DNA of 64,000 bases from a virus. This document shows, piece by piece, positions 1-64,000 of the stretch (positions within the stretch are counted from its first letter, which is position 1; each line of letters begins with the position of its first letter). The stretch covers positions 1 through 64,000 of IMG/VR virus record IMGVR_UViG_3300050120_000012, one strand, 5' to 3'. The notes below the pieces were generated by a model, which saw only the letters and a program-made list of their open reading frames with translations, had not been told where the DNA came from and made no database searches. A program made the position numbers and the translations under genes.

Positions 1-345
1 GTGATCGCTGCGCAGAAGAAGGCCATGTCCGACGTGGTGGCCGCCACCAGCCCGCCCGCACCCGCTGCGGCGGCTCTGGCCCTCGCCACGACCGAACTGG
101 ACGGCGCAGTCGTCGGACAGCCCTACACCGGCTCCCTGTCGATCTCCGGGGGCACAGCGCCCTATACGGTGAGCGCCAGCGCCGACGTGGACAACGGCGT
201 CGAGATCGACTCCACCGGCTCTGTGACCGGCACGCCCGAAAACGCGGTGGAGACCACCTTCACCGTGACCGTGACCGACTCCGCCACGCCGCCCGCCGAA
301 GTGTCCGGCGAAGTGACGATGACCACGGCTGCGGCGTCCGCCTAA
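1..345 (+). CDS. Ig-like domain protein, C-terminal part (5' end outside window)
   Basis: The reading frame is open from base 1 and ends at TAA 343-345, so the true start probably lies upstream; the GTG at base 1 may be internal. The visible 114 residues are an Ala/Pro-rich linker followed by one Ig-like domain of the 'putative Ig' (He_PIG) type, recognisable from GQPYTGSLSISGGTAPYTV and the later TGTPENAVETTFTVTVTD. Such domains decorate phage capsids and tails and are thought to give weak surface binding. It is the only rightward gene at the left edge and is followed at once by a strong terminator. I am sure of the fold type but not of the specific role. Confidence 0.7.
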   Translation: MIAAQKKAMSDVVAATSPPAPAAAALALATTELDGAVVGQPYTGSLSISGGTAPYTVSASADVDNGVEIDSTGSVTGTPENAVETTFTVTVTDSATPPAEVSGEVTMTTAAASA

Positions 346-371
346 ACCCCGGACTAGACCGTGAATCTAAG

Positions 372-402
372 AAGCCCCCGGAAGCGATTCCGGGGGCTTT
401 TT
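372..402 (+). terminator. Rho-independent terminator after the Ig-like gene
   Basis: A perfect 12-bp stem (372-383 with 388-399) with a GCGA loop is followed by a T run (398-402). It lies 26 bases after the stop of the rightward gene and closes that transcript. Confidence 0.92.
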
Positions 403-649
403 AATACCGTGAGGCTGGCTTTCGAGTTCGCCGGGGGTGATGCACCATCCCCTGATAGCGATCCAGCGCCGTAGCTGTGGACCTGACCTACCGCCTGCAC
501 GGCAAACTTGAGATGGATACCGGCCTATCCAACTCGCTCAGATCGCCCTTCCCGCATCGTGCCGGGCCGAACTCTCCATCACTAGATCACTTGCCCATCG
601 CAGGGTAGCGCATTGCCTTCGTGATCTGAGCATAGTCCCATATGAAAGA
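403..649. other. Non-coding convergence zone
   Basis: About 250 bases between two converging transcripts. I find no credible reading frame. Stretches on both strands look like tRNA D-arms (for example around 672-712 on the minus strand), but none completes a cloverleaf or has a GTTCRA T-loop, so no RNA gene is called. Confidence 0.5.
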
Positions 650-675
650 ACCCCCGTCAACTGAATGACGGGGGT
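650..675 (-). terminator. Hairpin terminator candidate of the leftward block
   Basis: A perfect 10-bp stem (650-659 with 666-675) has a 6-base loop. On the minus strand it is followed by TCTTTCAT, a weak T tract. It sits about 90 bases past the stop of the last leftward gene (763) and faces the terminator at 372-402, as expected for converging transcription units. Confidence 0.6.
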
Positions 676-762
676 CCTAATGCCCTAAAGCCGCTGAGCT
701 ACATCGGACGGAGGTCCGGGGAGGCGCAGAGACCCTAACAGAATGGGTCTGACGATCAAGCC

Positions 763-1356
763 TTACTCGGCGAAACCGTCATCCCCGGCTGATCCACCTT
801 CCTGACGACGGGCATCTTGTCGAGCTTGTGCTTCGGCCCCATCGGAGCCGGGAGCGACGGTCGAACCGGCGGTTCCCTTGCCGGGCGTCATGTCCCGGCT
901 GACGGCGCGGTTGACCTTGGGACCGTCGAGAGTTCCGGCCATGCCGGGGACTTCGTTGGCCTTCTGAAGGTCCTGATCCGTGAGGCTGGACGCCTTCAGG
1001 GTGTTCAGCGTCGGACCACCGGACGACTTGCCGGGTTCGACGATCCGAAGAATGTTGCCGCCGGGAACGGTCGCTTCGGGGCTGGACACCTGATTGCGGT
1101 TCCAATCCCAAATGTGGTGACGATTCTCCGGGGTGTTCCCGCCGAGAACTTCTTCGGCGATGTCGCCCACGGATTGACCGCCATCCTTGACGTAGAACTG
1201 GTGGATGGCATGGCCGACTTCGGACTTGTCGGCGGCGTCTTGTTCCTTGGCGTCGAGAGACTTCCCGGCGTCGGAATCGGGAGCCGGGGTGTCGGTGCGG
1301 CCCTTCGTCTTGTCGTCGGCGGCGGGCTTTTCGGCGGTGGTGGCGGCTGCGGCCAT
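763..1356 (-). CDS. LysM-like domain protein with acidic C-terminal tail
   Basis: 197 residues from ATG 1354-1356, preceded by a GAAGGAAA ribosome site; this start is preferred over upstream in-frame ones because of that site. The N-terminal third is a charged, low-complexity Ala/Asp/Lys region. The middle has a LysM-like core: FYVKDGGQSVGDIAEEVLGG, an IWDWNRNQ segment and PGGNILRI near its end, as in peptidoglycan-binding LysM repeats. The C-terminal third is Gly/Asp-rich and ends GDDGFAE, one of the recurring acidic-aromatic tails in this genome. No signal peptide is visible, so a virion or intracellular role is as likely as a wall-bound one. It is the last gene of the left leftward block. 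Confidence 0.72.
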   Translation of the reverse strand: MAAAATTAEKPAADDKTKGRTDTPAPDSDAGKSLDAKEQDAADKSEVGHAIHQFYVKDGGQSVGDIAEEVLGGNTPENRHHIWDWNRNQVSSPEATVPGGNILRIVEPGKSSGGPTLNTLKASSLTDQDLQKANEVPGMAGTLDGPKVNRAVSRDMTPGKGTAGSTVAPGSDGAEAQARQDARRQEGGSAGDDGFAE

Positions 1357-1450
1357 GGTCTGGATTTCCTTCGGTTGATGTAACCGCCCTGATCCTATAG
1401 GCGCAGGCGGTGAACGGGTAGGCGGCGCGATTGTTCCTCTATTCCAGCCG

Positions 1451-1735
1451 CTAATGCAAGTCTTGGCCGGTTCGGAGCATTTCCAGTTGCAGCTTGTAGC
1501 CCTCCGCCTCCAGTTGGGCGGCCTTGAGAAGACCATGAAGAGCTAGGATCGCGTGATAGTTCTCGAATAGAGTTTTCGCGATCAGGATCATGGTATCCCT
1601 CAAACCGGCCAAGCGCATCAATGGAGATTGCGCTTTGACCACGATAGCAAGGATCATGCGGCGGACGATTACATCATCCACCGTATTAAGGTCTTCTTCA
1701 GTCATCTTCAGGAACTCCGTACCATTGATAGACAT
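1451..1735 (-). CDS. Small helical protein, unknown
   Basis: 94 residues from ATG 1733-1735, overlapping the end of the TOPRIM gene by 38 bases. The sequence is predominantly alpha-helical (DVIVRRMILAIVVKAQ, LMRLAGLRDTMILIAKTLFE) with no membrane segment of convincing length and no motif I recognise. The order of genes suggests co-transcription and possibly a partner role for the TopoVI-A-like protein upstream. An in-frame start further upstream (to 1825) would lie almost wholly inside the neighbouring gene and is less likely. Confidence 0.6.
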   Translation of the reverse strand: MSINGTEFLKMTEEDLNTVDDVIVRRMILAIVVKAQSPLMRLAGLRDTMILIAKTLFENYHAILALHGLLKAAQLEAEGYKLQLEMLRTGQDLH

Positions 1736-2684
1736 CTCTCGGTTCAGGCGGTCCCTTCGGAGCAAGGGTGTCCACCAAAGCCTTGATCTCAGACCGTTGC
1801 TGATCTCGCTCTTCGACTCTGGCATCCCAAGCTTCCTGATCTCTGATCGCTAGGACGTTATCACGGATCAGGCTTTCGGTGATAGTCGGGTCCAGAGCGT
1901 CTAGCTCCCACACATCATTGCCGAAGCTTTCCTTGTATTTGCCGGTGCGGCTATCACCCTTCTTCGCTGGCATTGGTGGAGGGTTATGCTCTTCCACCTG
2001 ATCCATGTTGAGCGCCAGACGGTTAAACTCCACAGCAAAACCGCCAAACATCCATAGGCGGGTTTCATTGTCTCGGGTCATGTCCATGCCGGACGGATCA
2101 TGATCTCCCAAGTGGAAGATGATAGGTTCGTATCCATCCTTCTTCCATCCGCGTAACGTCATCCCTAGACGCCATTGCGCAGACTGCGACATATATCCAC
2201 GACAGGCGAAGTAGGGAACCTCCAGTTCGTTGCAGACGCCTTCGATGACGCCGATCAAGGCGTCCTTTTCGATCAGCACAAGCGGACGAACCTTTTGGTT
2301 CTTCCACATATCCACATTCCAACTATCCGCCGCGCCCTTGAGGAACGGAAGGTACTTGTCGGTCTCAGACCACTTCTGATCTGAAGCTGGAATCCACGGA
2401 TCGTCTTGGAAGCCCATCTCGCGCATGTACCGCGTGTTATCCCCGATGGAATACCAATCGACTAGACCGGCGATGCGAGCCTTGGACAGTGTATCGCCAA
2501 GCCGCTTGTATTCTTGGATGGTGTTTCGCTCGACAAGCTTGCGGGCGACGAACTGATAGTAGAGCGAGCGCAGCGTCAGAGCGAAACCCTTGGCCGCGTA
2601 TTCTGCGATGATGGCGTTCGCCTGATCGATTTGCTTTTGAACCGGCTTAGTGAACCGCTTCTTCTCATACATGATGTAGGGCAT
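1698..2684 (-). CDS. Topoisomerase VI-A / Spo11-like TOPRIM protein
   Basis: 328 residues. Residues 37-45 (TLRSLYYQF) resemble the 5Y-CAP winged-helix motif carrying the catalytic tyrosine of TopoVI-A/Spo11, where Arg-x-x-Tyr-Tyr is typical. Residues 134-200 form a TOPRIM domain: a hydrophobic strand ending IEK (Glu139), then CRGYMS at 161-166, then GDHDPSG (193-199) as the DxD metal site. In TopoVI and Spo11 these two domains cleave and re-join DNA with magnesium. The C-terminal 110 residues are charged and helical. No TopoVI-B-like GHKL ATPase partner is visible in the window. The start gives a TAATG junction with the upstream gene. Family assignment is by motif; topoisomerase or nuclease activity is inference. 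Confidence 0.72.
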   Translation of the reverse strand: MPYIMYEKKRFTKPVQKQIDQANAIIAEYAAKGFALTLRSLYYQFVARKLVERNTIQEYKRLGDTLSKARIAGLVDWYSIGDNTRYMREMGFQDDPWIPASDQKWSETDKYLPFLKGAADSWNVDMWKNQKVRPLVLIEKDALIGVIEGVCNELEVPYFACRGYMSQSAQWRLGMTLRGWKKDGYEPIIFHLGDHDPSGMDMTRDNETRLWMFGGFAVEFNRLALNMDQVEEHNPPPMPAKKGDSRTGKYKESFGNDVWELDALDPTITESLIRDNVLAIRDQEAWDARVEERDQQRSEIKALVDTLAPKGPPEPRDVYQWYGVPEDD

Positions 2685-3013
2685 TACTTCGCTTCCCCGG
2701 TAAGGACTAGACCGATCTCGCGGTGCATGTCCTTCGTCATCCGACTGATCTTGTTCTCCAGATCACGGATGGGAATGTGATGACGCTTACGGACTTCTTC
2801 AGCCTTGATGATCCGCGCCTTGGCTTCCTCCAGCGTCTTCGCTCGCCCGGCGAGGTTTTGCTTGGTGAAGGCCACACCGCCGAGATCGCCATCCCGGACG
2901 CCGCCGATCTGATTATCCGACTCAGATGTCACCCGGAGGATTTCATAGGGGCCTTTGGATTGGCGCATGAAGTCTGTCTTCATGATCCCATAAAACAGAG
3001 TGGGCTTTGCCAT
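2684..3013 (-). CDS. Hypothetical protein upstream of TopoVI-A-like gene
   Basis: 109 residues, ATG at 3011-3013; its stop shares a base with the TOPRIM gene start (TAATG), so translation is probably coupled. The N-terminal half has alternating strands (MAKPTLFYGIMKTDF; PYEILRVTSE) and the C-terminal half is a long charged helix (EEAKARIIKAEEVRKRHHIP...IRDLENKISRMTKDM) likely to form a coiled coil. I do not recognise the family. Tight coupling makes it a candidate partner of the TopoVI-A-like protein. Confidence 0.68.
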   Translation of the reverse strand: MAKPTLFYGIMKTDFMRQSKGPYEILRVTSESDNQIGGVRDGDLGGVAFTKQNLAGRAKTLEEAKARIIKAEEVRKRHHIPIRDLENKISRMTKDMHREIGLVLTGEAK

Positions 3014-3019
3014 TGTGAT

Positions 3020-3613
3020 CTAGTTCCTCTGAGGACGAACGAATGATTGATATGAAGTCTTCTTATCCCATTCCCACTCGCCAAGCGGGATATTGCCGTC
3101 CGCGTCCACCATATCGACAGTAACGCGACAGCCGGTGGCGAAGTCCGGTGCATTAGGTATTACAGTGTCCGACATGAGTTCAGCCGCGAAATCTTTTACG
3201 TCGTCAAACTCATCAAACATTTGAGCTTGATCCCCGGCGATTTGATGCTCATGATAGTCTTCAGATGTACCGTCGCAGAACTCGTCTGGAGCGTGATGAG
3301 CAAAGTACCCCCGAATGATATACAGCGTCGTCCCCAACTCTATGTGCTGACGGAAGATGCCAAGTATGTCACCGACTCCAATGTGATCCCCACTACCGAA
3401 GCCGCGTTGGCGAAGCGTGTGGACGAAGAGGCGCGCGATAGCATTCTGAAGACGCTTGTGAGGGACGGACTCTTGGATGATGTCTCCGACCATCTTAACG
3501 GCGTGTGGGACGGCACGGTACTCCATTGGCCCCCAATTATCACGAACCGTCTTCAAGATGATTTCGAGTTGGGGCCTCAACGCTTCGTCCTTTTTTGATA
3601 AGCCAGTTCGCAT
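3020..3613 (-). CDS. Hypothetical protein, unknown
   Basis: 197 residues from ATG 3611-3613, chosen because a longer frame would cover most of the neighbour that ends at 3577. It is a soluble-looking mixed protein with an acidic middle (EDYHEHQIAGDQAQMFDEFD) and a C-terminal strand-rich segment (FATGCRVTVDMVDADGNIP). There is no membrane segment or motif that I can name. Six bases separate it from the next gene in the leftward operon. Confidence 0.62.
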   Translation of the reverse strand: MRTGLSKKDEALRPQLEIILKTVRDNWGPMEYRAVPHAVKMVGDIIQESVPHKRLQNAIARLFVHTLRQRGFGSGDHIGVGDILGIFRQHIELGTTLYIIRGYFAHHAPDEFCDGTSEDYHEHQIAGDQAQMFDEFDDVKDFAAELMSDTVIPNAPDFATGCRVTVDMVDADGNIPLGEWEWDKKTSYQSFVRPQRN

Positions 3614-3750
3614 TCCTTGGCCGCGTCTTCCATCGTGGGCGCAGCACCTTCGTCCAAGTGGATCACTCGCACGCCATCGTGCCGGTCGATCCACCATTTG
3701 AATTTTATCGGCGCAGGATTATTCTCCCGCTCTAGCACTACCTGATACAT
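3577..3750 (-). CDS. Small hypothetical protein
   Basis: 57 residues from ATG 3748-3750. The start is supported by the leader motif TTCACAGG-TG-TTCACA immediately upstream, seen before several other genes here. The sequence (MYQVVLERENNPAPIKFKWW...EDAAKECELAYQKRTKR) suggests a short beta hairpin followed by a helix. It overlaps the next gene by 37 bases. No function recognised. Confidence 0.62.
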   Translation of the reverse strand: MYQVVLERENNPAPIKFKWWIDRHDGVRVIHLDEGAAPTMEDAAKECELAYQKRTKR

Positions 3751-3776
3751 TGTGAACACCTGTGAAGTCCACACAA

Positions 3777-3814
3777 TAAAACGGCCTAGACCGCGTTGTC
3801 AACGATCTAGGCCG
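3777..3814 (-). terminator. CTAG-type hairpin terminator with TTGACA in the loop
   Basis: A perfect 9-bp inverted repeat (3782-3790 with 3806-3814), CGGCCTAGA/TCTAGGCCG, is followed on the minus strand by TTTTATT. It terminates the transcript of the gene ending at 3838. The loop also contains TTGACA (3797-3802) with an AT-rich segment about 17 bases on, so it may double as a promoter for the gene starting at 3750. Confidence 0.7.
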
Positions 3815-3837
3815 AATTACTGCGTAGGTGGACGGTG

Positions 3838-4353
3838 TTAGGCTCCAGCGCCCTTGAACACGTTCTCCACGACTTCTTCGGCGTCGTGAATCTTCGCCAG
3901 AGCGATCTTCACGTCCGCCGCGATGTCCGCGCCGACATGCTTCACTAGCGCGTCGAAACGCGCCTTCAGCACCGACACGGCGTTGCCGTTGGCGACTTGC
4001 GCCCCGGTCTGCGCCGACAGAGATTGGGTCTCCGCCTTGGACACCTGATCGGCGGTGTTCGACGCCGACTTGATCGCCGTCGAGAGATCGACGATGGCGA
4101 CCGATTGTTCCGGCGTGGCGTTCAGCGTCGAGATGATGTCCTTCGCCGACGTGGCGTCAGTCAGCGCGAGCGCCCCGGAGGACGATTTCGCTGCATTCGA
4201 CAGGTCGCTCGCCGCTTGCTTGATCCCCTCCGCCGCGCTTGCCGTCGCCGCCGGGTCTTCCTTGTTCACTTCGGCTTCCGCCGCTCCCGCTTGCGCGGTT
4301 CCCGTTGTGTCGCTCATAGTAGTCTCGCCTTTCTTTCCAAAATTCCATGCCAT
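3838..4353 (-). CDS. Ala-rich helical protein, possible virion or coiled-coil protein
   Basis: 171 residues from ATG 4351-4353, preceded by AAGGATAGG; a second start at 4317 (MSDTTGTAQ) is also possible. Composition is dominated by Ala, Ser, Asp and Lys with small-residue helices (AASAAEGIKQAASDLSNAAK; ADVKIALAKIHDAEEVVENVF). There are no Cys or Trp residues beyond the first few positions and no signal peptide. The pattern resembles phasin-like or structural coiled-coil proteins, but I cannot assign a family. It is followed by a hairpin terminator, so it ends a transcription sub-unit. Confidence 0.65.
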   Translation of the reverse strand: MAWNFGKKGETTMSDTTGTAQAGAAEAEVNKEDPAATASAAEGIKQAASDLSNAAKSSSGALALTDATSAKDIISTLNATPEQSVAIVDLSTAIKSASNTADQVSKAETQSLSAQTGAQVANGNAVSVLKARFDALVKHVGADIAADVKIALAKIHDAEEVVENVFKGAGA

Positions 4354-4357
4354 GATC

Positions 4358-4729
4358 CTATCCTTCAGGCTCCGCGTCCACGCCCTCAGTCGGGGACTCA
4401 AAAGCCTTGTCGCTGTAGTTCATCGGCTTGCCGAGCTTGGCTTCGATACCCGCACGCATGGCCTCCGCCTGTGTGTCGGATAATCCGGTGATGATAAGCG
4501 TGTGAGGGTCACGCATCATCGGATTGCAGTTGACCATCGTTCCGCGTGTGCCGAGCGATTGTCCCACGATGTCTTTCCATGTGACGTGTACGCGGATCGG
4601 CGCATCGTCCCATTCGGCCATGCGACCGCCGACCTTGGCTTCCGCTTTACGGAACTCCCCGTAAGCTCGCCGGGCCATCTGAGTGATGGTGTCTTCCGGC
4701 GCTCGAATCTTCATCGCTGAAGATGCCAT
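4358..4729 (-). CDS. Hypothetical protein
   Basis: 123 residues from ATG 4727-4729 with GGAGACC upstream. An N-terminal helical part (DTITQMARRAYGEFRKAEAKV) is followed by a strand-rich core (APIRVHVTWKDIVGQ, HTLIITGLSDTQAEAMRAGIEAKLG) reminiscent of a small alpha/beta domain, then an acidic end (EGVDAEPEG). Four bases separate it from the next gene. No family recognised. Confidence 0.66.
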   Translation of the reverse strand: MASSAMKIRAPEDTITQMARRAYGEFRKAEAKVGGRMAEWDDAPIRVHVTWKDIVGQSLGTRGTMVNCNPMMRDPHTLIITGLSDTQAEAMRAGIEAKLGKPMNYSDKAFESPTEGVDAEPEG

Positions 4730-4778
4730 TCAAAGGTCTCCGATCCAAAAATGCCGCCAGAGCCAAGCCCAATAGGAC

Positions 4779-5429
4779 TCAGACGTATCGATAGTTTTGT
4801 GCCGCATGGTTTCCTCCGCGCGCGGAGGCTCTTTTGGCCGCCGTCGAGCCCTTGTACGTCTTCTTCTGACGCTTGGTAAGCTGGTAGGTTCCACGGCCCC
4901 GGCGGACGTTGCGCGAGACCTTCTTCCGAGCCCGCTGAAGGTGGTGGGGCTTCTGGACCGGCGTCACGTCGCGGAAGTCCCTCATGGGCCTCTCAGCCTC
5001 GATTCCGGGGCCAGCGAGGGCCATAGCGGCGACGGCGGCCCCGGCGATCATGGACAGGGGGCGGAAGCGGCGTTCATCTCTCATAGGGTCCTCCAGTAAA
5101 TGCGCCATGGCGCGGGCTTCCAGCGCGGAATAGTCCGCGTGAATCATGTCGTGGTACGACGGACCACCGTGTAGTGGATCAGAGAAGGCCAATGCAGCGC
5201 CGTAACCTTTGACCACCACGACGACTCGCTCATCGGAGATCATCGCCTTAAGTCTAGCGATGTCCTCTTCCGAAACAATTCCGCGTGCGGTCATTGGAAT
5301 CTCATTGCAGGGGTTCGCTATGCTTTGCTCGATAAGCTCTTCGGCGTGCTTGTGCATCACCGTCCCACGCTCGACGGGGGAGAGATTATCGAAGGCGATG
5401 CGGCCTGTAGGAGTGATCCGGTTGGTCAT
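4779..5429 (-). CDS. Chimeric-looking protein with a family A polymerase motif A segment
   Basis: 216 residues from ATG 5427-5429, which has the AAGG-ATTCAC leader. Around residues 97-112 the segment HADYSALEARAMAHLLED matches motif A of family A DNA polymerases (DYSxxEAR), yet no other polymerase motif is present. It is followed by a hydrophobic Ala/Met-rich stretch (LSMIAGAAVAAMALAG) and a strongly basic C-terminus (HHLQRARKKVSRNVRRGRG, RQKKTYKG). This looks like a polymerase fragment fused to a membrane- or nucleic-acid-binding tail, or a mimic. The window's real polymerase (55390-57567) is intact. Function unknown. Confidence 0.6.
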   Translation of the reverse strand: MTNRITPTGRIAFDNLSPVERGTVMHKHAEELIEQSIANPCNEIPMTARGIVSEEDIARLKAMISDERVVVVVKGYGAALAFSDPLHGGPSYHDMIHADYSALEARAMAHLLEDPMRDERRFRPLSMIAGAAVAAMALAGPGIEAERPMRDFRDVTPVQKPHHLQRARKKVSRNVRRGRGTYQLTKRQKKTYKGSTAAKRASARGGNHAAQNYRYV

Positions 5430-5461
5430 GTGAATCCTTGTGATGCTGGAGTATGGCGCGG

Positions 5462-6988
5462 TCAAGACCGCTTGTCCATCTCCATTCCGGTGACGTTGAT
5501 GAGGGTGTTCTTCGCGCGGGTGACGGCGACGTATTGCAGATTAACCTCTTGCTCATAGGCCCATCCCGACGTGACGAACGGCGACGGCATGATCTCATTG
5601 AGGCCGAGAACATAGACGGTATGCCATTCGAGACCCTTGGAACGGTGAACCGAACAGAGGGTAACTTTGTCGTCCGACGACACTTCATCGCCGAACATGG
5701 ACATGACTTGCGTCTGGAGTTCAGCCATCCCGGCGTCGGCGTTCGTCTTCACAACGTGATCGATGATGAACTGCATCGTATCGACGAGATCGTGAACGGC
5801 GTCCACACGAACCATGTTCTCGGCCAAGGTAGCCTTCTCGACTTCCTTAGAGCGATAGCCCTCCAGCTTGTCCTTCAGCGCCGTCAGCCTCTTCACGCCG
5901 GGCCAGCGTTGCGCCAGCGCGAGGATACCGTGACCGACCTTGCGGCCTTCGATCATCGCGGGAATGCCTTCGCGGATCAGTGCAAAGCATGTCTTCACAA
6001 GGAACTTGTTATAGCGCGACAGGATAGCTTGGCCGGGTTTAACGGTGGAGATCAAATCTTTATAGGCGACTTCGCCGTAGAAACCATCGGGAGCCTTGTC
6101 GGCGGACTCGATATGCGAGACGAACTTCTGCGCCTGCTCGACAACCGCCTTCGGGCAACGGTAGGACACGGACAGATAGAGCTTCTTCGCCATGAATTGC
6201 TTGGCGATCAACTCCAGAGAATCGTTGTCCGCGCCAGTGAAGCCGAAGATGGCTTGGTGGGGATCGCCAACCGCGACCAAGCGTCCACCCCGGCCAAGCA
6301 TCGCAGCGGCGAGCGCACGACGGGTAGGGTTCGTATCTTGGGCTTCGTCAACGATCACCCACTCATGCTTCAGCATAGGGAGCTTCAGCAAGAGCGGGAG
6401 ATAGACCATATCGTCGAAGTCAACGCAGGAGTGATCGGCGTTGGACTTCTTCAGCACGGCGCGAGCGAAGGGGATGATCTGATCGGTGCGCAGACCTTCC
6501 GGGAAGTTCTCCAGAAGGTCGAAGTGGTCGATCATCGCCTGCCACACAGCGTTGTCGTTCGCATCGCCAGCGGCGATCAGAGCGCCGATGCCGCGTTGCT
6601 TCGCCATGGACACGATCCCGGCGATGTAGGGCGCAACCGGCTCCAGATCGGCGCGGATGGTCTTCATGCCGTCCACGATGCGTTGGACTTTCTTGTCCGT
6701 CACGTCGAGCTTTTCAGCCTTCCATGAGAACATAAGTTGGCGGAAACCGGCGGAGTGGAAGGTGGAAGCGTACACGCCCTTGCGACCGGCGACACGTTGC
6801 TTCAGTTCAGCGGCCATCTTGGAATTGTATGCGCCGAGGAAAACCTTGCCGGACATGAAGTCCAGACCGTCGATCAGAGTGGAGGTTTTGCCAGCGCCCG
6901 CGACGGCTTCGACAACGATGTTTCCCGTACCGACTTTGACTTCTTCGAAGTAGGCGATCTGCGAAGTGGAGTGTGCGTAGGAGGTCAT
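5462..6988 (-). CDS. UvrD/PcrA-like superfamily 1A DNA helicase
   Basis: 508 residues, ATG 6986-6988, a short family member. Visible motifs in order: Walker A AGAGKTST (30-37), Walker B VDEAQD (213-218), motif III GDPHQAIFGF (241-250), motif IV SYRCP (275-279), motif V VHRSKGLEW (447-455) and motif VI VAVTRAK (487-493). These define an ATP-dependent 3'-5' single-strand DNA translocase or helicase, probably used in replication or recombination. A strong promoter (7021-7050) lies directly upstream, so it can be expressed apart from the preceding genes. The family assignment is secure; the precise phage role is inferred. Confidence 0.93.
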   Translation of the reverse strand: MTSYAHSTSQIAYFEEVKVGTGNIVVEAVAGAGKTSTLIDGLDFMSGKVFLGAYNSKMAAELKQRVAGRKGVYASTFHSAGFRQLMFSWKAEKLDVTDKKVQRIVDGMKTIRADLEPVAPYIAGIVSMAKQRGIGALIAAGDANDNAVWQAMIDHFDLLENFPEGLRTDQIIPFARAVLKKSNADHSCVDFDDMVYLPLLLKLPMLKHEWVIVDEAQDTNPTRRALAAAMLGRGGRLVAVGDPHQAIFGFTGADNDSLELIAKQFMAKKLYLSVSYRCPKAVVEQAQKFVSHIESADKAPDGFYGEVAYKDLISTVKPGQAILSRYNKFLVKTCFALIREGIPAMIEGRKVGHGILALAQRWPGVKRLTALKDKLEGYRSKEVEKATLAENMVRVDAVHDLVDTMQFIIDHVVKTNADAGMAELQTQVMSMFGDEVSSDDKVTLCSVHRSKGLEWHTVYVLGLNEIMPSPFVTSGWAYEQEVNLQYVAVTRAKNTLINVTGMEMDKRS

Positions 6989-7020
6989 TCCAAGGGTCCT
7001 ATATCGGATGAAGATGGCCC

Positions 7021-7050
7021 CTTATAGAATGTCCCAATCGTCCCTGTCAA
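7021..7050 (-). promoter_or_regulatory. Sigma70-type leftward promoter of the helicase gene
   Basis: On the minus strand TTGACA (7045-7050), an 18-base spacer and TATAAG (7021-7026), 33 bases before the helicase ATG. The -35 box overlaps the stop codon of the upstream gene. This is the best consensus promoter in the window. Confidence 0.75.
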
Positions 7051-8147
7051 TCGTCTTTCTTCGGTGGTTTCACTTCATAGACCTGTGTAACCATGCCAAC
7101 CTCAGGATCACCCCGACTATGGGATTTGATTTTTATAGCCCATGAGTATCGATGAAGTCGTTCAATGTATAACCATTCCCAATTTTCATTGATGCGACGA
7201 TCTGAAGTCCTGTAGTGCGCGCGAACCATATGCCAGCGGTATTTGACTTTGGTATCGAAGGCCATTTTCAGATGTTTTTCAATGTCCTTCATGCGAACGC
7301 GCTTACCGGGAATGTCGATAGATACTACGCTATTCGTTGAATAGTGTTTGATTCGTCCATCACCACGATATGAACCTTTAGGAGTATAAGGAACATATCG
7401 CACCGGCACATGACCTAGAACGGCTAGAGCGACAATCAGGAAGCGCAGATCGCCAGCTTGTTCCTTCAGAGACCGTACCATGGCGCTATAGGCAAATTGA
7501 TCGGGATTTTCCTTTTGCAGGATGGCATGAAGAGATGCCGGTTCAGGGATTATCCCAAACATTCCCCGAATATCTTTTATCTGTTTAGGATCAGAAGCAC
7601 CCCACGGAAGAGACTGAAGTTCATCGTCCTCCATAAGGACTTCCATCGTGTTCTTTATCTTGTCACCATATATACCACCGACTTTGCTTATGTCCCATTT
7701 ATCCCCATCAGTTCTGAACATAAAACTTGCAGGAAAGGCAACGAACAGATCATTGCGAGGGAGATCACCAAATGTCGTAACAGAATAGAAACCGCCGTCC
7801 ATCTTCTCTTCAATAAGAAACCCAAGCTTGATTGGAGTTCCATCGTCATTGTCAGAATGTGATCCAGTAGCCACAGCTTGGAGACGCTTGGCCGATTCTA
7901 TTCGAGCAGAGAAGTTGAACTCAACCCATGTCACAGGAAAAGGGGGATCACCTAAACGAAGATAGCTCAACAGACGTTTGCTCAACGTACTGGAGCATGA
8001 CACTTGCATAATGTAATCCACAATATCATCGTCCAAGGTGAACGGAATTGCCTTCTTCATTTGCTCGCGATAGAGCTTCATTCCCGCTTTGCCATGAGAC
8101 TCAACTATAGCTCGATTGTAGAGATCAAGATTGCGGGTGTTCTTCAT
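7047..8147 (-). CDS. Conserved phage protein of unknown function; possible +1 tail extension
   Basis: 366 residues from ATG 8145-8147, overlapping the upstream stop as ATGA. The C-terminal third (WHMVRAHYRTS...WLYIERLHRYSWAIKIKSHSRGDPEVGMVTQVYEV, given here in parts) resembles a widespread family of uncharacterised phage proteins with His-x-Val-Arg and His-x-Arg-Gly-Asp motifs; that link is from memory. The frame ends KKDD-stop at 7047. In the +1 frame the sequence continues as KTIDRDDWDIL-stop to 7022, nearly identical to the tail of the neighbouring 8144-8371 protein, so the true or ancestral end may be there. It lies in a slightly AT-richer stretch than its neighbours. Confidence 0.75.
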   Translation of the reverse strand: MKNTRNLDLYNRAIVESHGKAGMKLYREQMKKAIPFTLDDDIVDYIMQVSCSSTLSKRLLSYLRLGDPPFPVTWVEFNFSARIESAKRLQAVATGSHSDNDDGTPIKLGFLIEEKMDGGFYSVTTFGDLPRNDLFVAFPASFMFRTDGDKWDISKVGGIYGDKIKNTMEVLMEDDELQSLPWGASDPKQIKDIRGMFGIIPEPASLHAILQKENPDQFAYSAMVRSLKEQAGDLRFLIVALAVLGHVPVRYVPYTPKGSYRGDGRIKHYSTNSVVSIDIPGKRVRMKDIEKHLKMAFDTKVKYRWHMVRAHYRTSDRRINENWEWLYIERLHRYSWAIKIKSHSRGDPEVGMVTQVYEVKPPKKDD

Positions 8148-8371
8148 AGTATGTCCCAATCATCATCATCTATGGGTTTATCGCCGGGGCGTCCAAGTTC
8201 ACACCATAAAAGGTAGGCGGCTTTGCGATCCCATGACGCATCACTGATCTTGCCGCCGTTGGCGAACACGGCTTCATCACCGACGTTGTTCAGAGACGTA
8301 CCGAAGTGGCGTTCGAAGTAAATCTCGAATGGCGTCACAGCGCCGTCCTTCGGTCGATCCTTTACAGCCAT
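8144..8371 (-). CDS. Small acidic-tailed protein
   Basis: 75 residues. The body (TPFEIYFERHFGTSLNNVGDE) looks soluble and helical; the end is KPIDDDDWDIL, a clear copy of the acidic-aromatic tail found on ten proteins here. It overlaps the next gene as ATGA and the previous one by 10 bases, so it is firmly in the operon. No enzymatic motif is visible. A small adaptor that presents the tail to a partner is one possibility. Confidence 0.7.
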   Translation of the reverse strand: MAVKDRPKDGAVTPFEIYFERHFGTSLNNVGDEAVFANGGKISDASWDRKAAYLLWCELGRPGDKPIDDDDWDIL

Positions 8372-8634
8372 GCCAGCCCATTCCTTGTGATGCTGTACCG
8401 TCCGAACGGATGCTTGGCGATCCAGTAGCGTCCGTGGCAGACCATCATCCCGGACAGCGCACCTTGGACGGAGGATTCGGTGACGATGAAGTGTGTGCCG
8501 TCCGGCCTTAGCACATGGGACAACACCTTGGCGATGTCTTTGGCGTACAGCGGCCCTAGCTCCTGAATCCGCGCCGCGTGCAGCACCATGAGAACCTGAC
8601 GCTGGAGCGGCCCCGGCTTGCCTTGCTTCGCCAT
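8362..8634 (-). CDS. Winged-helix-like small protein
   Basis: 90 residues from ATG 8632-8634. The sequence KPGPLQRQVLMVLHAARIQE, YAKDIAKVLSHVLRPDGTH, ESSVQGALSGMMVCHGRYWI and the end FGRYSITRNGLAWL follow a winged helix-turn-helix plan with a wing ending in the common YxITxxG pattern. A DNA-binding or regulatory role is likely but the target is unknown. A longer upstream extension has atypical Arg/His-rich composition and was discarded. Confidence 0.68.
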   Translation of the reverse strand: MAKQGKPGPLQRQVLMVLHAARIQELGPLYAKDIAKVLSHVLRPDGTHFIVTESSVQGALSGMMVCHGRYWIAKHPFGRYSITRNGLAWL

Positions 8635-8684
8635 GGATTGCTTGCGGTGGCGCTCGCCGTTCTTCGCTGGATCGCGACGACGGC

Positions 8685-8834
8685 TCACGATCCTATCCAG
8701 CACGGCGACGAGATGATCTCGATCAGGCCGAAGAACAGGCACAGCATACGCGCCGAAGCGTCCATGCGGGGATTGCGGGTGAAGACGCCCCATATGAACA
8801 GGACCATGAAGAAGATCGCGATGAACCACTTCAT
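8685..8834 (-). CDS. One-helix membrane peptide
   Basis: 49 residues from ATG 8832-8834. Residues 1-17 (MKWFIAIFFMVLFIWGV) and a second hydrophobic stretch (ARMLCLFFGLIEIIS) make it an inner-membrane peptide with one or two helices. Its start overlaps the stop of the preceding micro-gene as ATGA. Candidate holin-like or superinfection-type peptide; no family recognised. Confidence 0.58.
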   Translation of the reverse strand: MKWFIAIFFMVLFIWGVFTRNPRMDASARMLCLFFGLIEIISSPCWIGS

Positions 8835-8914
8835 GACAGGTACAGCGCCAGTGCGCCACACAGGACTGCGCCAGCGATGCACAGTGCGATTGCGAGATTA
8901 GTACGAGAAGTCAT
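8831..8914 (-). CDS. 27-residue hydrophobic micro-protein
   Basis: ATG 8912-8914 to TGA 8831-8833. The product is Met-Thr-Ser-Arg-Thr-Asn followed by a single hydrophobic helix (LAIALCIAGAVLCGALALYL). It overlaps the upstream stop by 17 bases and the downstream start as ATGA, the same junction style as certain genes around it, which is the main support. The helix contains two cysteines but no good lipobox. Confidence 0.5.
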   Translation of the reverse strand: MTSRTNLAIALCIAGAVLCGALALYLS

Positions 8915-9956
8915 CATCGGATACCTCCTGAAGGGCTGTTTTGGCTTGTTCGATGCCGTGTTCGATCTGTTGACGTTGGACGCTTTGCAGACGGACACGT
9001 TCGGCATTCAAAGCCTCTACAGGATCGACCTTTTCAGTTGGTGGAGAAAGAAGGTCAATGCCGAGTAACTTTGCAGCCATGAAGATGCCTTGACGTTGGT
9101 AGTTTGACAGCAACGTCTCATCGTCAATCATCTGACGGAACGCATCTTCGACGTGGCCTTTGTCGGCCTGCATCTCGCGAAGTTTCTTCTCACGCTCGAC
9201 GCGCCGGGCTTCGTCTTCGACCACACGGCGAGCCTTGGCCGTCGTATGCAGTTCCATGTCCGCGCGGTCTTTGTTGATGATGTCCTGACGCAGCGGCACA
9301 AGTCCATCTGCGATCATGGATGGAATTTGCATGAGCGCGTATTCCTTCGACGCAAACCGCTTGGCGTCGGACTTCGTTTCGCGCTTCTCGCCGCTGATCT
9401 CATAGCGCCGAATGTAGTTCAGCGTGTCACCCATCCTCGGATCGGGCATGTCGCCCTTCTCATAGTCGCCGTAGCGAGCGGCGGACTCAAAGCCCCTGAT
9501 CTCCCACGACTTGCCCCATCCGCTTTCGATGCAGACGAAGGCGACAATCCGATTGGGATCATCGGCGTCGGCCAAGACGCCCGTATCGATGACGGGATAG
9601 ACGGACTTCCATGTGTATTTGGAAATGCCGAATGGCTTGGAATCGTTGAGCGCGAACCGTTCGCCGAGGACATAGCCGATGGGTTCAGCCTTCAGCTTCT
9701 TCGCCAGATACTTCGATTGGCAAGCGCCACACACGTCATGCGCCCATTCGAACTTTGTGAACTGCGAATAGGAGCCGGTGTCGCAATAGACGCGCTCAAT
9801 CCGGTCGCGGTTATCGGTTTGGGAGTAGGCGACGGCGTATTTGTCGCCACAGAGAGATTTGACAGACCACCGCGCTTCACCTTCGCGTCCGGGTGACGCC
9901 GGTTCGATAGCTCCGATCAGATGCTTTTGGTGAGAAGACCGTTGTGAACGCGCCAT
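8898..9956 (-). CDS. Hypothetical protein with CxxC and acidic-aromatic tail
   Basis: 352 residues from ATG 9954-9956. The N-terminal 200 residues are a mixed globular domain with one CxxC (DVCGACQSKY). The C-terminal 150 residues form long charged helices (KARRVVEDEARRVEREKKLREM; PVEALNAERVRLQSVQRQQI) likely to be coiled coil, ending EVSDDDFSY, one of the shared tails. It starts a transcript from the promoter at 9993-10021. I do not recognise the family. Confidence 0.72.
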   Translation of the reverse strand: MARSQRSSHQKHLIGAIEPASPGREGEARWSVKSLCGDKYAVAYSQTDNRDRIERVYCDTGSYSQFTKFEWAHDVCGACQSKYLAKKLKAEPIGYVLGERFALNDSKPFGISKYTWKSVYPVIDTGVLADADDPNRIVAFVCIESGWGKSWEIRGFESAARYGDYEKGDMPDPRMGDTLNYIRRYEISGEKRETKSDAKRFASKEYALMQIPSMIADGLVPLRQDIINKDRADMELHTTAKARRVVEDEARRVEREKKLREMQADKGHVEDAFRQMIDDETLLSNYQRQGIFMAAKLLGIDLLSPPTEKVDPVEALNAERVRLQSVQRQQIEHGIEQAKTALQEVSDDDFSY

Positions 9957-9992
9957 TATTGCAGGCTCCTATGTGAGACGATTGAGAAGTAC

Positions 9993-10021
9993 GTTCTAGT
10001 CGGTCTTTTCAGGATAGTCAA
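9993..10021 (-). promoter_or_regulatory. Leftward TTGACT/TAGAAC promoter
   Basis: Minus-strand TTGACT (10016-10021), a 17-base spacer, then TAGAAC (9993-9998) with CTAGAAC fitting the alphaproteobacterial CTANAWC -10 form. The -10 box overlaps the stop codon of the upstream gene. It lies 37 bases before the 9956 start. Confidence 0.65.
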
Positions 10022-10361
10022 CCGGCCTGTGAATGGAAACAATCTTCGGCCCTTCGATTGCTTCCACCGCCGACGTGTAAGACCGGAATACCCCATCTTC
10101 GCCCCAATTCCGGCACGGACGCCATCCCCGAACTGTCTTGCCGTCCTCTATGCGAGGGTCTTTCATGTCGCCGTACCACTCAACGCGAAAGCGATGTGGC
10201 TCATAGATCGGAAGTTCTATGATCCTCATGTCGCCAAGCTTAGGCTCAGTTCGATAGTCTGAGATAAGCTCATAGGAAAAGTTCTTATCCCGATCCAGCA
10301 TGTAGTCCGGCTTCTCAAAATGATTTGAGCCGATCTCTTTCATGGGGCGACGTGTGAACAT
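9996..10361 (-). CDS. Hypothetical protein
   Basis: 121 residues from ATG 10359-10361, one base after the upstream TAG. Strand-rich sequence (DMRIIELPIYEPHRFRVEWYG, GKTVRGWRPCRNWGEDGVFR) with many aromatic and charged residues and no membrane segment. Its last codons carry a leftward promoter, which constrains its C-terminus. Function unknown. Confidence 0.66.
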   Translation of the reverse strand: MFTRRPMKEIGSNHFEKPDYMLDRDKNFSYELISDYRTEPKLGDMRIIELPIYEPHRFRVEWYGDMKDPRIEDGKTVRGWRPCRNWGEDGVFRSYTSAVEAIEGPKIVSIHRPVDYPEKTD

Positions 10362-10362
10362 A

Positions 10363-10569
10363 CTAGAACTGGCCTTTGCTGTTGCGCGACAGGACGCGAT
10401 ATTGATTGTGGGGATTTGTCTGGCCGCAGGACTTCGCGTATTGCTCCGCGACCGGCTTGCTGTTGAAGGCGCAGATCGTCTCCCATCCGGCAAAGCCGGA
10501 CGGGGTTTTCACTTCGACGATATGCTCCAGCGTGTAATACCGGCTGGACCGCTTCACAGCTTCACCCAT
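10363..10569 (-). CDS. Small hypothetical protein
   Basis: 68 residues from ATG 10567-10569, overlapping the upstream gene by 16 bases. The core (SSRYYTLEHIVEVKTPSGFAG, WETICAFNSKPVAEQYAKSC) suggests a small beta-beta-alpha domain. One base separates its stop from the next start. No known family. Confidence 0.62.
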   Translation of the reverse strand: MGEAVKRSSRYYTLEHIVEVKTPSGFAGWETICAFNSKPVAEQYAKSCGQTNPHNQYRVLSRNSKGQF

Positions 10570-11168
10570 ACAGGTTCGTTGAAACCACCCTTGCGGAAGG
10601 ATGTCTCCCAATCCTTCATGCGATGTTCCTGATAGGTGATGTAGTCCGTGGTGCGCTTGATCTCGCCGTCACGCTGGCGCAGATCGGACGCCATAGCATC
10701 TTCGAACTGATACATCGAATAGGTGCGGAAATTGGCGGCGTGTTCAGCCTTGACGGCTTCAAAGTTCTCGCGAGTGAGTTCATGTCGCATAGGCTTGCGA
10801 CCACTCGGGCAGTCAGACGAACGGGCGACCCGGAGGGAGTAGCAGAACTGGACCGGCGCGGTTTCAGCCGCCACCGCAGCCCGCGCCGCCGTGATGCGCT
10901 CCAGACGGTCCTTCTGGCCTGCCACATGGTCCTCCAGCACGGTCTTCTCAACCTCAAAGGGGAGACGGCGAGCGCCGGGGCAGGAGGCCGTTTGCCAGCC
11001 CTCGCCGGGCCGCTCATAGCCGTGGTGGGCGATCACGCCGGACTCGGCGAAGATGCGCCGGGCGCATATCTGACAGGTCTTAGCCTGACGGTCCTTTTCG
11101 GCCTTCTCGGCGGCGATCTCAGCCGCAGGACGGGGAGGGGATTTGCGTTGACCGTAGCGACTAAACAT
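10554..11168 (-). CDS. Zinc-binding-type conserved phage protein
   Basis: 204 residues, ATG 11166-11168, with a TAGGAAAGC ribosome site. Residues 32-65 contain CQICARRIF, HHGYERPGEG and SCPGARR, a CxxC-HH-C arrangement that fits a zinc site and that I recall from uncharacterised phage proteins. The middle is a long charged helix with a second cysteine pair (FCYSL, SDCPSG), and the C-terminus is helical. Function unknown; nucleic-acid or protein binding is plausible. The promoter at 11205-11234 drives it. Confidence 0.72.
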   Translation of the reverse strand: MFSRYGQRKSPPRPAAEIAAEKAEKDRQAKTCQICARRIFAESGVIAHHGYERPGEGWQTASCPGARRLPFEVEKTVLEDHVAGQKDRLERITAARAAVAAETAPVQFCYSLRVARSSDCPSGRKPMRHELTRENFEAVKAEHAANFRTYSMYQFEDAMASDLRQRDGEIKRTTDYITYQEHRMKDWETSFRKGGFNEPVWVKL

Positions 11169-11204
11169 GAGCGAGCTTTCCTATAGCGGTTGCTGATAGG
11201 AGAA

Positions 11205-11234
11205 CTTCTAAATCGTCTTTTCGTTGCAGTCAAC
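11205..11234 (-). promoter_or_regulatory. Leftward TTGACT/TAGAAG promoter
   Basis: Minus-strand TTGACT (11229-11234), an 18-base spacer, TAGAAG (11205-11210), 37 bases before the start at 11168. Very similar to the promoter at 9993-10021. Confidence 0.6.
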
Positions 11235-11237
11235 AGG

Positions 11238-11723
11238 TTATTTTGGACCCGGACTAGACCGCTCTTTTTCGATCTCCGCGTGGTAGTCGTGCTTCTTCAA
11301 ACGCCCCTTGGCCGCGTTGGATAGAAGCTGTGTGAAGCCGTAGTCGTGCAGCACCGGCTTGCCGTCGATCAATCCCCAATTCTTCAAGTCCATGTCCACG
11401 ATCCACGACGGGACCTTCAGCGGCATATCCTTGATCTCCATCGGCTTTGTCTTGTGCTGGATCAGCACCATGCCGTTGTCAGAGATGTATTCGCACGGCG
11501 CGATCCACTTGGCCGCTTCCGGCTTATCTTTGATCGCCTGCCATAGCTCCCATTCCATCACGTTCTGGAATGTGTGGACGTTGGTCTCAAACTTGAACAC
11601 CCATCGCGGGTTTTGATTGCAGCTATAGACGTGACGCGAGATGCCATAGCCGATCTTGTCACCAATGATGAGATGACAGAAGTCCATCGATAGTCGGCCT
11701 GTGAAGTAGTCTTCGATTTCCAC
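11238..11723 (-). CDS. Small protein-kinase-like fold protein
   Basis: 161 residues from GTG 11721-11723, chosen because GGGGATAG lies 8 bases before it and the previous gene stops 4 bases upstream. The sequence carries kinase-like landmarks: a glycine-rich turn GDKIGYGISRHVY, a strand with lysine WVFKFE, a helix glutamate (NVMEWELW), then DMDLKNWGLID and VLHDYGF, equivalent to the catalytic-loop Asp/Asn and the DFG metal site. It is about half the size of a normal kinase domain and the catalytic loop is unusual, so it may be a minimal kinase or a pseudokinase. The fold reading is by eye. Confidence 0.6.
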   Translation of the reverse strand: MEIEDYFTGRLSMDFCHLIIGDKIGYGISRHVYSCNQNPRWVFKFETNVHTFQNVMEWELWQAIKDKPEAAKWIAPCEYISDNGMVLIQHKTKPMEIKDMPLKVPSWIVDMDLKNWGLIDGKPVLHDYGFTQLLSNAAKGRLKKHDYHAEIEKERSSPGPK

Positions 11724-11727
11724 GATT

Positions 11728-12009
11728 CTATCCCCGTTGGCTATCGATGTCCGAATCGCCGTCATCGTCTTCATCCTCTGGCGAACATTCGTCGCAATAG
11801 AGTTCGCCGTTCTTATCTTTGCCGAGATCGGATACGTCGGACCACCAGCTACAGCCGGTGCAGCAAAACACGCGATCATCCAACTCTTGACAAAATGTTA
11901 TGTCATTCTCTTCTCCGTCTTCACAGACTTCGTGGATCGACTTGCACGTTCCGACTAGATCGTTGGCGACGACTTCGGCTCGCGCCTTCATCAATTCAGA
12001 GCTTGGCAT
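11728..12009 (-). CDS. Zinc-ribbon protein with acidic end
   Basis: 93 residues from ATG 12007-12009. Cysteine pairs (VFCCTGCSWW and LYCDECSPED) form a CxxC-x(~20)-CxxC ribbon, a common small nucleic-acid- or protein-binding module. The end is strongly acidic (EDEDDDGDSDID) without the aromatic tip seen elsewhere. It overlaps the upstream gene by 14 bases. Confidence 0.7.
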   Translation of the reverse strand: MPSSELMKARAEVVANDLVGTCKSIHEVCEDGEENDITFCQELDDRVFCCTGCSWWSDVSDLGKDKNGELYCDECSPEDEDDDGDSDIDSQRG

Positions 12010-12226
12010 TCTCACACTCCAGACTCACAGGCGGATGGACTTCGCCCAAGATGCGCAGATGGACATAACCACCGGCCAAGAGACAGGCGATCTCATCGTC
12101 AGATGGACGCCAGCGCGTCACCATGCACGGAATGCCGCCAAGGTCTTCATCGCGAATGTGGAGTGGCTTATAGCCCTGATCCAGCCCGACGCAGCGCGTG
12201 TGATTGGGGATACGTTCTGAGTTCAT
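11996..12226 (-). CDS. Small conserved phage protein
   Basis: 76 residues from ATG 12224-12226 at an ATGA junction. The pattern KPLHIRDEDLGGIPCMVTRW followed by PSDDEIACLLAGGYVHLRI and HPPV is one I recall from many small uncharacterised phage proteins (the W-x-P-x-x-x-E-x-x-x-L-x-x-G-G-x-V...HPP pattern). Soluble, no catalytic motif evident. Confidence 0.72.
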   Translation of the reverse strand: MNSERIPNHTRCVGLDQGYKPLHIRDEDLGGIPCMVTRWRPSDDEIACLLAGGYVHLRILGEVHPPVSLECENAKL

Positions 12227-12687
12227 CTGGAGACTACCCATGTCCGCCGTGCGAGGCCACAGGGGCGTAGCTCATAGCGTTTGACGGCCTCCAGCTTATC
12301 ATCGTCGAGCTTCACTTGCCAGCTATCGTACACCGGGTTCCACGGCTCTTGCCCTTGGTGCGTCACGGCGCTGGAGATCACGCGCCCACGCACGTCTCTA
12401 TCGACGGTCATCCCCATGCCATCGATATAGAGGAAGATCACGACATCACCTTGGATCGGTGTGTGATTGGATTGACCATTCAGATCACCAATCATGTAGT
12501 CCATCGTGATCTGTTTGCCAGTCATGTCATCCACAGCCCACATAGGCTGATCTTCATATAGATGCTCTTCGTTCGACCCATCCCACATTTTCTCCCACTT
12601 GCGATGAGTGTACCACAGGAAGCATGTGATAAGCAGACCGACGAAGTAGAAGACGATGATCTGTAGCCAGTGTGGGGTGTGTATCAT
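12223..12687 (-). CDS. Membrane-anchored hypothetical protein
   Basis: 154 residues. Residues 7-25 (WLQIIVFYFVGLLITCFLW) form one N-terminal transmembrane helix followed by basic residues (HRKWEK), so the C-terminal 125 residues are probably cytoplasmic. That domain is strand-rich (GDVVIFLYIDGMGMTVDRDV, SWQVKLDDDKLEAVKRYELR). ATGA overlaps join it to the genes on both sides. Confidence 0.68.
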   Translation of the reverse strand: MIHTPHWLQIIVFYFVGLLITCFLWYTHRKWEKMWDGSNEEHLYEDQPMWAVDDMTGKQITMDYMIGDLNGQSNHTPIQGDVVIFLYIDGMGMTVDRDVRGRVISSAVTHQGQEPWNPVYDSWQVKLDDDKLEAVKRYELRPCGLARRTWVVSR

Positions 12688-13037
12688 CGTGATCCTCTTT
12701 GATTGACGCTAAGAAACATCGCGTGCATTGGACCACCGTCCTGTGATATGCTTAGCGGGTATGTGGACGCTCTTTCCATATCCACATATGACTTCTCCCC
12801 ATGACATCTTGTGCCAAATCCGACTTCGATGCACCGGAAGAATGGATTTTCTGTGCTATGGTCACAGATGATCGTTGGCTTGGTGTAATGCTGGTATTGG
12901 CTCCAGCGCCATTCCTTTAGATTGTTGAACTTCCAACGTGTCCATGTCGCACGTTGAAAGCATGTGCCGGGGCTCTTGTGGTTCAGCCTGCGTTGCTTGC
13001 GCTTGGCGTTGTTATTAGACTTGCGGATGCTACCCAT
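12684..13037 (-). CDS. Basic hypothetical protein
   Basis: 117 residues from ATG 13035-13037. Highly basic N-terminus (IRKSNNNAKRKQRRLNHK) suggests nucleic-acid contact; the rest has scattered Cys/His (CFQRA, ICDHS, FRCIEVGFGTRCHG) that could bind a metal. Joined by ATGA to the next gene and overlapping the previous one by 8 bases. No family recognised. Confidence 0.62.
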   Translation of the reverse strand: MGSIRKSNNNAKRKQRRLNHKSPGTCFQRATWTRWKFNNLKEWRWSQYQHYTKPTIICDHSTENPFFRCIEVGFGTRCHGEKSYVDMERASTYPLSISQDGGPMHAMFLSVNQRGSR

Positions 13038-13242
13038 CGTTCTTCAAGTCCTTTAGGTATTTGATGACATCGGACGCTTCACCGATGCCGAGATTGTCGA
13101 ACCACGCTTGGACGGTGGTGTATGCCATGTCGAAGTGTGGAAGGTCTTCATGGTCACGGTTTGTCGCGAACGTCGATATACCACAGTCGATCATAAGACC
13201 GCGAATGTAGGACAGTTGCTTGTCCGTTGCCATGATCGCCAT
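13030..13242 (-). CDS. Small helical protein
   Basis: 70 residues. The TAATG junction favours ATG 13240-13242, with 13233 as an alternative. The opening ATDKQLSYIRGLMIDCG matches the short helical 'TxKQxxYI' repeat often seen in small phage proteins and at the ends of some nucleic-acid-binding proteins. The remainder is helical (YTTVQAWFDNLGIGEASDVI). Function unknown. Confidence 0.63.
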   Translation of the reverse strand: MAIMATDKQLSYIRGLMIDCGISTFATNRDHEDLPHFDMAYTTVQAWFDNLGIGEASDVIKYLKDLKNDG

Positions 13243-13967
13243 TAGAAACTGAACCCATCATCGTCGGTTGCTGGAGCATCTTCTTCGAAGCCGAAGTCTG
13301 GCTCTAGCTCTTCGACATCATCTGGACCGAAGTCAGCATCGTCTTCAGCTTCTCCGCCGCCTCGCGCTTCCCGGTGTGTCTTGAGGTAGGCTGACAGATC
13401 ACCGACAGAAAGCTCGCGAACGTCGGCGGCGAAGTCTCCAGCGGCGTCGGACGCCACAGTGAAATCAACGGATCGTTCCGGCCAATCCACAAGTTGGGGC
13501 GGGAGCTTGCCTGTGTATGGGGATGCAGCCCACTTGCGCCCGTCCGCATTCGCCCGAATACGGTCTCGGACATAGCTTTTGACGGATTCATCAAGGGGGA
13601 ACTCCAACTGAAAGACGCTCATGAAGTTGATGACTGTATGCTCGGATGGAGCTTCGCGCAACTGGTGAGATCGTGCGGACGCAGCTTCGATCCATTCGAT
13701 GGGCCAGATGTCCATGACCTGCCATAGCGGAAAGAAGTTGAAGGACTGCGCAGCAAGTTTGTCCACAACGTACATGCCAAGCTCAGTGATCGTGACGGAC
13801 CCGTCATCGTCCACGCCTTCGATGATCCCGGCCCATATCAGTTTGTAGGCATGGTTCAGATAGATCGGCGCAACTTGGCCGACATCACCGATGGAGTTCT
13901 CCAGCCATGAACGCATAAACATGATCGACCGGCGATCCATGTACGCGGGATCATAAAGCATTGGCAT
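13242..13967 (-). CDS. Winged-helix-like protein with long acidic tail
   Basis: 241 residues from ATG 13965-13967 with GGAGAG upstream. Residues about 30-80 (NHAYKLIWAGIIEGVDDDGS, VTITELGMYVVDKL) look like a winged helix. The C-terminal 45 residues are an acidic linker with repeated short motifs DADFGP, EPDFGF and final TDDDGFSF. The 18258-18899 protein has the same plan, so the two are probably distant paralogues. A DNA-binding regulator with a docking tail is my inference. Confidence 0.68.
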   Translation of the reverse strand: MPMLYDPAYMDRRSIMFMRSWLENSIGDVGQVAPIYLNHAYKLIWAGIIEGVDDDGSVTITELGMYVVDKLAAQSFNFFPLWQVMDIWPIEWIEAASARSHQLREAPSEHTVINFMSVFQLEFPLDESVKSYVRDRIRANADGRKWAASPYTGKLPPQLVDWPERSVDFTVASDAAGDFAADVRELSVGDLSAYLKTHREARGGGEAEDDADFGPDDVEELEPDFGFEEDAPATDDDGFSF

Positions 13968-13987
13968 CCAATCTCTCCATTGTATTT

Positions 13988-14296
13988 TCACGACACACCG
14001 TTGTCGTATATCCACGTTGTGTTATCGCCGTCGATCCTGCCTAGCGCGAACGCAAACCAATCTTCGACGAAATCGTCACCGACTTCATATCGCTCGACGA
14101 CGCAGACCATATAGTTCGTCTTTTGCTCAGTCGAATCTTCGATCAGCATAGCAGTACCGATCTGTGTCACGACTGAGTTCAACTCATCTATGGTCATCTC
14201 TTCTGGAAATGACACATAGAGTTCCTGTAGCAGTTCACCGTAATTCTCAAGCGACGGCGGGCTATCGAACATTGTGCTGATCGATAGCCTATTCAT
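13988..14296 (-). CDS. Hypothetical protein
   Basis: 102 residues from ATG 14294-14296, overlapping the upstream gene by 8 bases. The sequence LENYGELLQELYVSFPEEMT, then DELNSVVTQIGTAMLIED, suggests an alpha-beta protein ending with strands (YMVCVVERYEVGDDFVEDWF). No membrane helix and no motif recognised. Confidence 0.62.
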   Translation of the reverse strand: MNRLSISTMFDSPPSLENYGELLQELYVSFPEEMTIDELNSVVTQIGTAMLIEDSTEQKTNYMVCVVERYEVGDDFVEDWFAFALGRIDGDNTTWIYDNGVS

Positions 14297-14555
14297 CGCG
14301 TATCCGAATGTCTGGATTGATACCGCGTACTTGAACTGCGCCACAGGTGTCGCATGTACGGGTTTGATGGAACGACTGCCACCGACTGATCCGCGTGTCT
14401 TCCATATCGTACATATCGATGATCTCGCGCTCGCGGTTCAACGCATAGGGCTTTGACCACTTGCCCCATTGGTGGTGATGCTTGAACTTCCACCACAAAG
14501 ACGCGATGGCTGCGATCACAAAACCGGCGATGAACATCATCTGATTGATGGTCAT
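14289..14555 (-). CDS. Membrane protein with CxxC motif
   Basis: 88 residues. Residues 5-22 (QMMFIAGFVIAAIASLWW) form one transmembrane helix, followed by a His/Lys-rich segment (KFKHHHQWGKWSK) and a soluble tail with HQTRTCDTCGAVQ, a possible half zinc site. ATGA junction with the upstream gene. Function unknown. Confidence 0.66.
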   Translation of the reverse strand: MTINQMMFIAGFVIAAIASLWWKFKHHHQWGKWSKPYALNREREIIDMYDMEDTRISRWQSFHQTRTCDTCGAVQVRGINPDIRIRDE

Positions 14556-15013
14556 AGCGTTACCCTTGGCTGAAACAGCTTTGGCATCTTCAGCCGGTCA
14601 AACCGGCCAAGTTCATCAAACATGATGGTCGGACGAACGTACAGCCGTGGATGGTGGGGCCAGATATGCACATACAGCGTCATATCCTCTTCCGTCTCTG
14701 TATGGAAGACGTTTGATGATAGACGCAGATAGATACCACCCTTCTTATGACGGAAGAGAAAGCCCTTTTGCGGACGGATGACCGGCGGTGGCATGTAGTC
14801 GGTGAAGCCTCCGAAGTCCCACTCCAGACACAGATACCGCACGGCGCGGTACTCTTCATCGGTTGCGTGCTTCTCCGGTGGATTGAACCACTCCCAACGA
14901 TTCGTCAGGACGTACCCGGCCTTCTGTAGAAACTGGATAGCGTTCTGATCCGCACAGTTGGTCGGACCTAGATTGGTGAAGAACTCATGCTCTTCTGGCG
15001 GACCACTAGGCAT
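14552..15013 (-). CDS. Hypothetical protein
   Basis: 153 residues from ATG 15011-15013. It opens EEHEFFTNLGPTNCADQNAI, then a helix and a strand-rich middle (KGFLFRHKKGGIYLRLSSNV, YVHIWPHHPRLYVRP). Rich in aromatic residues and His, soluble, no membrane segment. I do not recognise it. It overlaps the neighbours by 4 and 8 bases. Confidence 0.62.
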   Translation of the reverse strand: MPSGPPEEHEFFTNLGPTNCADQNAIQFLQKAGYVLTNRWEWFNPPEKHATDEEYRAVRYLCLEWDFGGFTDYMPPPVIRPQKGFLFRHKKGGIYLRLSSNVFHTETEEDMTLYVHIWPHHPRLYVRPTIMFDELGRFDRLKMPKLFQPRVTL

Positions 15014-15347
15014 CGATCAGTTCCTTGTCCACCTTGAGACGTCTTCGCTCCCGTGACTTCAACGCCTTCTTTATGATCTTGAACCCGGCCTTCATGACAG
15101 TGACGGCCTTGTCCAGACGTTTCAGGTCTTTCTCGGTCCATCGGTCATCGTTCTCAACGGACTCGATTAGGCATTCGAGTTCATGGACTTCATGGCGCAG
15201 ATTGCCATAGTTGATCCACGCCATCTGATCCTTGATCGGCGGAAACTTCGTCGGACCTGTGTCCGGGAAGATTTCGCCTTGCGGACGCTCTTTGGAGCCC
15301 GGCTTTGGCCGTGGTGGCTCATAGTATCCGCCGCCCCATCCACCCAT
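15006..15347 (-). CDS. Hypothetical protein with C-terminal helices
   Basis: 113 residues; the TAATG junction at 15347 fixes the start. The N-terminus is Gly/Pro/Tyr-rich (MGGWGGGYYEPPRPKPG) and contains GEIFPDTGPTKFPP; the C-terminus is long and helical (EVHELECLIESVENDDRW; DKAVTVMKAGFKIIKKALK). Function unknown. Confidence 0.62.
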   Translation of the reverse strand: MGGWGGGYYEPPRPKPGSKERPQGEIFPDTGPTKFPPIKDQMAWINYGNLRHEVHELECLIESVENDDRWTEKDLKRLDKAVTVMKAGFKIIKKALKSRERRRLKVDKELIDA

Positions 15348-15625
15348 TACGTTTGCCTCCAGAATGGACATGCGCCGCGTTTGCCGAAGCATTGCGCACA
15401 CGTCTTGCCGCCGTACACGCCACTATGGCGCTCGACATCAACTTTGCATAGCTCGCGACGGTGGACGCCGATGTCCACACCACGCTTCTGATCCAGCGTG
15501 TATTGATCGAACGCAGCGCGCTTATGCTTGTCTTTGTTCGCCGCCGCATGTTGACCGGGCAACGGCTGGAAATCCGGGATGCTATAGCTGAAACCGGCGT
15601 ACACATAGACTAGGTTATTCGCCAT
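15347..15625 (-). CDS. Small Cys-containing protein
   Basis: 92 residues from ATG 15623-15625 (a tandem ATG at 15628 is possible). The C-terminal part has CAQCFGKRGACPFW preceded by a basic, His-containing segment (HRRELCKVDVERH), a likely metal-binding knuckle. Overlaps both neighbours slightly. No family recognised. Confidence 0.6.
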   Translation of the reverse strand: MANNLVYVYAGFSYSIPDFQPLPGQHAAANKDKHKRAAFDQYTLDQKRGVDIGVHRRELCKVDVERHSGVYGGKTCAQCFGKRGACPFWRQT

Positions 15626-15770
15626 CACATGCCTCCATAAGCCATTGCTCGCACTTGTTCACGCGAGCTTCACGTTCCTCTTGGGATTGCTTGGGCGGCC
15701 ACTTGCGGCTTTCGTCGATCATCGCGACCATGAGTTGGCGGACTAGACGGGCTTGACGTTTGGTCATCAT
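15615..15770 (-). CDS. 51-residue basic micro-protein
   Basis: ATG 15768-15770 at an ATGA junction with the upstream stop; TAA at 15615-15617 overlaps the next start region. The product is basic and helical (TKRQARLVRQLMVAMIDESR, then EEREARVNKCEQWLMEAC). Support is the perfect fit between two genes with no gap and the same overlap style. Function unknown. Confidence 0.58.
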   Translation of the reverse strand: MMTKRQARLVRQLMVAMIDESRKWPPKQSQEEREARVNKCEQWLMEACDGE

Positions 15771-15985
15771 TGTTCTTTGAACCTGTCTTCTTCCGGGATT
15801 TGATCCAGAATGGATTGTAGCCGCTTCTCTGTCTTTCTGAGATCACGGACGCAGTTCTGCCAATCGCCTCTGACCCATATCCTACCTTCGCCGCGTTCAA
15901 TCATGTCCGCGATGGTTTTGATGGTGCGGACATCGCGCGATCCGAGGACGATGCAAACCGTTGCGTTGGTCTTCTCATTGCTCAT
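15767..15985 (-). CDS. Small hypothetical protein
   Basis: 72 residues from ATG 15983-15985. An alpha/beta sequence (TVCIVLGSRDVRTIKTIADM) is followed by a charged helix (VRDLRKTEKRLQSILDQIPE). The opening strand-loop-helix has Rossmann-like character but no glycine motif. Overlaps the upstream gene by 11 bases. Confidence 0.6.
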   Translation of the reverse strand: MSNEKTNATVCIVLGSRDVRTIKTIADMIERGEGRIWVRGDWQNCVRDLRKTEKRLQSILDQIPEEDRFKEQ

Positions 15986-16574
15986 CGTAATCCCTCGGAT
16001 TGTCATGCGGACAGATGGGCTTGTAATTGCCCTCTACATGCTGTGGACAGCGGACGAACTCGCAATCGCCGTCCTTCTGAGCTTTGCAATGGATTGGACC
16101 ATCGTCGAGCCCATTACGGACAGCTTTTGGACATTTGGCGAGGACTTGGCCGTCGCCTTCGTCACGCCAGAACGCGCCAGTGCAGATCGCCTCTTCACGA
16201 CTGCACTTGCCGTCTTTGTAGCTCCAGCCGCAAACGTCATAGAATGCAGGACGCGGGCCTGACATCGGATATGTCGTGACCGTTGCTTTCTCATCCTTGG
16301 CGTTGGGAATAGTGTGTCTATCAATGAACGGATCATTCTCGCCCCCGAAAATGGTGGTTTTGACTTCGAACGCACCAACGCGCTCGACGTGTTGTTGAAG
16401 GATTGGCTCCATGGACGCTTTCAACGCCTCCGAATGCCGATCCATGGCGTCGTTATGCCATGACATTGCTTCGATCAGACGTTGGTTCGACTCTTGGATC
16501 GTGTGAGCCGCACGTTGCATGTCTTCAGCGGCGGACTGCATCATGCGAGCCGCGCGAATTGCATCTTCGCTCAT
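15975..16574 (-). CDS. Cys-rich hypothetical protein with helical N-terminus
   Basis: 199 residues from ATG 16572-16574 at an ATGA junction. Residues 1-75 form long helices (MMQSAAEDMQRAAHTIQESN), probably coiled coil. The C-terminal 80 residues contain about seven cysteines (DVCGWSYKDGKCSREEAICT, LAKCPK, IHCKAQKDGDCEFVRCPQ) likely to hold zinc ions. Unknown family. Confidence 0.66.
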   Translation of the reverse strand: MSEDAIRAARMMQSAAEDMQRAAHTIQESNQRLIEAMSWHNDAMDRHSEALKASMEPILQQHVERVGAFEVKTTIFGGENDPFIDRHTIPNAKDEKATVTTYPMSGPRPAFYDVCGWSYKDGKCSREEAICTGAFWRDEGDGQVLAKCPKAVRNGLDDGPIHCKAQKDGDCEFVRCPQHVEGNYKPICPHDNPRDYDEQ

Positions 16575-17119
16575 TTGCGATACCGATCTGTATTGAGAAA
16601 ACCGGGAGTGGTTTCTTCGGTGAATTTGCACGGTTCATCGGTCATCGCGAACCTATTGGTTTCAATCATTTCATCAATGATCTTGGCCGCATCTTCCGCA
16701 TCATGCTCCATGCCCTTTGACGGGCGCGATTGCAGTTGCTTCATGATCTCGCTGGCTCGGTATATGTACCCCGATCCTTCAACTTTCTTGAATGCTAGGT
16801 CTTCTAGGATCGCGTTGGGTTCCATCGCTTGCTCATAGGTCATGCCCTGCGACTTGTGAGAGACCATGACGGTACTCCAGATCACTTCGTCGCCGTTGAG
16901 GATGGCTACACCGACCGGGCCATAGCTCATCATGCCGGTGCGGCTCTCCAGCGCGACCCGGTGGGCGTCAACGTCGCCAAAGATGGCCTGTGAGCCCGCG
17001 AGGTAAGCGACGGCGTGTGACCGGGCTGTGGCGTCGTCTGGCGCGGCGAGGAACACCGTGCCGATATGCCAAGAGATGGTCCCGTCCTTACCGTGGATGG
17101 AAGCGTGGTAAATGTTCAT
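16571..17119 (-). CDS. Hypothetical protein
   Basis: 182 residues from ATG 17117-17119 with the leader TTCACAGGG-TTTCACATG. The first 90 residues are strand-rich (NIYHASIHGKDGTISWHIGT, VGVAILNGDEVIWSTVMV), the rest charged helices. First gene after the promoter at 17141-17170. I do not recognise the family. Confidence 0.67.
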   Translation of the reverse strand: MNIYHASIHGKDGTISWHIGTVFLAAPDDATARSHAVAYLAGSQAIFGDVDAHRVALESRTGMMSYGPVGVAILNGDEVIWSTVMVSHKSQGMTYEQAMEPNAILEDLAFKKVEGSGYIYRASEIMKQLQSRPSKGMEHDAEDAAKIIDEMIETNRFAMTDEPCKFTEETTPGFLNTDRYRK

Positions 17120-17140
17120 GTGAAACCCTGTGAAGTCGTC

Positions 17141-17170
17141 AGATTAGGCGGACTAGACCGGCTTTGTCAA
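17141..17170 (-). promoter_or_regulatory. Leftward TTGACA/TAATCT promoter
   Basis: Minus-strand TTGACA (17165-17170), an 18-base spacer holding GGTCTAG, TAATCT (17141-17146), then the TTCAC leader of the 17119 gene. The -35 box overlaps the stop codon of the upstream small gene. Confidence 0.58.
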
Positions 17171-17316
17171 TCACCTTCAATGACGATTCCGCCACCCTTG
17201 CCTGCAACGAAGATGCGTTCGGGTTCGGAGAATTGCTTATCCGTCTTACTTGTCATGAACACGTCTTCGTCTTGATCGTGCTTTTCCAGTTCAGCAACTA
17301 GATCACGGACTTTCAC
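17167..17316 (-). CDS. 49-residue conserved-type phage protein
   Basis: GTG 17314-17316 in a GTGA junction with the upstream stop (a second GTG lies one codon earlier). The product VKVRDLVAELEKHDQDEDVF, later GKGGGIVIEGD, matches a pattern of very small phage proteins (MxVxDLIxxLxxxDxxAxV) that I recall but which has no assigned function. Its TGA lies inside a promoter -35 box. Confidence 0.62.
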   Translation of the reverse strand: MKVRDLVAELEKHDQDEDVFMTSKTDKQFSEPERIFVAGKGGGIVIEGD

Positions 17317-17600
17317 CACAAATCCTCCGAACAGAGTTCAGCATGATCTTTGCGTTCGTCGGTTATGATTTGACCGGCGGCGATTGCGACCTTCTTCGCC
17401 CAAGTTCGATTAATGAATGGAAAGCGATTCGTGCTGAAGCCTTGCATTCCACCGATGGTCTCACCATATCGTTCATGCAGGGCTTTGATGAGATCACCAT
17501 GCCGGGCAGGCTTTGGCATCACGACGGCGCGTCCACGGTGAATGATGCTGACGCCAGTGATCCGTTCAGTCGTGTGCGTGAGATCAATGACAACCGCCAT
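17313..17600 (-). CDS. Conserved phage protein of the 'RHxDxI...QGFxT' type
   Basis: 95 residues from ATG 17598-17600. The string MPKPARHGDLIKALHERYG followed by QGFSTNRFPFINRTWAKKVA and AAGQI is a pattern I recall from small uncharacterised phage proteins, in which a gatekeeper Pro-x-x-Arg-His and a Gln-Gly-Phe recur. Soluble; no known activity. Confidence 0.7.
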   Translation of the reverse strand: MAVVIDLTHTTERITGVSIIHRGRAVVMPKPARHGDLIKALHERYGETIGGMQGFSTNRFPFINRTWAKKVAIAAGQIITDERKDHAELCSEDLW

Positions 17601-17724
17601 TGGTCATCCTTCCTATGTAAAATGCGATGGCTTCACCGACACATAGCAGGACAGCCGTTGCGATGGTGGTGAGGATCGCCCTGATCTGGAGACCATTAGG
17701 GGAGTTCCAACGTGGGAGCTTCAT
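17584..17724 (-). CDS. 46-residue one-helix membrane peptide
   Basis: ATG 17722-17724 overlapping the upstream TGA as ATGA; TGA at 17584-17586. A basic N-terminus (MKLPRWNSPNGLQIR) leads into one transmembrane helix (ILTTIATAVLLCVGEAIAFY). It fills an otherwise empty 120-base gap and overlaps the next start by 17 bases, which supports it as a gene. Function unknown. Confidence 0.58.
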   Translation of the reverse strand: MKLPRWNSPNGLQIRAILTTIATAVLLCVGEAIAFYIGRMTNGGCH

Positions 17725-17999
17725 TCAGCGTGATCCTTATAGTACCACACCCATTTGGTGATCGGCTTGAACTTGGCGAATGTCACAAGTGACCATAGTC
17801 CGGTCTCCTGATCTTTCGCAACGATGTCGATCCTGATCTGATCCAATGAAATCGACTCCAGCCGGATCAATGAGAGGAAGTCGCGCAAGGCGTACACCTT
17901 CACTTCGTCGAGATCAGGATTGGTGGAGACCTGTGATTTGATGACCGTCCTGCCAACTTGGGCGCGGATCATGAACCATTCTATAGGTGTGTTAGACAT
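17721..17999 (-). CDS. Hypothetical protein
   Basis: 92 residues from ATG 17997-17999; an upstream extension would overlap the neighbour. Strand-rich (TPIEWFMIRAQVGRTVIKSQ, LDQIRIDIVAKDQETGLWSL), a possible small beta-barrel. Overlaps the upstream gene by 8 bases. No family recognised. Confidence 0.62.
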   Translation of the reverse strand: MSNTPIEWFMIRAQVGRTVIKSQVSTNPDLDEVKVYALRDFLSLIRLESISLDQIRIDIVAKDQETGLWSLVTFAKFKPITKWVWYYKDHAE

Positions 18000-18261
18000 C
18001 GGTGATCGGCTCCACTCGCGGCTCATCGGTTTGGGGCCAGCACGTTGTATGGGGAATCTCCGAAATGTCCATCTTGGTTTTCCAGTGTGAACCACAGACT
18101 CGGCACATGAGGTAGGACATTGCAGACCATCGTGGCTGATAACCATTGAACGCCGATCTGGATTCATGGTCGATCAGTACCACCCATTGCCTCGGGCGCT
18201 GATTTGATCCAGCCGGTACGATCTGTGGCCGGTTTCGTTCCGTGCAGCGACAGGCGCTCAT
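17992..18261 (-). CDS. Small zinc-knuckle-like protein
   Basis: 89 residues from ATG 18259-18261 at an ATGA junction. Cysteines at the N-terminus (SACRCTERN) and in the middle (YLMCRVCGSHW) plus HTTCW could form a zinc site. Basic overall. Function unknown. Confidence 0.62.
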   Translation of the reverse strand: MSACRCTERNRPQIVPAGSNQRPRQWVVLIDHESRSAFNGYQPRWSAMSYLMCRVCGSHWKTKMDISEIPHTTCWPQTDEPRVEPITDV

Positions 18262-18899
18262 ATGATGTCCCAATCCAAAGAAGGATCGTCGAAGTCCGGT
18301 TCGGGTTCTTCAGTCTTACGGATCGGATCGCCGAACCCGTCTGTCTCGCCGGTCCACATAGACTCGACGGTCTTACGGAAGAGTTCGATGCGGTCTTTGT
18401 CAGGCTGGCGTAGTTCCGCTCGCGCTTGGATTGATCCGGGGGGTGGTAAAGAGGGGGTGCGCTCTAACCACTCCACGACAGTTTCAGTGTCGAGCGCGAG
18501 ATCGACGATGCCGGTACGCGGACGTATGGTGAGGAAGTCTAAATCCTTCAGTGGCTTCATCCACCATCGCTCAGTCTTAGCGGGCATGGTCAAAAGACCG
18601 ACGATGATCTCTTCGCCTAAACCGTCCAAGAAACGATCTGGACTGAACTCGCCGGTCGATTTGATGAGTGAATGACGCAAGGCTGCACCGACGACAGTCA
18701 GGCTATACATGCCATCTAGCTCGCGCCGCATGAGGCCATTCTTGACGCATAATTGTAGGGCTCGGGAGCGATTGACTGTGACAGCCGACTCCGATTTGCG
18801 CCCGCCTGACTTGGGCCGGTACATGGGGGATGAACCCATCTCATCCACAAGCTCAGCAAAGCCGGGATAGATTCTATGGGGCAGAGATCGGGGTTCCAT
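18258..18899 (-). CDS. First gene of the left block: winged-helix-like protein with acidic tail
   Basis: 213 residues from ATG 18897-18899. Residues about 40-75 (NRSRALQLCVKNGLMRRELD, GMYSLTVVGAALRHSL) follow a winged-helix plan; the C-terminus is acidic with EPEPDFDD and ends PSLDWDII, one of the shared tails. It is the promoter-proximal gene next to a palindromic operator, the usual place for an early regulator. It resembles the 13242-13967 protein in layout. Regulator role is inferred from position and fold. Confidence 0.68.
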   Translation of the reverse strand: MEPRSLPHRIYPGFAELVDEMGSSPMYRPKSGGRKSESAVTVNRSRALQLCVKNGLMRRELDGMYSLTVVGAALRHSLIKSTGEFSPDRFLDGLGEEIIVGLLTMPAKTERWWMKPLKDLDFLTIRPRTGIVDLALDTETVVEWLERTPSLPPPGSIQARAELRQPDKDRIELFRKTVESMWTGETDGFGDPIRKTEEPEPDFDDPSLDWDII

Positions 18900-18925
18900 G
18901 AAGCGTGAATCCTGTGAAGAATGTA

Positions 18926-18954
18926 TGCTTAGAGGGTATTTTATCCTCTGTCAA
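18926..18954 (-). promoter_or_regulatory. Main leftward promoter with palindromic operator
   Basis: Minus-strand TTGACA (18949-18954), a 17-base spacer, TAAGCA (18926-18931). The spacer is a near-perfect inverted repeat, AGAGGGTA-TTT-TATCCTCT on the plus strand (18931-18949), placed for a repressor to block polymerase. It drives the roughly 40-gene left block. Confidence 0.68.
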
Positions 18955-19020
18955 ATGGGCTAAAACCTTGGGGACAAATCCGGCGGAGTTTCACACGGCA
19001 TACATATTCGGTTTATGTCA

Positions 19021-19045
19021 GCATATACAGTATGCGAGCATATGC
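19021..19045. promoter_or_regulatory. Cluster of GCATA/TATGC half-sites
   Basis: Four alternating half-sites: GCATA 19021-19025, TATGC 19031-19035, GCATA 19038-19042 overlapping TATGC 19041-19045. They form two nested inverted repeats 70-100 bases upstream of the leftward promoter, a probable regulator-binding cluster. Confidence 0.5.
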
Positions 19046-19194
19046 AATGTCCTACATATTTGGTATTATACTGTTTTGGGGTACATTTTCATCATTCATC
19101 TCAGCGCATCAAATCAACTCACTTACAATGTGTACCTTTTAAGTGTGCTAACGGCCTAATTGAACACTCTTATCTACTAGATAAATAGATAAAA

Positions 19195-19364
19195 GGATAA
19201 AAACAGCCCTCGATTTGATCGGAAATGGCCCTAATCGTCCATCTGCATGGGCTCTCCCTTGGCCGTTTCAGGAGCCAACCGTTGCAGATCGACTTTTCGG
19301 ATCGGGTTTCATTTTGAAGAGTGGAATCGCACTAAGGAATGGCTCAAAAGTGGATAAAAACAGC
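19195..19364 (+). repeat. Two exact copies of GGATAAAAACAGC
   Basis: The same 13-mer occurs at 19195-19207 and 19352-19364. Shortened copies (GGATAAA) follow iterons at 19491 and 19542, and related copies lie at 21849, 21875 (inverted) and 21921. The element is confined to the two AT-rich non-coding regions. Confidence 0.7.
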
Positions 19365-19387
19365 ACAGGATGGACTGCGCAGCCTCA

Positions 19388-19571
19388 TTAACCTTAACGG
19401 ACGATTAACCTTAATGCCATGTTAAGGTTGACGCTTCATTAGGGTTAAGGGTCGGTCGATAGACATGAACAACACGTTAAGGTTAATTCTGGATAAATCT
19501 TACGATGGTGTTAAGGTTGATGGATCATTAAGGTTAATTCTGGATAAAACCTAACGAGCGTTAACCTTGAT
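19388..19571. repeat. GTTAAGGTTRA iteron array, candidate replication origin
   Basis: About eight copies in both orientations start at 19388, 19405, 19421, 19438, 19476, 19510, 19527 and 19561. Most spacings are 16-17 or 34 bases. Two copies (19477 and 19528) extend into a shared 21-bp repeat that includes TTCTGGATAAA. The stretch is AT-rich, non-coding and lies between diverging transcription units. Iterons of this kind bind replication initiators; a multi-site operator is the alternative. Confidence 0.72.
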
Positions 19572-19664
19572 GAAAATACACCTTAAGAAAGTTCGATTGT
19601 TAGTGACTTGTTAGGAAAGACGCTATAGATTGACGCCATAGGGGAACGACGCCCGCCGCGATCT

Positions 19665-19697
19665 TTGACATTGTGAATCCCCGTCTCGCGCTATAAA
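19665..19697 (+). promoter_or_regulatory. Candidate rightward promoter of the small operon
   Basis: TTGACA at 19665-19670 and TATAAA at 19692-19697 are 21 bases apart, longer than ideal; TTGTGA at 19671-19676 gives a 15-base spacer. The start of the first gene is 45 bases downstream. Plausible but not consensus. Confidence 0.42.
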
Positions 19698-19741
19698 GGC
19701 GCGACTGATGAGCCTCAGTTAAGGCGAAACGGGAATATGTC

Positions 19742-19900
19742 ATGTTCGGCAAAACTAACATGCAAACGAAAATGGCGACCTTCAATCAAAGGTCGCTGAA
19801 TGTGTCGCCAGCGTGGAACGGCATTTATGAACTGCGCAACTATCGCCGCTCGCAATCGCTGGCGGGTCGCCTCGCGGCTCTTCTCGGAAAGGTCGCCTAA
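19742..19900 (+). CDS. 52-residue basic protein, first gene of rightward small operon
   Basis: ATG 19742-19744 to TAA 19898-19900, sharing its last base with the next start (TAATG). Basic sequence with an N-terminal Met/Thr/Lys part (FGKTNMQTKMATFNQRS) and a helix (RRSQSLAGRLAALLGKV). Immediately follows the control region. Function unknown. Confidence 0.6.
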   Translation: MFGKTNMQTKMATFNQRSLNVSPAWNGIYELRNYRRSQSLAGRLAALLGKVA

Positions 19901-20091
19901 TGGCTCGCACCTTTCATCACGACATGATGGCGGCGCTAGACGCCGAAACCTACAGCGGTCGGACGACTCCCGACAAAACGCATTACGCCATGCGCCGCGC
20001 TCTTCGTAAGGCAAACATGCGCGGTTCTGCGATCATGAATGACAAACAACTCGCAATGGCTACCTTGGCCGAATTGGCGGAGTGGAAATAA
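19900..20091 (+). CDS. 63-residue helical protein
   Basis: Starts and ends at TAATG junctions, so it is translationally coupled on both sides. Helical (HHDMMAALDAETYSG; HYAMRRALRKANMRG; KQLAMATLAELAEW). Rich in Met and Ala with no Cys. No family recognised. Confidence 0.63.
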   Translation: MARTFHHDMMAALDAETYSGRTTPDKTHYAMRRALRKANMRGSAIMNDKQLAMATLAELAEWK

Positions 20092-20555
20092 TGGGCTATT
20101 TCGGACGCGCTGGCGACGCTGGACGCCTTACCAAAGACGATATGACTCCGGTGAACGCGGTTAGCTCGCGCAAGGCTGGACATAATCGCATCACTTGGAC
20201 AAATGATCGCGGCTTCAAGCATTTTCGCTTGATACAAACCGACGTTGTTTCGACTACGCCGGACGGTCAAGAAATCATGATCGATACGAACGGCTTTGAT
20301 AGTCGCACGACTTCCACCGCGATCATGCAAGCCGTCGATTTGTTCTACTTCGGACGCATGAGCGTGGCTAATGGTTCGTGGTATATCGGCAATGTGTGGA
20401 TGCGGTCTAAGACGCGCGAAACAAACACGCTCTTATTGATCCGCTACAATGCCGGAACTGCGACCTATGAACGTGAGGAAATCGCGTTCGATGAAAAGAT
20501 CGAAGTGAAGCGCGACCCGAAAACGGGCGATCTCACTTGGAAATCTGATCTCTAA
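20091..20555 (+). CDS. Hypothetical protein
   Basis: 154 residues from ATG 20091-20093 at a TAATG junction. Strand-rich middle (NRITWTNDRGFKHFRLIQTD, SWYIGNVWMRSKTRETNTLL) ends with lysine-rich strands. A beta-barrel-like nucleic-acid or protein-binding fold is possible. I do not recognise it. Confidence 0.63.
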   Translation: MGYFGRAGDAGRLTKDDMTPVNAVSSRKAGHNRITWTNDRGFKHFRLIQTDVVSTTPDGQEIMIDTNGFDSRTTSTAIMQAVDLFYFGRMSVANGSWYIGNVWMRSKTRETNTLLLIRYNAGTATYEREEIAFDEKIEVKRDPKTGDLTWKSDL

Positions 20556-20598
20556 ACTTAAACCGCGCGAGATAGCGCAAACCTGAAAGACTAAACAA

Positions 20599-21057
20599 AT
20601 GACCTATTACGTTTTCGACAATGGCGAAGCGATGGAAGCCAGCCATGAAATCAAAGACGCGAAAGCCGTTTCTAAAGCGGTCTATCTCAAGGCTCGCGCT
20701 GAATATGCCAAAAAGCGGCTTCTGACGATGATCTCGCCCAAAGACACGATTTATTGCGTCCTGAAGCATCGCGCGCCGTCCGGCATGTCGCGGAGTATCG
20801 AGTTCCTGATAACGTGGTCTAAGGACGGCAAAACCGGCATACAGTCGATCACTCATTATATGGCTGATCTTGGCTGGAAATTCGATCAAACACACGGCGG
20901 TTTGAGGATCGGCGGTTGTGGGATGGATGCGGGTTTCGGCGCGGTCTATAGCTTGGGTCGCATCTTGTGGACGAACGGTACAGACAAGCCGCACGGCGTG
21001 CGCAATGGCGAACCTGATAGCGATGGCGGTTACGCTATCGGTCATAGCTGGCTTTAA
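20599..21057 (+). CDS. Conserved phage protein with SGMSR / GCGMDAGF motifs
   Basis: 152 residues from ATG 20599-20601. The combination CVLKHRAPSGMSRSIEFLI, later LRIGGCGMDAGFGAVYSLGR, matches an uncharacterised family I recall from diverse phages and plasmids (SGMSR ... GCGMDxGF). The fixed Cys, Asp and Ser suggest an active or metal site but no activity is established to my knowledge. Encoded next to the iteron region, so an early or replication-linked role is possible. Confidence 0.7.
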   Translation: MTYYVFDNGEAMEASHEIKDAKAVSKAVYLKARAEYAKKRLLTMISPKDTIYCVLKHRAPSGMSRSIEFLITWSKDGKTGIQSITHYMADLGWKFDQTHGGLRIGGCGMDAGFGAVYSLGRILWTNGTDKPHGVRNGEPDSDGGYAIGHSWL

Positions 21058-21071
21058 TCGGAGTTCATGCA

Positions 21072-21482
21072 ATGACAATCAAAGACGAACTAATCAGCGC
21101 CGAAACCGCAACGCAAATCCGCGCCAATGTTGACACGTTCAACGCTTGGCTTGGTGATCGCCGCTCATGGCGACCTGAAGAAGTTCCTTCGCATATCGTC
21201 CAAGTGACGAACGATCAAAAAGGCGAACTAGAACGTTTTGAGACGTTCCGCGATATGCCGTCCAAGTTGTTCGTATATGTGAAGATATATGGTGCGAACG
21301 ATGTAACTGCGACCGTCTGGACTGGTCAACCGCTTGGACATGGCAAAGCGTCAACTGCATATCGCAGCAACTTCGGAGATCGTCGCCGCTCGATAACCAT
21401 TACGATCAACGGCCAAAAGTACCACGGAACGGCATACGTTGACGCTGGCGACTATGCGCGATTAACGAAGTCCAAGCGATGA
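21072..21482 (+). CDS. Hypothetical protein
   Basis: 136 residues from ATG 21072-21074. Helical first third (ELISAETATQIRANVDTFNA), then strands (KLFVYVKIYGANDVTATVWT, RRSITITINGQKYHGTAYVD). No known motif. Last well-supported gene of the small rightward operon. Confidence 0.62.
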   Translation: MTIKDELISAETATQIRANVDTFNAWLGDRRSWRPEEVPSHIVQVTNDQKGELERFETFRDMPSKLFVYVKIYGANDVTATVWTGQPLGHGKASTAYRSNFGDRRRSITITINGQKYHGTAYVDAGDYARLTKSKR

Positions 21483-21661
21483 GCGAACGCTTTAACAGGT
21501 GCGCAGCACGAACAAGCGTCATCATCCATCATAATCAATCAACGGTTAAGCATCTTCGATGGCATGTGCTGATGCACAGACTAGACCATATGATCGTTAA
21601 CGCATTTATACTGTCGTTAGTCTTTCATCATCACAGACACCATCAACACAACGGCCATTAG
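21479..21661 (+). CDS. Possible small His-rich protein
   Basis: 60 residues, ATG 21479-21481 overlapping the previous stop as ATGA. The sequence is Arg/His-rich and ends LVFHHHRHHQHNGH, unlike normal protein composition, and could be chance reading through an AT-richer spacer. The overlap style is the only positive support. Confidence 0.3.
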   Translation: MSERFNRCAARTSVIIHHNQSTVKHLRWHVLMHRLDHMIVNAFILSLVFHHHRHHQHNGH

Positions 21662-21682
21662 ACAAGTAAAACGAAGTCAGTA

Positions 21683-21722
21683 CCTCGCCCCTATGCTTTG
21701 AAGTTTGTGTATAGGGGCGAGG
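21683..21722. other. 12-bp hairpin with 16-base loop
   Basis: CCTCGCCCCTAT (21683-21694) pairs perfectly with 21711-21722. No T tract follows on either strand, so it is not a standard terminator. It could be the end of the small-operon transcript, a processed RNA or a protein-binding site. Confidence 0.5.
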
Positions 21723-21848
21723 ATGACTGATTTATTACTGTCTCTTTCCCCCAGACCCCCGTTAACCATTTTGCTACGGCGGGTATCTCAACGGTCGCGC
21801 CGATCCAATTTCCCAAATAGTGCATCTCAACGTAGTCCATCGAAAAAT

Positions 21849-22005
21849 GGATAAAAAAGTAGCCCAATACAGCGTTTTTATCCAGAAATCCTCAAATCAG
21901 AGCCCGATCAGAGGAAAACTCGATAAAAACGTCATCGGAGGCCACTTCCCCACTCAGCACACCATAAAATGCGACAAATCGGAAAATTCCAGAAAAATTC
22001 TGGAA
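21849..22005. repeat. GGATAAAAA inverted pair and TTCCAGAA palindrome before the terminase genes
   Basis: GGATAAAAA at 21849-21857 pairs with TTTTTATCC at 21875-21883; CGATAAAAACG occurs at 21921-21931; TTCCAGAA-AAA-TTCTGGAA is a perfect palindrome at 21987-22005. GTGCATCTCAACG and GTGCATCCCAACC flank the set. The position just before the small terminase gene fits a packaging site or late-gene operator. Confidence 0.55.
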
Positions 22006-22036
22006 AAGTGCATCCCAACCGGCTATCTCATTAACC

Positions 22037-22822
22037 ATGGCGCTTGGACCCGCACAAAAAGCCGAACTGATCGACGCGATTTACGTCAAGCTAGGCGTTC
22101 CTGCGGCTGCGGAACACTGTCATCTGAAGCTCCGCGACGTTCTGACGGAGATGGATGACGATGAGGACTTCGGAGCCGCCGTAGAGCAAGCTATGGCTCA
22201 CCTGACACCCTTGGCCGAACAAGAGCTATTCCGCCGGGCAGTCCATGGGACGGAGAATTACGTCGTCAATCAGGGCCGCGTGGTCTTCCTCACCAATTCA
22301 GACGGCATATCGAAGCCTCTGATAGAGAAGAAGTATAGCGATGGCCTCCTGACGAAGTTCCTAGAGGCACGCAAGAAAGACGTTTTTGGAGCCAAAGTCG
22401 AAGTTGCTCACAAGCATAGCGGCTTTATTGCCGTCCCGGTCATGTCCATGGAGGAAATCCAGAACATGCTCGACTCTCCGGGAGATGAAGTGACCTTTAT
22501 CGACGCCAGCTATCAAGAGATCGTCGGTCAACGCCCCTTGGCCGTTGCAGATGCCGATGTTGAGGCCGATTGGCCGCCTCAGAGCGCGGATAGCGAGCCT
22601 CGGGCCTCACAAGCTGTTATCCAAGAGCGTGTCCGCGCTCTGACGACGCCCCGGCAAGAGCCCGAACTGATCGACTTCGACCCTCGGGACGACGCCATGG
22701 AGTTCGTCATGGATCGGCTGGAGGATGAGCCGGACTTTGAGTTCGTCACGGCTGAGATCGAAGACACCGCCGAAGAGCTTAAGACGTTCGACGATGACGA
22801 TGAACCGGACTTCGGCGTCTAA
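22037..22822 (+). CDS. terS: Terminase small subunit
   Basis: 261 residues from ATG 22037-22039; no clear ribosome site precedes it (TTAACC only). The N-terminus (AELIDAIYVKLGVPAAAEHC) fits a helix-turn-helix DNA-recognition part, and GTENYVVNQGRVVF, then LLTKFLEARKKDVFG, are typical of alphaproteobacterial phage small terminases. It recognises viral DNA for packaging. The last 70 residues are acidic with repeated EPDFEF and EPDFGV, one of the shared tails. The stop shares a base with the large-subunit start region (TAATG). Assignment rests on motif and position. Confidence 0.8.
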   Translation: MALGPAQKAELIDAIYVKLGVPAAAEHCHLKLRDVLTEMDDDEDFGAAVEQAMAHLTPLAEQELFRRAVHGTENYVVNQGRVVFLTNSDGISKPLIEKKYSDGLLTKFLEARKKDVFGAKVEVAHKHSGFIAVPVMSMEEIQNMLDSPGDEVTFIDASYQEIVGQRPLAVADADVEADWPPQSADSEPRASQAVIQERVRALTTPRQEPELIDFDPRDDAMEFVMDRLEDEPDFEFVTAEIEDTAEELKTFDDDDEPDFGV

Positions 22823-24420
22823 TGGCTCAAGTTGCAACCGCACTCAAGCCCGTAGGCTCCCAATCTTATGTCAATCATAAGAAGCGCCTGACGAAGGACG
22901 CCACTTGGAAGCCCCAAGGTAAGGCCCAAGCCATCGCGCTCGCCTGTACGATGGTCAACGAAGTCCTCATGGAGGGCAATCGCGGCGGCGGTAAGACTAT
23001 CACCCTCATCATGACCTACGTCTCCCAAGTCGGACGCGGATGGGGTGCGAACTGGCGCGGCGTGATCTTCCGTCAGACCCATCCCGCGCTGAAGGACATC
23101 ATCAAACAATCCAAGCAATGGATTCCGCTGATCTATCCCGGCGCGAAGTTCACTCACAATGATAGCACATGGACTTTCCCTGAAGGCGAACAACTGACAT
23201 TCAGCCACTTCGCCAATCCCGACGACTATAAAGCATGGCACGGCCAAGAGCTTCCATTCATTGGATGGGAAGAACTCACCAACTGGTCTAACGATGAATG
23301 CTATTCCGTTATGCTGTCCTGCAATCGTTCCTCGGCTGCGCCAAATCCTCTCACAGGCGAAGAGATGCCCCGGATCGTTCGCTCGACCACAAACCCATAC
23401 GGCCCCGGACGGCTATGGGTGAAAGAACGGTGGGAACTCCCCGACATGCGCGGGAAGATCAGGACCGGGCTTGTGAACGACAAAGGCGAATCTCTTGGGG
23501 ATCGCCTCGCTATCCAGTTCTCGCTCGAATCTAACAAGATCATGCTCGACAATGACCCGAACTATCGGGCCAAGGTGCGCGCCGCGACCCAAGGCAATGA
23601 GGCCATGGAGAAGGCGTGGCTCGACGGGGATTGGGAGATCAGTGTCGGGGGCATGTTTGACGACCTGTGGGACCGTAAGGTACACGTCGTGGAACCCTTT
23701 GACCTACCCGGCGGTTCTACTCGTGGCGGCGGTGGCTGGAAGCTCTATAGGGCCTTCGATTACGGTTTCAGTAAGCCTTACTCCATAGGTCTTTACGCGG
23801 TATCCGATGGGACACCATATCATGATCGTCAAGGCAATCTTCACACTTCTATTAACGGTGACGTATATCGCGTTGCCGAAATCTATGGTTGGGACGGGAA
23901 ACCTAATCATGGATGCAGGGAAGAGCCCGGCGAGATCGCCCAACGCCTGCTAGACTTTGAGATTGCTTGGGGAATACATGGGCTAGTCCAGCCCGGCCCC
24001 GCCGACTTGAACATCTTCTCTCGCGAACAAGGCAAGGCGATGCACGATGAGTTCGTGTCTCGCAAGGTCAACTTCCGCAAGGCGGCCAAGGAACCCGGCT
24101 CGCGCGTCCGGGGATGGATGCTGATCCGTCAGAAGCTCCTGAACGCCCTCCCGCGCTACCTCAATCCCGATGGGACGATTGTGTCGTCCAAGGATCGGAA
24201 GAAGGTCCACCCGGACGCCAAGCCTCTGCGTCGGGAAGAGCCTGCATTGTTCTTCTTCGGTGAAGACCGTAACAAGCATTTGCTGCGGACGATGATTGGT
24301 GCGCCGCGAGATGAGAAGAACCCGGACGACATTGACACAGACTATGAAGATCACGCTCTGGACGAACTTCGATACTATATGACAACGAAGAAGATAGAGA
24401 TCAAGCAAAGCAACTATTGA
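22822..24420 (+). CDS. terL: Terminase large subunit (packaging ATPase/nuclease)
   Basis: 532 residues. Walker A GNRGGGKT at 52-59, Walker B LPFIGWEE at 144-151, coupling region STTNPYGPG near 188-196, and an RNase H-like nuclease domain beginning AFDYGFSKP at 311-319 with Asp313 as the first acidic residue. It is the motor that pumps and cuts DNA at the portal. The start overlaps the small-subunit stop, as usual for the pair. Assignment secure. Confidence 0.95.
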   Translation: MAQVATALKPVGSQSYVNHKKRLTKDATWKPQGKAQAIALACTMVNEVLMEGNRGGGKTITLIMTYVSQVGRGWGANWRGVIFRQTHPALKDIIKQSKQWIPLIYPGAKFTHNDSTWTFPEGEQLTFSHFANPDDYKAWHGQELPFIGWEELTNWSNDECYSVMLSCNRSSAAPNPLTGEEMPRIVRSTTNPYGPGRLWVKERWELPDMRGKIRTGLVNDKGESLGDRLAIQFSLESNKIMLDNDPNYRAKVRAATQGNEAMEKAWLDGDWEISVGGMFDDLWDRKVHVVEPFDLPGGSTRGGGGWKLYRAFDYGFSKPYSIGLYAVSDGTPYHDRQGNLHTSINGDVYRVAEIYGWDGKPNHGCREEPGEIAQRLLDFEIAWGIHGLVQPGPADLNIFSREQGKAMHDEFVSRKVNFRKAAKEPGSRVRGWMLIRQKLLNALPRYLNPDGTIVSSKDRKKVHPDAKPLRREEPALFFFGEDRNKHLLRTMIGAPRDEKNPDDIDTDYEDHALDELRYYMTTKKIEIKQSNY

Positions 24421-24460
24421 CACCTTGCTTTCAACCCCTGTCCCGAAGTAGCTTGACCCT

Positions 24461-26032
24461 ATGGCCCGCGCACCCCGACCCACAAAAGCCAATGCCGCTT
24501 CGGTGAATCCGAACACCAAGTCGCTCGAATGGCAGTCTATGAGCTACAAGTGGTGGCTCATGGCGACATGCTGGAGCGGAACGGCTTCGATGCGTGACGC
24601 CGGGCAAATCCTACTCCCGAAACACCAAGGGGAATCGATCCTCCGCTATAATGATCGTCTCCAGAGCGCCGTCTTCACGAACTACGTCCGACTGACGGTT
24701 GAGTTCCTAGTCGGCAAGCCATTCTCTGAGAAGGTGGTCTTCCGCGATGGAACTCCACAGTCTTTGCTCGATCTCGAATCGGACGTGGATGGGACCGGAA
24801 ACGATCTCACCACCGTTTGCATGGACTTCTTCCAACGTGGCTACAAAGGCGGTCACTCATGGCTCATGATCGACTATCCGTCTGTCATGAACCCCGACAA
24901 CGTGACGCTGGCGGACAAGGATAAGCTGAACCTCCGTCCGTACTGGATCGTCATGAATGGCGATGAAGTGCTGGACGCCGATGGGGCGCTGATCGAAGGC
25001 AAGTTCTGTTATACCCATATGCGGGTGTCGAAGTCCATCATCGTCAAGGATGGCTATTCGCAATCCATCGTCCGTCAGATTTGGGAATACAATCTCAAGG
25101 ATCAGAACGTCGATCCCGATCCGAACCATGAGCCTGACTATCGCGTCGTGGTGACGATCCACCAAGAGGAAAAGCCCAATAACGACAAGTGGACTATCGT
25201 ATCGAACACTGTCACCACAGGTACGCGGATCACCGCCGTCCGTTTCAATAGTGCGCCCGATGGCGACATGACGTTGGAAGACCTTCTCTATCAGAATGTG
25301 GCGCACTGGCAATCCACCGCCGATCAAAAAGCGTGTCTCGTTATGGCCCGCTTCCCGATCTTGGCCGCCGCCGGGGTTGACGATGACAAGACGTATGTCA
25401 TCGGCTCCTATGAACTACTCCGCTCCAGCGATCCGTTGAGCAAGTTCTATTACGTTGAGAACAACGGTACAGCCATCGGCGTCGGATCGAAGGATATTGA
25501 GTCCATCGAAACCCATATCGCCATGTATGGCGCGACCATGCTGAAGAAGAAGCCGGATCGTCAGTCCGCCACGTCGGCAACGCTCGACGAAGCGCAGAAC
25601 ATGGCTCCGCTCCAGATCATGGTCCTACAGTTCATGTCCGCCATGGAGCAAGTGTGTGACTACACGCTACTGTGGCTGAACGATCCGGCGGCGACTGACG
25701 ACAAGACCTATGGCGTCAACGTCAATCTGGACTTTGCTCTGTCCGAAGAGCAACAGAAGCAAATGTCGTTTATCGAGAATGCGCGTCTTCAAGGCGACAT
25801 CTCACGCATCCAATACTTCACCATGGCGATTGAGCTTGGATATATCCCGTCCAGCTTCCCCATCGCCCTCAATCAGACGCAGATCGAAGCTGAACAAGCC
25901 GCCGATCAAGCGAACCAACTTGCCATCGCCTCTGCAAAGGGTGCGCAAGGAAACAACGGATCGGGAACCGGCGACCCGCTCAACAATCCGAATGATCCCA
26001 AGATCACGAAGAAGAACGTCCCCGCCGTTTAA
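24461..26032 (+). CDS. Portal protein, DUF4055 type
   Basis: 523 residues. The N-terminus (WLMATCWSGTASMRDAGQIL, LPKHQGESILRYNDRLQSAV, TVEFLVGKPFS) and the segment WQSTADQKACLVMARFPILA are characteristic of DUF4055 portal proteins. It forms the dodecameric ring at the capsid vertex through which DNA passes. The C-terminal 60 residues are Gln/Asn-rich and flexible. The gene follows the terminase directly, as expected. Confidence 0.87.
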   Translation: MARAPRPTKANAASVNPNTKSLEWQSMSYKWWLMATCWSGTASMRDAGQILLPKHQGESILRYNDRLQSAVFTNYVRLTVEFLVGKPFSEKVVFRDGTPQSLLDLESDVDGTGNDLTTVCMDFFQRGYKGGHSWLMIDYPSVMNPDNVTLADKDKLNLRPYWIVMNGDEVLDADGALIEGKFCYTHMRVSKSIIVKDGYSQSIVRQIWEYNLKDQNVDPDPNHEPDYRVVVTIHQEEKPNNDKWTIVSNTVTTGTRITAVRFNSAPDGDMTLEDLLYQNVAHWQSTADQKACLVMARFPILAAAGVDDDKTYVIGSYELLRSSDPLSKFYYVENNGTAIGVGSKDIESIETHIAMYGATMLKKKPDRQSATSATLDEAQNMAPLQIMVLQFMSAMEQVCDYTLLWLNDPAATDDKTYGVNVNLDFALSEEQQKQMSFIENARLQGDISRIQYFTMAIELGYIPSSFPIALNQTQIEAEQAADQANQLAIASAKGAQGNNGSGTGDPLNNPNDPKITKKNVPAV

Positions 26033-26041
26033 GGATTTCAC

Positions 26042-26230
26042 ATGAACATGACCGCTGCAATCTGCATTCTGATCTTTGCGAACATCGTCCTCGCAAAGGT
26101 GCGCCTGTCGCGCTATGTCGCAAGAGAACAACTCCGGTGGGATTCGATGAACCGCCAAGAGCAAGCGGCTGAACAATACATCATCGATAACCACGGAATC
26201 GACGAAGATTGCGCTTCCGACTATTACTGA
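26042..26230 (+). CDS. Small membrane protein
   Basis: 62 residues from ATG 26042-26044 with AAGGATTTCACATG upstream. One N-terminal hydrophobic helix (TAAICILIFANIVLAKV) followed by a charged helix (RLRWDSMNRQEQAAEQYI-like composition). It could be a signal-anchor lysis helper given the lysozyme two genes later, but no holin family is recognised. Confidence 0.62.
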   Translation: MNMTAAICILIFANIVLAKVRLSRYVAREQLRWDSMNRQEQAAEQYIIDNHGIDEDCASDYY

Positions 26231-26241
26231 AGGACTACACC

Positions 26242-26376
26242 ATGTTCCTACTCTGGATTTTGCTCGGGTTCATCCTCGGAACGATCTTCGGTGGCGGCGT
26301 CGTCACTTGGACCAAGTCCAAGGAAGCTGTCGTGAAGTCGGACGTTCAGTCCGCCGAAGAGAAGTTGATCCCGTAA
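26242..26376 (+). CDS. 44-residue one-helix membrane peptide coupled to lysozyme
   Basis: ATG 26242-26244 to TAA 26374-26376, the last base shared with the lysozyme ATG (TAATG). The product has a strong N-terminal helix with a Gly-rich exit (FLLWILLGFILGTIFGGGVV) and a short charged tail. Its coupling to the lysozyme suggests a holin, pinholin or lysis-timing role, which is inference only. Confidence 0.6.
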   Translation: MFLLWILLGFILGTIFGGGVVTWTKSKEAVVKSDVQSAEEKLIP

Positions 26377-27182
26377 TGTGGGGCCTGCCATCGCTGTCCA
26401 CGGTACTTGAGACCCTGCGCCTCAAGCCCTTACCCGCGCCAGCGATGGCGGAGCCGCGCCCTACCGTGACGGAGCCGCCCCCTGCGGCCCCTGTCACCCC
26501 TGCGGTGGTGCTGGAGACGGCCCCTGCGCTGGTTGTGGCGGGCCTGACGCTATCGAGCGACTATGTGGGGCTCCTGAACAAGCTGGAGGGCCTGTCCGGC
26601 GCGGTGAAGGGCAAGCCGGGCATCTTCACATGGTTCTTCGACAACGTGGGAGTGGCGACCCTCGGATACGGGCATGTCCTGCATCATCCGGTCAACGGAG
26701 GCCAGATCACAAAGAAGCTTTATGGTGATGCCTGTACGTCTCTCGCCAATCAGGCGATGATGAAGTATTACGGCGAGACTGAAATCACCCTCCAGCAAGT
26801 CCTAGACCTTAAAAAGCAGGACATGCAGAACTACGCGAACAACGCCATCCCCCACATTCGAGCGGACACCATCCAATGTCAGTTTGATATGCTGGTGGAC
26901 TTCGCGTACAACGTCGGCGAACACAGTCTGGAGACTTCCACGTTACTGCGGCTTCATGACGCGGGGGATTGCCCCATCGGCGTACTGGACCCGGCAACCC
27001 TCTGTGCTAATTCGAAGTCCAAGGCTCCGATCACCACGATTGGCGGCGCATTCTGCGCATGGTCAAATTCCGGCGGTGCATGGACCTTGGGCGTTTTTCA
27101 CCGTAGGCTTTGCGAAGTGCTGGTGTATTCCGGCATGGACTATAGTAAGGCATACACCACAGCGTGGCTCTTCCGCGATTAA
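26376..27182 (+). CDS. Phage lysozyme / GH24 muramidase (endolysin)
   Basis: 268 residues. Residues 20-55 are a Pro/Ala-rich linker. The catalytic domain starts near residue 60: LLNKLEGLSG supplies the catalytic Glu (71), and FFDNVGVATLGYGHV carries the Asp (89) and Thr (95) in the T4-lysozyme Asp-x5-Thr spacing before GYGH; the Glu-Asp gap is about ten residues longer than in T4. FDMLVDFAYNVGE near 175 is a GH24 hallmark. It cleaves peptidoglycan. There is no signal peptide, so it needs a holin. Unusually it lies between portal and scaffold genes, 23 kb from the holin/spanin cluster. Confidence 0.88.
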   Translation: MWGLPSLSTVLETLRLKPLPAPAMAEPRPTVTEPPPAAPVTPAVVLETAPALVVAGLTLSSDYVGLLNKLEGLSGAVKGKPGIFTWFFDNVGVATLGYGHVLHHPVNGGQITKKLYGDACTSLANQAMMKYYGETEITLQQVLDLKKQDMQNYANNAIPHIRADTIQCQFDMLVDFAYNVGEHSLETSTLLRLHDAGDCPIGVLDPATLCANSKSKAPITTIGGAFCAWSNSGGAWTLGVFHRRLCEVLVYSGMDYSKAYTTAWLFRD

Positions 27183-27209
27183 CCCCCTCAAAGGATCAAG
27201 GGATCAAAA

Positions 27210-28031
27210 ATGTTCTACTTCAAAGACAATGCCGAACTGGACAACCTCGACGGGGTTCCGGCGGAGTATAAGAGCTTCTACGTCCAAGCTCAGAACGGCG
27301 GCAAGTGGACCCTTGTCGAAGGCATGAAGCCGCTGGCGACGAACATTGACGGCCTGCGCACCAATCTGACGCAAGCTCAGTCCGCCACCACCCGCGCCAA
27401 TACTGAGTCCGCCGAACGCCGCGTCCAGTTGGAAGCCTACCAAGCCTTGAATCTCGGCACGACGCCGGAAGAAGTCAAGGCGAAGGTCGATCAGATGACC
27501 AAAGACCTGACGGACGGGAAGAAGATCAACCCGGAGACGATCCGTCAGGAGATCACCGCCCAATTCCAAGCCCGTCTCGACGAATCGACGAAGGTCTCGA
27601 CCGATCTGGAGGGCGAACTGAATAGCGTCTTGGTGGACGACGCCATCACACGCGGCATCGTCGAGAACAAGGGCAATCTGGCGCTCTTGTCTCCCATCGT
27701 GAAGTCCAAGGTCGCCGTCATCAAAGACCCGATCTCCGGGAAGCGCGTGGCGGTCGGCGTCAATGAGAAGGGCGAAGCTCTTCCCGGCGTGGATGGCGGC
27801 TTCCTGCCCGTCGCCAAGGTCATCGAAAGTCTGAAGACTAATAAGGACTTCGCCGCCGCCTTCGAAGGTCCCAAGCAATCCGGCGGCGGAACGCCTCCCG
27901 GTGGTGGCAATCGTCCGTTCGTGAAGACGCCCGCTCAACAGCAAGAGGGCGGCGGCCAGCAACAGAAGACGCCCATGAACAAGATCACCGCCGGTCTCAA
28001 TGCGCGAGCCCAAGGCGGCGTGCGTCAATAA
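27210..28031 (+). CDS. Capsid scaffolding protein
   Basis: 273 residues from ATG 27210-27212. The middle is a long charged helix (LRTNLTQAQSATTRANTESA and on) followed by a beta-containing segment and a Gly/Gln-rich C-terminus (GGGTPPGGGNRPF, QQQEGGGQQQ). Coiled-coil composition and its place immediately before the major capsid gene fit a scaffold that shapes the procapsid and is then released. It is followed by a terminator, giving the capsid gene some independence. Confidence 0.8.
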   Translation: MFYFKDNAELDNLDGVPAEYKSFYVQAQNGGKWTLVEGMKPLATNIDGLRTNLTQAQSATTRANTESAERRVQLEAYQALNLGTTPEEVKAKVDQMTKDLTDGKKINPETIRQEITAQFQARLDESTKVSTDLEGELNSVLVDDAITRGIVENKGNLALLSPIVKSKVAVIKDPISGKRVAVGVNEKGEALPGVDGGFLPVAKVIESLKTNKDFAAAFEGPKQSGGGTPPGGGNRPFVKTPAQQQEGGGQQQKTPMNKITAGLNARAQGGVRQ

Positions 28032-28075
28032 ATCGTCTGATAGGGCTTGCAAACGCCCTAGAGGTTATAGTTAAT

Positions 28076-28104
28076 GGGGGCGCGCTCAAAACGCGCCCCT
28101 TCCT
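28076..28104 (+). terminator. Terminator after the scaffold gene
   Basis: An 8-bp GC stem GGGGCGCG/CGCGCCCC (28076-28083 with 28091-28098) is followed by TTCCTTTT. It probably acts as a partial terminator between scaffold and capsid. Confidence 0.75.
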
Positions 28105-28214
28105 TTTGTGTGGATTCCAAAGGGGAGTGGGTTTCAGGACCGCGCCGGACAGGATTGTCGGCGGTACTAGAGCGATCTTGAACACCCATTCCTCCATTAA
28201 GGGACACCATTCAA

Positions 28215-29195
28215 ATGGCCTCCGTTACTCTCGACGAATCCGCCAAGCTGGCGCAGGACGAACTCATCTCGGGCCTGATCGAAACCATCGTCACGGTCAA
28301 TCCGTGGTTCGAACTCCTGCCCTTCGAAGGGATCGACGGCAACTCCCTCGCCTACAACCGCGAAGCCCTGCTCGGCGGCGTGATCGTGGCCGGTGTCGGC
28401 ACCGATCTCTCCAGCGCCCAAGGCGGCGAGGCCAAGCGTCCGGCCACCTTCACCCGCGTCAACTCCAACCTCACCAAGATTCTCGGTGACGCGGAAGTGG
28501 ACAACCTGATCCAAGCGACCCGCTCTTCGGAGAACGATCAGAAGGGCATCCAGATCGCGTCCAAGGCCAAGGCGTCGGCCCGGCAATATCAGGACATGCT
28601 CATCAACGGCACCGGCCAAGGTGACGAGTTCATGGGCCTCTTGGGCCTCTGCGCCGATTCGCAGATCGTGCAGTCCACCGTGGACGGCACGGACTCCGGT
28701 GCGGCCACCAACGGCGGTCGCATGTCCTTCGGCCTTCTGGACGCCTTGCTCGACAAGGTGACGGACAAGGACTCCGCCCCGGACTATATCATGATGAACG
28801 CCCGCGATCTGCGGTCCTATCGTGGTCTTCTCCGCTCGCTCGGCGGCACGCGCCCCGACGACGTTTACACCATGCCTTCCGGTCGCGAAGTCATGGCCTA
28901 CAACGGCGTCCCCATCTTCCGTAACGACTACATTCCGATCAACCTGACCACCGGCTCGGCGAACAATACGTCCGTCATCTTCGCCGGGACGCTGGACGAC
29001 GGTTCGCTGTCGCACGGCATCGGCGGTCTGACCGCTCGGGATGCGGCTGGCATCTCCGTCGTCGAAGTCGGTCAATCCGAGTTCCGCGACGAAGAGATCA
29101 CCCGCGTCCGCTGGTACTGCGGTCTGGCGAACTACAGCCAACTCGGTCTGGCGATGATGACCGGCGTCCTGCCGGGTTACATCACCGGCACCTAA
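28215..29195 (+). CDS. Major capsid protein (HK97-like)
   Basis: 326 residues from ATG 28215-28217 with AAGGGACACC upstream. The N-terminus (SVTLDESAKLAQDELISGLI, ETIVTVNPWFELLPF) and mid-region DADNLIQ-like helix, GTGQGDEFMGLLGL, later YNGVPIFRNDYIP match small HK97-fold major capsid proteins. It has no long N-terminal delta domain, consistent with a separate scaffold. High-GC, optimised codons and strong flanking terminators fit a highly expressed gene. Confidence 0.9.
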   Translation: MASVTLDESAKLAQDELISGLIETIVTVNPWFELLPFEGIDGNSLAYNREALLGGVIVAGVGTDLSSAQGGEAKRPATFTRVNSNLTKILGDAEVDNLIQATRSSENDQKGIQIASKAKASARQYQDMLINGTGQGDEFMGLLGLCADSQIVQSTVDGTDSGAATNGGRMSFGLLDALLDKVTDKDSAPDYIMMNARDLRSYRGLLRSLGGTRPDDVYTMPSGREVMAYNGVPIFRNDYIPINLTTGSANNTSVIFAGTLDDGSLSHGIGGLTARDAAGISVVEVGQSEFRDEEITRVRWYCGLANYSQLGLAMMTGVLPGYITGT

Positions 29196-29235
29196 GTCCT
29201 CTGTAGGGCGATCTGATCCACCGTCTGAAAGAGAG

Positions 29236-29270
29236 GGGGTTTCCCGGTCTAGGCCGGGGAACCCCTTTTT
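29236..29270 (+). terminator. Strong terminator after the capsid gene
   Basis: A 12-bp stem (29236-29247 with 29254-29265, one G-T pair) closed by the loop TCTAGG, then TTTTT (29266-29270). The loop is one of the recurring CTAG-centred hairpins. Confidence 0.9.
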
Positions 29271-29271
29271 C

Positions 29272-29295
29272 TTGACGGGTCCATTCCTCTAGTCC
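29272..29295 (+). promoter_or_regulatory. Possible promoter just after the capsid terminator
   Basis: TTGACG (29272-29277) is followed 11 bases later by CTAGTCC (29289-29295), a loose fit to the alphaproteobacterial TTGACG/GCTANAWC form. It would restart transcription for the neck genes. Confidence 0.38.
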
Positions 29296-29327
29296 AAGGT
29301 CCAATCCTTCACTGAGGATCATTCACC

Positions 29328-29840
29328 ATGTTCGAACAGACCAAAGCATTTCGCATTCGTTTTCAGCTTCCCGAAGAGCAACGTGGCAAGATTCGTGAGA
29401 TCAGGACCATCGCCTTCGATGCCGCTGGAATACACACCTTCGAAGGGACTTTTGAAGAGTTCCAAACTAGAGCGCGCTATCTGAAGAACTTCGGCGCATT
29501 GCCTCTTGAACTTCCTGATATGACTATTGCGCCGACGCGGCCTTTGCCTACCGGCGTGGGGACTCACAAGGTTGCAAACCCGACCCGGACAAGCGATGAT
29601 CTTGACGATCTCTCTGAGTTCAAGGTGAAGCCCAATGTCGCTCCCGTCAGTCCCGCCCCTCAAGGGGACAGGCAACCCGCACCGGATAACGGTTCGGGGG
29701 CCAAAGCCGCAACCGATCTTCTCGAACGGAGCGCAGCAAATGGTCCTGACGGTCCAGCCTCGCGGCCTAGTTCCACAGGGCCAAGCCTACGGACCCAAGA
29801 TCAAGTAAAGCCGGAAGACGACGCCGACTTTAACTTCTAA
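29328..29840 (+). CDS. Post-capsid protein with acidic-aromatic tail
   Basis: 170 residues from ATG 29328-29330 with GAGGATCATTCACC upstream. The first 65 residues form a compact alpha/beta domain (KAFRIRFQLPEEQRGKIREI, TFEGTFEEFQTRARYLKNFG). The remainder is a long Pro/Ser/Gly/Asp linker ending KPEDDADFNF. Position after the capsid suggests a head-associated protein, but tail type and linker resemble the SSB-like proteins, so the virion role is uncertain. Confidence 0.68.
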   Translation: MFEQTKAFRIRFQLPEEQRGKIREIRTIAFDAAGIHTFEGTFEEFQTRARYLKNFGALPLELPDMTIAPTRPLPTGVGTHKVANPTRTSDDLDDLSEFKVKPNVAPVSPAPQGDRQPAPDNGSGAKAATDLLERSAANGPDGPASRPSSTGPSLRTQDQVKPEDDADFNF

Positions 29841-29877
29841 ACAGTCGTACATCGCAGTCCAGCTTAGGAGAAGTACC

Positions 29878-30018
29878 ATGAAGGGCATGAACAAGGGAAC
29901 CCGTTCCATCCCGCAAGGGAAGAAGAGCGGTTCGACGGTCCAGCCTAAGCCGCACACCGGCAAGGGATCGGGCTCCAGTCAATGGGGTGGGTCCAAACCA
30001 ACCGGCGGACGTGTTTAA
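29878..30018 (+). CDS. 46-residue basic Gly/Lys-rich protein
   Basis: ATG 29878-29880 with TAGGAGAAGTACC upstream, a very good ribosome site; TAA at 30016-30018. The product is disordered and basic (MKGMNKGTRSIPQGKKSGST, then GKGSGSSQWGGSKPTGGR). The size and composition fit a DNA-binding or capsid-lining peptide. Often missed because of its size. Confidence 0.68.
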   Translation: MKGMNKGTRSIPQGKKSGSTVQPKPHTGKGSGSSQWGGSKPTGGRV

Positions 30019-30067
30019 TCACGGACGACGTTAACCTCGGAACAAGCAACGCTTAGAAGGCATCCCA

Positions 30068-30484
30068 ATGGCGTCCCTCAACTATGACAACTATTTCTAT
30101 CATCTGGCGCGGGGCGAGATCAATCCTCTGACGGATACCTTCAATGCGTTGCTTGTAACGTCGTCCTACACTCCGAACAAGGGAACGCACAATTCGCTGT
30201 CCGACATCACCAATGAGGTTGTCGGGGCAGGCTACACGGCGGGCGGCGAGGCGGTGGCGGCCTCAGTCAGTCTCGACGCCACGAACCACCGTGTGGACGT
30301 TTCCTTCGCTGGCGCGAGTTGGTCATCTGCGACCATCACGGCGAGAGCCGCCGTCATCTATAAGGTGGGTTCCGATGCTGCGCATAGCTGGCTTGTCGGT
30401 TATGCGGACTTTGGATCAAATGAAGTCGACTCGGGCGGCACTTTTGCGGTGTCCTTCACGACGCCGCTCCGCATTCAAAACTAA
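30068..30484 (+). CDS. Head or decoration-type structural protein
   Basis: 138 residues. Strand-rich, soluble sequence (NYDNYFYHLARGEINPLTDT, AVAASVSLDATNHRVDVSFA, SGGTFAVSFTTPLRI) of the type found in small phage head-decoration or 'DUF2190/DUF4054-neighbour' proteins. The family is uncertain; the place between capsid and connector genes supports a virion role. Confidence 0.66.
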   Translation: MASLNYDNYFYHLARGEINPLTDTFNALLVTSSYTPNKGTHNSLSDITNEVVGAGYTAGGEAVAASVSLDATNHRVDVSFAGASWSSATITARAAVIYKVGSDAAHSWLVGYADFGSNEVDSGGTFAVSFTTPLRIQN

Positions 30485-30535
30485 TCAGGAGCCGGTCTAG
30501 GCCGGGTTATACATCATGGTGGCTCCTGATTTTTT
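30483..30535 (+). promoter_or_regulatory. Terminator-like hairpin that encloses a start codon
   Basis: AATCAGGAGCC (30483-30493) pairs perfectly over 11 bp with GGCTCCTGATT (30521-30531), followed by TTTT. The 5' arm contains the upstream stop codon region and the AGGAG ribosome site; the loop holds GGTCTAGGCC and the ATG (30516) of the next gene. It could attenuate transcription and also mask the ribosome site. Confidence 0.65.
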
Positions 30536-31067
30536 CATCCTTCAAGACGATGGCGGTATCACACCCGATGCGAATAGCTATGCAGATATTGACTTCTTTG
30601 TTGACTACTGTGCATCTCGCGGACGGATCATCGTTGATCCGCTCACGACGGCGCAATACACCGACGCGCAAATTGCTGTGGCGCTCATCCTTGGCCGTGA
30701 CTATATGGATGGCCGGTGGGGCTGGATCGGCTTTCGCCAACAAATCGATCAAACAACTGAGTGGCCTCGACTCGACGCTTTCGATTCATCGAACAGCTAC
30801 GTCAATGGGATCACTGATACTCTCCGCCGGGCTCAATGTGAGTATGCCTTTATTGCCCTGACTTCTGGCGTTGACTTGAACCCGGCTCCAGATCGCGATA
30901 CCACAGGTGTCGCCGTTCAATCGAAGACGACGCAAGTTGGACCGATCCTCGAATCGATCCACTACGTTGCCGGTGCTGTATTCGTCAATCCCTCCTATCC
31001 GGCTGCGGACAATATCCTCAAGAGCCGTGGGTACACGATCAACCGCTCAACCCTCATGAGGGGGTAA
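30516..31067 (+). CDS. DnaT-like/head-tail connector protein
   Basis: 183 residues from ATG 30516-30518. The opening SYADIDFFVDYCASRGRIIV and WGWIGFRQQIDQTTEWPRLD match phage 'putative DnaT-like' connector proteins, where SYxxxxxADxYxxxRG and WPR are recurrent. In such phages the gene sits right after the capsid genes and forms a neck ring. The start codon lies within a stable hairpin (30483-30531), which may lower its expression. Confidence 0.72.
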   Translation: MVAPDFFILQDDGGITPDANSYADIDFFVDYCASRGRIIVDPLTTAQYTDAQIAVALILGRDYMDGRWGWIGFRQQIDQTTEWPRLDAFDSSNSYVNGITDTLRRAQCEYAFIALTSGVDLNPAPDRDTTGVAVQSKTTQVGPILESIHYVAGAVFVNPSYPAADNILKSRGYTINRSTLMRG

Positions 31068-31068
31068 G

Positions 31069-31458
31069 ATGGCGGATGCGTTCTACGATTCTCTAATCAA
31101 AACCGCCGATGCTTTGATTACGAAGCGCGGACGCCAAGTATCCATCATCCATCCTACGGACGCAACTGCGCCTGATCCGACCAAGCCGTGGGACGGCGCA
31201 GTCGGCCAAGGTGCGCCACTCACCAATACCACGTTCGCTGTGTTCACTCAGTTCGACCGCAAGTCGGTGGATGGTACTCAGATCAAGGCGACTGATCTGA
31301 AGATGATCTTCACCGCCTTAAAGATCGTTGACTTTGACATCTCCAGCCGTGACGTGGTTCAAGATACCATTTATGGAAAGCTGGCGATCATTGACGTTGG
31401 TTTGATCCAACCCGGTTCGACGAAGGTGCTATACACCCTTCAAGTGCGGAGGGCGTAA
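31069..31458 (+). CDS. Head-closure/neck protein
   Basis: 129 residues starting one base after the previous stop. A short helix (FYDSLIKTADALITKRGRQV) then strands (NTTFAVFTQFDRKSVDGTQI, DTIYGKLAIIDVGLIQPGST, KVLYTLQVRRA) is the usual plan of small stopper or neck proteins. The position between connector and tail terminator agrees. No strict family motif seen. Confidence 0.66.
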   Translation: MADAFYDSLIKTADALITKRGRQVSIIHPTDATAPDPTKPWDGAVGQGAPLTNTTFAVFTQFDRKSVDGTQIKATDLKMIFTALKIVDFDISSRDVVQDTIYGKLAIIDVGLIQPGSTKVLYTLQVRRA

Positions 31459-31991
31459 TGGCGAACCCGAATGCCAAGGGGAATTACTCCTATACCCCCG
31501 GCGATGCGCGTGAAGCGATGTACGCCACCTTCTGGAATACTTGGGACGATAGCCTGCTAGGCTGGCGCGCTGTTCTGCCCGGCGTGATGCCCGATGATCC
31601 TTTGCTCGCCCCCACGGTGGCATGGGACGCTGAAGAGCCCGAAGACGATGCTGCGATCACCGCTCCTGTGGTCTATGCCTACGTCCGCCACACCACCGGC
31701 AAGCAAGCCAGCCTGTCGGCCCGTCAGGACCCGACTACAGAGCAATGGATAGGCCGCCGCTGGCAAAGGACCGGGTTCATCTTGCTACGGCTTGACGTGC
31801 CTCAGTCTATGCAGTTGAAAACCGGGGATGCCCTCGCTAAGGTGATCGTTAACGCTTTCCAAGGGAAGCGCGGCGTCGGTTCGGGCGCGGGTATCATCTT
31901 CCCCTCTGTTCGTCCTATCGAGCAAGGCAATTTGAAGTCCCGCTATCGGATCGACATCAACGTCAGCTTCCAATACGACGAACTCGTTTAA
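31458..31991 (+). CDS. Tail terminator-type protein
   Basis: 177 residues, start at an AATG overlap with the previous stop. The pattern TPGDAREAMYATFWNTW, IGRRWQRTGFILLRLDVPQS, TGDALAKVIVNAFQGKRG and a late FPSVRPIEQG resembles tail-terminator proteins that cap the tail tube under the head. It is followed by the tail-tube gene as expected. Confidence 0.7.
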   Translation: MANPNAKGNYSYTPGDAREAMYATFWNTWDDSLLGWRAVLPGVMPDDPLLAPTVAWDAEEPEDDAAITAPVVYAYVRHTTGKQASLSARQDPTTEQWIGRRWQRTGFILLRLDVPQSMQLKTGDALAKVIVNAFQGKRGVGSGAGIIFPSVRPIEQGNLKSRYRIDINVSFQYDELV

Positions 31992-32018
31992 CGTCCCTCC
32001 AGTTTAGGAAACCGGAAA

Positions 32019-33539
32019 ATGGTTAACAAGATTGACTCCAATTTTACCGGCCTCCGGTACACGCTGGAGGTCCGTGGATCGCCGAAGACTCTTCCCGGTG
32101 ATCCGGCGTGGCTGGAGCTTGAACCGAACTCCTATGCGGACTTCGGTGCGACCACCACTCTGAAGGCCCGCAACCCCATCGTCGCCAATCGTCAGCAACG
32201 CAAAGGCCGCGTTGTGGACATCGAAGCGAAGGCCGGGTTCAGCATTGACTTCACGTCGGATAATATGCTGGAGTTGATGCCGTGTTTCTTCTTCGCCGAT
32301 TGGCGCAAGGCGTCCGTCGCGGAGATCGATGCTCCTACGTCCGTCGTCGCCTACAATGCGACGGGTCCTGTCGCCGGGGCCTTCGACAAGGTGGCGAGCT
32401 TCGGCGGCAAGGCCGTCGCCGGATCGTTGATCTCCACCAGCGGCTTCACCAACGCCGCGAACAACGGCATCTTCCAAGTGAGCGCCGTCGCTGCGGATAG
32501 CCTGTCCGTCACGTCCCATGCCATCGTCGCCGAAGCCGGTCCCCCGGCAACGTCGGTTATCAAGGTGGTGGGCTTCGTCGGCGCGGCTGGCGATCTCACC
32601 ATTGACGCCAGCAACGCCGCCGCCCCGGCTCTTCTGTCCACGGTCTTCGACTTCACCACTCTGGAGTTGATCCCCGGTCAATGGGTCTATATCGGCGGCG
32701 ATGCCGGTACGTCCGCGTTCGCCGACGAAGGGAACAACGGCTTCGCCCGTATTCAGGCGATCTCCGCCCATCGGATGACGTTCGACAAGACGCAGAATAC
32801 GATGGTCACGGACAACGGTGCGGGCCAGAGCATCGAAGTCTTTATGGGCGACTTCCTGAAGAATGAGAACGACCCGACTCTGATCGTCACTCAGACGATC
32901 CAGTTGGAACGGTCTCTGTCGTCCGCCGGGTTCCAATACCTTCCCGGCACGTTCTGCAACGAACTGACGATTGACATGAAGTCCGCCGACAAGATCGAAC
33001 TGGCGATGACCTTCATCTCGCTCACCGAAGAAGACTTGGACTACGGTGATCGGAAGACCGGGACGTTCCCCGACATCGCCACGGACCCGGAAGCCTACAA
33101 TACCTCTTCCGACCTGATCCGCATCCGTTCGGCGCTTCAAGGGACGGCCTCTCCGCTGTTCGCCTTCATGCAAACGATGTCGCTGAAGATCGCGAACAAC
33201 GTGTCGCCGCTGAAGGCCCTCGGCGTCCTCGGCGCGTTTGATACCACCATCGGGGACTTCATCGTCTCCGGTGACATCACCGCGTACTTCTCCGATCTCG
33301 CCGCCGTCGAAGCCGTCCGCTTGGCCGATTCGGTGTCGGTGGACTTCGTTCTGGCGCTCGACAATCGCGGATGGCTGTTCGACATTCCCGAACTCACCTT
33401 CGACAAGGGTACGTTGACCGTGACCAAGGATCAGCCGATCACTATCCCGGTCGGCATCAATGCCGCCGAAGACGATACGCTGAAGACGACGCTCATGGCG
33501 ACCTACTTCAGCTATCTCCCCGACGCCGCGACCGCTTAA
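32019..33539 (+). CDS. Major tail tube protein with large insertion
   Basis: 506 residues, about twice a typical tail-tube protein. The N-terminus (NKIDSNFTGLRYTLEVRGSP, EPNSYADFGATTTLKARNPI) and C-terminus (LDNRGWLFDIPELTFDKGTL, AEDDTLKTTLMATYFSYLPD) carry the strand pattern of tail-tube families. The middle (about residues 105-290) holds repeated GxxLISTSGFTNAANNGIFQ-like and EGNNGFARIQAISAHRMTF blocks, probably two surface domains. It forms the stacked rings of the tail. GC-rich, strongly coded. Confidence 0.82.
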   Translation: MVNKIDSNFTGLRYTLEVRGSPKTLPGDPAWLELEPNSYADFGATTTLKARNPIVANRQQRKGRVVDIEAKAGFSIDFTSDNMLELMPCFFFADWRKASVAEIDAPTSVVAYNATGPVAGAFDKVASFGGKAVAGSLISTSGFTNAANNGIFQVSAVAADSLSVTSHAIVAEAGPPATSVIKVVGFVGAAGDLTIDASNAAAPALLSTVFDFTTLELIPGQWVYIGGDAGTSAFADEGNNGFARIQAISAHRMTFDKTQNTMVTDNGAGQSIEVFMGDFLKNENDPTLIVTQTIQLERSLSSAGFQYLPGTFCNELTIDMKSADKIELAMTFISLTEEDLDYGDRKTGTFPDIATDPEAYNTSSDLIRIRSALQGTASPLFAFMQTMSLKIANNVSPLKALGVLGAFDTTIGDFIVSGDITAYFSDLAAVEAVRLADSVSVDFVLALDNRGWLFDIPELTFDKGTLTVTKDQPITIPVGINAAEDDTLKTTLMATYFSYLPDAATA

Positions 33540-33576
33540 CACCTTGCCTCTGTGGAGGCATTCGAGCTAGTGTCTA

Positions 33577-33603
33577 GGGCCGTCCCATCGGGGCGGCCCT
33601 TTT
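33577..33603 (+). terminator. Terminator after the tail-tube gene
   Basis: GGGCCGTCCC (33577-33586) pairs with 33590-33599 around an ATC loop (one mismatch), followed by TTTT (33600-33603). Almost the same sequence occurs on the minus strand at 63517-63545. Confidence 0.85.
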
Positions 33604-33622
33604 CATTGGAGTTACCCGGATC

Positions 33623-34084
33623 ATGAGCCCCTACGCCTCTTACAAGATGGACCGCGACAAAGAGAAGTCCGGCGTCGTCATCGTCGAAAACGAGTTCTTC
33701 CGCATCACAGGTGCGCGGGCTGGCGGTAAGAACGTCGCCTATGAAGACCTTCGTGAAGCCCTCACCAAGCCCCATCGCCGGGCGATCCAGACGGGGACTC
33801 TCCCCAAGGAATTGCAGGATCGGCTCAACGCCGAACTCGCCGCCGGGGCGCTGGTGAAGTTGTGGGAGACCAATGAGAATGCCGGTACTCCCGGCGCGGC
33901 TCCGAAGTGGAAGCCGAACACCATCCACGATCCGGTGAGCGGCAAGGTGGAGAAGATCACGCCCGAACTGATCGTGGCGACCTTCCTCCAGTTCGACGAA
34001 CTGTACGATCAGTTCTCGCGCGGCTGCGTTGATGTCGAGAACTTCCTTGATAAGGAGGCAATCGAGGCCGACGTAAAAAACTAG
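33623..34084 (+). CDS. Tail assembly chaperone, short form
   Basis: 153 residues from ATG 33623-33625. A helical protein (YEDLREALTKPHRRAIQTGT; ITPELIVATFLQFDELYDQF; RGCVDVENFLDKEAIEADVK) following the tail-tube gene and preceding the tape measure, the canonical place of the lambda G-type chaperone. Its last codons are GTA AAA AAC TAG, containing the heptamer A-AAA-AAC. Ribosomes that slip -1 there make a longer fusion. The protein chaperones the tape measure during tail assembly and is not in the virion. Confidence 0.85.
   Translation: MSPYASYKMDRDKEKSGVVIVENEFFRITGARAGGKNVAYEDLREALTKPHRRAIQTGTLPKELQDRLNAELAAGALVKLWETNENAGTPGAAPKWKPNTIHDPVSGKVEKITPELIVATFLQFDELYDQFSRGCVDVENFLDKEAIEADVKN
34053..34081 (+). 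promoter_or_regulatory. Programmed -1 frameshift signal
   Basis: The slippery heptamer A AAA AAC is at 34075-34081, in phase with the chaperone codons and directly before its TAG. An internal Shine-Dalgarno-like AGGAGG lies at 34053-34058, 16 bases upstream, the type of element known to stimulate -1 slippage (as in dnaX). Confidence 0.85.
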
Positions 34085-34503
34085 AGGCCCATCTGGAATA
34101 CAGGTTTTTACATGGAGAGGGTGAAGAGACAGTTCTCAAATCCGCGTACTCCAGTATAAAGACCATCCGGGGAAAGGTAGTCGGAGAAGTCCGGCTACCT
34201 GATTTCCTTAAGAATGCCCCGGAACTGTATTTCTGGCTTGCCCCATACTATGAGGCATTCCAGACCCTATCCTCTACTCGCCGTGTGGATGGGATGACCG
34301 GATCAATCGGGCGGATTCCTTGGACGGCGGTGGACCAATATGCGAAGAGGTATCCAGTATTTGAAGAGGACTTCGAAGTCTTTGAACTCTACATCAAAGT
34401 CCTAGACGAAAAGCTTCTCCAGCTAGTCAAAGACAATAAGCCAAAAGGCAATCGTCCAGAGCGGCCACCGCTCACACCGAAGTCGAAGATAGGAAGAAGC
34501 TAA
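34081..34503 (+). CDS. Tail assembly chaperone, frameshift extension (T-like)
   Basis: This reading frame is entered by -1 slippage at 34075-34081; no good independent start exists until 34285. It adds about 140 residues (KLEAHLEYRFLHGEGEETVL onward, through LPDFLKNAPELYFWLAPYYE to a basic Pro/Lys-rich end) to the short form, like lambda GT. The long form binds the tape measure. The stop shares a base with the next start (TAATG). Confidence 0.8.
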   Translation, partial: LEAHLEYRFLHGEGEETVLKSAYSSIKTIRGKVVGEVRLPDFLKNAPELYFWLAPYYEAFQTLSSTRRVDGMTGSIGRIPWTAVDQYAKRYPVFEEDFEVFELYIKVLDEKLLQLVKDNKPKGNRPERPPLTPKSKIGRS

Positions 34504-34949
34504 TGGTTGACCGCCGGGGTTCGAATCAGTTCACACGGCGACTCAAGCTCAACGCAGATAAGTTCGAACGCGGCGCTCAGAAGATGATACAAAACGCGGC
34601 CAAGGCCGCGCTTGAGGTAGTCGTCTTAGGTTCTCGCGTTGATACTGCAACCTCTCGCTCTAACTGGATCGTCACAAGAGATGCCCCCAATAGTGGGACG
34701 ATCTCGGCGTACTCTCCATATCCTAAAGGATCGAAAGGCGGCGGTGAGGGATCGGCTGAGACGGCCAACGCAGCTACGGCTCTAGCCAACGGATTCGCCA
34801 TCATCGAAGAATATCAGCTAGGCGTCGATCCCGATCTATTTATCACGAACAACGTCAGATACCTTCGCTATATCCCGGAGATGGGGGCCTTGACTACAGA
34901 GGCCGCCGACGCAGCCCGGCTAGTTCTTAGAGCGGTGAAATTGCTGTGA
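34503..34949 (+). CDS. Tail or neck component, HK97 gp10-like
   Basis: 148 residues from ATG 34503-34505. NADKFERGAQKMIQNAAKAA, then DTATSRSNWIVTRDAPNSGT, and later ITNNVRYLRYIPEMG, match the gp10-like family (helix, then a T/S-R-S-NW segment, then NxxxY). These proteins are tail-completion components. Its TGA overlaps the tape-measure GTG start. Confidence 0.7.
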   Translation: MVDRRGSNQFTRRLKLNADKFERGAQKMIQNAAKAALEVVVLGSRVDTATSRSNWIVTRDAPNSGTISAYSPYPKGSKGGGEGSAETANAATALANGFAIIEEYQLGVDPDLFITNNVRYLRYIPEMGALTTEAADAARLVLRAVKLL

Positions 34950-37900
34950 GCGACGAACAGTTTAATATCCGCTTTAATGAGCAAGGCGCTTCCGATGTAA
35001 TCAAGCGGATGCGCGAAGTCGTGTCCTCCGCTGGAGACGCGGCTGAAGCCACTGAGAACTTGAACGATCAGCTTGGGAAGGTCCAAGCTAAAGCCAACCC
35101 GGCTCAAGCCGCCTATGAAAAGCTGGCGTCCGGGATCGATGTATTGGGCCGGGCTCAGAAGGCCGGTCTCATTACTATGGATCAGGAGGCCCGTTCGCGG
35201 ACTAACCTGATCGGTCGGATGGAAGCACAGGTCCGTCCGTTTTCCACTCTCGTCTCCAATATCCAGAATGAGACGCGAGCCCTCAGTCTAAATCGGACTG
35301 AACGGGATGCGACACTTCGCACCATGCAACAGATGCAATCGTTGCAGTCACGCGGCGTAGCTCTGTCTGCGCAAGAGCGTGAACAACTTGCGGCGACGAA
35401 CCTTGCGTATGTCCGTCAACGCGAAAGCATCGCTGCAACTGCGGCTGCGGAACGTGAGCGCGTCGTCGCTGCGCAGACCGCCGCTCGGGAAGTAGCCGCC
35501 GCTGCACGTCAGGAAGAACAAGCCAAGATCGCCGCCGCCCGCCAAGCTGCGGCTGAGAAGGCGCGTATCCATCGCGAGTCTCAAACGCAGCAAGCCCAAG
35601 GCGCTCGCCGGGATAGCATCGTCGGTTCCGTGGTTCCGAAGATCGAAGCGGAGACCGCCGCGTATCGTCTGAACACCGTCGAGCGGAATGCCAATCTGCG
35701 GACGATCCAGCAATCCGAAGCTCTGCGCACGTCTGGCATCACGCTCACGGAAGAAGAGACGGCGGCGATCCTGTCCGCCAACGTCGCGCTTGCTCAGCAA
35801 CGTGAAGCGAACCAACTTCTGGCGTCCACCGAACGGGAGCTTAATAGCGTCCGCTCGCGCACGTCCACCAATCCCGCTCAAGCGGCGCAGAGCCGCCTTA
35901 ATGCCGACCGCGCGACCGTGGGGAGAGCGGGAGCCGTTGGTCTTATTTCGGGTTCGGAACAAGCTGCGCTGGAGCGCCAGTTGGGTCTAGCCTATGAGGC
36001 TCAGATCAATCCGCTGATCCGCACGAACGAACTCCTGCAACAGCGCGCGTCCTATCAGTCAGGTCTCTTCGAATCGGGCCGGGCTCTGGCGCTTGTGGAG
36101 CGTGATGTCGCCGCCGCTGAAGAAGCCGGGATCGCCGTCAGCCGTGAACAGATCGCCAGCCTTCGGGCGCAGGCTCAACAGATCGACCGCGTTGAAGGGG
36201 CTTACCGTTCGCTGAAGACCGCCAGCGGTTTGCTTGGCAATGTCATCGGTGGCTTTGCTCTGGCGGGTGGTGCGGGTGAACTCGGCAAGTCTATCGATGA
36301 GACCACGAACGTCCGCAACTTGGTCGGGGTTACTTCGACGGGTCCGCAAAATCAGCAAGACGCTACACAAGGCGTTTACAAGGTCGCTGAAGATACTCGC
36401 TCCAGCGTCGAAGATACCGCGAAGCTCTACTCCCGTCTGGAGCTTGCGGCTCAACGCTTCGGCATTGGTCAAACGCAAGTCTTGGGTCTCACCAAGGAAG
36501 TCAACGAACAAATCCGTTTGTCGGGTACTTCTGAAGGTGAAGCCACTCGGGCGGTGATCGACTTCGCCCACTCCATCGGTTCGGGCAATGTCCAGTTCCG
36601 CGAACTCCGTGCGCTCACTCAGCAAGCGCCGTTTGTCGCGGTGGAGATCGCCAAGGGTTTGACCGCGCTCGCCAAAGAAGGAACCGCCCAAGGTGAGGCG
36701 TTCAAGCAACGTGCGTCGAAGGCTGGCATCAATGTCGATCAACGTGACATCGGCATTGGCGATCTGAAGGAACTGACTTCGAAGAAGGCGCTTGGATCGA
36801 ATGACATCATCGCCGCCCAAGCTCTTGAGGCGGACGATACCCAAAAGCGATTTGAGAAGCTGACGCCGACCATCGCCCAAGCCGGTGTGCAACTGAAGGA
36901 CTTCTTCCTCCAGTATGTCGATAGCGCAAACCAATCGACCGGCGCAGGCCGTAACATCGCTGAAGGTATCGAGTTCATCGGGAAGAACCTCTCAACGATC
37001 ATCCCCATTGTCCTGATCGCCGGTTCGGCGCTCGCCGGTCTATTCATTGCTGAGAAGCTGATCCAAGGTGCGACCTTGATTGGCGTCCTCTTTGAAAAGG
37101 TCGGAATTGGCATCGGCGTAACGAAGACCGCTACTGGCGCGACCGCCGGGAATACAACTGCGATGGATAAGAACACCATCGCCCAAGGCGTCAATGCCAA
37201 AGAGGTTGACGCTGTGACGGCGGCGCTCGCCCGGCAAACCATCGCCCGGCGCGAAGCCTCTGGCGCGGCTGCACCTAAGCCCGGCGTCGGTGCGGCTGGC
37301 GCTGGAGCGGCGGCTGAAGAGGTAGGCGTAGGGGTTGCCGCCGTCGAAGGCGAGGGAGCCGCTGTGGCGGGCTCTGCGGCGCTCGGCATCGGTGCTGTGG
37401 CGACCGGGTTCACGGTGGTCATCCCACTCATCCTCGCGGCGGCTGCGGCCTATGCGTTGCTGAAGGACAATGTGAACCTCGCCACCGATCAAACCATTGC
37501 GTACTCCGATGATGGGGTGACGAAGGCGATCCAAGGCAACATCACGCTTGGCGACGTTGCCGGTGCGATCTTCAGCAATATCCAGACGGGTGCGACGGAA
37601 ACCGCTGGCGTCCAGAAGAAGGCGTCCGACGATACGGCGGCGACTGATAAGAAGAACTTGGATGATCGTCTAAACCACGCCAAGGCGAACTTCGATAAGA
37701 CGCACACCTACTATAACCAAATGGCGTCCGGCATCGTCAAAACGAGTATCGATGTCGCGACCTTCCTTGAGACGACTCAAGATCGTATCTTGCTTGGGTT
37801 CGATCTCTTGGCTGGTGGTATCGAAGTCGCCTTCGCAAATGCTTTCGATTATGTGGCTAATAAGTTCGGCGATCTTCTGAACGCGACTGTCATCCCCGGT

Positions 37901-40210
37901 CTGAATCTGATCGCTAAGGCGGACGGTGCTAAGGGCGTTGGGAATGTTCCGAAGGTTAACCTGACGGGTGCTGCGGACGCGGACAATGCTCAACGCAAGC
38001 TTCGCGATCAGAAGAAGTTGGATGACGATCAGAAGAACTACGCTGAAGGTCTAGCGAAGGCCGTCACTGATCGCTTTGTCAAGCGTAACACTCCAGCCGT
38101 CTCCACTTTGTCGAATAGCGCAGGCAATGGTGATGATGGTCTTCCGCCTGACAAGGCGAAGAAGGAAAAGAAGGACCCGCTGATCGCGGAGTTCGACGAA
38201 CTTCTGAAGAAGACGTTCCCGGCTGTAGAGGCGATCCGTAGCCTCAACAAAGAACTCGACGTGCTGGCTAAGGCGTCTGTTGCTGACAAGGAAGGGGTTG
38301 TGCTTCTCGCTCAAGCGGCGAAGCAAATCTCTGACTATGATAAGCAATACGGCGTCAACATTGCCGGGACGAAAGACGGTGCGATCACCGCCGGTCAACT
38401 GAAGGGCCAGATCACCGACCGTCTGAAGGATCAAACGCTCGACGCCATTGACCCGGATCGTTCATTCCAACGGGATCAAACGGCCAAGCAACAGTCGTTC
38501 AACTTCGACGCCAATAGTACGGCGACGAACCCGTTCCAACGCACCATCGATAACAAGGTCTTCGAACAAGAGCAAAAGGAAGCTCAGCAACGCAAGGTCA
38601 ACATCTCCGTCATCCAAGAGGAAGAGGGTGCGAAGATCAGGCTGGCGGTTACGAATACCTCGCTTGCCGAACAAGCTGCGAAGGTTCGTGAAGCCATTGT
38701 AACGGAGAGCGCGGATCGCACTCGCCAGATCAGTCAGCTTGGTCAATCGACGGCGTTCATCAAAGCCCAAGATGATGCCTACAAGGTGTACGGCGTGAGC
38801 ATCTTGGCCGGGGTGGCTGGATCGAAGGAAGCCTATGACGCGCTTGTGGCGCAGAACGTCGCTTTCGAGCAACTGAAGACGCGGGTTGATTCGGCCAAGG
38901 CTTCCTATGAGACGATCATTGGCCCGGCGAAAGAGTTCAACTCTGGCGTCCAAGCTCTGAACGATCTCATGAGCCAAGGGCTCATCACTATCGATCAGTA
39001 TGATAAGAAGGTCCGCGATCTGAACTCTTCGTTCCTCGCAACGAAGACTGACGCCGGTTCGGGCATTCAGCGTGCATTCCTAGACATCTCCAAAGAGGCG
39101 GACGATTCAGCCGCCGATATGGAACGTACTTTTAAGGATGCCTATAACAATATCGAGTCGGGTTTTTCCAGCCTGTTTACCGGGGGCGATCCCAAGGCGG
39201 CCCTCCATAAGGTCTTGGAAGGCGTCACGAATGATCTGTCGAAGACTCTCTTTCATAATATCACGGATGGACCTGTAAAGAACATTGCCAATAGTCTTGG
39301 TATCAAAGGCTTTGGCGATAAGGCGATCCAAACCCAACGCACTGATATTACGGCGACCAACGTCTATGTGAATGGTCAACAAACGGGCCAGCTTGGTAAC
39401 GGCGGAGCGGGCGGTGGGTTGCTTGGTGGATCGACGCCGGGCGCAAATCCCTTGGGTCTCGGCTCGACGGGCGTCAATCCTTTGACGGGTGCGGCGAACG
39501 ATAACAGCGTGGCCTCGATCCTGTCCGGCGGCGGTGGTCAAGGCGGCGCGGCTGGCCTGCTAGGTGGGAGTAACCCGCTGGCGGGTCTCGGCCTGCCTAC
39601 CGACCCTCTAGCCTCGATTCTCAGCCCTTCCCCGTCGTCGGCGCTGTCCTCGCTCTTGAACCCCGGCTCAGCCTCCAGCCTGCTAGGTGGCGGCGGAGGG
39701 CTTGGTGGCCTGCCATCCCTGCTAGGCGGTGGTGGAGCGGCGGCTGGAGGCGGTGGTGGCCTGCTAGGCGGCCTCTCGGGCATTCTAGGCGGTGGTGGCG
39801 CGGCTGGCGGCGGTGGGTTGCTTGGGGGCCTGTCCAGCCTGATCGGCGGCGGTGCGTCGGCGGCTGGTGGTGGGATCACGTCGCTGATCTCCAGCATCCT
39901 TCCCTTCTTCGGCTTTGCGACCGGCGGGTCCTTCAATGTCGGCGGCGCTGGCGGTACGGACTCGCAAGTGGTGAGCTTCAAGGCTACACCGGGTGAGAAC
40001 GTCTCTGTCGGAACGCCTACACAGCTTCAAGCCGCACATGATGCTGCGGCCAACGCTGGACAGGCCGCTCCGCAAGTCAATCAGAAGATCGTCAATGTCA
40101 TGGACCCTCAAGCGGCCCTAGACGCGATGGGTACACAAGCGGGCTTCAAGGTAGTGCTTAATCACATTGCCTCTAACCCGGAAGCAATCAAAAGGGCTCT
40201 TGGCGGATGA
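34946..40210 (+). CDS. Tail tape measure protein
   Basis: 1,754 residues from GTG 34946-34948 (GTGA overlap). Residues 100-400 are long Gln/Ala/Glu/Arg helices; around 440-560 is the tape-measure N-terminal domain (GVTSTGPQNQQDATQGVYKV, GSGNVQFRELRALTQQAPFV). Two hydrophobic regions follow near 680-710 (TIIPIVLIAGSALAGLFIAE) and 810-835, which may insert in the host membrane during ejection. The C-terminal 250 residues are Gly/Leu/Ala-rich repeats. At about 1.5 angstrom per residue the tail would be about 260 nm. Longest gene here. Confidence 0.93.
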   Translation: MSDEQFNIRFNEQGASDVIKRMREVVSSAGDAAEATENLNDQLGKVQAKANPAQAAYEKLASGIDVLGRAQKAGLITMDQEARSRTNLIGRMEAQVRPFSTLVSNIQNETRALSLNRTERDATLRTMQQMQSLQSRGVALSAQEREQLAATNLAYVRQRESIAATAAAERERVVAAQTAAREVAAAARQEEQAKIAAARQAAAEKARIHRESQTQQAQGARRDSIVGSVVPKIEAETAAYRLNTVERNANLRTIQQSEALRTSGITLTEEETAAILSANVALAQQREANQLLASTERELNSVRSRTSTNPAQAAQSRLNADRATVGRAGAVGLISGSEQAALERQLGLAYEAQINPLIRTNELLQQRASYQSGLFESGRALALVERDVAAAEEAGIAVSREQIASLRAQAQQIDRVEGAYRSLKTASGLLGNVIGGFALAGGAGELGKSIDETTNVRNLVGVTSTGPQNQQDATQGVYKVAEDTRSSVEDTAKLYSRLELAAQRFGIGQTQVLGLTKEVNEQIRLSGTSEGEATRAVIDFAHSIGSGNVQFRELRALTQQAPFVAVEIAKGLTALAKEGTAQGEAFKQRASKAGINVDQRDIGIGDLKELTSKKALGSNDIIAAQALEADDTQKRFEKLTPTIAQAGVQLKDFFLQYVDSANQSTGAGRNIAEGIEFIGKNLSTIIPIVLIAGSALAGLFIAEKLIQGATLIGVLFEKVGIGIGVTKTATGATAGNTTAMDKNTIAQGVNAKEVDAVTAALARQTIARREASGAAAPKPGVGAAGAGAAAEEVGVGVAAVEGEGAAVAGSAALGIGAVATGFTVVIPLILAAAAAYALLKDNVNLATDQTIAYSDDGVTKAIQGNITLGDVAGAIFSNIQTGATETAGVQKKASDDTAATDKKNLDDRLNHAKANFDKTHTYYNQMASGIVKTSIDVATFLETTQDRILLGFDLLAGGIEVAFANAFDYVANKFGDLLNATVIPGLNLIAKADGAKGVGNVPKVNLTGAADADNAQRKLRDQKKLDDDQKNYAEGLAKAVTDRFVKRNTPAVSTLSNSAGNGDDGLPPDKAKKEKKDPLIAEFDELLKKTFPAVEAIRSLNKELDVLAKASVADKEGVVLLAQAAKQISDYDKQYGVNIAGTKDGAITAGQLKGQITDRLKDQTLDAIDPDRSFQRDQTAKQQSFNFDANSTATNPFQRTIDNKVFEQEQKEAQQRKVNISVIQEEEGAKIRLAVTNTSLAEQAAKVREAIVTESADRTRQISQLGQSTAFIKAQDDAYKVYGVSILAGVAGSKEAYDALVAQNVAFEQLKTRVDSAKASYETIIGPAKEFNSGVQALNDLMSQGLITIDQYDKKVRDLNSSFLATKTDAGSGIQRAFLDISKEADDSAADMERTFKDAYNNIESGFSSLFTGGDPKAALHKVLEGVTNDLSKTLFHNITDGPVKNIANSLGIKGFGDKAIQTQRTDITATNVYVNGQQTGQLGNGGAGGGLLGGSTPGANPLGLGSTGVNPLTGAANDNSVASILSGGGGQGGAAGLLGGSNPLAGLGLPTDPLASILSPSPSSALSSLLNPGSASSLLGGGGGLGGLPSLLGGGGAAAGGGGGLLGGLSGILGGGGAAGGGGLLGGLSSLIGGGASAAGGGITSLISSILPFFGFATGGSFNVGGAGGTDSQVVSFKATPGENVSVGTPTQLQAAHDAAANAGQAAPQVNQKIVNVMDPQAALDAMGTQAGFKVVLNHIASNPEAIKRALGG

Positions 40211-41148
40211 CGTGGATCAACGGAACTGCAACTGACTATCTGGACATGCTTTCACAGATTGAAAGTGAAGCGGTTGCTCATGGGTGGACGAATAAGAGGT
40301 ACACCACGTCCGGCGAGACTGCGCCGTACACGGCTGAACTGATCCTTGAAGGTCCGGGGTTTGGCGCGGGCTATGAAGTCTATATTGGCGTCCGCGCTCG
40401 GCAAGACGCACCGAACAATATCTTCAGCTTGGAAGGCCGTGGGTTCACGTTCTACAATGCCGCCCAAGTGTTCGACAATCAGCCGAACATCTCGCCTCCG
40501 GTCTATTGCAATCTATGGGACTCGGCGATCACATATTGGATGAGCATTTCAGATCGGCGTATCTTGCTGGTGGCGAAGTGTTCGAACACCTATCACTCGC
40601 TCTATCTCGGGTACTTCGCGCCGTTCACCGATCCGACCGAATACCCGGCTCCAATGTATATCGCCGCTGATGGTCCGAACATCGATACATTCGGTAACAC
40701 CGATGCGTTCCAACGGAGCATAGCAAACCCCGGTCTAGGCGGCGCTTATATTCGCGATCCGGCTGGCAACTGGATTACGGTTGCCGTCTATACCAATCAG
40801 ACCTTTGGCTTCAATGGTTATGGTCTGAACAACTATACTATCTATCCATACCACCAAGGACAACCGACGAACGATAATCCTCCGGGGAACTACACAGTTC
40901 CTCTTGGGGCTCGCTTCGAACCTAACCCTGCGGTGGCGGCTTCCCTTCCATTCTTTCCAACGTACATTCAAGCCATGTTCAACAAAGGTGGCTTCCTTGG
41001 CGTTCTGGAGGGTGTGTTCTGGAGCCCCGGCAATACCCTCTCCGCTGAACAAGAGATCACCTACGGCGGCGACACTTATCAACTGTTCATCGCGATCTCC
41101 CGTTCGCTTGAACAGCCCTCCCAATTCTATGCCGTGAAGGAAGCGTAA
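40207..41148 (+). CDS. Tail-tip/fibre protein, first of a tandem pair
   Basis: 313 residues, start overlapping the tape-measure stop (ATGA). Strand-rich with AVAHGWTNKRYTTSG, GAGYEVYIGVRA, ISDRRILLVAKCSNTYHSLY and LGYF. The next protein has the same order of segments, so the two are tandem paralogues. Located between tape measure and distal tail genes, they are probably baseplate or tip structural proteins. Family not recognised beyond that. Confidence 0.72.
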   Translation: MTWINGTATDYLDMLSQIESEAVAHGWTNKRYTTSGETAPYTAELILEGPGFGAGYEVYIGVRARQDAPNNIFSLEGRGFTFYNAAQVFDNQPNISPPVYCNLWDSAITYWMSISDRRILLVAKCSNTYHSLYLGYFAPFTDPTEYPAPMYIAADGPNIDTFGNTDAFQRSIANPGLGGAYIRDPAGNWITVAVYTNQTFGFNGYGLNNYTIYPYHQGQPTNDNPPGNYTVPLGARFEPNPAVAASLPFFPTYIQAMFNKGGFLGVLEGVFWSPGNTLSAEQEITYGGDTYQLFIAISRSLEQPSQFYAVKEA

Positions 41149-42203
41149 TGGCCTATCTTAATGGAGCCTTCTCTGGCGGTGATACCTTCGCTACTGTGAT
41201 GTCCAAGCTGCACGACTTCTGTGTGACGGCGGGCTGGACTATCAATCTGAACTCATTCCCTTCCTTGGCCGTTTCCAAAGGGACGACGTTCGTCAATATC
41301 GCATTCAATGAGACTGTTACGGTGGATGACACCTTGGGCTCGGGCAACGCTCATGCGCCGGATTTCGGTATCTCATCCTATCTGTCAAATGCCTATCCCC
41401 CGTCCTCTGACTCAAATCGCATCACCGATCTGTCATTTGATCCGGTGTTTCACAATGACTTAAACGGACCCTATAGCCAGTATTGGTTCTTCTCCGGTGG
41501 GGACGATGATCCGCCATACATCTATATGGTGATCCAGAAGGCCAACGGTAGCTACTCCTGCTATATGTTTGGCAGGATCGATAAGAAGGGTGTGGACTAT
41601 GATGGTGGGGACTTCATTACTGGTGTGAACTGGCATTGGAATTTCCAGAACAATACTGGCGTTCCCACGAATGGTTTCCAAGGGTCCGGTCAAGGCTCTG
41701 ATCCAATGTCAGGCGCTCATGGGTGGCCCGGCGACGGCGCTGCGCAATACCAGTTGCGTCTTGGTGATGTCCTGACTTCACACCCCTATACGTCGAACTT
41801 TGGTGGTGCTGGCGGACGGCCCTATGCCAACGCTCTTGTCGGGATGATGTTTCGAGGCGATCAAGTTGCAACTCAACTTGAAAATTGGAGCCAAGAGAAT
41901 CTTGGCTGGATTGGACAGGTGGCTTGGCTTGGCCCATCTCCGATCAACGGTGCAACGCCTTTGTTTGAAGTTCCGGTCTTCTACAATGACGCTGCGCAGT
42001 CGCGGATGATCTCCATGGGCTCTTACCCGAACTACCGTCATTGTTCGATGCTGGGGCGAGTAGAGGCTGAAGAGATCACCTTTGGTTCGGACAACTGGAT
42101 TGTGTTTCCGATGAAACGCGCTCTTCCTTGGAACCCCGAACCCTTCACCGCGAAGACTCTTACGTCTGCGCAATATGGACATGCTTTTAAGGTTGTCACC
42201 TAA
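41148..42203 (+). CDS. Tail-tip/fibre protein, second of the pair
   Basis: 351 residues, start overlapping the previous stop (TAATG). Counterparts of the first paralogue are FCVTAGWTINL, GTTFVNIAFNET, PPYIYMVIQKANGSYSCYMF, then GRI, and near the end NWIVFPMKRALPW. The strand-turn pattern YxYMVIQ...CYMFGRI is common in phage tail structural proteins. Rich in Gly and aromatic residues, no membrane segment. Confidence 0.72.
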   Translation: MAYLNGAFSGGDTFATVMSKLHDFCVTAGWTINLNSFPSLAVSKGTTFVNIAFNETVTVDDTLGSGNAHAPDFGISSYLSNAYPPSSDSNRITDLSFDPVFHNDLNGPYSQYWFFSGGDDDPPYIYMVIQKANGSYSCYMFGRIDKKGVDYDGGDFITGVNWHWNFQNNTGVPTNGFQGSGQGSDPMSGAHGWPGDGAAQYQLRLGDVLTSHPYTSNFGGAGGRPYANALVGMMFRGDQVATQLENWSQENLGWIGQVAWLGPSPINGATPLFEVPVFYNDAAQSRMISMGSYPNYRHCSMLGRVEAEEITFGSDNWIVFPMKRALPWNPEPFTAKTLTSAQYGHAFKVVT

Positions 42204-43939
42204 TGTTCCTCCAGAACGATGTCGTTTACGGTCGCGGCACAGTCACGTCGCCGCACGGTACGCCCGTTCTGGACGCGCCGTCCGTTGGCGTGGATATGGA
42301 TGGCCTTGGAATCTATACCAAAGGCACACAAGCTGGCGGATCGCATTCAGCTAAAGCCTCACAAGCTGGCGCTCTATATGCTGGCTTCTTTGGTGACTAC
42401 TTCAATAAGGTCTATATCGTTCCCGGTGTTCTGTCGCTGATCGATCCTATATTGGGTACGCCTGTCCCATTCAATTTCTGGAATACAAACTTCAATGATG
42501 GGACTGTAACGGGCGTTACTGGAGAAAACTCTGTCGGTTTGACCATCAATGCAAACTACCCTCTTACCATTGGTGGTCTGAAGCTCACGCCTGCGGCAAT
42601 CACCGTGGACGATTCGGCTCCCGATTCTGAGGAAGCGATCTTCACCTTTGGGCTCGGCGGCGGTCTTACCACAAAGTGGACTGTTGAACTTCTCCGCACG
42701 AACCTACTGAACATCGCTGTTGAAGCGCCGCTAATCGAGACGCTGAAGTGGAAGACCGATGTTCTCGGCTCAAAGGAAGGGCAGGAACAACGGATCGGAC
42801 TTGCTCAGTTCGTCCGCGTTGAACAGACGCTCAAGTATGTCATCACGGATGATGCCGATCAGAAAAACATCTTCGAACAATTCTTCGCCCTATCCAATGG
42901 GAGCTTCAGCTTGCCGTTGTGGATGGAACAAACCCGGCTGGAGGGTAACGTCACCGCCGGGACTGCAACGGTCCTGATCGACGTGACAAAGTTCGATCTT
43001 CAAGTGGGAGATCAAATCCTCTTGAGCAAGTCCGACGAAAGCGTCCAAGAATCGGTGAAGGTTGACTTCATCAATCCTGACAATGTGACTGTCACACTTC
43101 TGTCCGTACTGGCGAACGATTGGACCACCGACGATCTGATCTTCCGTGTCACCACCGCTCTGTTGCCTGCCAAGCCTGAGATTGACCGTGGCAACTATGG
43201 CTATCTGGAGATCAGCGCCGTCGCTCGCATCCAAGAGTTCCGTACACTGTTCAGCGCCAACGCTGCGCCGGTCGAACTCGTTAAGGCCACGGTGGTTCAA
43301 GATCGTGTCCTATCGACGACGGTCTATACCCTGTCTGGCATTCCGATACTTCATGCTCGACCGATTGTGGATGAGAAGGTGAAAGAGACCTTTGATTGGG
43401 ACATCGAAGTGATTGACTTCGACATTGGTGCTTTTGAGTATTTCACCGACCGCCAACTGTCATCTCCTTCCTATGATCGCAAGTTCTACATTAAGAACCT
43501 AACGCAGAAGTTCTATTGGAATTGGGTACTCGAATGGATGCACGGCCAACGTCGTCCTGTGTGGCTTCCTACATGGGTAAATGACCTTGGACCCGACGTT
43601 GTGACTATCGGTGGTGCGACGATCACCACCAATTCGGAGAAGTTCTTCACCTACTATGGAGCGCAAGGTCTCCAATCCGTACAGGGCATGTGGTTCACTC
43701 ATCCGAACGGATGGTTCGCCCGGCGGATCACCGCTATCTCTCGGGACGGCTTAGGCCATACCCTGATCCAACTAGATGAGGCCGTTCCCGACGATTTTCC
43801 GGTTTCTGGCCCCTATGAGCTTGGATTACTGATCTTGGCAAGGCAAGCTGTTGATGAGGTTACGCGGGAGTGGCATCCGCTCTATTCGTTCCTTTCAACA
43901 TCGTTCATCGGAACGAAGTCAACGCCAGAGATCACATGA
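42203..43939 (+). CDS. Distal tail/baseplate hub-type protein
   Basis: 578 residues, TAATG junction. Strands dominate; WLPTWVNDLGPDVV and FYWNWVLEWMHGQRRPVWLP in the C-terminal half fit baseplate proteins of the GTA/DUF2460-neighbour type in which WxPT recurs. It probably links tail tube and host-recognition protein. The stop overlaps the DUF2163-like gene as ATGA. Confidence 0.7.
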   Translation: MFLQNDVVYGRGTVTSPHGTPVLDAPSVGVDMDGLGIYTKGTQAGGSHSAKASQAGALYAGFFGDYFNKVYIVPGVLSLIDPILGTPVPFNFWNTNFNDGTVTGVTGENSVGLTINANYPLTIGGLKLTPAAITVDDSAPDSEEAIFTFGLGGGLTTKWTVELLRTNLLNIAVEAPLIETLKWKTDVLGSKEGQEQRIGLAQFVRVEQTLKYVITDDADQKNIFEQFFALSNGSFSLPLWMEQTRLEGNVTAGTATVLIDVTKFDLQVGDQILLSKSDESVQESVKVDFINPDNVTVTLLSVLANDWTTDDLIFRVTTALLPAKPEIDRGNYGYLEISAVARIQEFRTLFSANAAPVELVKATVVQDRVLSTTVYTLSGIPILHARPIVDEKVKETFDWDIEVIDFDIGAFEYFTDRQLSSPSYDRKFYIKNLTQKFYWNWVLEWMHGQRRPVWLPTWVNDLGPDVVTIGGATITTNSEKFFTYYGAQGLQSVQGMWFTHPNGWFARRITAISRDGLGHTLIQLDEAVPDDFPVSGPYELGLLILARQAVDEVTREWHPLYSFLSTSFIGTKSTPEIT

Positions 43940-45021
43940 CTACCTTTGAGCAAGATGACACCGGCTTAGACTCCAGCAATCCCATCGAACTCTACAGGTT
44001 CTATGGGATTGATGGTTCGTACACATACACGTCCGGCAATCGCCAGATGAGTTATGCTGCGCCGTCCTCGGAAAGCACTGAGGTCTATAAGCCGATCCCC
44101 ATGTCCAGATCGGAAGTCGTCTTGGGCGATGTCACTGAGAAGAATCAACTGACGATCACCATCCCGAAGAACCTGTCATTGGTGAACGACTATGTGTTTG
44201 ACATCTCACCGTGCGACGATCTGCTATTGGAGATTTACCGTCTTAATGGTTCGACCGGCGCAATCCAACTGATCTTCTATGGTATCGTCGCCAGCTTCAA
44301 CGTCCAAGATAACAAGGTCACTGTCGTCTGTCCGTCCACCTTCACGAACTATCTACAAACGGACTTCCCGAACATCTATTATCAGTCGGCGTGTAACCAC
44401 GTCCTCTATGACAATGGCTGCACCGTAAATCGAGCGGACTTCCTTGTGCTGGCGAACATCATGACGGTGAGCGCCGATGGCTTGACGATCACCTTTGAAG
44501 AGACTTCTGGACCGATCTCCGGTTACGGTTCTCTGAGTAACACCGTCAAGACGTTGACTTACGGTGGGATCACATATGACTACTCGGATACTGAAGAGTG
44601 GGATACCTATCTTGCCAACTATCCCGATGTCGTCGAAGCCGCCATCAAAGCCATTGCCGCTGATACTGTTCACTTCCCTACACAGGAAGCCTATGCCGCT
44701 TGGCATTGGCTGAAGTTCGGTCGCTATGAAGGTCGGATCGCGCCTGTCCCGACTCTGTTCAACTCCGAATTGCCGGATGCTTGGCTGACGCCGGGTGAGA
44801 TCGTGATCGGAAGTGAGCGCCGGTTGATCCTCCAGCAAGTGGGGACTTCTATCATGCTCAACTATCCTTTCCGCGCCATCAATGTAGGTGACGCTGTGGA
44901 GATGGCGGCGGGTTGCCTTCACACGTCGGACGCTTGTCGTGAGAAGTTCAACAATGGTGATAACTTCCTTGGATTTGAGTTCATCCCCTATATCAACCCG
45001 TTCCTTGTAGGGGTGCAATAG
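43936..45021 (+). CDS. DUF2163 / phage BR0599-like baseplate protein
   Basis: 361 residues from ATG 43936-43938. The middle CPSTFTNYLQTDFPNIYYQS, then ACNHVLYDNGC, and the end AAGCLHTSDACREKFNNGDN, FLGFEFIPYINPF are hallmarks of the DUF2163/BR0599 family found in gene-transfer agents and alphaproteobacterial siphophages, where the cysteines coordinate an iron-sulphur cluster. An inserted segment near 215-265 (YDYSDTEEWDTYLANYPDVV) is unusual. It sits just before the host-recognition protein, as in GTAs. Confidence 0.82.
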   Translation: MTTFEQDDTGLDSSNPIELYRFYGIDGSYTYTSGNRQMSYAAPSSESTEVYKPIPMSRSEVVLGDVTEKNQLTITIPKNLSLVNDYVFDISPCDDLLLEIYRLNGSTGAIQLIFYGIVASFNVQDNKVTVVCPSTFTNYLQTDFPNIYYQSACNHVLYDNGCTVNRADFLVLANIMTVSADGLTITFEETSGPISGYGSLSNTVKTLTYGGITYDYSDTEEWDTYLANYPDVVEAAIKAIAADTVHFPTQEAYAAWHWLKFGRYEGRIAPVPTLFNSELPDAWLTPGEIVIGSERRLILQQVGTSIMLNYPFRAINVGDAVEMAAGCLHTSDACREKFNNGDNFLGFEFIPYINPFLVGVQ

Positions 45022-48000
45022 ATGTTCGCGCTATTCCTTATCACCATATTCTTCTCTGTCTTGACGAGTTTGCTTGCGCCGACGCAAAAGGCTCAACGTG
45101 GCAATCTGAAGGACTTCAGCTTTCCTCAAGTGCAGGACGGTGATCCTATTGCCTATGCAGTCGGTCGCGTAAAGATCGCCGGTACTGGCCTGACGTGGTA
45201 TGGTGATTTCCAAACTAAGGCGATTAAGAAGTCCACCGGCCTCTTCACGACTTCGACCGTGGGCTATAAGTATTATCTCGGATGGCAGTTGGTTATCGCC
45301 ATTGGTCCGAACGTCATGCTTCGGAACCTGTGGTTCGGAACGCCGCAAGGCCAGACGAATACCGCTAACGGTTTCGAAGATGACACCTACATCGAAGAGA
45401 ACAACCCGAACTTCACCAATGCCAATGATACGAAGATTCCTGTCCCTGTATGGGGTGTGGGGATTGCTTCTTATCCCGGCGGCCCGATCATCACTGAACC
45501 GACCGGGACTGCGATCTTGGACGTTTCCAATGTCAAGGCGTTCGGCGGTGATAACGGCGGCGGTGGTTTTGATCTGTCTGTAGAGTTCTATGGTGGTGAG
45601 AACTCACAAACCTCCAGCGTCTATCTCCAAAGCCAAGTCAATCAAGCTTTCGTTCCACCTTATCGCGGCGTCTCCCATCTGATCTGTCATGGCTACATCG
45701 GCAACAGCGCCAGCCTCCAAAACATGACGGTTGAGATCGACCGTATCTATGATCCGCTAGAGCTTGGCTCCCAAGCTATCATTGGTCAAGAGGGTGACGC
45801 CAATCCGGCCAACGTGATCTATGAGCTTCTGACGAACAACTTTGGTGCGGCCTCTATTCCGCTCCCTCGGATGAACTCGGCGTCATTTGTCACCGCTGGC
45901 GGCATCCTGTGGACTGAAGACGAAGGTATTTCCATCGCTTTTGGATCGTCTCCCACGGCGGTCTCCAATGTGCTGAAGGACATTCTGCGCCAGATCGACG
46001 CCACGTTGTACGAAGACCCGACCGATGGTCAAATCTATCTGAAGCTGATCCGTGCCGACTACGTTCTCGCTGATCTTCCTGTTATCGATCAGACGAACAT
46101 CTTGTCCGTCCAGAGCTTCACCACGAATATGTGGTCCGATACGAAGAACCGCATTCGGGTGTCCTATGAGGACCGCTCGAAATACTATGATGATCGTGTC
46201 GCCGTTGGTGAAGACATGGCGAACGTGGCCTTCCAAGGTGGACAGGTCAAAGCGATCACTGTTCAGCATCCTTATATCAAGCGGGCTGAACATGCGAACC
46301 GCAAGGTCGCTCAAGAGATGGCGATCTATACCACGCCGCTGTCAAAGCTTACCGTCACAACGCAGCGGTTCACGACTTCGCTTCGCCCCGGCTCCGTCAT
46401 TAACATGGTCTATCCGGCGTACAAGATCGCCTCGATTGCCTATCGTGTGACGAAGGTCTCCATGGGTGATCTGACGAACAACCGTCTGTCACTGGAGCTT
46501 GTCCAAGATAAGTTCGCCACAGTGCAGTTCGTGTTCGCTGCGCCTGTGAACTTCTGGCAAAAGCCCAATACCTCTGCGGTTAACATCGTGACCTATAATG
46601 CTGAAGAAGCTCCCCGGTTCTTCAACGCACTTCAGCCTACTATTGTGAATGTTGATAACTCGCGCCTTTTCGTTCAGCCGATCCAGCCGAACATTGCGCA
46701 GAGCGGCTATAACATTTGGGCTAAGATCACAACTGAGACGGACTATGCTCAGATTGACTATGAACAGAGCTACGCCACACTTGGGACGCTCCAGAACAAC
46801 CTTGCTATGGAGCTTCTGTCCACCGTCACGCTCGCGTCGATCAGCGACATCGATTCTTTGGCCGTCGCCAATCAGGCGCAGATCAGTTCCGGCCTGAATC
46901 TGATCCAGATCGACGATGAGATCATGGCCTATGAGAGCTATGTCCTCGCCGCCGGGCTCTACACCCTAGAGAACGTCCACAGGGGCTTGCTGGACACCGT
47001 ACCGGCCACTCACGCCGCCAGCGCCAACGTGGTCTTCCTGACGCCCGACACGGTGGGTACGCGCGAGTTCGCCGGGACTGAGGCCGTGGACGTTCTCATG
47101 GGCTCCTACAGCTTCAGTGACGAACAGACTCAGGACGAAGCGACTCACGTTGGCGTCCAACTCATGCAGCGCCCACAACGGCCATATCCTCCAGCGGACG
47201 TGATGATCGACGGGGTTCTATATAACCCGAACGTGGATAACACGTCCGGCTGCACAGTCACGTTCAAACGCCGGTCTAGGTTGAACCTTGGCGTGCTTTA
47301 TCAGACGGACGCCGATGAAGCCCCCGAAGCCGGGACGACGTACATTGCTCGCGTCGGCATCCCCGGTCATACGGTTGACCATGCACTCGGAACGGCGGAC
47401 ACCGGCACGTTCACCTTCGACTTGGCCGGTTCCAATGTGGTTCAGATCATCGCGGTTCTGGACGGGCTCGAATCTCAGCCGGTTCAATGGGACACGACTG
47501 TCGCTCATGCGGCGGGTGTCTCCGTTGGTGTGGCGCTTGCCGCTGCGGCGACGACGGTTGCGATCACACCGGAAGAACTCCTATCCCATGACGCCGGGCT
47601 GGCGACCGCGACGACTTCGCCCATAGTTGCCATCGCCACCATCGCGGGTGCTGTTGCGACCGGCGACCTTGGAACGCCTGCCACGACTGTTGCGATCACC
47701 CCGACGACTACCGGCGGTGGGGGTGTCATTGAAACGACGCCTCATAGGTATTGGGGTATCCGTTTGAACACTCCGCAAACGAGTGGGACGAACTTCGCCT
47801 TTGGTGAACTGGAGATGTACGAACACGATCTCTCTAGTGGAAATGCTGCACTCGGTATCACCGCATTCGCTGATGGCTCTTCCTTCACTGGAGCCGATCA
47901 AGGCTTGACGCATGTGTTTGACGGTAAAGTTGGTGCAAACGTCGGCAATGTCGGGATAGGGTCTTCGGCGGCTGGTTACAAAGTATGGGGCGACTTTGTT

Positions 48001-49644
48001 ACTCCCATTGCTATTGACTGTATTCGACTTGCATGTGTCGAAAGCCAGTACGCAATATCTATGCCTTCAGACTTCGATGTCATCTCTTCAGATGATGCCA
48101 TGACGTGGAATACTGAATGGTCTGCAACCCCGGCAACTTGGGGTGAGCCTGCGTTCGAATATCGGGCCTTCATGCGTCCCGGCAAATCACTTGCCTACAG
48201 CGGCTCGCCGTGGGGCGCACATGCCTATTGGCGGATGGTTATGGTGGATAGCCAAGACACGTCAGGGTGGGGTGCTGCGGAGATTTCCATGCGCGCAACG
48301 GCGGGTGGATCAAACCAATGCACCGGGGGAACGGCGACCACGAACAACGCCTATGCCACGCCAACGTATGATGCGCCCATGGCCTTTGACGGAAACCCTG
48401 CAACGCTATGGGGCTCAAATGGTCATGGAGAAGTTGGGGATGAGGGCTTTGGTGGCGGCGGGGGCCAAGTGTGGATTCAATATGAGTTCGCTGCACCTGT
48501 CTCTGTCGGGGAGATTGCGATCACCGCCCGCAATGATAGCTTCTTCGGTCAATCCCCTTATACCTTCCTTGTGGAATACTCGGACGATGGGACACTGTTC
48601 AAAGAGGCTTGGACTGCATACGCCGGTTCCCTGACGCCGTATAGCTCGGGAAGCACTGTCGTCTTTACCGATCCAAACTTGATCTCTGACTCGCTCACGG
48701 CGCTTTCCGATGGTGAAGGTGGTCTCTTGGACGATGGTACGGGTCAAAGCCTTGAGAGCCTTTTGGATGAATCAACGGTACTTGTTCCGCTTGGTCCGCG
48801 TGTCTTGACTTCGGCTATTGTCCCGGAAGTGACGATCTCCGGTGAACCGACGTTTGAAGGTGTTCTCGACGGACGTACAGATGTTGCAGCGGCGTATGGC
48901 TTCCGTCGTATGGCGACAAGTTATACTGGCCCTCTGATTAAGATCAGAAACCAAGACACACTTTCTAGTATGGACATCGGTTATATCGACAATGGCGAAC
49001 TCGATCAGGCTACTATGCTTGCATTCCTTGGCTCGGCAAATGGTACGATCTCCACTTGGTACGATCAATCCGGCAACGGACGGGATATAGGCGGCGGTCT
49101 TCCTTCTCTCGTAAGTAGCGGCACGGTTGATAGTGTGAATGGCTACCCTGCGGCGGCCTTCAACGCTACACCGCAATCGAACTCGGGGTGGCAACTTACA
49201 GACTCCGCCTTCTCAGCTATCATTGCGGGTCAAAGGACTAGCGGTGGATATAATGCGTTTGTATCTCAGTCGATCTCCAGCCATTCGTTGTCTTTAGGTA
49301 TCGATCCTTCAGGCAAATTGGATATGATGCGTAATGGCGTTTCAGACGTTAATGGACAATCGACTTCGGATGACTTCTGTATTGTGTCTTGGGTTGGATC
49401 GGCTGGAATGTCGGCCTTCGTTCCGTTCAATGTCACAGGGTACTTGAATAGTGATGGTGGAACTTCCTTCACCTTGACTTATGGTGAAAGCCTCCTGAAT
49501 GGCGTCTCTATTGGTGGTGCGTATGCCGGTGGTGATACAGTCACAGGGATCATCGCTGAAGTCGTTCTACTGAATGACGCGATTGCTGACGTGTATCGCG
49601 AAAACATTGAAAGCAACATGAAGACCCGGTTTGGTGTCTCTTAA
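45022..49644 (+). CDS. Host-specificity tail protein with discoidin-like and arabinofuranosidase-like domains
   Basis: 1,540 residues, start directly after the previous stop. The first 30 residues include a hydrophobic helix. Residues 35-700 resemble GTA/lambda J-type host-specificity proteins (AYAVGRVKIAGTGLTWYGDF; HPYIKRAEHANRKVAQEMAI). From about 907 to 1055 and 1064 to 1215 there are two F5/8-type (discoidin) carbohydrate-binding-like domains (HRYWGIRLN, MAFDGNPATLWGSNG, VSVGEIAITARN). From about 1288 a sandwich resembling the arabinofuranosidase-B catalytic family begins (AAYGFRRMATSYTGPLIKIR, ISTWYDQSGNGRDI). This end probably binds or cuts surface glycan. Confidence 0.83.
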   Translation: MFALFLITIFFSVLTSLLAPTQKAQRGNLKDFSFPQVQDGDPIAYAVGRVKIAGTGLTWYGDFQTKAIKKSTGLFTTSTVGYKYYLGWQLVIAIGPNVMLRNLWFGTPQGQTNTANGFEDDTYIEENNPNFTNANDTKIPVPVWGVGIASYPGGPIITEPTGTAILDVSNVKAFGGDNGGGGFDLSVEFYGGENSQTSSVYLQSQVNQAFVPPYRGVSHLICHGYIGNSASLQNMTVEIDRIYDPLELGSQAIIGQEGDANPANVIYELLTNNFGAASIPLPRMNSASFVTAGGILWTEDEGISIAFGSSPTAVSNVLKDILRQIDATLYEDPTDGQIYLKLIRADYVLADLPVIDQTNILSVQSFTTNMWSDTKNRIRVSYEDRSKYYDDRVAVGEDMANVAFQGGQVKAITVQHPYIKRAEHANRKVAQEMAIYTTPLSKLTVTTQRFTTSLRPGSVINMVYPAYKIASIAYRVTKVSMGDLTNNRLSLELVQDKFATVQFVFAAPVNFWQKPNTSAVNIVTYNAEEAPRFFNALQPTIVNVDNSRLFVQPIQPNIAQSGYNIWAKITTETDYAQIDYEQSYATLGTLQNNLAMELLSTVTLASISDIDSLAVANQAQISSGLNLIQIDDEIMAYESYVLAAGLYTLENVHRGLLDTVPATHAASANVVFLTPDTVGTREFAGTEAVDVLMGSYSFSDEQTQDEATHVGVQLMQRPQRPYPPADVMIDGVLYNPNVDNTSGCTVTFKRRSRLNLGVLYQTDADEAPEAGTTYIARVGIPGHTVDHALGTADTGTFTFDLAGSNVVQIIAVLDGLESQPVQWDTTVAHAAGVSVGVALAAAATTVAITPEELLSHDAGLATATTSPIVAIATIAGAVATGDLGTPATTVAITPTTTGGGGVIETTPHRYWGIRLNTPQTSGTNFAFGELEMYEHDLSSGNAALGITAFADGSSFTGADQGLTHVFDGKVGANVGNVGIGSSAAGYKVWGDFVTPIAIDCIRLACVESQYAISMPSDFDVISSDDAMTWNTEWSATPATWGEPAFEYRAFMRPGKSLAYSGSPWGAHAYWRMVMVDSQDTSGWGAAEISMRATAGGSNQCTGGTATTNNAYATPTYDAPMAFDGNPATLWGSNGHGEVGDEGFGGGGGQVWIQYEFAAPVSVGEIAITARNDSFFGQSPYTFLVEYSDDGTLFKEAWTAYAGSLTPYSSGSTVVFTDPNLISDSLTALSDGEGGLLDDGTGQSLESLLDESTVLVPLGPRVLTSAIVPEVTISGEPTFEGVLDGRTDVAAAYGFRRMATSYTGPLIKIRNQDTLSSMDIGYIDNGELDQATMLAFLGSANGTISTWYDQSGNGRDIGGGLPSLVSSGTVDSVNGYPAAAFNATPQSNSGWQLTDSAFSAIIAGQRTSGGYNAFVSQSISSHSLSLGIDPSGKLDMMRNGVSDVNGQSTSDDFCIVSWVGSAGMSAFVPFNVTGYLNSDGGTSFTLTYGESLLNGVSIGGAYAGGDTVTGIIAEVVLLNDAIADVYRENIESNMKTRFGVS

Positions 49645-49658
49645 AAGGATAGACTGCT

Positions 49659-50375
49659 ATGTCCACGAAGATGAGCGATATTGTTACGGCGGGACACTTG
49701 GCCGCTCCCATTGCGAAGGACGATAAGATTTATGTGGTTCAAGCCGGAACGGGTGACATCGTTCTCGCCGGAACGGCTCTTCAGCTTCGCGCCTTTACAT
49801 CTCGTTTTCAGCCTCCCAAGGCGGCTGACTTCGGGACGCTTGTAGGGACGGTGCATCCCACTCTGACGGATGACGATGACGTTGGATTGATGGTGAACTG
49901 TGGCGCTGTAGCGACGGGAGATGCCAATAGATTCGCTTACAAGGCTCTTCCGGGTGGAGACTTTGATGTAAGCATTCACATGAATGCTACGCTGACTTTA
50001 ACATCATTCAATGCCATGGGTTTGATGTTGCTGGAATCGGCTACAAATAAGTTGATGATAGTTGGTTCTGAATGGGGCTCCGCCGCTGCAAACTATCGTG
50101 TCGGACGATTGACTTCACCAACTGGCTTCGTCAGCAATCCCGCTGATCCGGGTCAAGGTGGAACGGGATTTGAATGGTTCCGTATCCAGCAAACGGGATC
50201 GACGTTGAACTTCTATATGTCGAAGGACGGCAAAAGCTGGCTTCTGATATACACTGAAGCTCTGACGGCCTTCTTCACGACTGCGCCGGATAGCATTGGT
50301 CTCGGGTTCTCCATCAATATGTCGAGTGGTGCTAATCCTCAGTTTTCGGTGGATTACTGGAATCAAGACTTCTAA
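49659..50375 (+). CDS. Concanavalin-like tail fibre or adhesin
   Basis: 238 residues from ATG 49659-49661. A short N-terminal part (DIVTAGHLAAPIAKDDKIYV) is followed by a LamG/DUF1349-like beta-sandwich (NAMGLMLLESATNKLMIVGS; FEWFRIQQTGSTLNFYMSKD; GKSWLLIYTEAL). Such domains bind sugars. Placed directly after the host-specificity gene, it is probably an accessory receptor-binding protein. Confidence 0.74.
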   Translation: MSTKMSDIVTAGHLAAPIAKDDKIYVVQAGTGDIVLAGTALQLRAFTSRFQPPKAADFGTLVGTVHPTLTDDDDVGLMVNCGAVATGDANRFAYKALPGGDFDVSIHMNATLTLTSFNAMGLMLLESATNKLMIVGSEWGSAAANYRVGRLTSPTGFVSNPADPGQGGTGFEWFRIQQTGSTLNFYMSKDGKSWLLIYTEALTAFFTTAPDSIGLGFSINMSSGANPQFSVDYWNQDF

Positions 50376-50457
50376 ATGGTGCGGCGGGGAGTCGCGCTAT
50401 AGACGCACGCCGCCCCGCCCTCTAGCATTCAATCGCTTCACAGGGGATAACCGCATC

Positions 50458-50805
50458 ATGGACTCACAGACCATAGTACGCGATACGCCGCCGGTCTCCA
50501 GCGTCACCACGACAACGGGGAGTAACACGGACGGGTGGAAGTATCGTCGCCGTTTTATGTTCGCGATCACCGTCTTCGATATGGCGGTTGTCATCGTCGG
50601 ACTTCTCTTCGCGAAGCAAGAGAGCGTTGCGCAGATCGGCGTCATAATGGCCTTTGGGTCATTGACCGCGATCTTCGGGTTCTACGTTGCCGGTGCGGTA
50701 TGGGATGACCATTCGATTCGAACGACGCAGATGCAGGGGTTGTCCATGCTTCGCGGCGGCCCGCCCCCCGGAGATGGCAAAGATGACGGACACGATGGCC
50801 CCTAG
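50458..50805 (+). CDS. Holin-like two-helix membrane protein
   Basis: 115 residues from ATG 50458-50460 with AGGGGATAACCGC upstream; longer in-frame starts lie in the preceding gene's end region. Two transmembrane helices (FAITVFDMAVVIVGLLF and VIMAFGSLTAIFGFYVAGAV) are preceded by a charged Thr-rich N-terminus and followed by a Gly/Pro/Asp-rich C-terminus. Size and topology match class II-type holins at the end of a late region. Confidence 0.7.
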   Translation: MDSQTIVRDTPPVSSVTTTTGSNTDGWKYRRRFMFAITVFDMAVVIVGLLFAKQESVAQIGVIMAFGSLTAIFGFYVAGAVWDDHSIRTTQMQGLSMLRGGPPPGDGKDDGHDGP

Positions 50806-51079
50806 AAAGGCCCCATTCCTCTTCCGCATGGAAGTCCTGATCGTTTTGCTGGCGTTCATGTTCCTTGGCGGCACAGTGATCTATGCGGTGTACGTCATCA
50901 CGACGCACCAAACGGAACATCTGGATCGCGAGCGAGCGGAACGACTGAAGAAGCACGACGCCGAACAGAACGTACACAATAAGCTTGTGGAGAAAGACCT
51001 ACAGGCTATCCTCAAACATGAAGGCATCACCGATGTTGAAGTTCCTATCGTGGTTCACGCCGGGCGGCGCGGCTCTTAA
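50783..51079 (+). CDS. Single-helix membrane protein
   Basis: 98 residues from ATG 50783-50785 with GGAG upstream, overlapping the previous gene by 23 bases. One helix near the N-terminus (FRMEVLIVLLAFMFLGGTVI) then a charged coil (LDRERAERLKKHDAEQNVHN). Holin or antiholin partner or an early spanin subunit. It overlaps the next gene by 47 bases. Confidence 0.64.
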   Translation: MTDTMAPRKAPFLFRMEVLIVLLAFMFLGGTVIYAVYVITTHQTEHLDRERAERLKKHDAEQNVHNKLVEKDLQAILKHEGITDVEVPIVVHAGRRGS

Positions 51080-51611
51080 CGTCCTCGGCGTCATCTTCAA
51101 GCCAGCGAACGTCATCATCTGGCTTCCATTGGTCTTCTTGGCCGGTTCGCTTGGGTTCGCCGGTTGGAAGGTGGATCAGTTCATCGTTGCAGACAAGGCC
51201 GCTAAGGCGCAAGTTGTGGCGCTCGGCGGACAGGTCAAGCAACTGACTACCAGCGTCCAGACCGAACGCGATTCGGAGGTTCTTATCACAAAGAACCTTC
51301 AGAGCTATGTGAAGGAAGTCCAACTCTATTCGTCACAGCAATCGCAATTCCAGCAACAGATCAAAGGTCTTCGGGTGAAGCTCGCCCCGGCCAAGATCAT
51401 CAAAGAGGCTCAGACCAATGCTCCACAAGCTTCCGCCGATGCTACTAGCAACTATGCTGATCTGCTCGGCATGTTCGACTCTACAACCGGCTCCGGTTCA
51501 AGTCCTGCAAACGCAGTACCTACCGGCAAAACAACCGTTACCACTACCACAACCCATAAGGACACAACCCGTACAGTGGCAAGTCCTCAAAAAGGGAACA
51601 CCGGCCCCTGA
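51033..51611 (+). CDS. i-spanin (Rz-like)
   Basis: 192 residues from ATG 51033-51035 with AAGG 9 bases upstream. One N-terminal transmembrane helix (VIIWLPLVFLAGSLGFAGW) and a periplasmic coiled coil (VALGGQVKQLTTSVQTERDS; VQLYSSQQSQFQQQIKGLRV) then a Thr-rich end. With the lipoprotein gene nested inside its 3' half in another frame, this is the classic Rz/Rz1 arrangement for fusing inner and outer membranes at lysis. Confidence 0.8.
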   Translation: MLKFLSWFTPGGAALNVLGVIFKPANVIIWLPLVFLAGSLGFAGWKVDQFIVADKAAKAQVVALGGQVKQLTTSVQTERDSEVLITKNLQSYVKEVQLYSSQQSQFQQQIKGLRVKLAPAKIIKEAQTNAPQASADATSNYADLLGMFDSTTGSGSSPANAVPTGKTTVTTTTTHKDTTRTVASPQKGNTGP

Positions 51612-51765
51612 CGACATTTACACGTTGTCCGCCAGCGCCTATACAGCGTTGACGAACAACGAAACGGACTTTCTACGGTGGATCAAAGAAGCAGTCGTGC
51701 AGTTAGCGTATTATACGGAGCCACCGAAACCCGATGCCACCGCCGGAACTACACCAAAGCGATGA
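51418..51765 (+). CDS. o-spanin (Rz1-like lipoprotein) nested in Rz
   Basis: 115 residues from ATG 51418-51420 with AAGAGG upstream, in a different frame from the Rz-like gene. The signal (LPPMLLATMLICSACSTLQP) has a lipobox-like site before Cys18 or Cys15, and the mature part is Pro/Gln-rich (APVQVLQTQYLPAKQPLPLP) like other Rz1 proteins. It would be anchored in the outer membrane and bind the i-spanin. Confidence 0.78.
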   Translation: MLHKLPPMLLATMLICSACSTLQPAPVQVLQTQYLPAKQPLPLPQPIRTQPVQWQVLKKGTPAPDDIYTLSASAYTALTNNETDFLRWIKEAVVQLAYYTEPPKPDATAGTTPKR

Positions 51766-52024
51766 CATTGACGCGATTGTAGCGGCGTCTGTTCGTCAGA
51801 CGTTGCTACAGATCGGCCTTGTCACTACGTCCGACGCCGACATGCGCGAGACACAGAAGGACTTTGCCTATTTGCGTGATCTGCGGATCGGCTCTTCGGC
51901 GATGAAGTCCAAAGGCGTCCTCGCGGTGATTGGGATCATCGTCACAGCGTTAGCAACCTTGATCTGGCTTGGATTGAATGCTCTATTCCATGCAGGCGGA
52001 ACGCCGCCTGTCTTGCCTCATTAA
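51734..52024 (+). CDS. DUF6127-like membrane protein
   Basis: 96 residues from ATG 51734-51736, overlapping the lipoprotein stop by 32 bases. A helical N-terminal part (DIDAIVAASVRQTLLQIGLV; QKDFAYLRDLRIGSSAM) and one C-terminal transmembrane helix (VIGIIVTALATLIWLGLNAL). The plan is that of DUF6127, a lysis-cassette neighbour in alphaproteobacterial phages; the match is from memory. Confidence 0.65.
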   Translation: MPPPELHQSDDIDAIVAASVRQTLLQIGLVTTSDADMRETQKDFAYLRDLRIGSSAMKSKGVLAVIGIIVTALATLIWLGLNALFHAGGTPPVLPH

Positions 52025-52036
52025 GGATTGAAGACC

Positions 52037-52279
52037 ATGCCCCTGTCCCTCGCCGTCGCCTACGCCCCCGGTATCGTGAAAGCGGTCATAGGGGCGCACG
52101 ACTCCGAAGAGACGGAGGGCATGTTCCTCAAGCAAGAATCGAATCTAACGCCAGATCAAGCGCGGAAGTGGGCCGGGCTTTTGCTAGAAGCTGCGGATCA
52201 AGCCGAAGGGTCTCAGCAACCCAAGCTCGCGCTCCATGGGGGTTCCGAAGAACTGCATAGAGTTCGGAGCGACCCATAG
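52037..52279 (+). CDS. Small protein at the end of the late region
   Basis: 80 residues from ATG 52037-52039 with AAGGA upstream. Helical N-terminus with apolar residues (LSLAVAYAPGIVKAVIGA), then a charged helix (LTPDQARKWAGLLLEAADQA). Its last 150 bases overlap the 3' end of the leftward nuclease-like gene on the opposite strand. I do not recognise it. Confidence 0.58.
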   Translation: MPLSLAVAYAPGIVKAVIGAHDSEETEGMFLKQESNLTPDQARKWAGLLLEAADQAEGSQQPKLALHGGSEELHRVRSDP

Positions 52280-52670
52280 GGGTTATCGGCACAGTCTTAT
52301 ATGAGAGTTCTCTGAGAAACGCGGTCTTGGCCGTGCCGATCCTCTCCATCGCCATCGCGAGCGCACCGGGGATCATATAGATTTCCGTGAACCCTTGGAT
52401 CATGATCCAAGACGTTCCACCTACTTCCCAACGCTTAGCCGCCCACTCGCGTTGCCCGACTTGGAACTTGAGCCTACCACCTTCGTTCGGTTTGCCGATG
52501 TAGGTCCGGTCCCGTAGAACTTTGAGTTCGATATGGAAGTGATGCTCAAATAGTTGGCCTTCAACGTCCGGCGTGCTAAGCGCGACGACATTCTCGACTC
52601 TCTCCATGTGAAGGCCAGCCATCGGGAGCTTGCCTTTGAACCACTTCCACAGCGCCGATTCATTTGCCAT
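52128..52670 (-). CDS. PD-(D/E)XK nuclease-like protein
   Basis: 180 residues from ATG 52668-52670. ESALWKWFKGKL at the N-terminus, then STPDVEGQLFEHHFHIELKV and later FQVGQREWAAKRWEVGGTSW, place an Asp (in PDVEG), a Glu-x-Lys (IELK) and a Gln-x-x-Trp in the order of Holliday-junction or VRR-NUC-type PD-(D/E)XK nucleases. It would cleave branched or viral DNA. The 3' end overlaps a rightward gene by 152 bases. Family call by motif. Confidence 0.66.
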   Translation of the reverse strand: MANESALWKWFKGKLPMAGLHMERVENVVALSTPDVEGQLFEHHFHIELKVLRDRTYIGKPNEGGRLKFQVGQREWAAKRWEVGGTSWIMIQGFTEIYMIPGALAMAMERIGTAKTAFLRELSYKTVPITPMGRSELYAVLRNPHGARAWVAETLRLDPQLLAKARPTSALDLALDSILA

Positions 52671-52869
52671 TGGGTGCGACCTTCGCTCCTAGTTTGATGG
52701 TCTCTTTCGATGAAGAGACCGGCGCTCTGTCGTCCGTACCCATAGGCCCGTCGTATGGCGCGAGATAGACCCCATGGCCGGGTTTGGCGGAGGTCTCTTT
52801 GACGATCACCGTGTGGCCGCGCACAGGCTGGCGCATGGCCTCCCTGATCTCTGCGACCGTCCGGCCCAT
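52660..52869 (-). CDS. Small hypothetical protein
   Basis: 69 residues from ATG 52867-52869, next to the upstream TAG. A helix (TVAEIREAMRQPVRGHTVIV) then a Gly/Pro-rich disordered part. It overlaps the nuclease-like gene by 11 bases. No family recognised. Confidence 0.6.
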   Translation of the reverse strand: MGRTVAEIREAMRQPVRGHTVIVKETSAKPGHGVYLAPYDGPMGTDDRAPVSSSKETIKLGAKVAPNGK

Positions 52870-53514
52870 CTAGGCGATCTCCGGGGCTCTGGCGAGGGCT
52901 GCGATGGCCTCCGCCTTGGCTTGGGGCGTGCAGCCGGTCCACGGCTCCAGAGGACGCCCCGGAGCGGGTCTGGCGCGATCTGGCGGCACTTGGAAGGCCA
53001 CGTCATAGATGAAGCCGTACAGCGCCTTGGTGGTGACGCCGCCACGCTCGAAATCGTTGTCCAGCGCGAAGTCCGGCACGACGGTTTCAACGGCGTGATC
53101 GGAGGCGACTCGCGGCTCCCGACCCGGCACGATCAGCTTGAACACCTTGCCGCCGAGTTCGTGGATCGCTTCGACTTCGTTGGGATAGCGGACATCATCC
53201 ACGATCACGAACTTCATCTTCAGCGCCTTCAGCCCGAAGTGTCCGACCCAAAACTGAGGGTGCATGGTCTCGCGGCCCCAAAGCCCTCCCAAGGTCTCCA
53301 TCGCAAAGCGTGGTGAGCGACCCATGAGAAGGTCATGCGGTTGTTCCTTCTTCACTGGATCGCGAAGGGTTTCCTCCGGGATGCCAAGCGCCATGACCAT
53401 AGCTCTGATTGGGTCTGCGAAGCTCGCCCGCTTGAAGCCGTGGTTCTGGAGAAACCAATCTGAGACCGTTGTCTTACCCGATCCGACGAAGCCGCTGATT
53501 CCGATGATGACCAT
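52870..53514 (-). CDS. Deoxynucleoside monophosphate kinase-like protein
   Basis: 214 residues, ATG 53512-53514 after the leader CTCACAGGGAATCAC. The N-terminus IIGISGFVGSGKTTVSDWFL is a P-loop (GFVGSGKTT at 7-15) followed by FADPIRAMVMALGI and RETMHPQFWV, typical of phage dNMP kinases (T4 gp1 and relatives). IVDDVRYPNEVEAIHELGG is the Walker B/acceptor part. It supplies dNDPs for viral DNA synthesis. The last 40 residues are Pro/Ala-rich. Confidence 0.83.
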   Translation of the reverse strand: MVIIGISGFVGSGKTTVSDWFLQNHGFKRASFADPIRAMVMALGIPEETLRDPVKKEQPHDLLMGRSPRFAMETLGGLWGRETMHPQFWVGHFGLKALKMKFVIVDDVRYPNEVEAIHELGGKVFKLIVPGREPRVASDHAVETVVPDFALDNDFERGGVTTKALYGFIYDVAFQVPPDRARPAPGRPLEPWTGCTPQAKAEAIAALARAPEIA

Positions 53515-53529
53515 GTGATTCCCTGTGAG

Positions 53530-53880
53530 TTAGAATGGTAGCGCGATCTCAACCTCTGAGTAGGTGTTCGCCCGGCGATCCCACTTGAGCATCTTGAGCT
53601 TGTCGTCGGGCGATAGCCGATTGGCCGCCGCCAGAACAGCTTGCGCGCACAGGATAGCATCACCGGACGGCAATATGAAGTCGTCCTTTGTGAAGTCCGC
53701 CAGCTTCTTCTCCAAAAGCTTTTCGACGTTCCCACCCCAATCCTGTTCGACGATGTTCCACGTCGGGATCAGAACAAAGATGGGTCCGAACACCACAGCG
53801 GAATCGTAGTTATGGACGGTCATCGCCCCACTATCACGATCCTTACGCATGTGCTGTTGAACGATGAATACTCTGGACAT
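53530..53880 (-). CDS. Hypothetical protein
   Basis: 116 residues from ATG 53878-53880, one base past the helicase stop. The first half is strand-rich (VHNYDSAVVFGPIFVLIPTW), then helices (EKLLEKKLADFTKDDFILPS; ILCAQAVLAAANRLSPDDKL) and a final strand ending ALPF. No motif recognised; its position suggests a role with the helicase. Confidence 0.62.
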   Translation of the reverse strand: MSRVFIVQQHMRKDRDSGAMTVHNYDSAVVFGPIFVLIPTWNIVEQDWGGNVEKLLEKKLADFTKDDFILPSGDAILCAQAVLAAANRLSPDDKLKMLKWDRRANTYSEVEIALPF

Positions 53881-53881
53881 A

Positions 53882-55390
53882 CTAACCGTCGCCAATCTCT
53901 CGTAAAAGCTCTTGAAGACCTGTTCTGCTAATGCGTTCGGAAACGTCTTCTTTGTTGCCTAACAGGTTTAGAATGTAGTCGTCATTCGCATTGTTAGCTA
54001 TGATGTCGATCAGGTCAACGGCCTTCTTTCCTAAAGCTGTGGCCCGGTCGCTCGCCTGATTGCGCTGGATCAGCGAAGGCGTATGCGAACTCCAGATCAG
54101 CGTCCCGGCAACGGACATATCAACGCCAGCGCCGCCGGACTGCGGTTGGCCGATTATACCGGCGACTTCTGGATCATCCCTCAGATCGCGGAGGTTTTGG
54201 AATTTGATCTTCTGAGAAACGCCGCCGTACATCTGGAGCATACGACGGCCAAAGCCTTCTTCGACCAAGAGTTCTTCCAACATCTCAGTCATCTTCACGA
54301 TGTCATACTTGAACCGACACCATATGATGAACTTGCTATCGGAGTTCATCGCCTCATGGATCGTCAGGAGGAATCGTGGGTTATCCTTGGGCTTGACTAG
54401 CTCATGCAGAACCTTGTTCTCATCCACTAGGAAGCCGGAACTGATCTGTTGAAACTTCAGCATGAGAGTACCGCCGTCCAAGGCTCGCCCTCCCATCACA
54501 GGTTCCTTCTTCAGCGCACGCCAGACCTTGATCTGATTATCGGTCATCTCGAAACGACGCTGCGTATCGATGGGCTTCAGAAGTCCAGCGTCCTCGCGCG
54601 TCACTACAGAGGCGTACTTCGCAATCGCCGTCTTGAGTTCTTCTTCGTTCTTCGGTCCAAGGAACTTCTGATATTTCCGATTGTTCTTTGTGGTCTTCGT
54701 CTCCCATATGCCGAAGTGATTCTTGAACGTCTCAGACGTGTCAAACCCTAGCGCGCCTTCCTCCAGTATTTCGAACTGTGAGTAAGCCTGCATCGGCGAC
54801 TCATCAATCGCCGTCCCTGATAGGATGCGTCTGAAGTTCGACGCATTACGAATGGCCTTTGTTGCGCCGGTTCTAGCAGAACCCGGTGCGCCGTATTGAT
54901 GGCTTTCATCCGCGACTAAGAAGACCTTCCCCTTGTGATACTTGAGAAAAGTCTTCAGAAAGGCGCGACACACCTTAGACGCCAACGACTCACTGTTGAC
55001 GGACAGGATCATGAGCTTATCGCGACCGCGACACACCCGCTCAAACTGCGCCATGTACGCCTTTTGCTTGGTGCGAGCGCGGTTGGCATTCCAAATCATC
55101 CCTTCCCATGGGACTTGATCTGGCATGTGCCGGGGGATTTCCTCCAGTATCCAGTTTTGGTGTGCGATGTTCGGCGCGAGGATGACGACGGCGGTGATCC
55201 GTCCGACGTGATAGTTGAAGGCGAAGGTATCGATGACCGCCTTGGACTTACCCGAACGCATTGACCACAGTAGAGCGCGAGCCGCGACGGACCTGTATTT
55301 GAAGAACTCCGTCCGCTGTGTGCTACGCGGCGGCGTCTTGAAGGTGAGTGGCCCAATAGGTTTGCGGGGCTTCGCGGCTGGCCTTTGCAC
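53882..55390 (-). CDS. SNF2-type superfamily 2 helicase
   Basis: 502 residues from GTG 55388-55390 (TAGTG junction with the polymerase stop). Motif I SMRSGKSK at 43-50, motif II DESH at 161-164, motif III SGTA at 191-194; the C-terminal helicase half has FIIWCRFKYDIVKM, GGAGVDMSVAGTLIWSS and QRNQASDRATALGKK. A double-strand DNA translocase or helicase of the kind encoded beside phage polymerases. Family call secure. Confidence 0.9.
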   Translation of the reverse strand: MQRPAAKPRKPIGPLTFKTPPRSTQRTEFFKYRSVAARALLWSMRSGKSKAVIDTFAFNYHVGRITAVVILAPNIAHQNWILEEIPRHMPDQVPWEGMIWNANRARTKQKAYMAQFERVCRGRDKLMILSVNSESLASKVCRAFLKTFLKYHKGKVFLVADESHQYGAPGSARTGATKAIRNASNFRRILSGTAIDESPMQAYSQFEILEEGALGFDTSETFKNHFGIWETKTTKNNRKYQKFLGPKNEEELKTAIAKYASVVTREDAGLLKPIDTQRRFEMTDNQIKVWRALKKEPVMGGRALDGGTLMLKFQQISSGFLVDENKVLHELVKPKDNPRFLLTIHEAMNSDSKFIIWCRFKYDIVKMTEMLEELLVEEGFGRRMLQMYGGVSQKIKFQNLRDLRDDPEVAGIIGQPQSGGAGVDMSVAGTLIWSSHTPSLIQRNQASDRATALGKKAVDLIDIIANNANDDYILNLLGNKEDVSERISRTGLQELLREIGDG

Positions 55391-57567
55391 TACTTACGAT
55401 ACCGGAGCATGGCTGCGCCTTCGGCGGCGATGGGGAAGCCTCTGCCCCAATTCGGAAGGTGACACATGAGATCGCATAGAAGCTGCGCAGCGGCTTTGCT
55501 TCCACCTAATGCTTCGACGCGGACGATCTCCAGCGCCGTGACTAGCTCATCGTGGACGGTAAGTAGAAGCTCGAATTGACCATGACGCTTTACGACCCGC
55601 ATAGCGTGCGCCATAAGATCGCGACACAAAGCCTGTACGATGTTCTCGACTAGCTTTCCCCCGTAGGTGTAGCTCCGATCCCACTTCTTCGTGAAGCTGT
55701 TGATCTCCATGTACGAGATCGCCAGCTTCCTCGACTTCGTGTATGTGACCTTGCCTGTCACTTCGTCCACGTCTTCCCATACGCGCTCCGTCCATTCCAG
55801 CTTGGGATAGGGATAGGGGATCAGCCTGCCCGAAGGCAACTGGCAAAACAGGAAGCGCCCGGCGCGCTTATAGGCAATGTGCGAATTGACGCGGACTACC
55901 GATCCGGGGTTCTGCATCGCCTCGATAGCTGCGCCCTCACAGGCGTACCAAAAGGCTTTGACCGGCGCATGACGCTCACGATAGCCAAGGATGCCTTTCT
56001 TGGCCGTGTCTAGGTCAATGATGATCTTCGATTGAGCGCAGTAGTCAATGAACTTCGGAGGGCCTAGCTGATACCCTGCGCCCAAGATGATTTGCTTGCC
56101 GAACTGGCGTTCATCGGCCCAACGGATAGACGGGGCTTTGTTCTTCTTATCTTCATCGAACTCGCGTTTGATCGTCGCGTAGTCGAGATTGTTTACGAAG
56201 GCCGCCATCTCCAGATAGGAGTCGATGCCCTGATTGAATAGCTCTACGCCGTCGTGGTGATCGCAGACCCAAAACAGACCGCGTGCTTCCACGGATGAAT
56301 AGTCGGCGGTGACAAGCATCTTATCTTTGCCGGGCAGGATCGCACCACGCAACGCGCCAGAGAAGACGCTGTAGAGATCGTCATACTCTTCTTCTAGTTC
56401 CTCTGCGTCCAAGTTCATAAGAGCAAAGACGGTATCGTCCATGTTCTTAATCTTGCCACGCGGAAGGTTCTGCGGCTGGATGCCTACTCCCGCCCACCGG
56501 GACGTGCGAGATGCACCGGCATACATGAGAACGTCTCTACACCGCCCGTCGTCAGACGCACGGTATCGAATGGTCTTATATTTTGCTGTTGATGCGCGAC
56601 CAGCCATACGCACACGACTAACAACGCCGTGTATATGGTCTGGAAGGAAATCATCTTCCAAGAGCGCGTCGAGAGTAGCAGCCTGCGTATTGGGAAGTTC
56701 AAAGCCATTTTCTAGCATCCATTCTTTGAGTTGATTTCGCGCTGTGACTTTCGGGACTTTCCCGTCAGTTAGACGCTGTATCTCTTCTTCATACTTCCCC
56801 CGAAGGTATGCCAAGGTCTCCATTGCCTTATCGACAAGTTCAAGGTCGATAGGGATGCCGCGTTCGTTGATCTCCTGATCGATCAGCCAAATCTCTTGCT
56901 CGACCGGCGATAGATCAGGGAGGGATTGACTGAACCGCTCTTCAGCGAGAACGTCCTTCCGGCAATAGACGATCAGACGCTTGATAGATGTCGCGTCTTG
57001 AACCCATCGCTCGGGTTGCTTCTTCGTCGCCTTCTTCGGACGACACATGGTCATCATGAGCTTGTGACCTTCCTTGTCCTTCTGGACAGGGAGGTTCATG
57101 ATCTCACAGCACTTCTCCAGACCACGCGGGAGACTGTACGATGCAGCCTTGGCCGCCGAACATCTCCATTGCACGTCTGGAATGTCGGGCCAGAACTCAG
57201 GGACTAGCTTGCTGCGCCAGACGGCGCGTTCGAACATGGCATTGTGGGCTTCAACGACTCCGCCATCTTCGATCCACTTGCATAGATCGGCTGGCGGCGG
57301 CATCCGTGGGACGCCACAGATGTCCGCGATCCAATCGGGAACCCACACCGCTGTCTTGCCCTCGGGCCAGAAGGGCAGGCGGTAGCAGAGGCACATGACC
57401 TGTGTGGAGTCGTCCGACGCATAGCGCCAAGCGCCGGACTTCTTTAGATCGATCCGCGACCTTGTTTCGAAGTCGATAGTGGCGCGTTGAAGACGTGTTT
57501 TTGCTGGAGGCTTCGGCTTGCGAACCTCTACTCCGGGACCGCCAATGGTTCCGAGATCAAAAGCCAT
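55390..57567 (-). CDS. Family A DNA polymerase with 3'-5' exonuclease domain
   Basis: 725 residues from ATG 57565-57567. The N-terminal exonuclease starts with DFE (32-34) in TIDFETRSRIDLKKSGAW and continues to a KDVLAEE near 204-210. The polymerase has motif A ADYSSVEARG (421-430), motif B RQFGKQIILGAGYQ (487-500) and motif C VHDEL (671-675). The exonuclease lacks the 5'-3' domain of cellular Pol I, as normal in phages. This is the replicative enzyme; TAATG joins it to the GapR-like gene. Confidence 0.95.
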   Translation of the reverse strand: MAFDLGTIGGPGVEVRKPKPPAKTRLQRATIDFETRSRIDLKKSGAWRYASDDSTQVMCLCYRLPFWPEGKTAVWVPDWIADICGVPRMPPPADLCKWIEDGGVVEAHNAMFERAVWRSKLVPEFWPDIPDVQWRCSAAKAASYSLPRGLEKCCEIMNLPVQKDKEGHKLMMTMCRPKKATKKQPERWVQDATSIKRLIVYCRKDVLAEERFSQSLPDLSPVEQEIWLIDQEINERGIPIDLELVDKAMETLAYLRGKYEEEIQRLTDGKVPKVTARNQLKEWMLENGFELPNTQAATLDALLEDDFLPDHIHGVVSRVRMAGRASTAKYKTIRYRASDDGRCRDVLMYAGASRTSRWAGVGIQPQNLPRGKIKNMDDTVFALMNLDAEELEEEYDDLYSVFSGALRGAILPGKDKMLVTADYSSVEARGLFWVCDHHDGVELFNQGIDSYLEMAAFVNNLDYATIKREFDEDKKNKAPSIRWADERQFGKQIILGAGYQLGPPKFIDYCAQSKIIIDLDTAKKGILGYRERHAPVKAFWYACEGAAIEAMQNPGSVVRVNSHIAYKRAGRFLFCQLPSGRLIPYPYPKLEWTERVWEDVDEVTGKVTYTKSRKLAISYMEINSFTKKWDRSYTYGGKLVENIVQALCRDLMAHAMRVVKRHGQFELLLTVHDELVTALEIVRVEALGGSKAAAQLLCDLMCHLPNWGRGFPIAAEGAAMLRYRK

Positions 57568-57920
57568 TACTTATCAGACGGAGCGATCATCTCAAGCGCG
57601 GCTTCATAGAGTTCGATCAGCGCCTCTTCTTCCTGACGCTTGGCCTTGTCTTGCTTCCGGCGCGCGATGACCTTGCGCATGATCTTCACGTCAAAGCCTT
57701 CACCCTTGGCTTCAAGGAAGACTTCCTTCTTATCGGTCTTCACCGCATCTTCGTCTTCCTGAAGACGCTCGATACGCTCGACGAAGGACTTCATCCGCGT
57801 CTGCGCCGTGGTGGACATCATATCCAGCGCCACGCCTACTTCATCGCCGTTGAATGACTCTAGGCCATTGCCGAAGTCAATGTCGCCGTCTTCGGCTTCC
57901 AAATCGAAATCACCGGCCAT
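57567..57920 (-). CDS. GapR-like (DUF2312) chromatin protein
   Basis: 117 residues from ATG 57918-57920, with GTGAGG acting as ribosome site. From about residue 35 on the sequence (QTRMKSFVERIERLQEDEDA; VFLEAKGEGFDVKIMRKVIA; RRKQDKAKRQEEEALIELYE) is the DUF2312 signature; its best-known member, Caulobacter GapR, forms a coiled-coil clamp on overtwisted DNA and stimulates topoisomerases. The N-terminal 30 residues are an added acidic/aromatic segment (AGDFDLEAEDGDIDFGNG) close to the shared tail motif. It is directly upstream of the polymerase gene. Confidence 0.88.
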   Translation of the reverse strand: MAGDFDLEAEDGDIDFGNGLESFNGDEVGVALDMMSTTAQTRMKSFVERIERLQEDEDAVKTDKKEVFLEAKGEGFDVKIMRKVIARRKQDKAKRQEEEALIELYEAALEMIAPSDK

Positions 57921-57921
57921 G

Positions 57922-58491
57922 TTAGTACGCCTCACCTTGATTGGGATCGGTGATGTCGAGATAATCTCTCCAATACACCCACTTCCATTGCATCGTCGGA
58001 TTGTTGACCCGGCTTACGATGACTTCGCCGGTATCGTCTTGATAGTTCGCGGGTGGACACCAAAAGCCCCAATCCCGCTCGCGCTCGCCACGGAAGATCA
58101 GGGTGAGGACCGTCCGGGTATGCAGCCGCGTGATCCTGTGAGCGTGCTGTGGCCGCCTCGCACGGTAGCTGAGCCACCGGAGGGTGTCAGGGATCAGGAG
58201 GCCGCTAGGCGGGTTCTCCAGCCCATTGTTCGTCTGCGCCACAAGCGACTCCTGCGGCTCATGGGACACTTCATCGTACCCACCGTAAAGGATCAGCGTG
58301 CGAAAGCTCCACGGATGATCGTGGAAGACGCGATCAGCGTCCGGTCGATAGAATTTGTGGAGATAGATGCGGAGCTTGAAAGGCCACCACTTCCACGGCG
58401 TCAGGTGCGTCCGTACAAGATAGGGTTGGCCGTTTGTGTCGATCCATTCGACGTACATGCCAAGCGGTAATTGCTTAGTACGGATACCCAT
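57922..58491 (-). CDS. Cupin-like protein
   Basis: 189 residues from ATG 58489-58491 with the leader TTCACAGAGGTTCACATG. RVFHDHPWSFRTLILYGGYD provides His-x-His and the strand-turn typical of cupins, and HAHRITRLH later supplies more His residues. The centre could bind a metal and an organic ligand. Known small phage cupins are poorly characterised. A cytoplasmic enzyme acting on nucleotides or sugars is possible. Confidence 0.6.
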   Translation of the reverse strand: MGIRTKQLPLGMYVEWIDTNGQPYLVRTHLTPWKWWPFKLRIYLHKFYRPDADRVFHDHPWSFRTLILYGGYDEVSHEPQESLVAQTNNGLENPPSGLLIPDTLRWLSYRARRPQHAHRITRLHTRTVLTLIFRGERERDWGFWCPPANYQDDTGEVIVSRVNNPTMQWKWVYWRDYLDITDPNQGEAY

Positions 58492-58514
58492 GTGAACCTC
58501 TGTGAAGGGAAGGT

Positions 58515-58538
58515 GGAACCCGGCCTAGACCGGGTTCC
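58515..58538. other. 24-bp CTAG-centred palindrome
   Basis: GGAACCCGG-CCTAGA-CCGGGTTCC, perfect apart from the one central G-T type pair. It lies between the SSB-like gene and the cupin-like gene and may act as attenuator or protein site. It has no T run in the minus direction. Confidence 0.65.
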
Positions 58539-58550
58539 TTTAGCCTCAGA

Positions 58551-59192
58551 CTAGAACTGAACGTCGTCATCTCCGAAGGCGTCACCGCCCGCGTCGTCGC
58601 CGAAGCTGATCTCGTCTTCGCCCAAGTCGGTGAAGTCGTTCTCCGCGTCCGGCCCTTGATTGCCGAACTTCTCGCCGTCACCGATGAAGATGAGGTTGTG
58701 CAGATTGACCGCAACGCCCTTGGACTTATTGTCGAAGCTCCAGAACGACACGGAAGCTCGGGCGTAGCAGCCCGCGTAGAACTTGCTCCAGTCGATCTTG
58801 GTCTTCGCGCCGCCGATCATCTGGATCATGCCGGGCGGGGTTTTGTTCCCCATCCGAATGAACGTGACGCCTGCGCCGTAGCCGTCTTTGTCCGGCTTCT
58901 CCATGCCGTCGCGGAACGGCATCTTGTACGCCGGAAGAATCTTCCGGTCGGCCCCGAACGCTTTGTCGCCGAACTTCTCCCGGAGGGAGGCCACGGCGGC
59001 TTGACGCATCTTCTTCCACCGCTCCGCATCTTGCGGTGTGAAAGACGTAGCCGTGAAGAGGCCGGTCACGCCATACTTGGGATCGCTGGCGGAACCTTCC
59101 ATCTTGGACGGCTTATCGAGGTTGGGATAGGACGTTCGGAAGATCGGAGTGGTGATCGTGACCTGAACGGCTTTCTCGGCTGCATCAGCCAT
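58551..59192 (-). CDS. ssb: Single-stranded DNA-binding protein, DUF2815 (Enc34-like)
   Basis: 213 residues from ATG 59190-59192 with AAAGGAC upstream; the longer frame is discarded. The order FRTSYPNLDKPSKME, KFGDKAFGADRKILPAYKMP, then KFYAGCYARASVSFWSFDNK and GVAVNLHNLIFIGDGEKFG fits DUF2815, an OB-fold SSB family in phages. The C-terminal 30 residues are acidic (DFTDLGEDEISFGDDAGGDA) and end GDDDVQF, like the SSB docking tip. It coats single strands at the fork. Next to DUF2800 and helicase genes, as in other phages. Confidence 0.87.
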   Translation of the reverse strand: MADAAEKAVQVTITTPIFRTSYPNLDKPSKMEGSASDPKYGVTGLFTATSFTPQDAERWKKMRQAAVASLREKFGDKAFGADRKILPAYKMPFRDGMEKPDKDGYGAGVTFIRMGNKTPPGMIQMIGGAKTKIDWSKFYAGCYARASVSFWSFDNKSKGVAVNLHNLIFIGDGEKFGNQGPDAENDFTDLGEDEISFGDDAGGDAFGDDDVQF

Positions 59193-59262
59193 GAGGGTAG
59201 TCCTTTCTAACGTGTTAGCGTTTGAGCGTTTTAATGGCCCCATGAGGGAGCCGGGATCGACG

Positions 59263-59613
59263 CTACCGGACTCTGCGCACGTTGGCAATAGCGCGTTCGA
59301 TATTGGTGAGATTCGGAATGCGCTTGCGTTGGAAGACTTCACGCCAGAACGGAGGGACTTTTGTGTGGTCTCCAGAAGAACGGGCATAGATCAGTTGGGT
59401 AGCGGTCTGGCGCACGATTACTGCATCCATTCCAGCGATGTCGCAGATGTCCCTATACTCGTCTTGGGCTTCTATGAACCAAGCGCGAGCTTCATTTACA
59501 CAACGGCGATGTTCTTCTTTGTCGTGCGGTAAGTTGGTGAAGCCGAGGGCATCGCAGAGCGCCCGGTATATGACTTGCTGACAAACCGGACGCCACTCTT
59601 CAACGATGTCCAT
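59263..59613 (-). CDS. Hypothetical protein
   Basis: 116 residues from ATG 59611-59613; the context TTAACCATGG, without a clear ribosome site, is shared with the small terminase start. An alternative ATG is at 59658, overlapping the upstream gene by 16 bases. Helical, Cys-containing (WRPVCQQVIYRALCDALGFT; VNEARAWFIEAQDEYRDICD). No family recognised. Confidence 0.6.
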   Translation of the reverse strand: MDIVEEWRPVCQQVIYRALCDALGFTNLPHDKEEHRRCVNEARAWFIEAQDEYRDICDIAGMDAVIVRQTATQLIYARSSGDHTKVPPFWREVFQRKRIPNLTNIERAIANVRRVR

Positions 59614-59642
59614 GGTTAACGGACATAGCAGGGAGTTCGGGG

Positions 59643-61226
59643 TTAGAGAATATCCCATTCGTCGGCGTCGGGTGCGGCGAGTAGCAGCGGTTCCCCGTCG
59701 TCCACGACACTGAAGTCCGCGTCGATAATGCCAAGCTCTTCGTCGCCCAAGTCACTGAACGGATTGATCTCGATTGCAGGACGCGCGTCGGTGATCGGAA
59801 CTAGGGTGAGCTTACCTTCCGGGTGGAAGGACAGTTGGGCCACAAGGTCTTTACCGATCTCGGGTATCTTCTCCAGTTGAGCCGGTGTCTTGCACTTCGG
59901 CTCTTTGAAGATGTCCTTATCTGGAATACCCATGTTGCGCAGACGCTTGATCGTGTCCGCTTCATTCTTCAGCTTTCGATTAGACCGCTTGCGGACGATC
60001 TTCTGGCCTTCGATGGCATAGCCGTTTTCAGCCTCATGCTGAGCGTAGGCTTGAACGTCGCGGATCATGGCGTCCAGCACAGGTGCGAGACGGAGGATGG
60101 TGAGCATCCGCTGGCGATCTCCGATGACGCTGGCGACCATCTTCTTCGATAGGTTCTCACCGGCTTCTGATAGCACTTGCTTGACACCTTTCTGAATGAC
60201 GAACTCTTCGTCGCCTAAGTCTGTGAAGTCCTGCAAAGCAAGCGACTGAGCTTGGTCGAATAAGGCGGGACAAGGCTTCGCCTTACCATTGCAGAAGAAG
60301 CATTGGACTTCGCCGGGGACTAGCGGCGCATCCGGGTCTTCGGTCGCTATTGCAGCTTCAATGAGAGTCTTCGTGAAATCCATGACTTCATCGATAGTGT
60401 AGTCCCACGTTCTAATAGGACCGTCTCTGTGAGCCGCGCGAGGTTGAACGATAACGGTACGGACGATCTTCGGTAAGTCCCCTCGATCTCTACATATTTC
60501 GAGGATAGCCCCAAGAGCATAATACAGAAGTTGAGGATTGAATTTAGCTTCGACGACTTTACCTCTTCCGTGCTTGTAATCAAGAACGATAAGGATTTCG
60601 CCTCTGACGAAGAAGCAATAGTCATTTGTTCCGAACATGCCGGGATAGAGGCGACTGAGATCAAATCCCTTTTCAAGGAAAATATGAACGTCGTCTTTGT
60701 CATAAGTAGCATACAGTTCCTCCGTAATGCGGGCGATCTCTAGTGTGTATTTCGCCACGGCATCGGCCATGTCTTCATCGATCTCAAAGACGATCACGTC
60801 GTCTTCTTCCTCATCCGGGTAGTCGTCGGTGAGGTTGCCTTTGATGTCGATAAACTGTCCGATGAACCAATGCGGATGAACGTCGGACGACAGTGCAAGC
60901 TCCGCTAGATGGTGAGCACACGTTCCCTCTTGAGCAAACCGGCTGGATCGGTTCGGCATCCCCTTGGACATGCGGACGGAGCCGGGACACTTCATCCATC
61001 GATCTGAGGACGACGCACCTAATACGGCGTGGACCTTGCCATCCTCTGACGTGTGGCCTTCCTTCTTCCCATGGGCTTGAGGCCCTAGCACGGATAGCAG
61101 CGTCGGAACCCGATTTTCCAGCCCCATCTCCGCAACGATGTCGTCGAAGTTTATATGGGGATTGGCGATCAGAGTTGTGACCTTGGCGATCACCTTCTCT
61201 TTGTTCTTCGCTGCGAAGTCGATCAT
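59643..61226 (-). CDS. DUF2800 (Cas4/RecB-like) nuclease
   Basis: 527 residues, ATGA junction with the helicase gene. HAVLGASSSDRWMKCPGSVR near 65-85 is the DUF2800 opening signature; LIVLDYKHGRGKVVEAKFNP near 210-230 has the Asp-x-Lys of the PD-(D/E)XK core, and QCFFCNGKAKPCPALFDQ near 305 the Fe-S/zinc-type cysteines. Family members work with DUF2815 SSBs in phage DNA processing. Repeats of 'FTDLGDEEF' and 'FSDLGDEEL' precede the end PDADEWDIL, one of the shared tails. Confidence 0.85.
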   Translation of the reverse strand: MIDFAAKNKEKVIAKVTTLIANPHINFDDIVAEMGLENRVPTLLSVLGPQAHGKKEGHTSEDGKVHAVLGASSSDRWMKCPGSVRMSKGMPNRSSRFAQEGTCAHHLAELALSSDVHPHWFIGQFIDIKGNLTDDYPDEEEDDVIVFEIDEDMADAVAKYTLEIARITEELYATYDKDDVHIFLEKGFDLSRLYPGMFGTNDYCFFVRGEILIVLDYKHGRGKVVEAKFNPQLLYYALGAILEICRDRGDLPKIVRTVIVQPRAAHRDGPIRTWDYTIDEVMDFTKTLIEAAIATEDPDAPLVPGEVQCFFCNGKAKPCPALFDQAQSLALQDFTDLGDEEFVIQKGVKQVLSEAGENLSKKMVASVIGDRQRMLTILRLAPVLDAMIRDVQAYAQHEAENGYAIEGQKIVRKRSNRKLKNEADTIKRLRNMGIPDKDIFKEPKCKTPAQLEKIPEIGKDLVAQLSFHPEGKLTLVPITDARPAIEINPFSDLGDEELGIIDADFSVVDDGEPLLLAAPDADEWDIL

Positions 61227-62485
61227 CCAGCTTGCTCTTTACGAACTATGGTGATGCGCTCCGCAAAGCGGGTGACGCCGGTATAGAGCCAATTCGGGTA
61301 TTGGTGATCGGAACGGCTCCATTCATCAATTAGCACGCCGTTCTTCCATTGGGAACCTTGACTCTTGTGGACGGTGATAGCGGAGCCGTAGGTCATCACA
61401 AGGCCCTCCGGGTTTCCGGTGAGCATCGGTGTCCAGAACTTCATATGATGCGTCGTCCCTTCAAGGAACGGCATGACGTGAACCATGACTCCAGTGAGCC
61501 GTTCTCCACGCATATCCAAGCTCTGGAGATCGCACCTGTAATACTTATGTGGACCGCGCTCGACGAACTCGGCGCGAAGGACTTTCCACATGCCGCCGTT
61601 CATGACGCCGACTTCATAGTTGTTCTGGAGACAGATGAGCTTTTCACCTTCCTCCAGAACCTTCGTCCGCTTGAGCATCTTGCGAAACGCATGATTGACG
61701 GCGATCCGCGTTGCATTCTTCCCGCAAAGGATTTGCTCATACTCGGCGTACTCCGCCGGGCGCAGCGACTTCACGATCCGGCTGTCACCAAGCGAGCCGT
61801 AGGGCAGGGTGAGCGCCCGGCCTCCGCCATCCATGTCCTTCGGGCGGATGGCTGTGGCGAGGCGCAGGACCGGGTTTCCGGCGGCCTGACGGTGGATATG
61901 GCGCAGGAGGACATCGGGCTTGGCGTTGGTGAAGAAGCCCTCCCCGGCGATGGGCTTAAGCTGCGCCGGATCACCTAGCACGATCACCGGGAAGCCGTAG
62001 CGCAGCATCGATTCGCCGATGAACTTGTCCACCATCGAAACTTCGTCACAGGCGAAAGCCATGTCACGTGGGAACTCAGACAAGTCCTTCGGGATGAAGA
62101 TTGGGGAGTTGAGCGATTGCTTCGAAGTCTCTAACTTGCGGCCAAGGGTGTCCTTCTCAGGACCGGCTTCCATCGCTTCCCATGTGTCGAGTTGATCCTT
62201 GTATTCCTTCACGGCTGTACCGCGCGGAACGAAGATCGTCTTGTGGATCGTGGCGGCGTTCACGCAACCCTTGGACGCCAGCACTAGGGCGGCTTTCCCG
62301 GTATATGCCATGAACTGGATACGAAGCTTGGATCGCTTGGCGATCTCTTGAGCTAAGGTTGTCTTACCCGTCCCGGCGTAGCCGAAGATACGGAAGACTT
62401 CTTTGCGGTTGAACTCAAAGTTGTCGAGATAGTTGACGCCCTGTTCGATGGCGTTGACTTGCTCGGGTGTGAAACCACCGTCCAT
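61223..62485 (-). CDS. RecD/Dda-like superfamily 1B helicase
   Basis: 420 residues from ATG 62483-62485. Walker A GYAGTGKTT at 35-43, Walker B CDEVSM at 146-151, motif III GDPAQLKPI at 171-179, motif V TVHKSQGSQW at 371-380 and motif VI YTGVTRFAE at 401-409. This is a 5'-3' helicase of the RecD2/Dda type, used in replication start or recombination. Upstream is the promoter at 62528-62556. Confidence 0.92.
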   Translation of the reverse strand: MDGGFTPEQVNAIEQGVNYLDNFEFNRKEVFRIFGYAGTGKTTLAQEIAKRSKLRIQFMAYTGKAALVLASKGCVNAATIHKTIFVPRGTAVKEYKDQLDTWEAMEAGPEKDTLGRKLETSKQSLNSPIFIPKDLSEFPRDMAFACDEVSMVDKFIGESMLRYGFPVIVLGDPAQLKPIAGEGFFTNAKPDVLLRHIHRQAAGNPVLRLATAIRPKDMDGGGRALTLPYGSLGDSRIVKSLRPAEYAEYEQILCGKNATRIAVNHAFRKMLKRTKVLEEGEKLICLQNNYEVGVMNGGMWKVLRAEFVERGPHKYYRCDLQSLDMRGERLTGVMVHVMPFLEGTTHHMKFWTPMLTGNPEGLVMTYGSAITVHKSQGSQWKNGVLIDEWSRSDHQYPNWLYTGVTRFAERITIVRKEQAG

Positions 62486-62527
62486 GTGATGCCGATCATA
62501 TTAGCGTTTTATCATGTTAGGGTAGCA

Positions 62528-62556
62528 GGCTTAGACCATCTGGAGAGCCCGGTCAA
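62528..62556 (-). promoter_or_regulatory. Leftward promoter of the replication block
   Basis: Minus-strand TTGACC (62551-62556), 17-base spacer, TAAGCC (62528-62533), 43 bases before the RecD-like start. Box spacing and TAAGC match the main leftward promoter at 18926-18954. Confidence 0.58.
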
Positions 62557-62578
62557 GACACGGCCTAGACCGGGCTCT
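62544..62578. other. CTAG-containing hairpin overlapping the promoter
   Basis: AGAGCCCGGTC (62544-62554) pairs perfectly over 11 bp with GACCGGGCTCT (62568-62578), and the loop side carries GGCCTAGACC. It overlaps the -35 box of the promoter at 62528-62556 and follows the upstream gene's stop by about 8 bases, so it may terminate and/or regulate. Confidence 0.6.
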
Positions 62579-62585
62579 GGATAGA

Positions 62586-63503
62586 TCAGTCAGCCGTTTT
62601 GTAGTCCGGCGCGTCGTGGCCCAATTCCTTGCGGACGGCAAGCTCGCGCTCCAGTTCGGCGTTCGTCGCCAAGCCGAGTAGCGGCCCGCGAAGCTTGTCA
62701 TCGGTATAGGTCCGCATCACCCGCGAACCATCGGCTCCGATGAATGCAAGTTGGACTTGACCGAACAGACCGTGTTCGTGTGCGCCGCCTGCATAGCTTT
62801 CCAGCCATACTTGCGAGTCATCGTCGAAATGCTCCAGCATGGAGATGCCGGGGGTTTCGGGTTGTCTGTCAGGTATGGTAGAAAAGATGCTGTTGACCGC
62901 AACTGCGTTGTCGCGGTTTTGCCTGCCACCGCCGAAGACGGACACCTTGGCGATAGCCTGATCCGCCGCGATCTGTTCGGCGAGACGATCCCGGCCTTCT
63001 TCGCTGTAGGCGTCGGCGTTGAAGTTATGCGCCGTGGCGTCCGTCACCTTGTGCCGGGCGAAGAGCTTGGCGATGTTCGCCGCCATCGCCACGTCGATCC
63101 GGGAATCGACGCCGGATAGATAGCGATTGAGATACCACAGCACGTCGCCAGCTTCTTCGACCGCGTTCTTCTGATCGAAGTGCTTGCCGTAGAACCATGC
63201 GTCGATCAACGCTTCAGCGATCTCCCCACATTCGGTCGCCATCCCGATTGTGCCGTGAATGACGGCATCCGGGATCGGCATAGGGGAGTTGAAGTCAACG
63301 TCGGTCGCTGAATGCAGCGGCGACTCAGCCGGTAGCTGGCGGCCATAGACGTAGGACTTCTTCACCGCGTCGAGAGTCTGACACGCCTTTACGACGGCGA
63401 TCAGGGCGGCGAACACTTGGCCGGGTTTGACCATCTCCAGATGAAGACGCCCTTCGGGTGGTAGCGTGCGCAGGGCTTCGCGCGAGTACGTTTCGATGTC
63501 CAT
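62586..63503 (-). CDS. MazG-like nucleotide pyrophosphohydrolase-type protein
   Basis: 305 residues from ATG 63501-63503. Residues 60-140 (HGTIGMATECGEIAEALIDA, AVEEAGDVLWYLNRYLSGVD) match the MazG-type Glu-x2-E...EExxD metal motif. Such enzymes hydrolyse (d)NTPs or (p)ppGpp-related nucleotides and are common in phages of starving hosts. The C-terminal 120 residues are a separate strand-rich part (QVWLESYAGGAHEHGLFGQV). Assignment to the superfamily is firm; substrate unknown. Confidence 0.76.
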   Translation of the reverse strand: MDIETYSREALRTLPPEGRLHLEMVKPGQVFAALIAVVKACQTLDAVKKSYVYGRQLPAESPLHSATDVDFNSPMPIPDAVIHGTIGMATECGEIAEALIDAWFYGKHFDQKNAVEEAGDVLWYLNRYLSGVDSRIDVAMAANIAKLFARHKVTDATAHNFNADAYSEEGRDRLAEQIAADQAIAKVSVFGGGRQNRDNAVAVNSIFSTIPDRQPETPGISMLEHFDDDSQVWLESYAGGAHEHGLFGQVQLAFIGADGSRVMRTYTDDKLRGPLLGLATNAELERELAVRKELGHDAPDYKTAD

Positions 63504-63516
63504 GATTGATCCATGT

Positions 63517-63545
63517 GAAAAGGGCCGCCCCGGATGGGACGGCCC
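63517..63545 (-). terminator. Terminator after the right-edge gene
   Basis: Minus-strand stem GGGCCGTCCC/GGGCGGCCC-type (63536-63545 with 63522-63530) followed by TTTTC. Near copy of the rightward terminator at 33577-33603. Confidence 0.8.
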
Positions 63546-63573
63546 TCCACTATCGCTGATTCGACGCCGATGT

Positions 63574-64000
63574 CTAGGCGCTGAAGTCGGCGTCACCTTC
63601 CTTGGCGGCGGCAGGCGCGGCGGCCTTGTCGCCAGTGGCGGCTTCGCCTTCCTTGGCCGGGGCGTCGTTCTCGGTCGGGATCATGATGACCAGCGCCTTG
63701 TCCTCGGGATAGACCTTGAACTTGGCCTTGGCCGACACGTCGAAGGGCAGGGACGCCGACATGACGTGCGCCGCCGTCTTCTTGCCCTTGCTGACGTAGC
63801 GCAGGGTGAGCGGGCCGTCGTCCGCCGGTTGGATCATGAGCTTGCCGCCCCACACCGCGCCGGTCCCCTTGACCGCCTTGACCTTGATGCCGTCGCCGAG
63901 ATCGGTGAGGCCCATGGTTTCCAGCACGTCGGAACCGATGGTGATGACCTTCTGGCCCTTCTTCAGGCTGGAGACGCGGACGCCGGTGGTCTTGCGGCCC
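63574..64000 (-). CDS. Partial gene with acidic-aromatic tail (5' end outside window)
   Basis: The frame is open to the right edge without a start, so the gene begins beyond base 64000. About 141 residues are visible. The readable part (KVITIGSDVLETMGLTDLGD; KLMIQPADDGPLTLRYVSKG; KFKVYPEDKALVIMIPTEND) is strand-rich, followed by an Ala/Glu/Lys linker and the end EGDADFSA, one of the shared tails. Family unknown; position at the head of the replication block suggests DNA metabolism. Confidence 0.66.
   Translation of the reverse strand, partial: GRKTTGVRVSSLKKGQKVITIGSDVLETMGLTDLGDGIKVKAVKGTGAVWGGKLMIQPADDGPLTLRYVSKGKKTAAHVMSASLPFDVSAKAKFKVYPEDKALVIMIPTENDAPAKEGEAATGDKAAAPAAAKEGDADFSA

What the first reader, a model, noticed from the sequence alone, without database searches (positions are those of the whole stretch)
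19388..19571. Phased GTTAAGGTTRA iteron array: candidate origin or master operator
Eight copies (19388, 19405, 19421, 19438, 19476, 19510, 19527, 19561) in both orientations with spacings of 16-17, 34 or 38 bases. It lies in the longest non-coding, AT-rich gap, between diverging operons, and GC-rich coding starts resume right after. Iterons with about 17-bp phasing are typical for initiator binding, but none of the window's proteins is an obvious initiator, so the binder may be new (candidates: 18258, 13242 or the small rightward operon).
Basis: seen in the sequence. Interest (0 to 1): 0.72.

Follow-up and report, generated by a model that had tools for sequence, protein, structure and literature searches.

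The report
CtrA-box operator array in Brevundimonas-type phage
A cluster of short repeats between two opposite-facing gene blocks of this phage is most likely a landing strip for the host's own cell-cycle master regulator CtrA, as already shown in its relative Brevundimonas phage Delta, so it probably lets the phage read the host's cell-cycle stage rather than being a replication origin.

Summary
The eight repeats are real, at the stated places and far beyond chance. They form one array in a 71.8-kb phage record that is colinear with Brevundimonas phage vB_BsubS-Delta. Delta and its sister phages carry the same repeats in the same divergent gap. In Delta this gap is published: 30 TTAA, 12 of them in canonical TTAA-N7-TTAA boxes of the host cell-cycle regulator CtrA; an 81-bp probe from it was gel-shifted by CtrA~P and its promoter was repressed by CtrA (PMC9437464). 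In the window the 17-bp phasing is what tandem 15-bp CtrA boxes with 2-bp spacers give: seven boxes with at most one mismatch, starting at 19394-19534. Site concentration (H=0.54) matches Delta (0.58) and no other relative scored; blastn of the gap finds only Brevundimonas and Caulobacter phages. So 'master operator' is right, 'origin' is unsupported, and the binder is probably a host protein. The TTAA-SS-TTAA palindrome that recurs in these arrays is not explained by the N7 box alone and could be a second operator type. Novelty: new member of a known kind.

The parts
18900..19741 (.). divergent intergenic gap, 43% G+C, holding the array; orthologous to the 1.3-kb gap of Brevundimonas phage Delta
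19388..19571 (.). the array: eight TTAAGGTTRA-like units (19388-, 19405-, 19421+, 19438+, 19476+, 19510+, 19527+, 19561-)
19394..19408 (.). exact CtrA box TTAA-N7-TTAA (TTAACGGACGATTAA)
19411..19425 (.). exact CtrA box TTAA-N7-TTAA (TTAATGCCATGTTAA), 17 bp after the first
19466..19548 (.). five CtrA boxes with one mismatch, starting at 19466, 19483, 19500, 19517, 19534: strictly 17 bp apart
19662..19704 (+). leader/promoter block conserved with Delta and Leszy (TCTTTGACATnGT...ATCCC...GCGC...GGCGCG, small hairpin)
19742..19900 (+). first small gene of the rightward operon (52 aa), nearest rightward candidate target of the array
19900..21482 (+). small rightward genes (19900-20091 matches Delta 1574-1762 at 40%)
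22037..24420 (+). terminase small and large subunits, start of the structural module
18258..18899 (-). first leftward gene (213 aa, no family; acidic ...DWDII tail); not detected in the Brevundimonas phages, so unlikely to be the binder

Best explanation
The array is a cluster of tandem binding sites for CtrA, the host's cell-cycle response regulator, in a phage of a CtrA-encoding alphaproteobacterium, most likely in Caulobacterales. Shown here: each 17-bp period of the two runs holds one 15-bp TTAA-N7-TTAA box (at most one mismatch) plus a 2-bp spacer, so the TTAA-SS-TTAA units are the junctions between adjacent boxes; array, position and neighbouring modules are shared with Brevundimonas phage Delta and its sister phages. 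Shown by others in Delta (PMC9437464): CtrA~P binds an 81-bp probe from this gap and represses the promoter there. Inferred: phosphorylated host CtrA coats about 150-180 bp of the gap, and this couples transcription of the flanking operons (most likely the rightward small-gene/terminase operon, whose candidate promoter lies 50-130 bp from the array) to the host cell cycle. I favour repression while CtrA~P is high (swarmer cells) and release when CtrA is cleared, by analogy with Delta; the sign is not shown for this phage.
For: TTAA-N7-TTAA with <=1 mismatch: 7 of 11 sites of the window lie in the array, at 19394, 19411, 19466, 19483, 19500, 19517, 19534; 7 observed in the gap vs mean 0.82, maximum 6 in 1000 shuffles. 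Whole-genome colinearity with Delta: primase 48%, major capsid 65%, DNA polymerase 51%, terminase 41%. Same repeats in the same gap of Delta, Leszy, Poludnitsa; all exact boxes of BabaJaga and Fanboy also lie in one cluster each. A further uncultured relative, G043 (primase 49%, terminase 45%), has it 4.8 kb upstream of its terminase. Our Delta count (30 TTAA, 6 exact boxes) reproduces the published 30 TTAA, 12 in boxes. Positional entropy 0.54 in the window, 0.58 Delta, 0.59 Leszy, 0.81 or more in the other scored records; published cut-off 0.75. Zero exact boxes and zero TTAASSTTAA in 11 of 11 other named relatives, seven with non-alphaproteobacterial hosts. blastn of the gap against 50,697 phages at E<=10 returns only 11 Brevundimonas and 4 Caulobacter phage records. 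CtrA binding and regulation in Delta: PMC9437464.
Against: Only two boxes are exact; five have one mismatch. The host of this phage is unknown. The strongest repeat by eye is the 10-bp TTAA-SS-TTAA palindrome, and in other phages it also occurs at spacings that make no N7 box (18 bp in L196, 13 bp in L172 and L205). DELTA_120, the ORF whose promoter was tested in Delta, has no counterpart in the window gap. Four relatives with alphaproteobacterial hosts (Roseobacter, two Rhodobacter, Rhizobium) lack the array, so a CtrA-encoding host is not sufficient. No binding was measured on this sequence.
Confidence: 0.8

Rival explanations
1. The real unit is the 10-bp palindrome TTAA-SS-TTAA, an operator for another dimeric regulator (host or phage); CtrA boxes arise as a by-product of 17-bp phasing, or CtrA and this protein share the sites.
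For: N2 spacing is the commonest TTAA spacing at short range in all four gaps (4, 9, 9, 10 pairs against 2, 6, 4, 4 for N7). Arrays with 18- or 13-bp spacing contain the palindrome but no N7 box. Lacusarx has 12 TTAASSTTAA clustered at 120.8-129.8 kb but its only exact N7 box lies elsewhere. At 65 isolated palindromes a further exact TTAA sits 17 bp away in 34 cases, against 4 at N7.
Against: With one mismatch allowed, a half-site at N7 flanks 30 of 65 isolated palindromes, well above neighbouring spacings. CtrA binding and regulation are measured in Delta, phiCbK and Cp1R7A-A1, with the shift lost or reduced on mutating N7 boxes in the latter two. No candidate second protein was found.
Confidence: 0.17
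2. Iteron-type replication origin bound by the phage primase-helicase (record 64756-67269) or an unknown initiator.
For: Repeats with fixed phase in an A+T-rich divergent gap; the record encodes a Prim-Pol/PriCT_2/DUF5906 protein; several phages with a related protein carry two-way short-repeat arrays of other sequence, some flanking A+T-rich centres; TTATCCA-type DnaA-like words cluster here.
Against: No GC-skew turn at the array. The same repeat appears in phiCbK-like phages at many separate promoters, which one origin would not need. The palindrome clusters in the 317- and 322-kb records CcrSC and CcrBL9, where the DUF5906 search found nothing.
Confidence: 0.08
3. Packaging (pac) or small-terminase binding site.
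For: Lies upstream of the terminase genes; Delta's DNA is circularly permuted (PMC9437464).
Against: 2.5 kb from the small terminase gene; absent from relatives with homologous terminases.
Confidence: 0.02

Closest known systems
[quoted passage not shown]
   Same: Same divergent gap between the same modules, same TTAA-N7-TTAA boxes and TTAA-SS-TTAA units, conserved leader block downstream, genome colinear.
   Different: Window array is smaller (15 vs 30 TTAA in the gap; 2 vs 6 exact boxes), strictly 17-bp phased, ends about 50 bp from the nearest candidate -10 instead of more than 200 bp, and has no DELTA_120 ORF.
CtrA sites in the terminal repeats of phiCbK-like Caulobacter phages (CcrSC, CcrBL9) and Sphingobium phage Lacusarx
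   Same: Same palindrome, often with a further half-site at N7.
   Different: There single units or small groups stand at many promoters in long terminal repeats; here one array in one gap.
pilA promoter of Caulobacter crescentus with four CtrA boxes (PMC11264516)
   Same: Several CtrA boxes upstream of one promoter; the upstream ones reduce and delay expression.
   Different: Host gene; only four boxes; one overlaps the -35 element, which is not shown here.
Iteron origins bound by primase-helicases (P4 alpha, SaPI Rep; from general knowledge)
   Same: Short repeats in an A+T-rich intergenic stretch, initiator-type protein encoded in the genome.
   Different: Repeat matches the box of a host transcription factor and is shared with promoters of unrelated phages.

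Membership tests
Low-positional-entropy (LPEG) phages with CtrA-site-dense gaps | more than 5 predicted CtrA sites with normalized positional entropy below 0.75 | tested here: met
   12 sites (<=1 mismatch to TTAA-N7-TTAA), H=0.54; Delta 0.58; other scored relatives 0.81-1.00. Consensus used instead of the published PSSM.
Low-positional-entropy (LPEG) phages with CtrA-site-dense gaps | sites concentrated in an intergenic gap or terminal repeat | tested here: met
   7 of the 12 sites lie in the gap at 19394-19548
Low-positional-entropy (LPEG) phages with CtrA-site-dense gaps | canonical TTAA-N7-TTAA boxes | tested here: met
   two exact, five with one mismatch
Low-positional-entropy (LPEG) phages with CtrA-site-dense gaps | alphaproteobacterial host that encodes CtrA | tested here: inconclusive
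   host unknown; nearest cultured relatives infect Brevundimonas; GANTC depletion did not discriminate
Low-positional-entropy (LPEG) phages with CtrA-site-dense gaps | CtrA~P binds and regulates the flanking gene | not testable with these tools
   shown for Delta by others
Low-positional-entropy (LPEG) phages with CtrA-site-dense gaps | pilus- or flagellum-dependent infection | not testable with these tools
   no adsorption data
Iteron-type phage replication origin | repeats bound by a phage initiator | not testable with these tools
   candidate primase-helicase exists outside the window; no binding data
Iteron-type phage replication origin | GC-skew turn at the array | tested here: not met
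   cumulative skew minimum 33844, maximum 68421; array in mid-range; skew is confounded by gene direction
Iteron-type phage replication origin | repeat restricted to genomes with the cognate initiator | tested here: not met
   the same palindrome is clustered in CcrSC and CcrBL9, where the DUF5906 search found nothing

The most novel reading that the evidence does not exclude
TTAA-SS-TTAA is a separate palindromic operator, bound by a second regulator besides CtrA, that recurs in phages of Caulobacterales and Sphingomonadales both as phased arrays and as single promoter elements; the N7 CtrA boxes are layered onto it by 17-bp phasing, giving a composite operator that integrates two signals.
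Probability: 0.17. Interest if true: 0.6.

Novelty: new member of a known kind. Interest (0 to 1): 0.42.

Why it matters
It extends the CtrA-reading gap, known from Delta, to a phage whose proteins are mostly only 30-65% identical to Delta's and to an uncultured relative (G043), showing that the array outlasts most of the surrounding sequence. It also yields a simple packing rule (15-bp CtrA boxes every 17 bp) and a concrete question: what reads the TTAA-SS-TTAA palindrome that the N7 box alone does not explain.

Tried and rejected
P0001 (18258) as binder: no tblastn hit in phages even at E 10, not found in Delta, single-sequence model useless (pLDDT 39.5). Scans of IMG/VR for relatives of the primase and of P0001 with back-translated peptides found none. 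The idea that the array is the iteron origin of the DUF5906 primase-helicase was followed through 18 records: six DUF5906-positive phages besides the window phage have two-way arrays of other sequence, others none; dropped for this array after Delta and phiCbK-like phages showed the same repeat. GANTC avoidance as host evidence: window 0.64, no different from relatives. Rfam search of the gap: nothing. GC skew: no turn. Sigma-70 scan: no better than shuffles.

Full report
Observation. The repeats are present as described. In a genome-wide search for clusters of similar 10-mers the place scores 13.5 and nothing else in the 71.8-kb record exceeds 6.3. In 1000 dinucleotide-preserving shuffles of the gap, at most 5 TTAA-NN-TTAA units appear against 8 observed, and at most 6 TTAA-N7-TTAA units against 7 observed. 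The unit is TTAA-GG/CC-TTAA, a palindrome apart from its two central bases.

What the phage is. The window is bases 1-64000 of an IMG/VR virus record of 71,812 bases. Its closest named relatives are Brevundimonas phages Delta, Leszy, BabaJaga, Fanboy and Poludnitsa: primase 48% identical over its full length, major capsid 65%, and gene order shared over almost the whole genome. More distant relatives include Mesyanzhinovviridae of Pseudomonas, Bordetella, Stenotrophomonas, Xanthomonas and Janthinobacterium.

The same array in the relatives. Delta's record is cut inside its array: the last 90 bases and the first 230 bases are dense with TTAAGGTTAA, TTAACCTTAA and TTAACGTTAA. Leszy, a circular record, shows it whole; Poludnitsa has it too, and the exact boxes of BabaJaga and Fanboy form one cluster each. 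An uncultured 87.6-kb relative, G043, has it 4.8 kb upstream of its terminase, followed by the same leader block. The leader after the array (TCTTTGACATnGT...ATCCC...GCGC...GGCGCG) is conserved between window and Delta, so the gaps are orthologous and not merely similar.

What binds it. For Delta this gap has been studied (PMC9437464): 30 TTAA, 12 of them forming canonical TTAA-N7-TTAA CtrA boxes; phosphorylated CtrA shifts an 81-bp probe from it; a reporter from it rises when CtrA is impaired, which the authors read as repression. My count on the Delta gap gives the same 30 TTAA and 6 exact boxes. In the window, boxes with at most one mismatch start at 19394, 19411, 19466, 19483, 19500, 19517 and 19534. 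Within each of the two runs the step is exactly 17 bp: a 15-bp box plus a 2-bp spacer. Sites are concentrated as in Delta (entropy 0.54 against 0.58; other scored records 0.81 or more), absent from eleven other named relatives, and the gap as a blastn query finds only Brevundimonas and Caulobacter phages among 50,697 records.

How it most likely works (inference). CtrA~P is high in swarmer and predivisional cells and is cleared at the swarmer-to-stalked transition (background in PMC9437464). A row of boxes 17 bp apart should be filled cooperatively and respond sharply to CtrA~P. The right edge of the array lies about 50 bp from the nearest candidate -10 (GCTATAGA near 19622) and about 90-120 bp from the conserved leader element, so the rightward small-gene and terminase operon is the nearest target; the leftward operon starts about 490 bp away. 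In pilA of Caulobacter, upstream CtrA boxes reduce and delay expression (PMC11264516). I expect repression or delay; only a reporter can tell. The authors of the Delta paper call the wider idea lytic deferment.

What does not fit completely. The palindrome is commoner than the N7 box in every gap examined. Some uncultured phages carry 18- or 13-bp arrays of it with no N7 box. In phiCbK-like and Lacusarx-like records isolated palindromes have a half-site at N7 in 30 of 65 cases (one mismatch allowed), but an exact TTAA 17 bp away in 34 of 65. The terms '17 bp' and 'spacing' do not occur in the main text of the Delta paper. Either CtrA reads more arrangements than N7, or a second protein shares the sites.

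Why not an origin. There is no skew turn; the same unit stands at many promoters in other phages; and phages with a related primase-helicase but other hosts have arrays of other sequence, or none. An additional role in replication is not excluded: at the Caulobacter chromosomal origin CtrA sites are known (general knowledge; also cited in PMC9437464), and TTTTTATCC words occur only near here in this genome.

Limits. The host is unknown, no experiment was possible on this sequence, and the entropy test used a consensus instead of the published matrix.

Noticed in passing
8144-8371, 18258-18899, 59643-61226 (window); record 64756-67269 and 68120-68758 (L083:4756-7269, L083:8120-8758): Five proteins (75-aa protein, P0001, DUF2800 nuclease, primase-helicase, methyltransferase-like) end in the same acidic tail [DE]WDI[IL]; some relatives' primases end in SSB-like ..VPF/LPF/IPF. 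Looks like a shared docking peptide for a replisome hub.
   Followed up: partly
L015:4752-5032, L120:18650-18925, L024:2283-2472, L025:4531-4800, L038:4553-4810, L106:1226-1440, L111:15253-15435: Phages with a DUF5906 primase-helicase carry two-way short-repeat arrays of different sequence (ACTCTACCTT, GTCCTTAAG, GACTCCCAA, GTCTACCC, TGACTTTACT); several flank an A+T-rich centre, and G008 has two copies 35 kb apart: candidate iteron origins.
   Followed up: partly
19195, 19352, 21849, 21875 (plus TTATCCAGA at 19488 and 19539): TTTTTATCC occurs four times in the whole record, all here; two TTCTGGATAAA copies sit in phase inside the array, resembling DnaA boxes.
   Followed up: partly
19001-19064: A second repeat cluster in the leftward promoter region: TATGTCAGCATATACA/TATGCGAGCATATGCA 17 bp apart, flanked by TACATATTCGGT and TACATATTTGGT; may be the operator of a phage regulator.
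   Followed up: no
57567-57935 (-): Phage-encoded GapR-like DNA-binding protein (PF10073, E 2e-27).
   Followed up: no
L264-L272: In Lacusarx-like and phiCbK-like records the promoters often repeat a longer plan: GTAA-N7-TTAAGGTTAAC-N17-GTTAACCAT-...-TTGAC; the N17 half-site is not part of the standard CtrA box.
   Followed up: partly
L196:1847-2017; L172:4456-4585; L205:10957-11081: Uncultured phage contigs with TTAACCTTAA arrays at 18- or 13-bp spacing, i.e. with few or no N7 boxes.
   Followed up: no
L129:12430-12800 (G014): Non-coding stretch of GGTGT/GGTTC 5-mers alternating with four near-identical hairpins, about 1.1 kb upstream of the primase gene.
   Followed up: no
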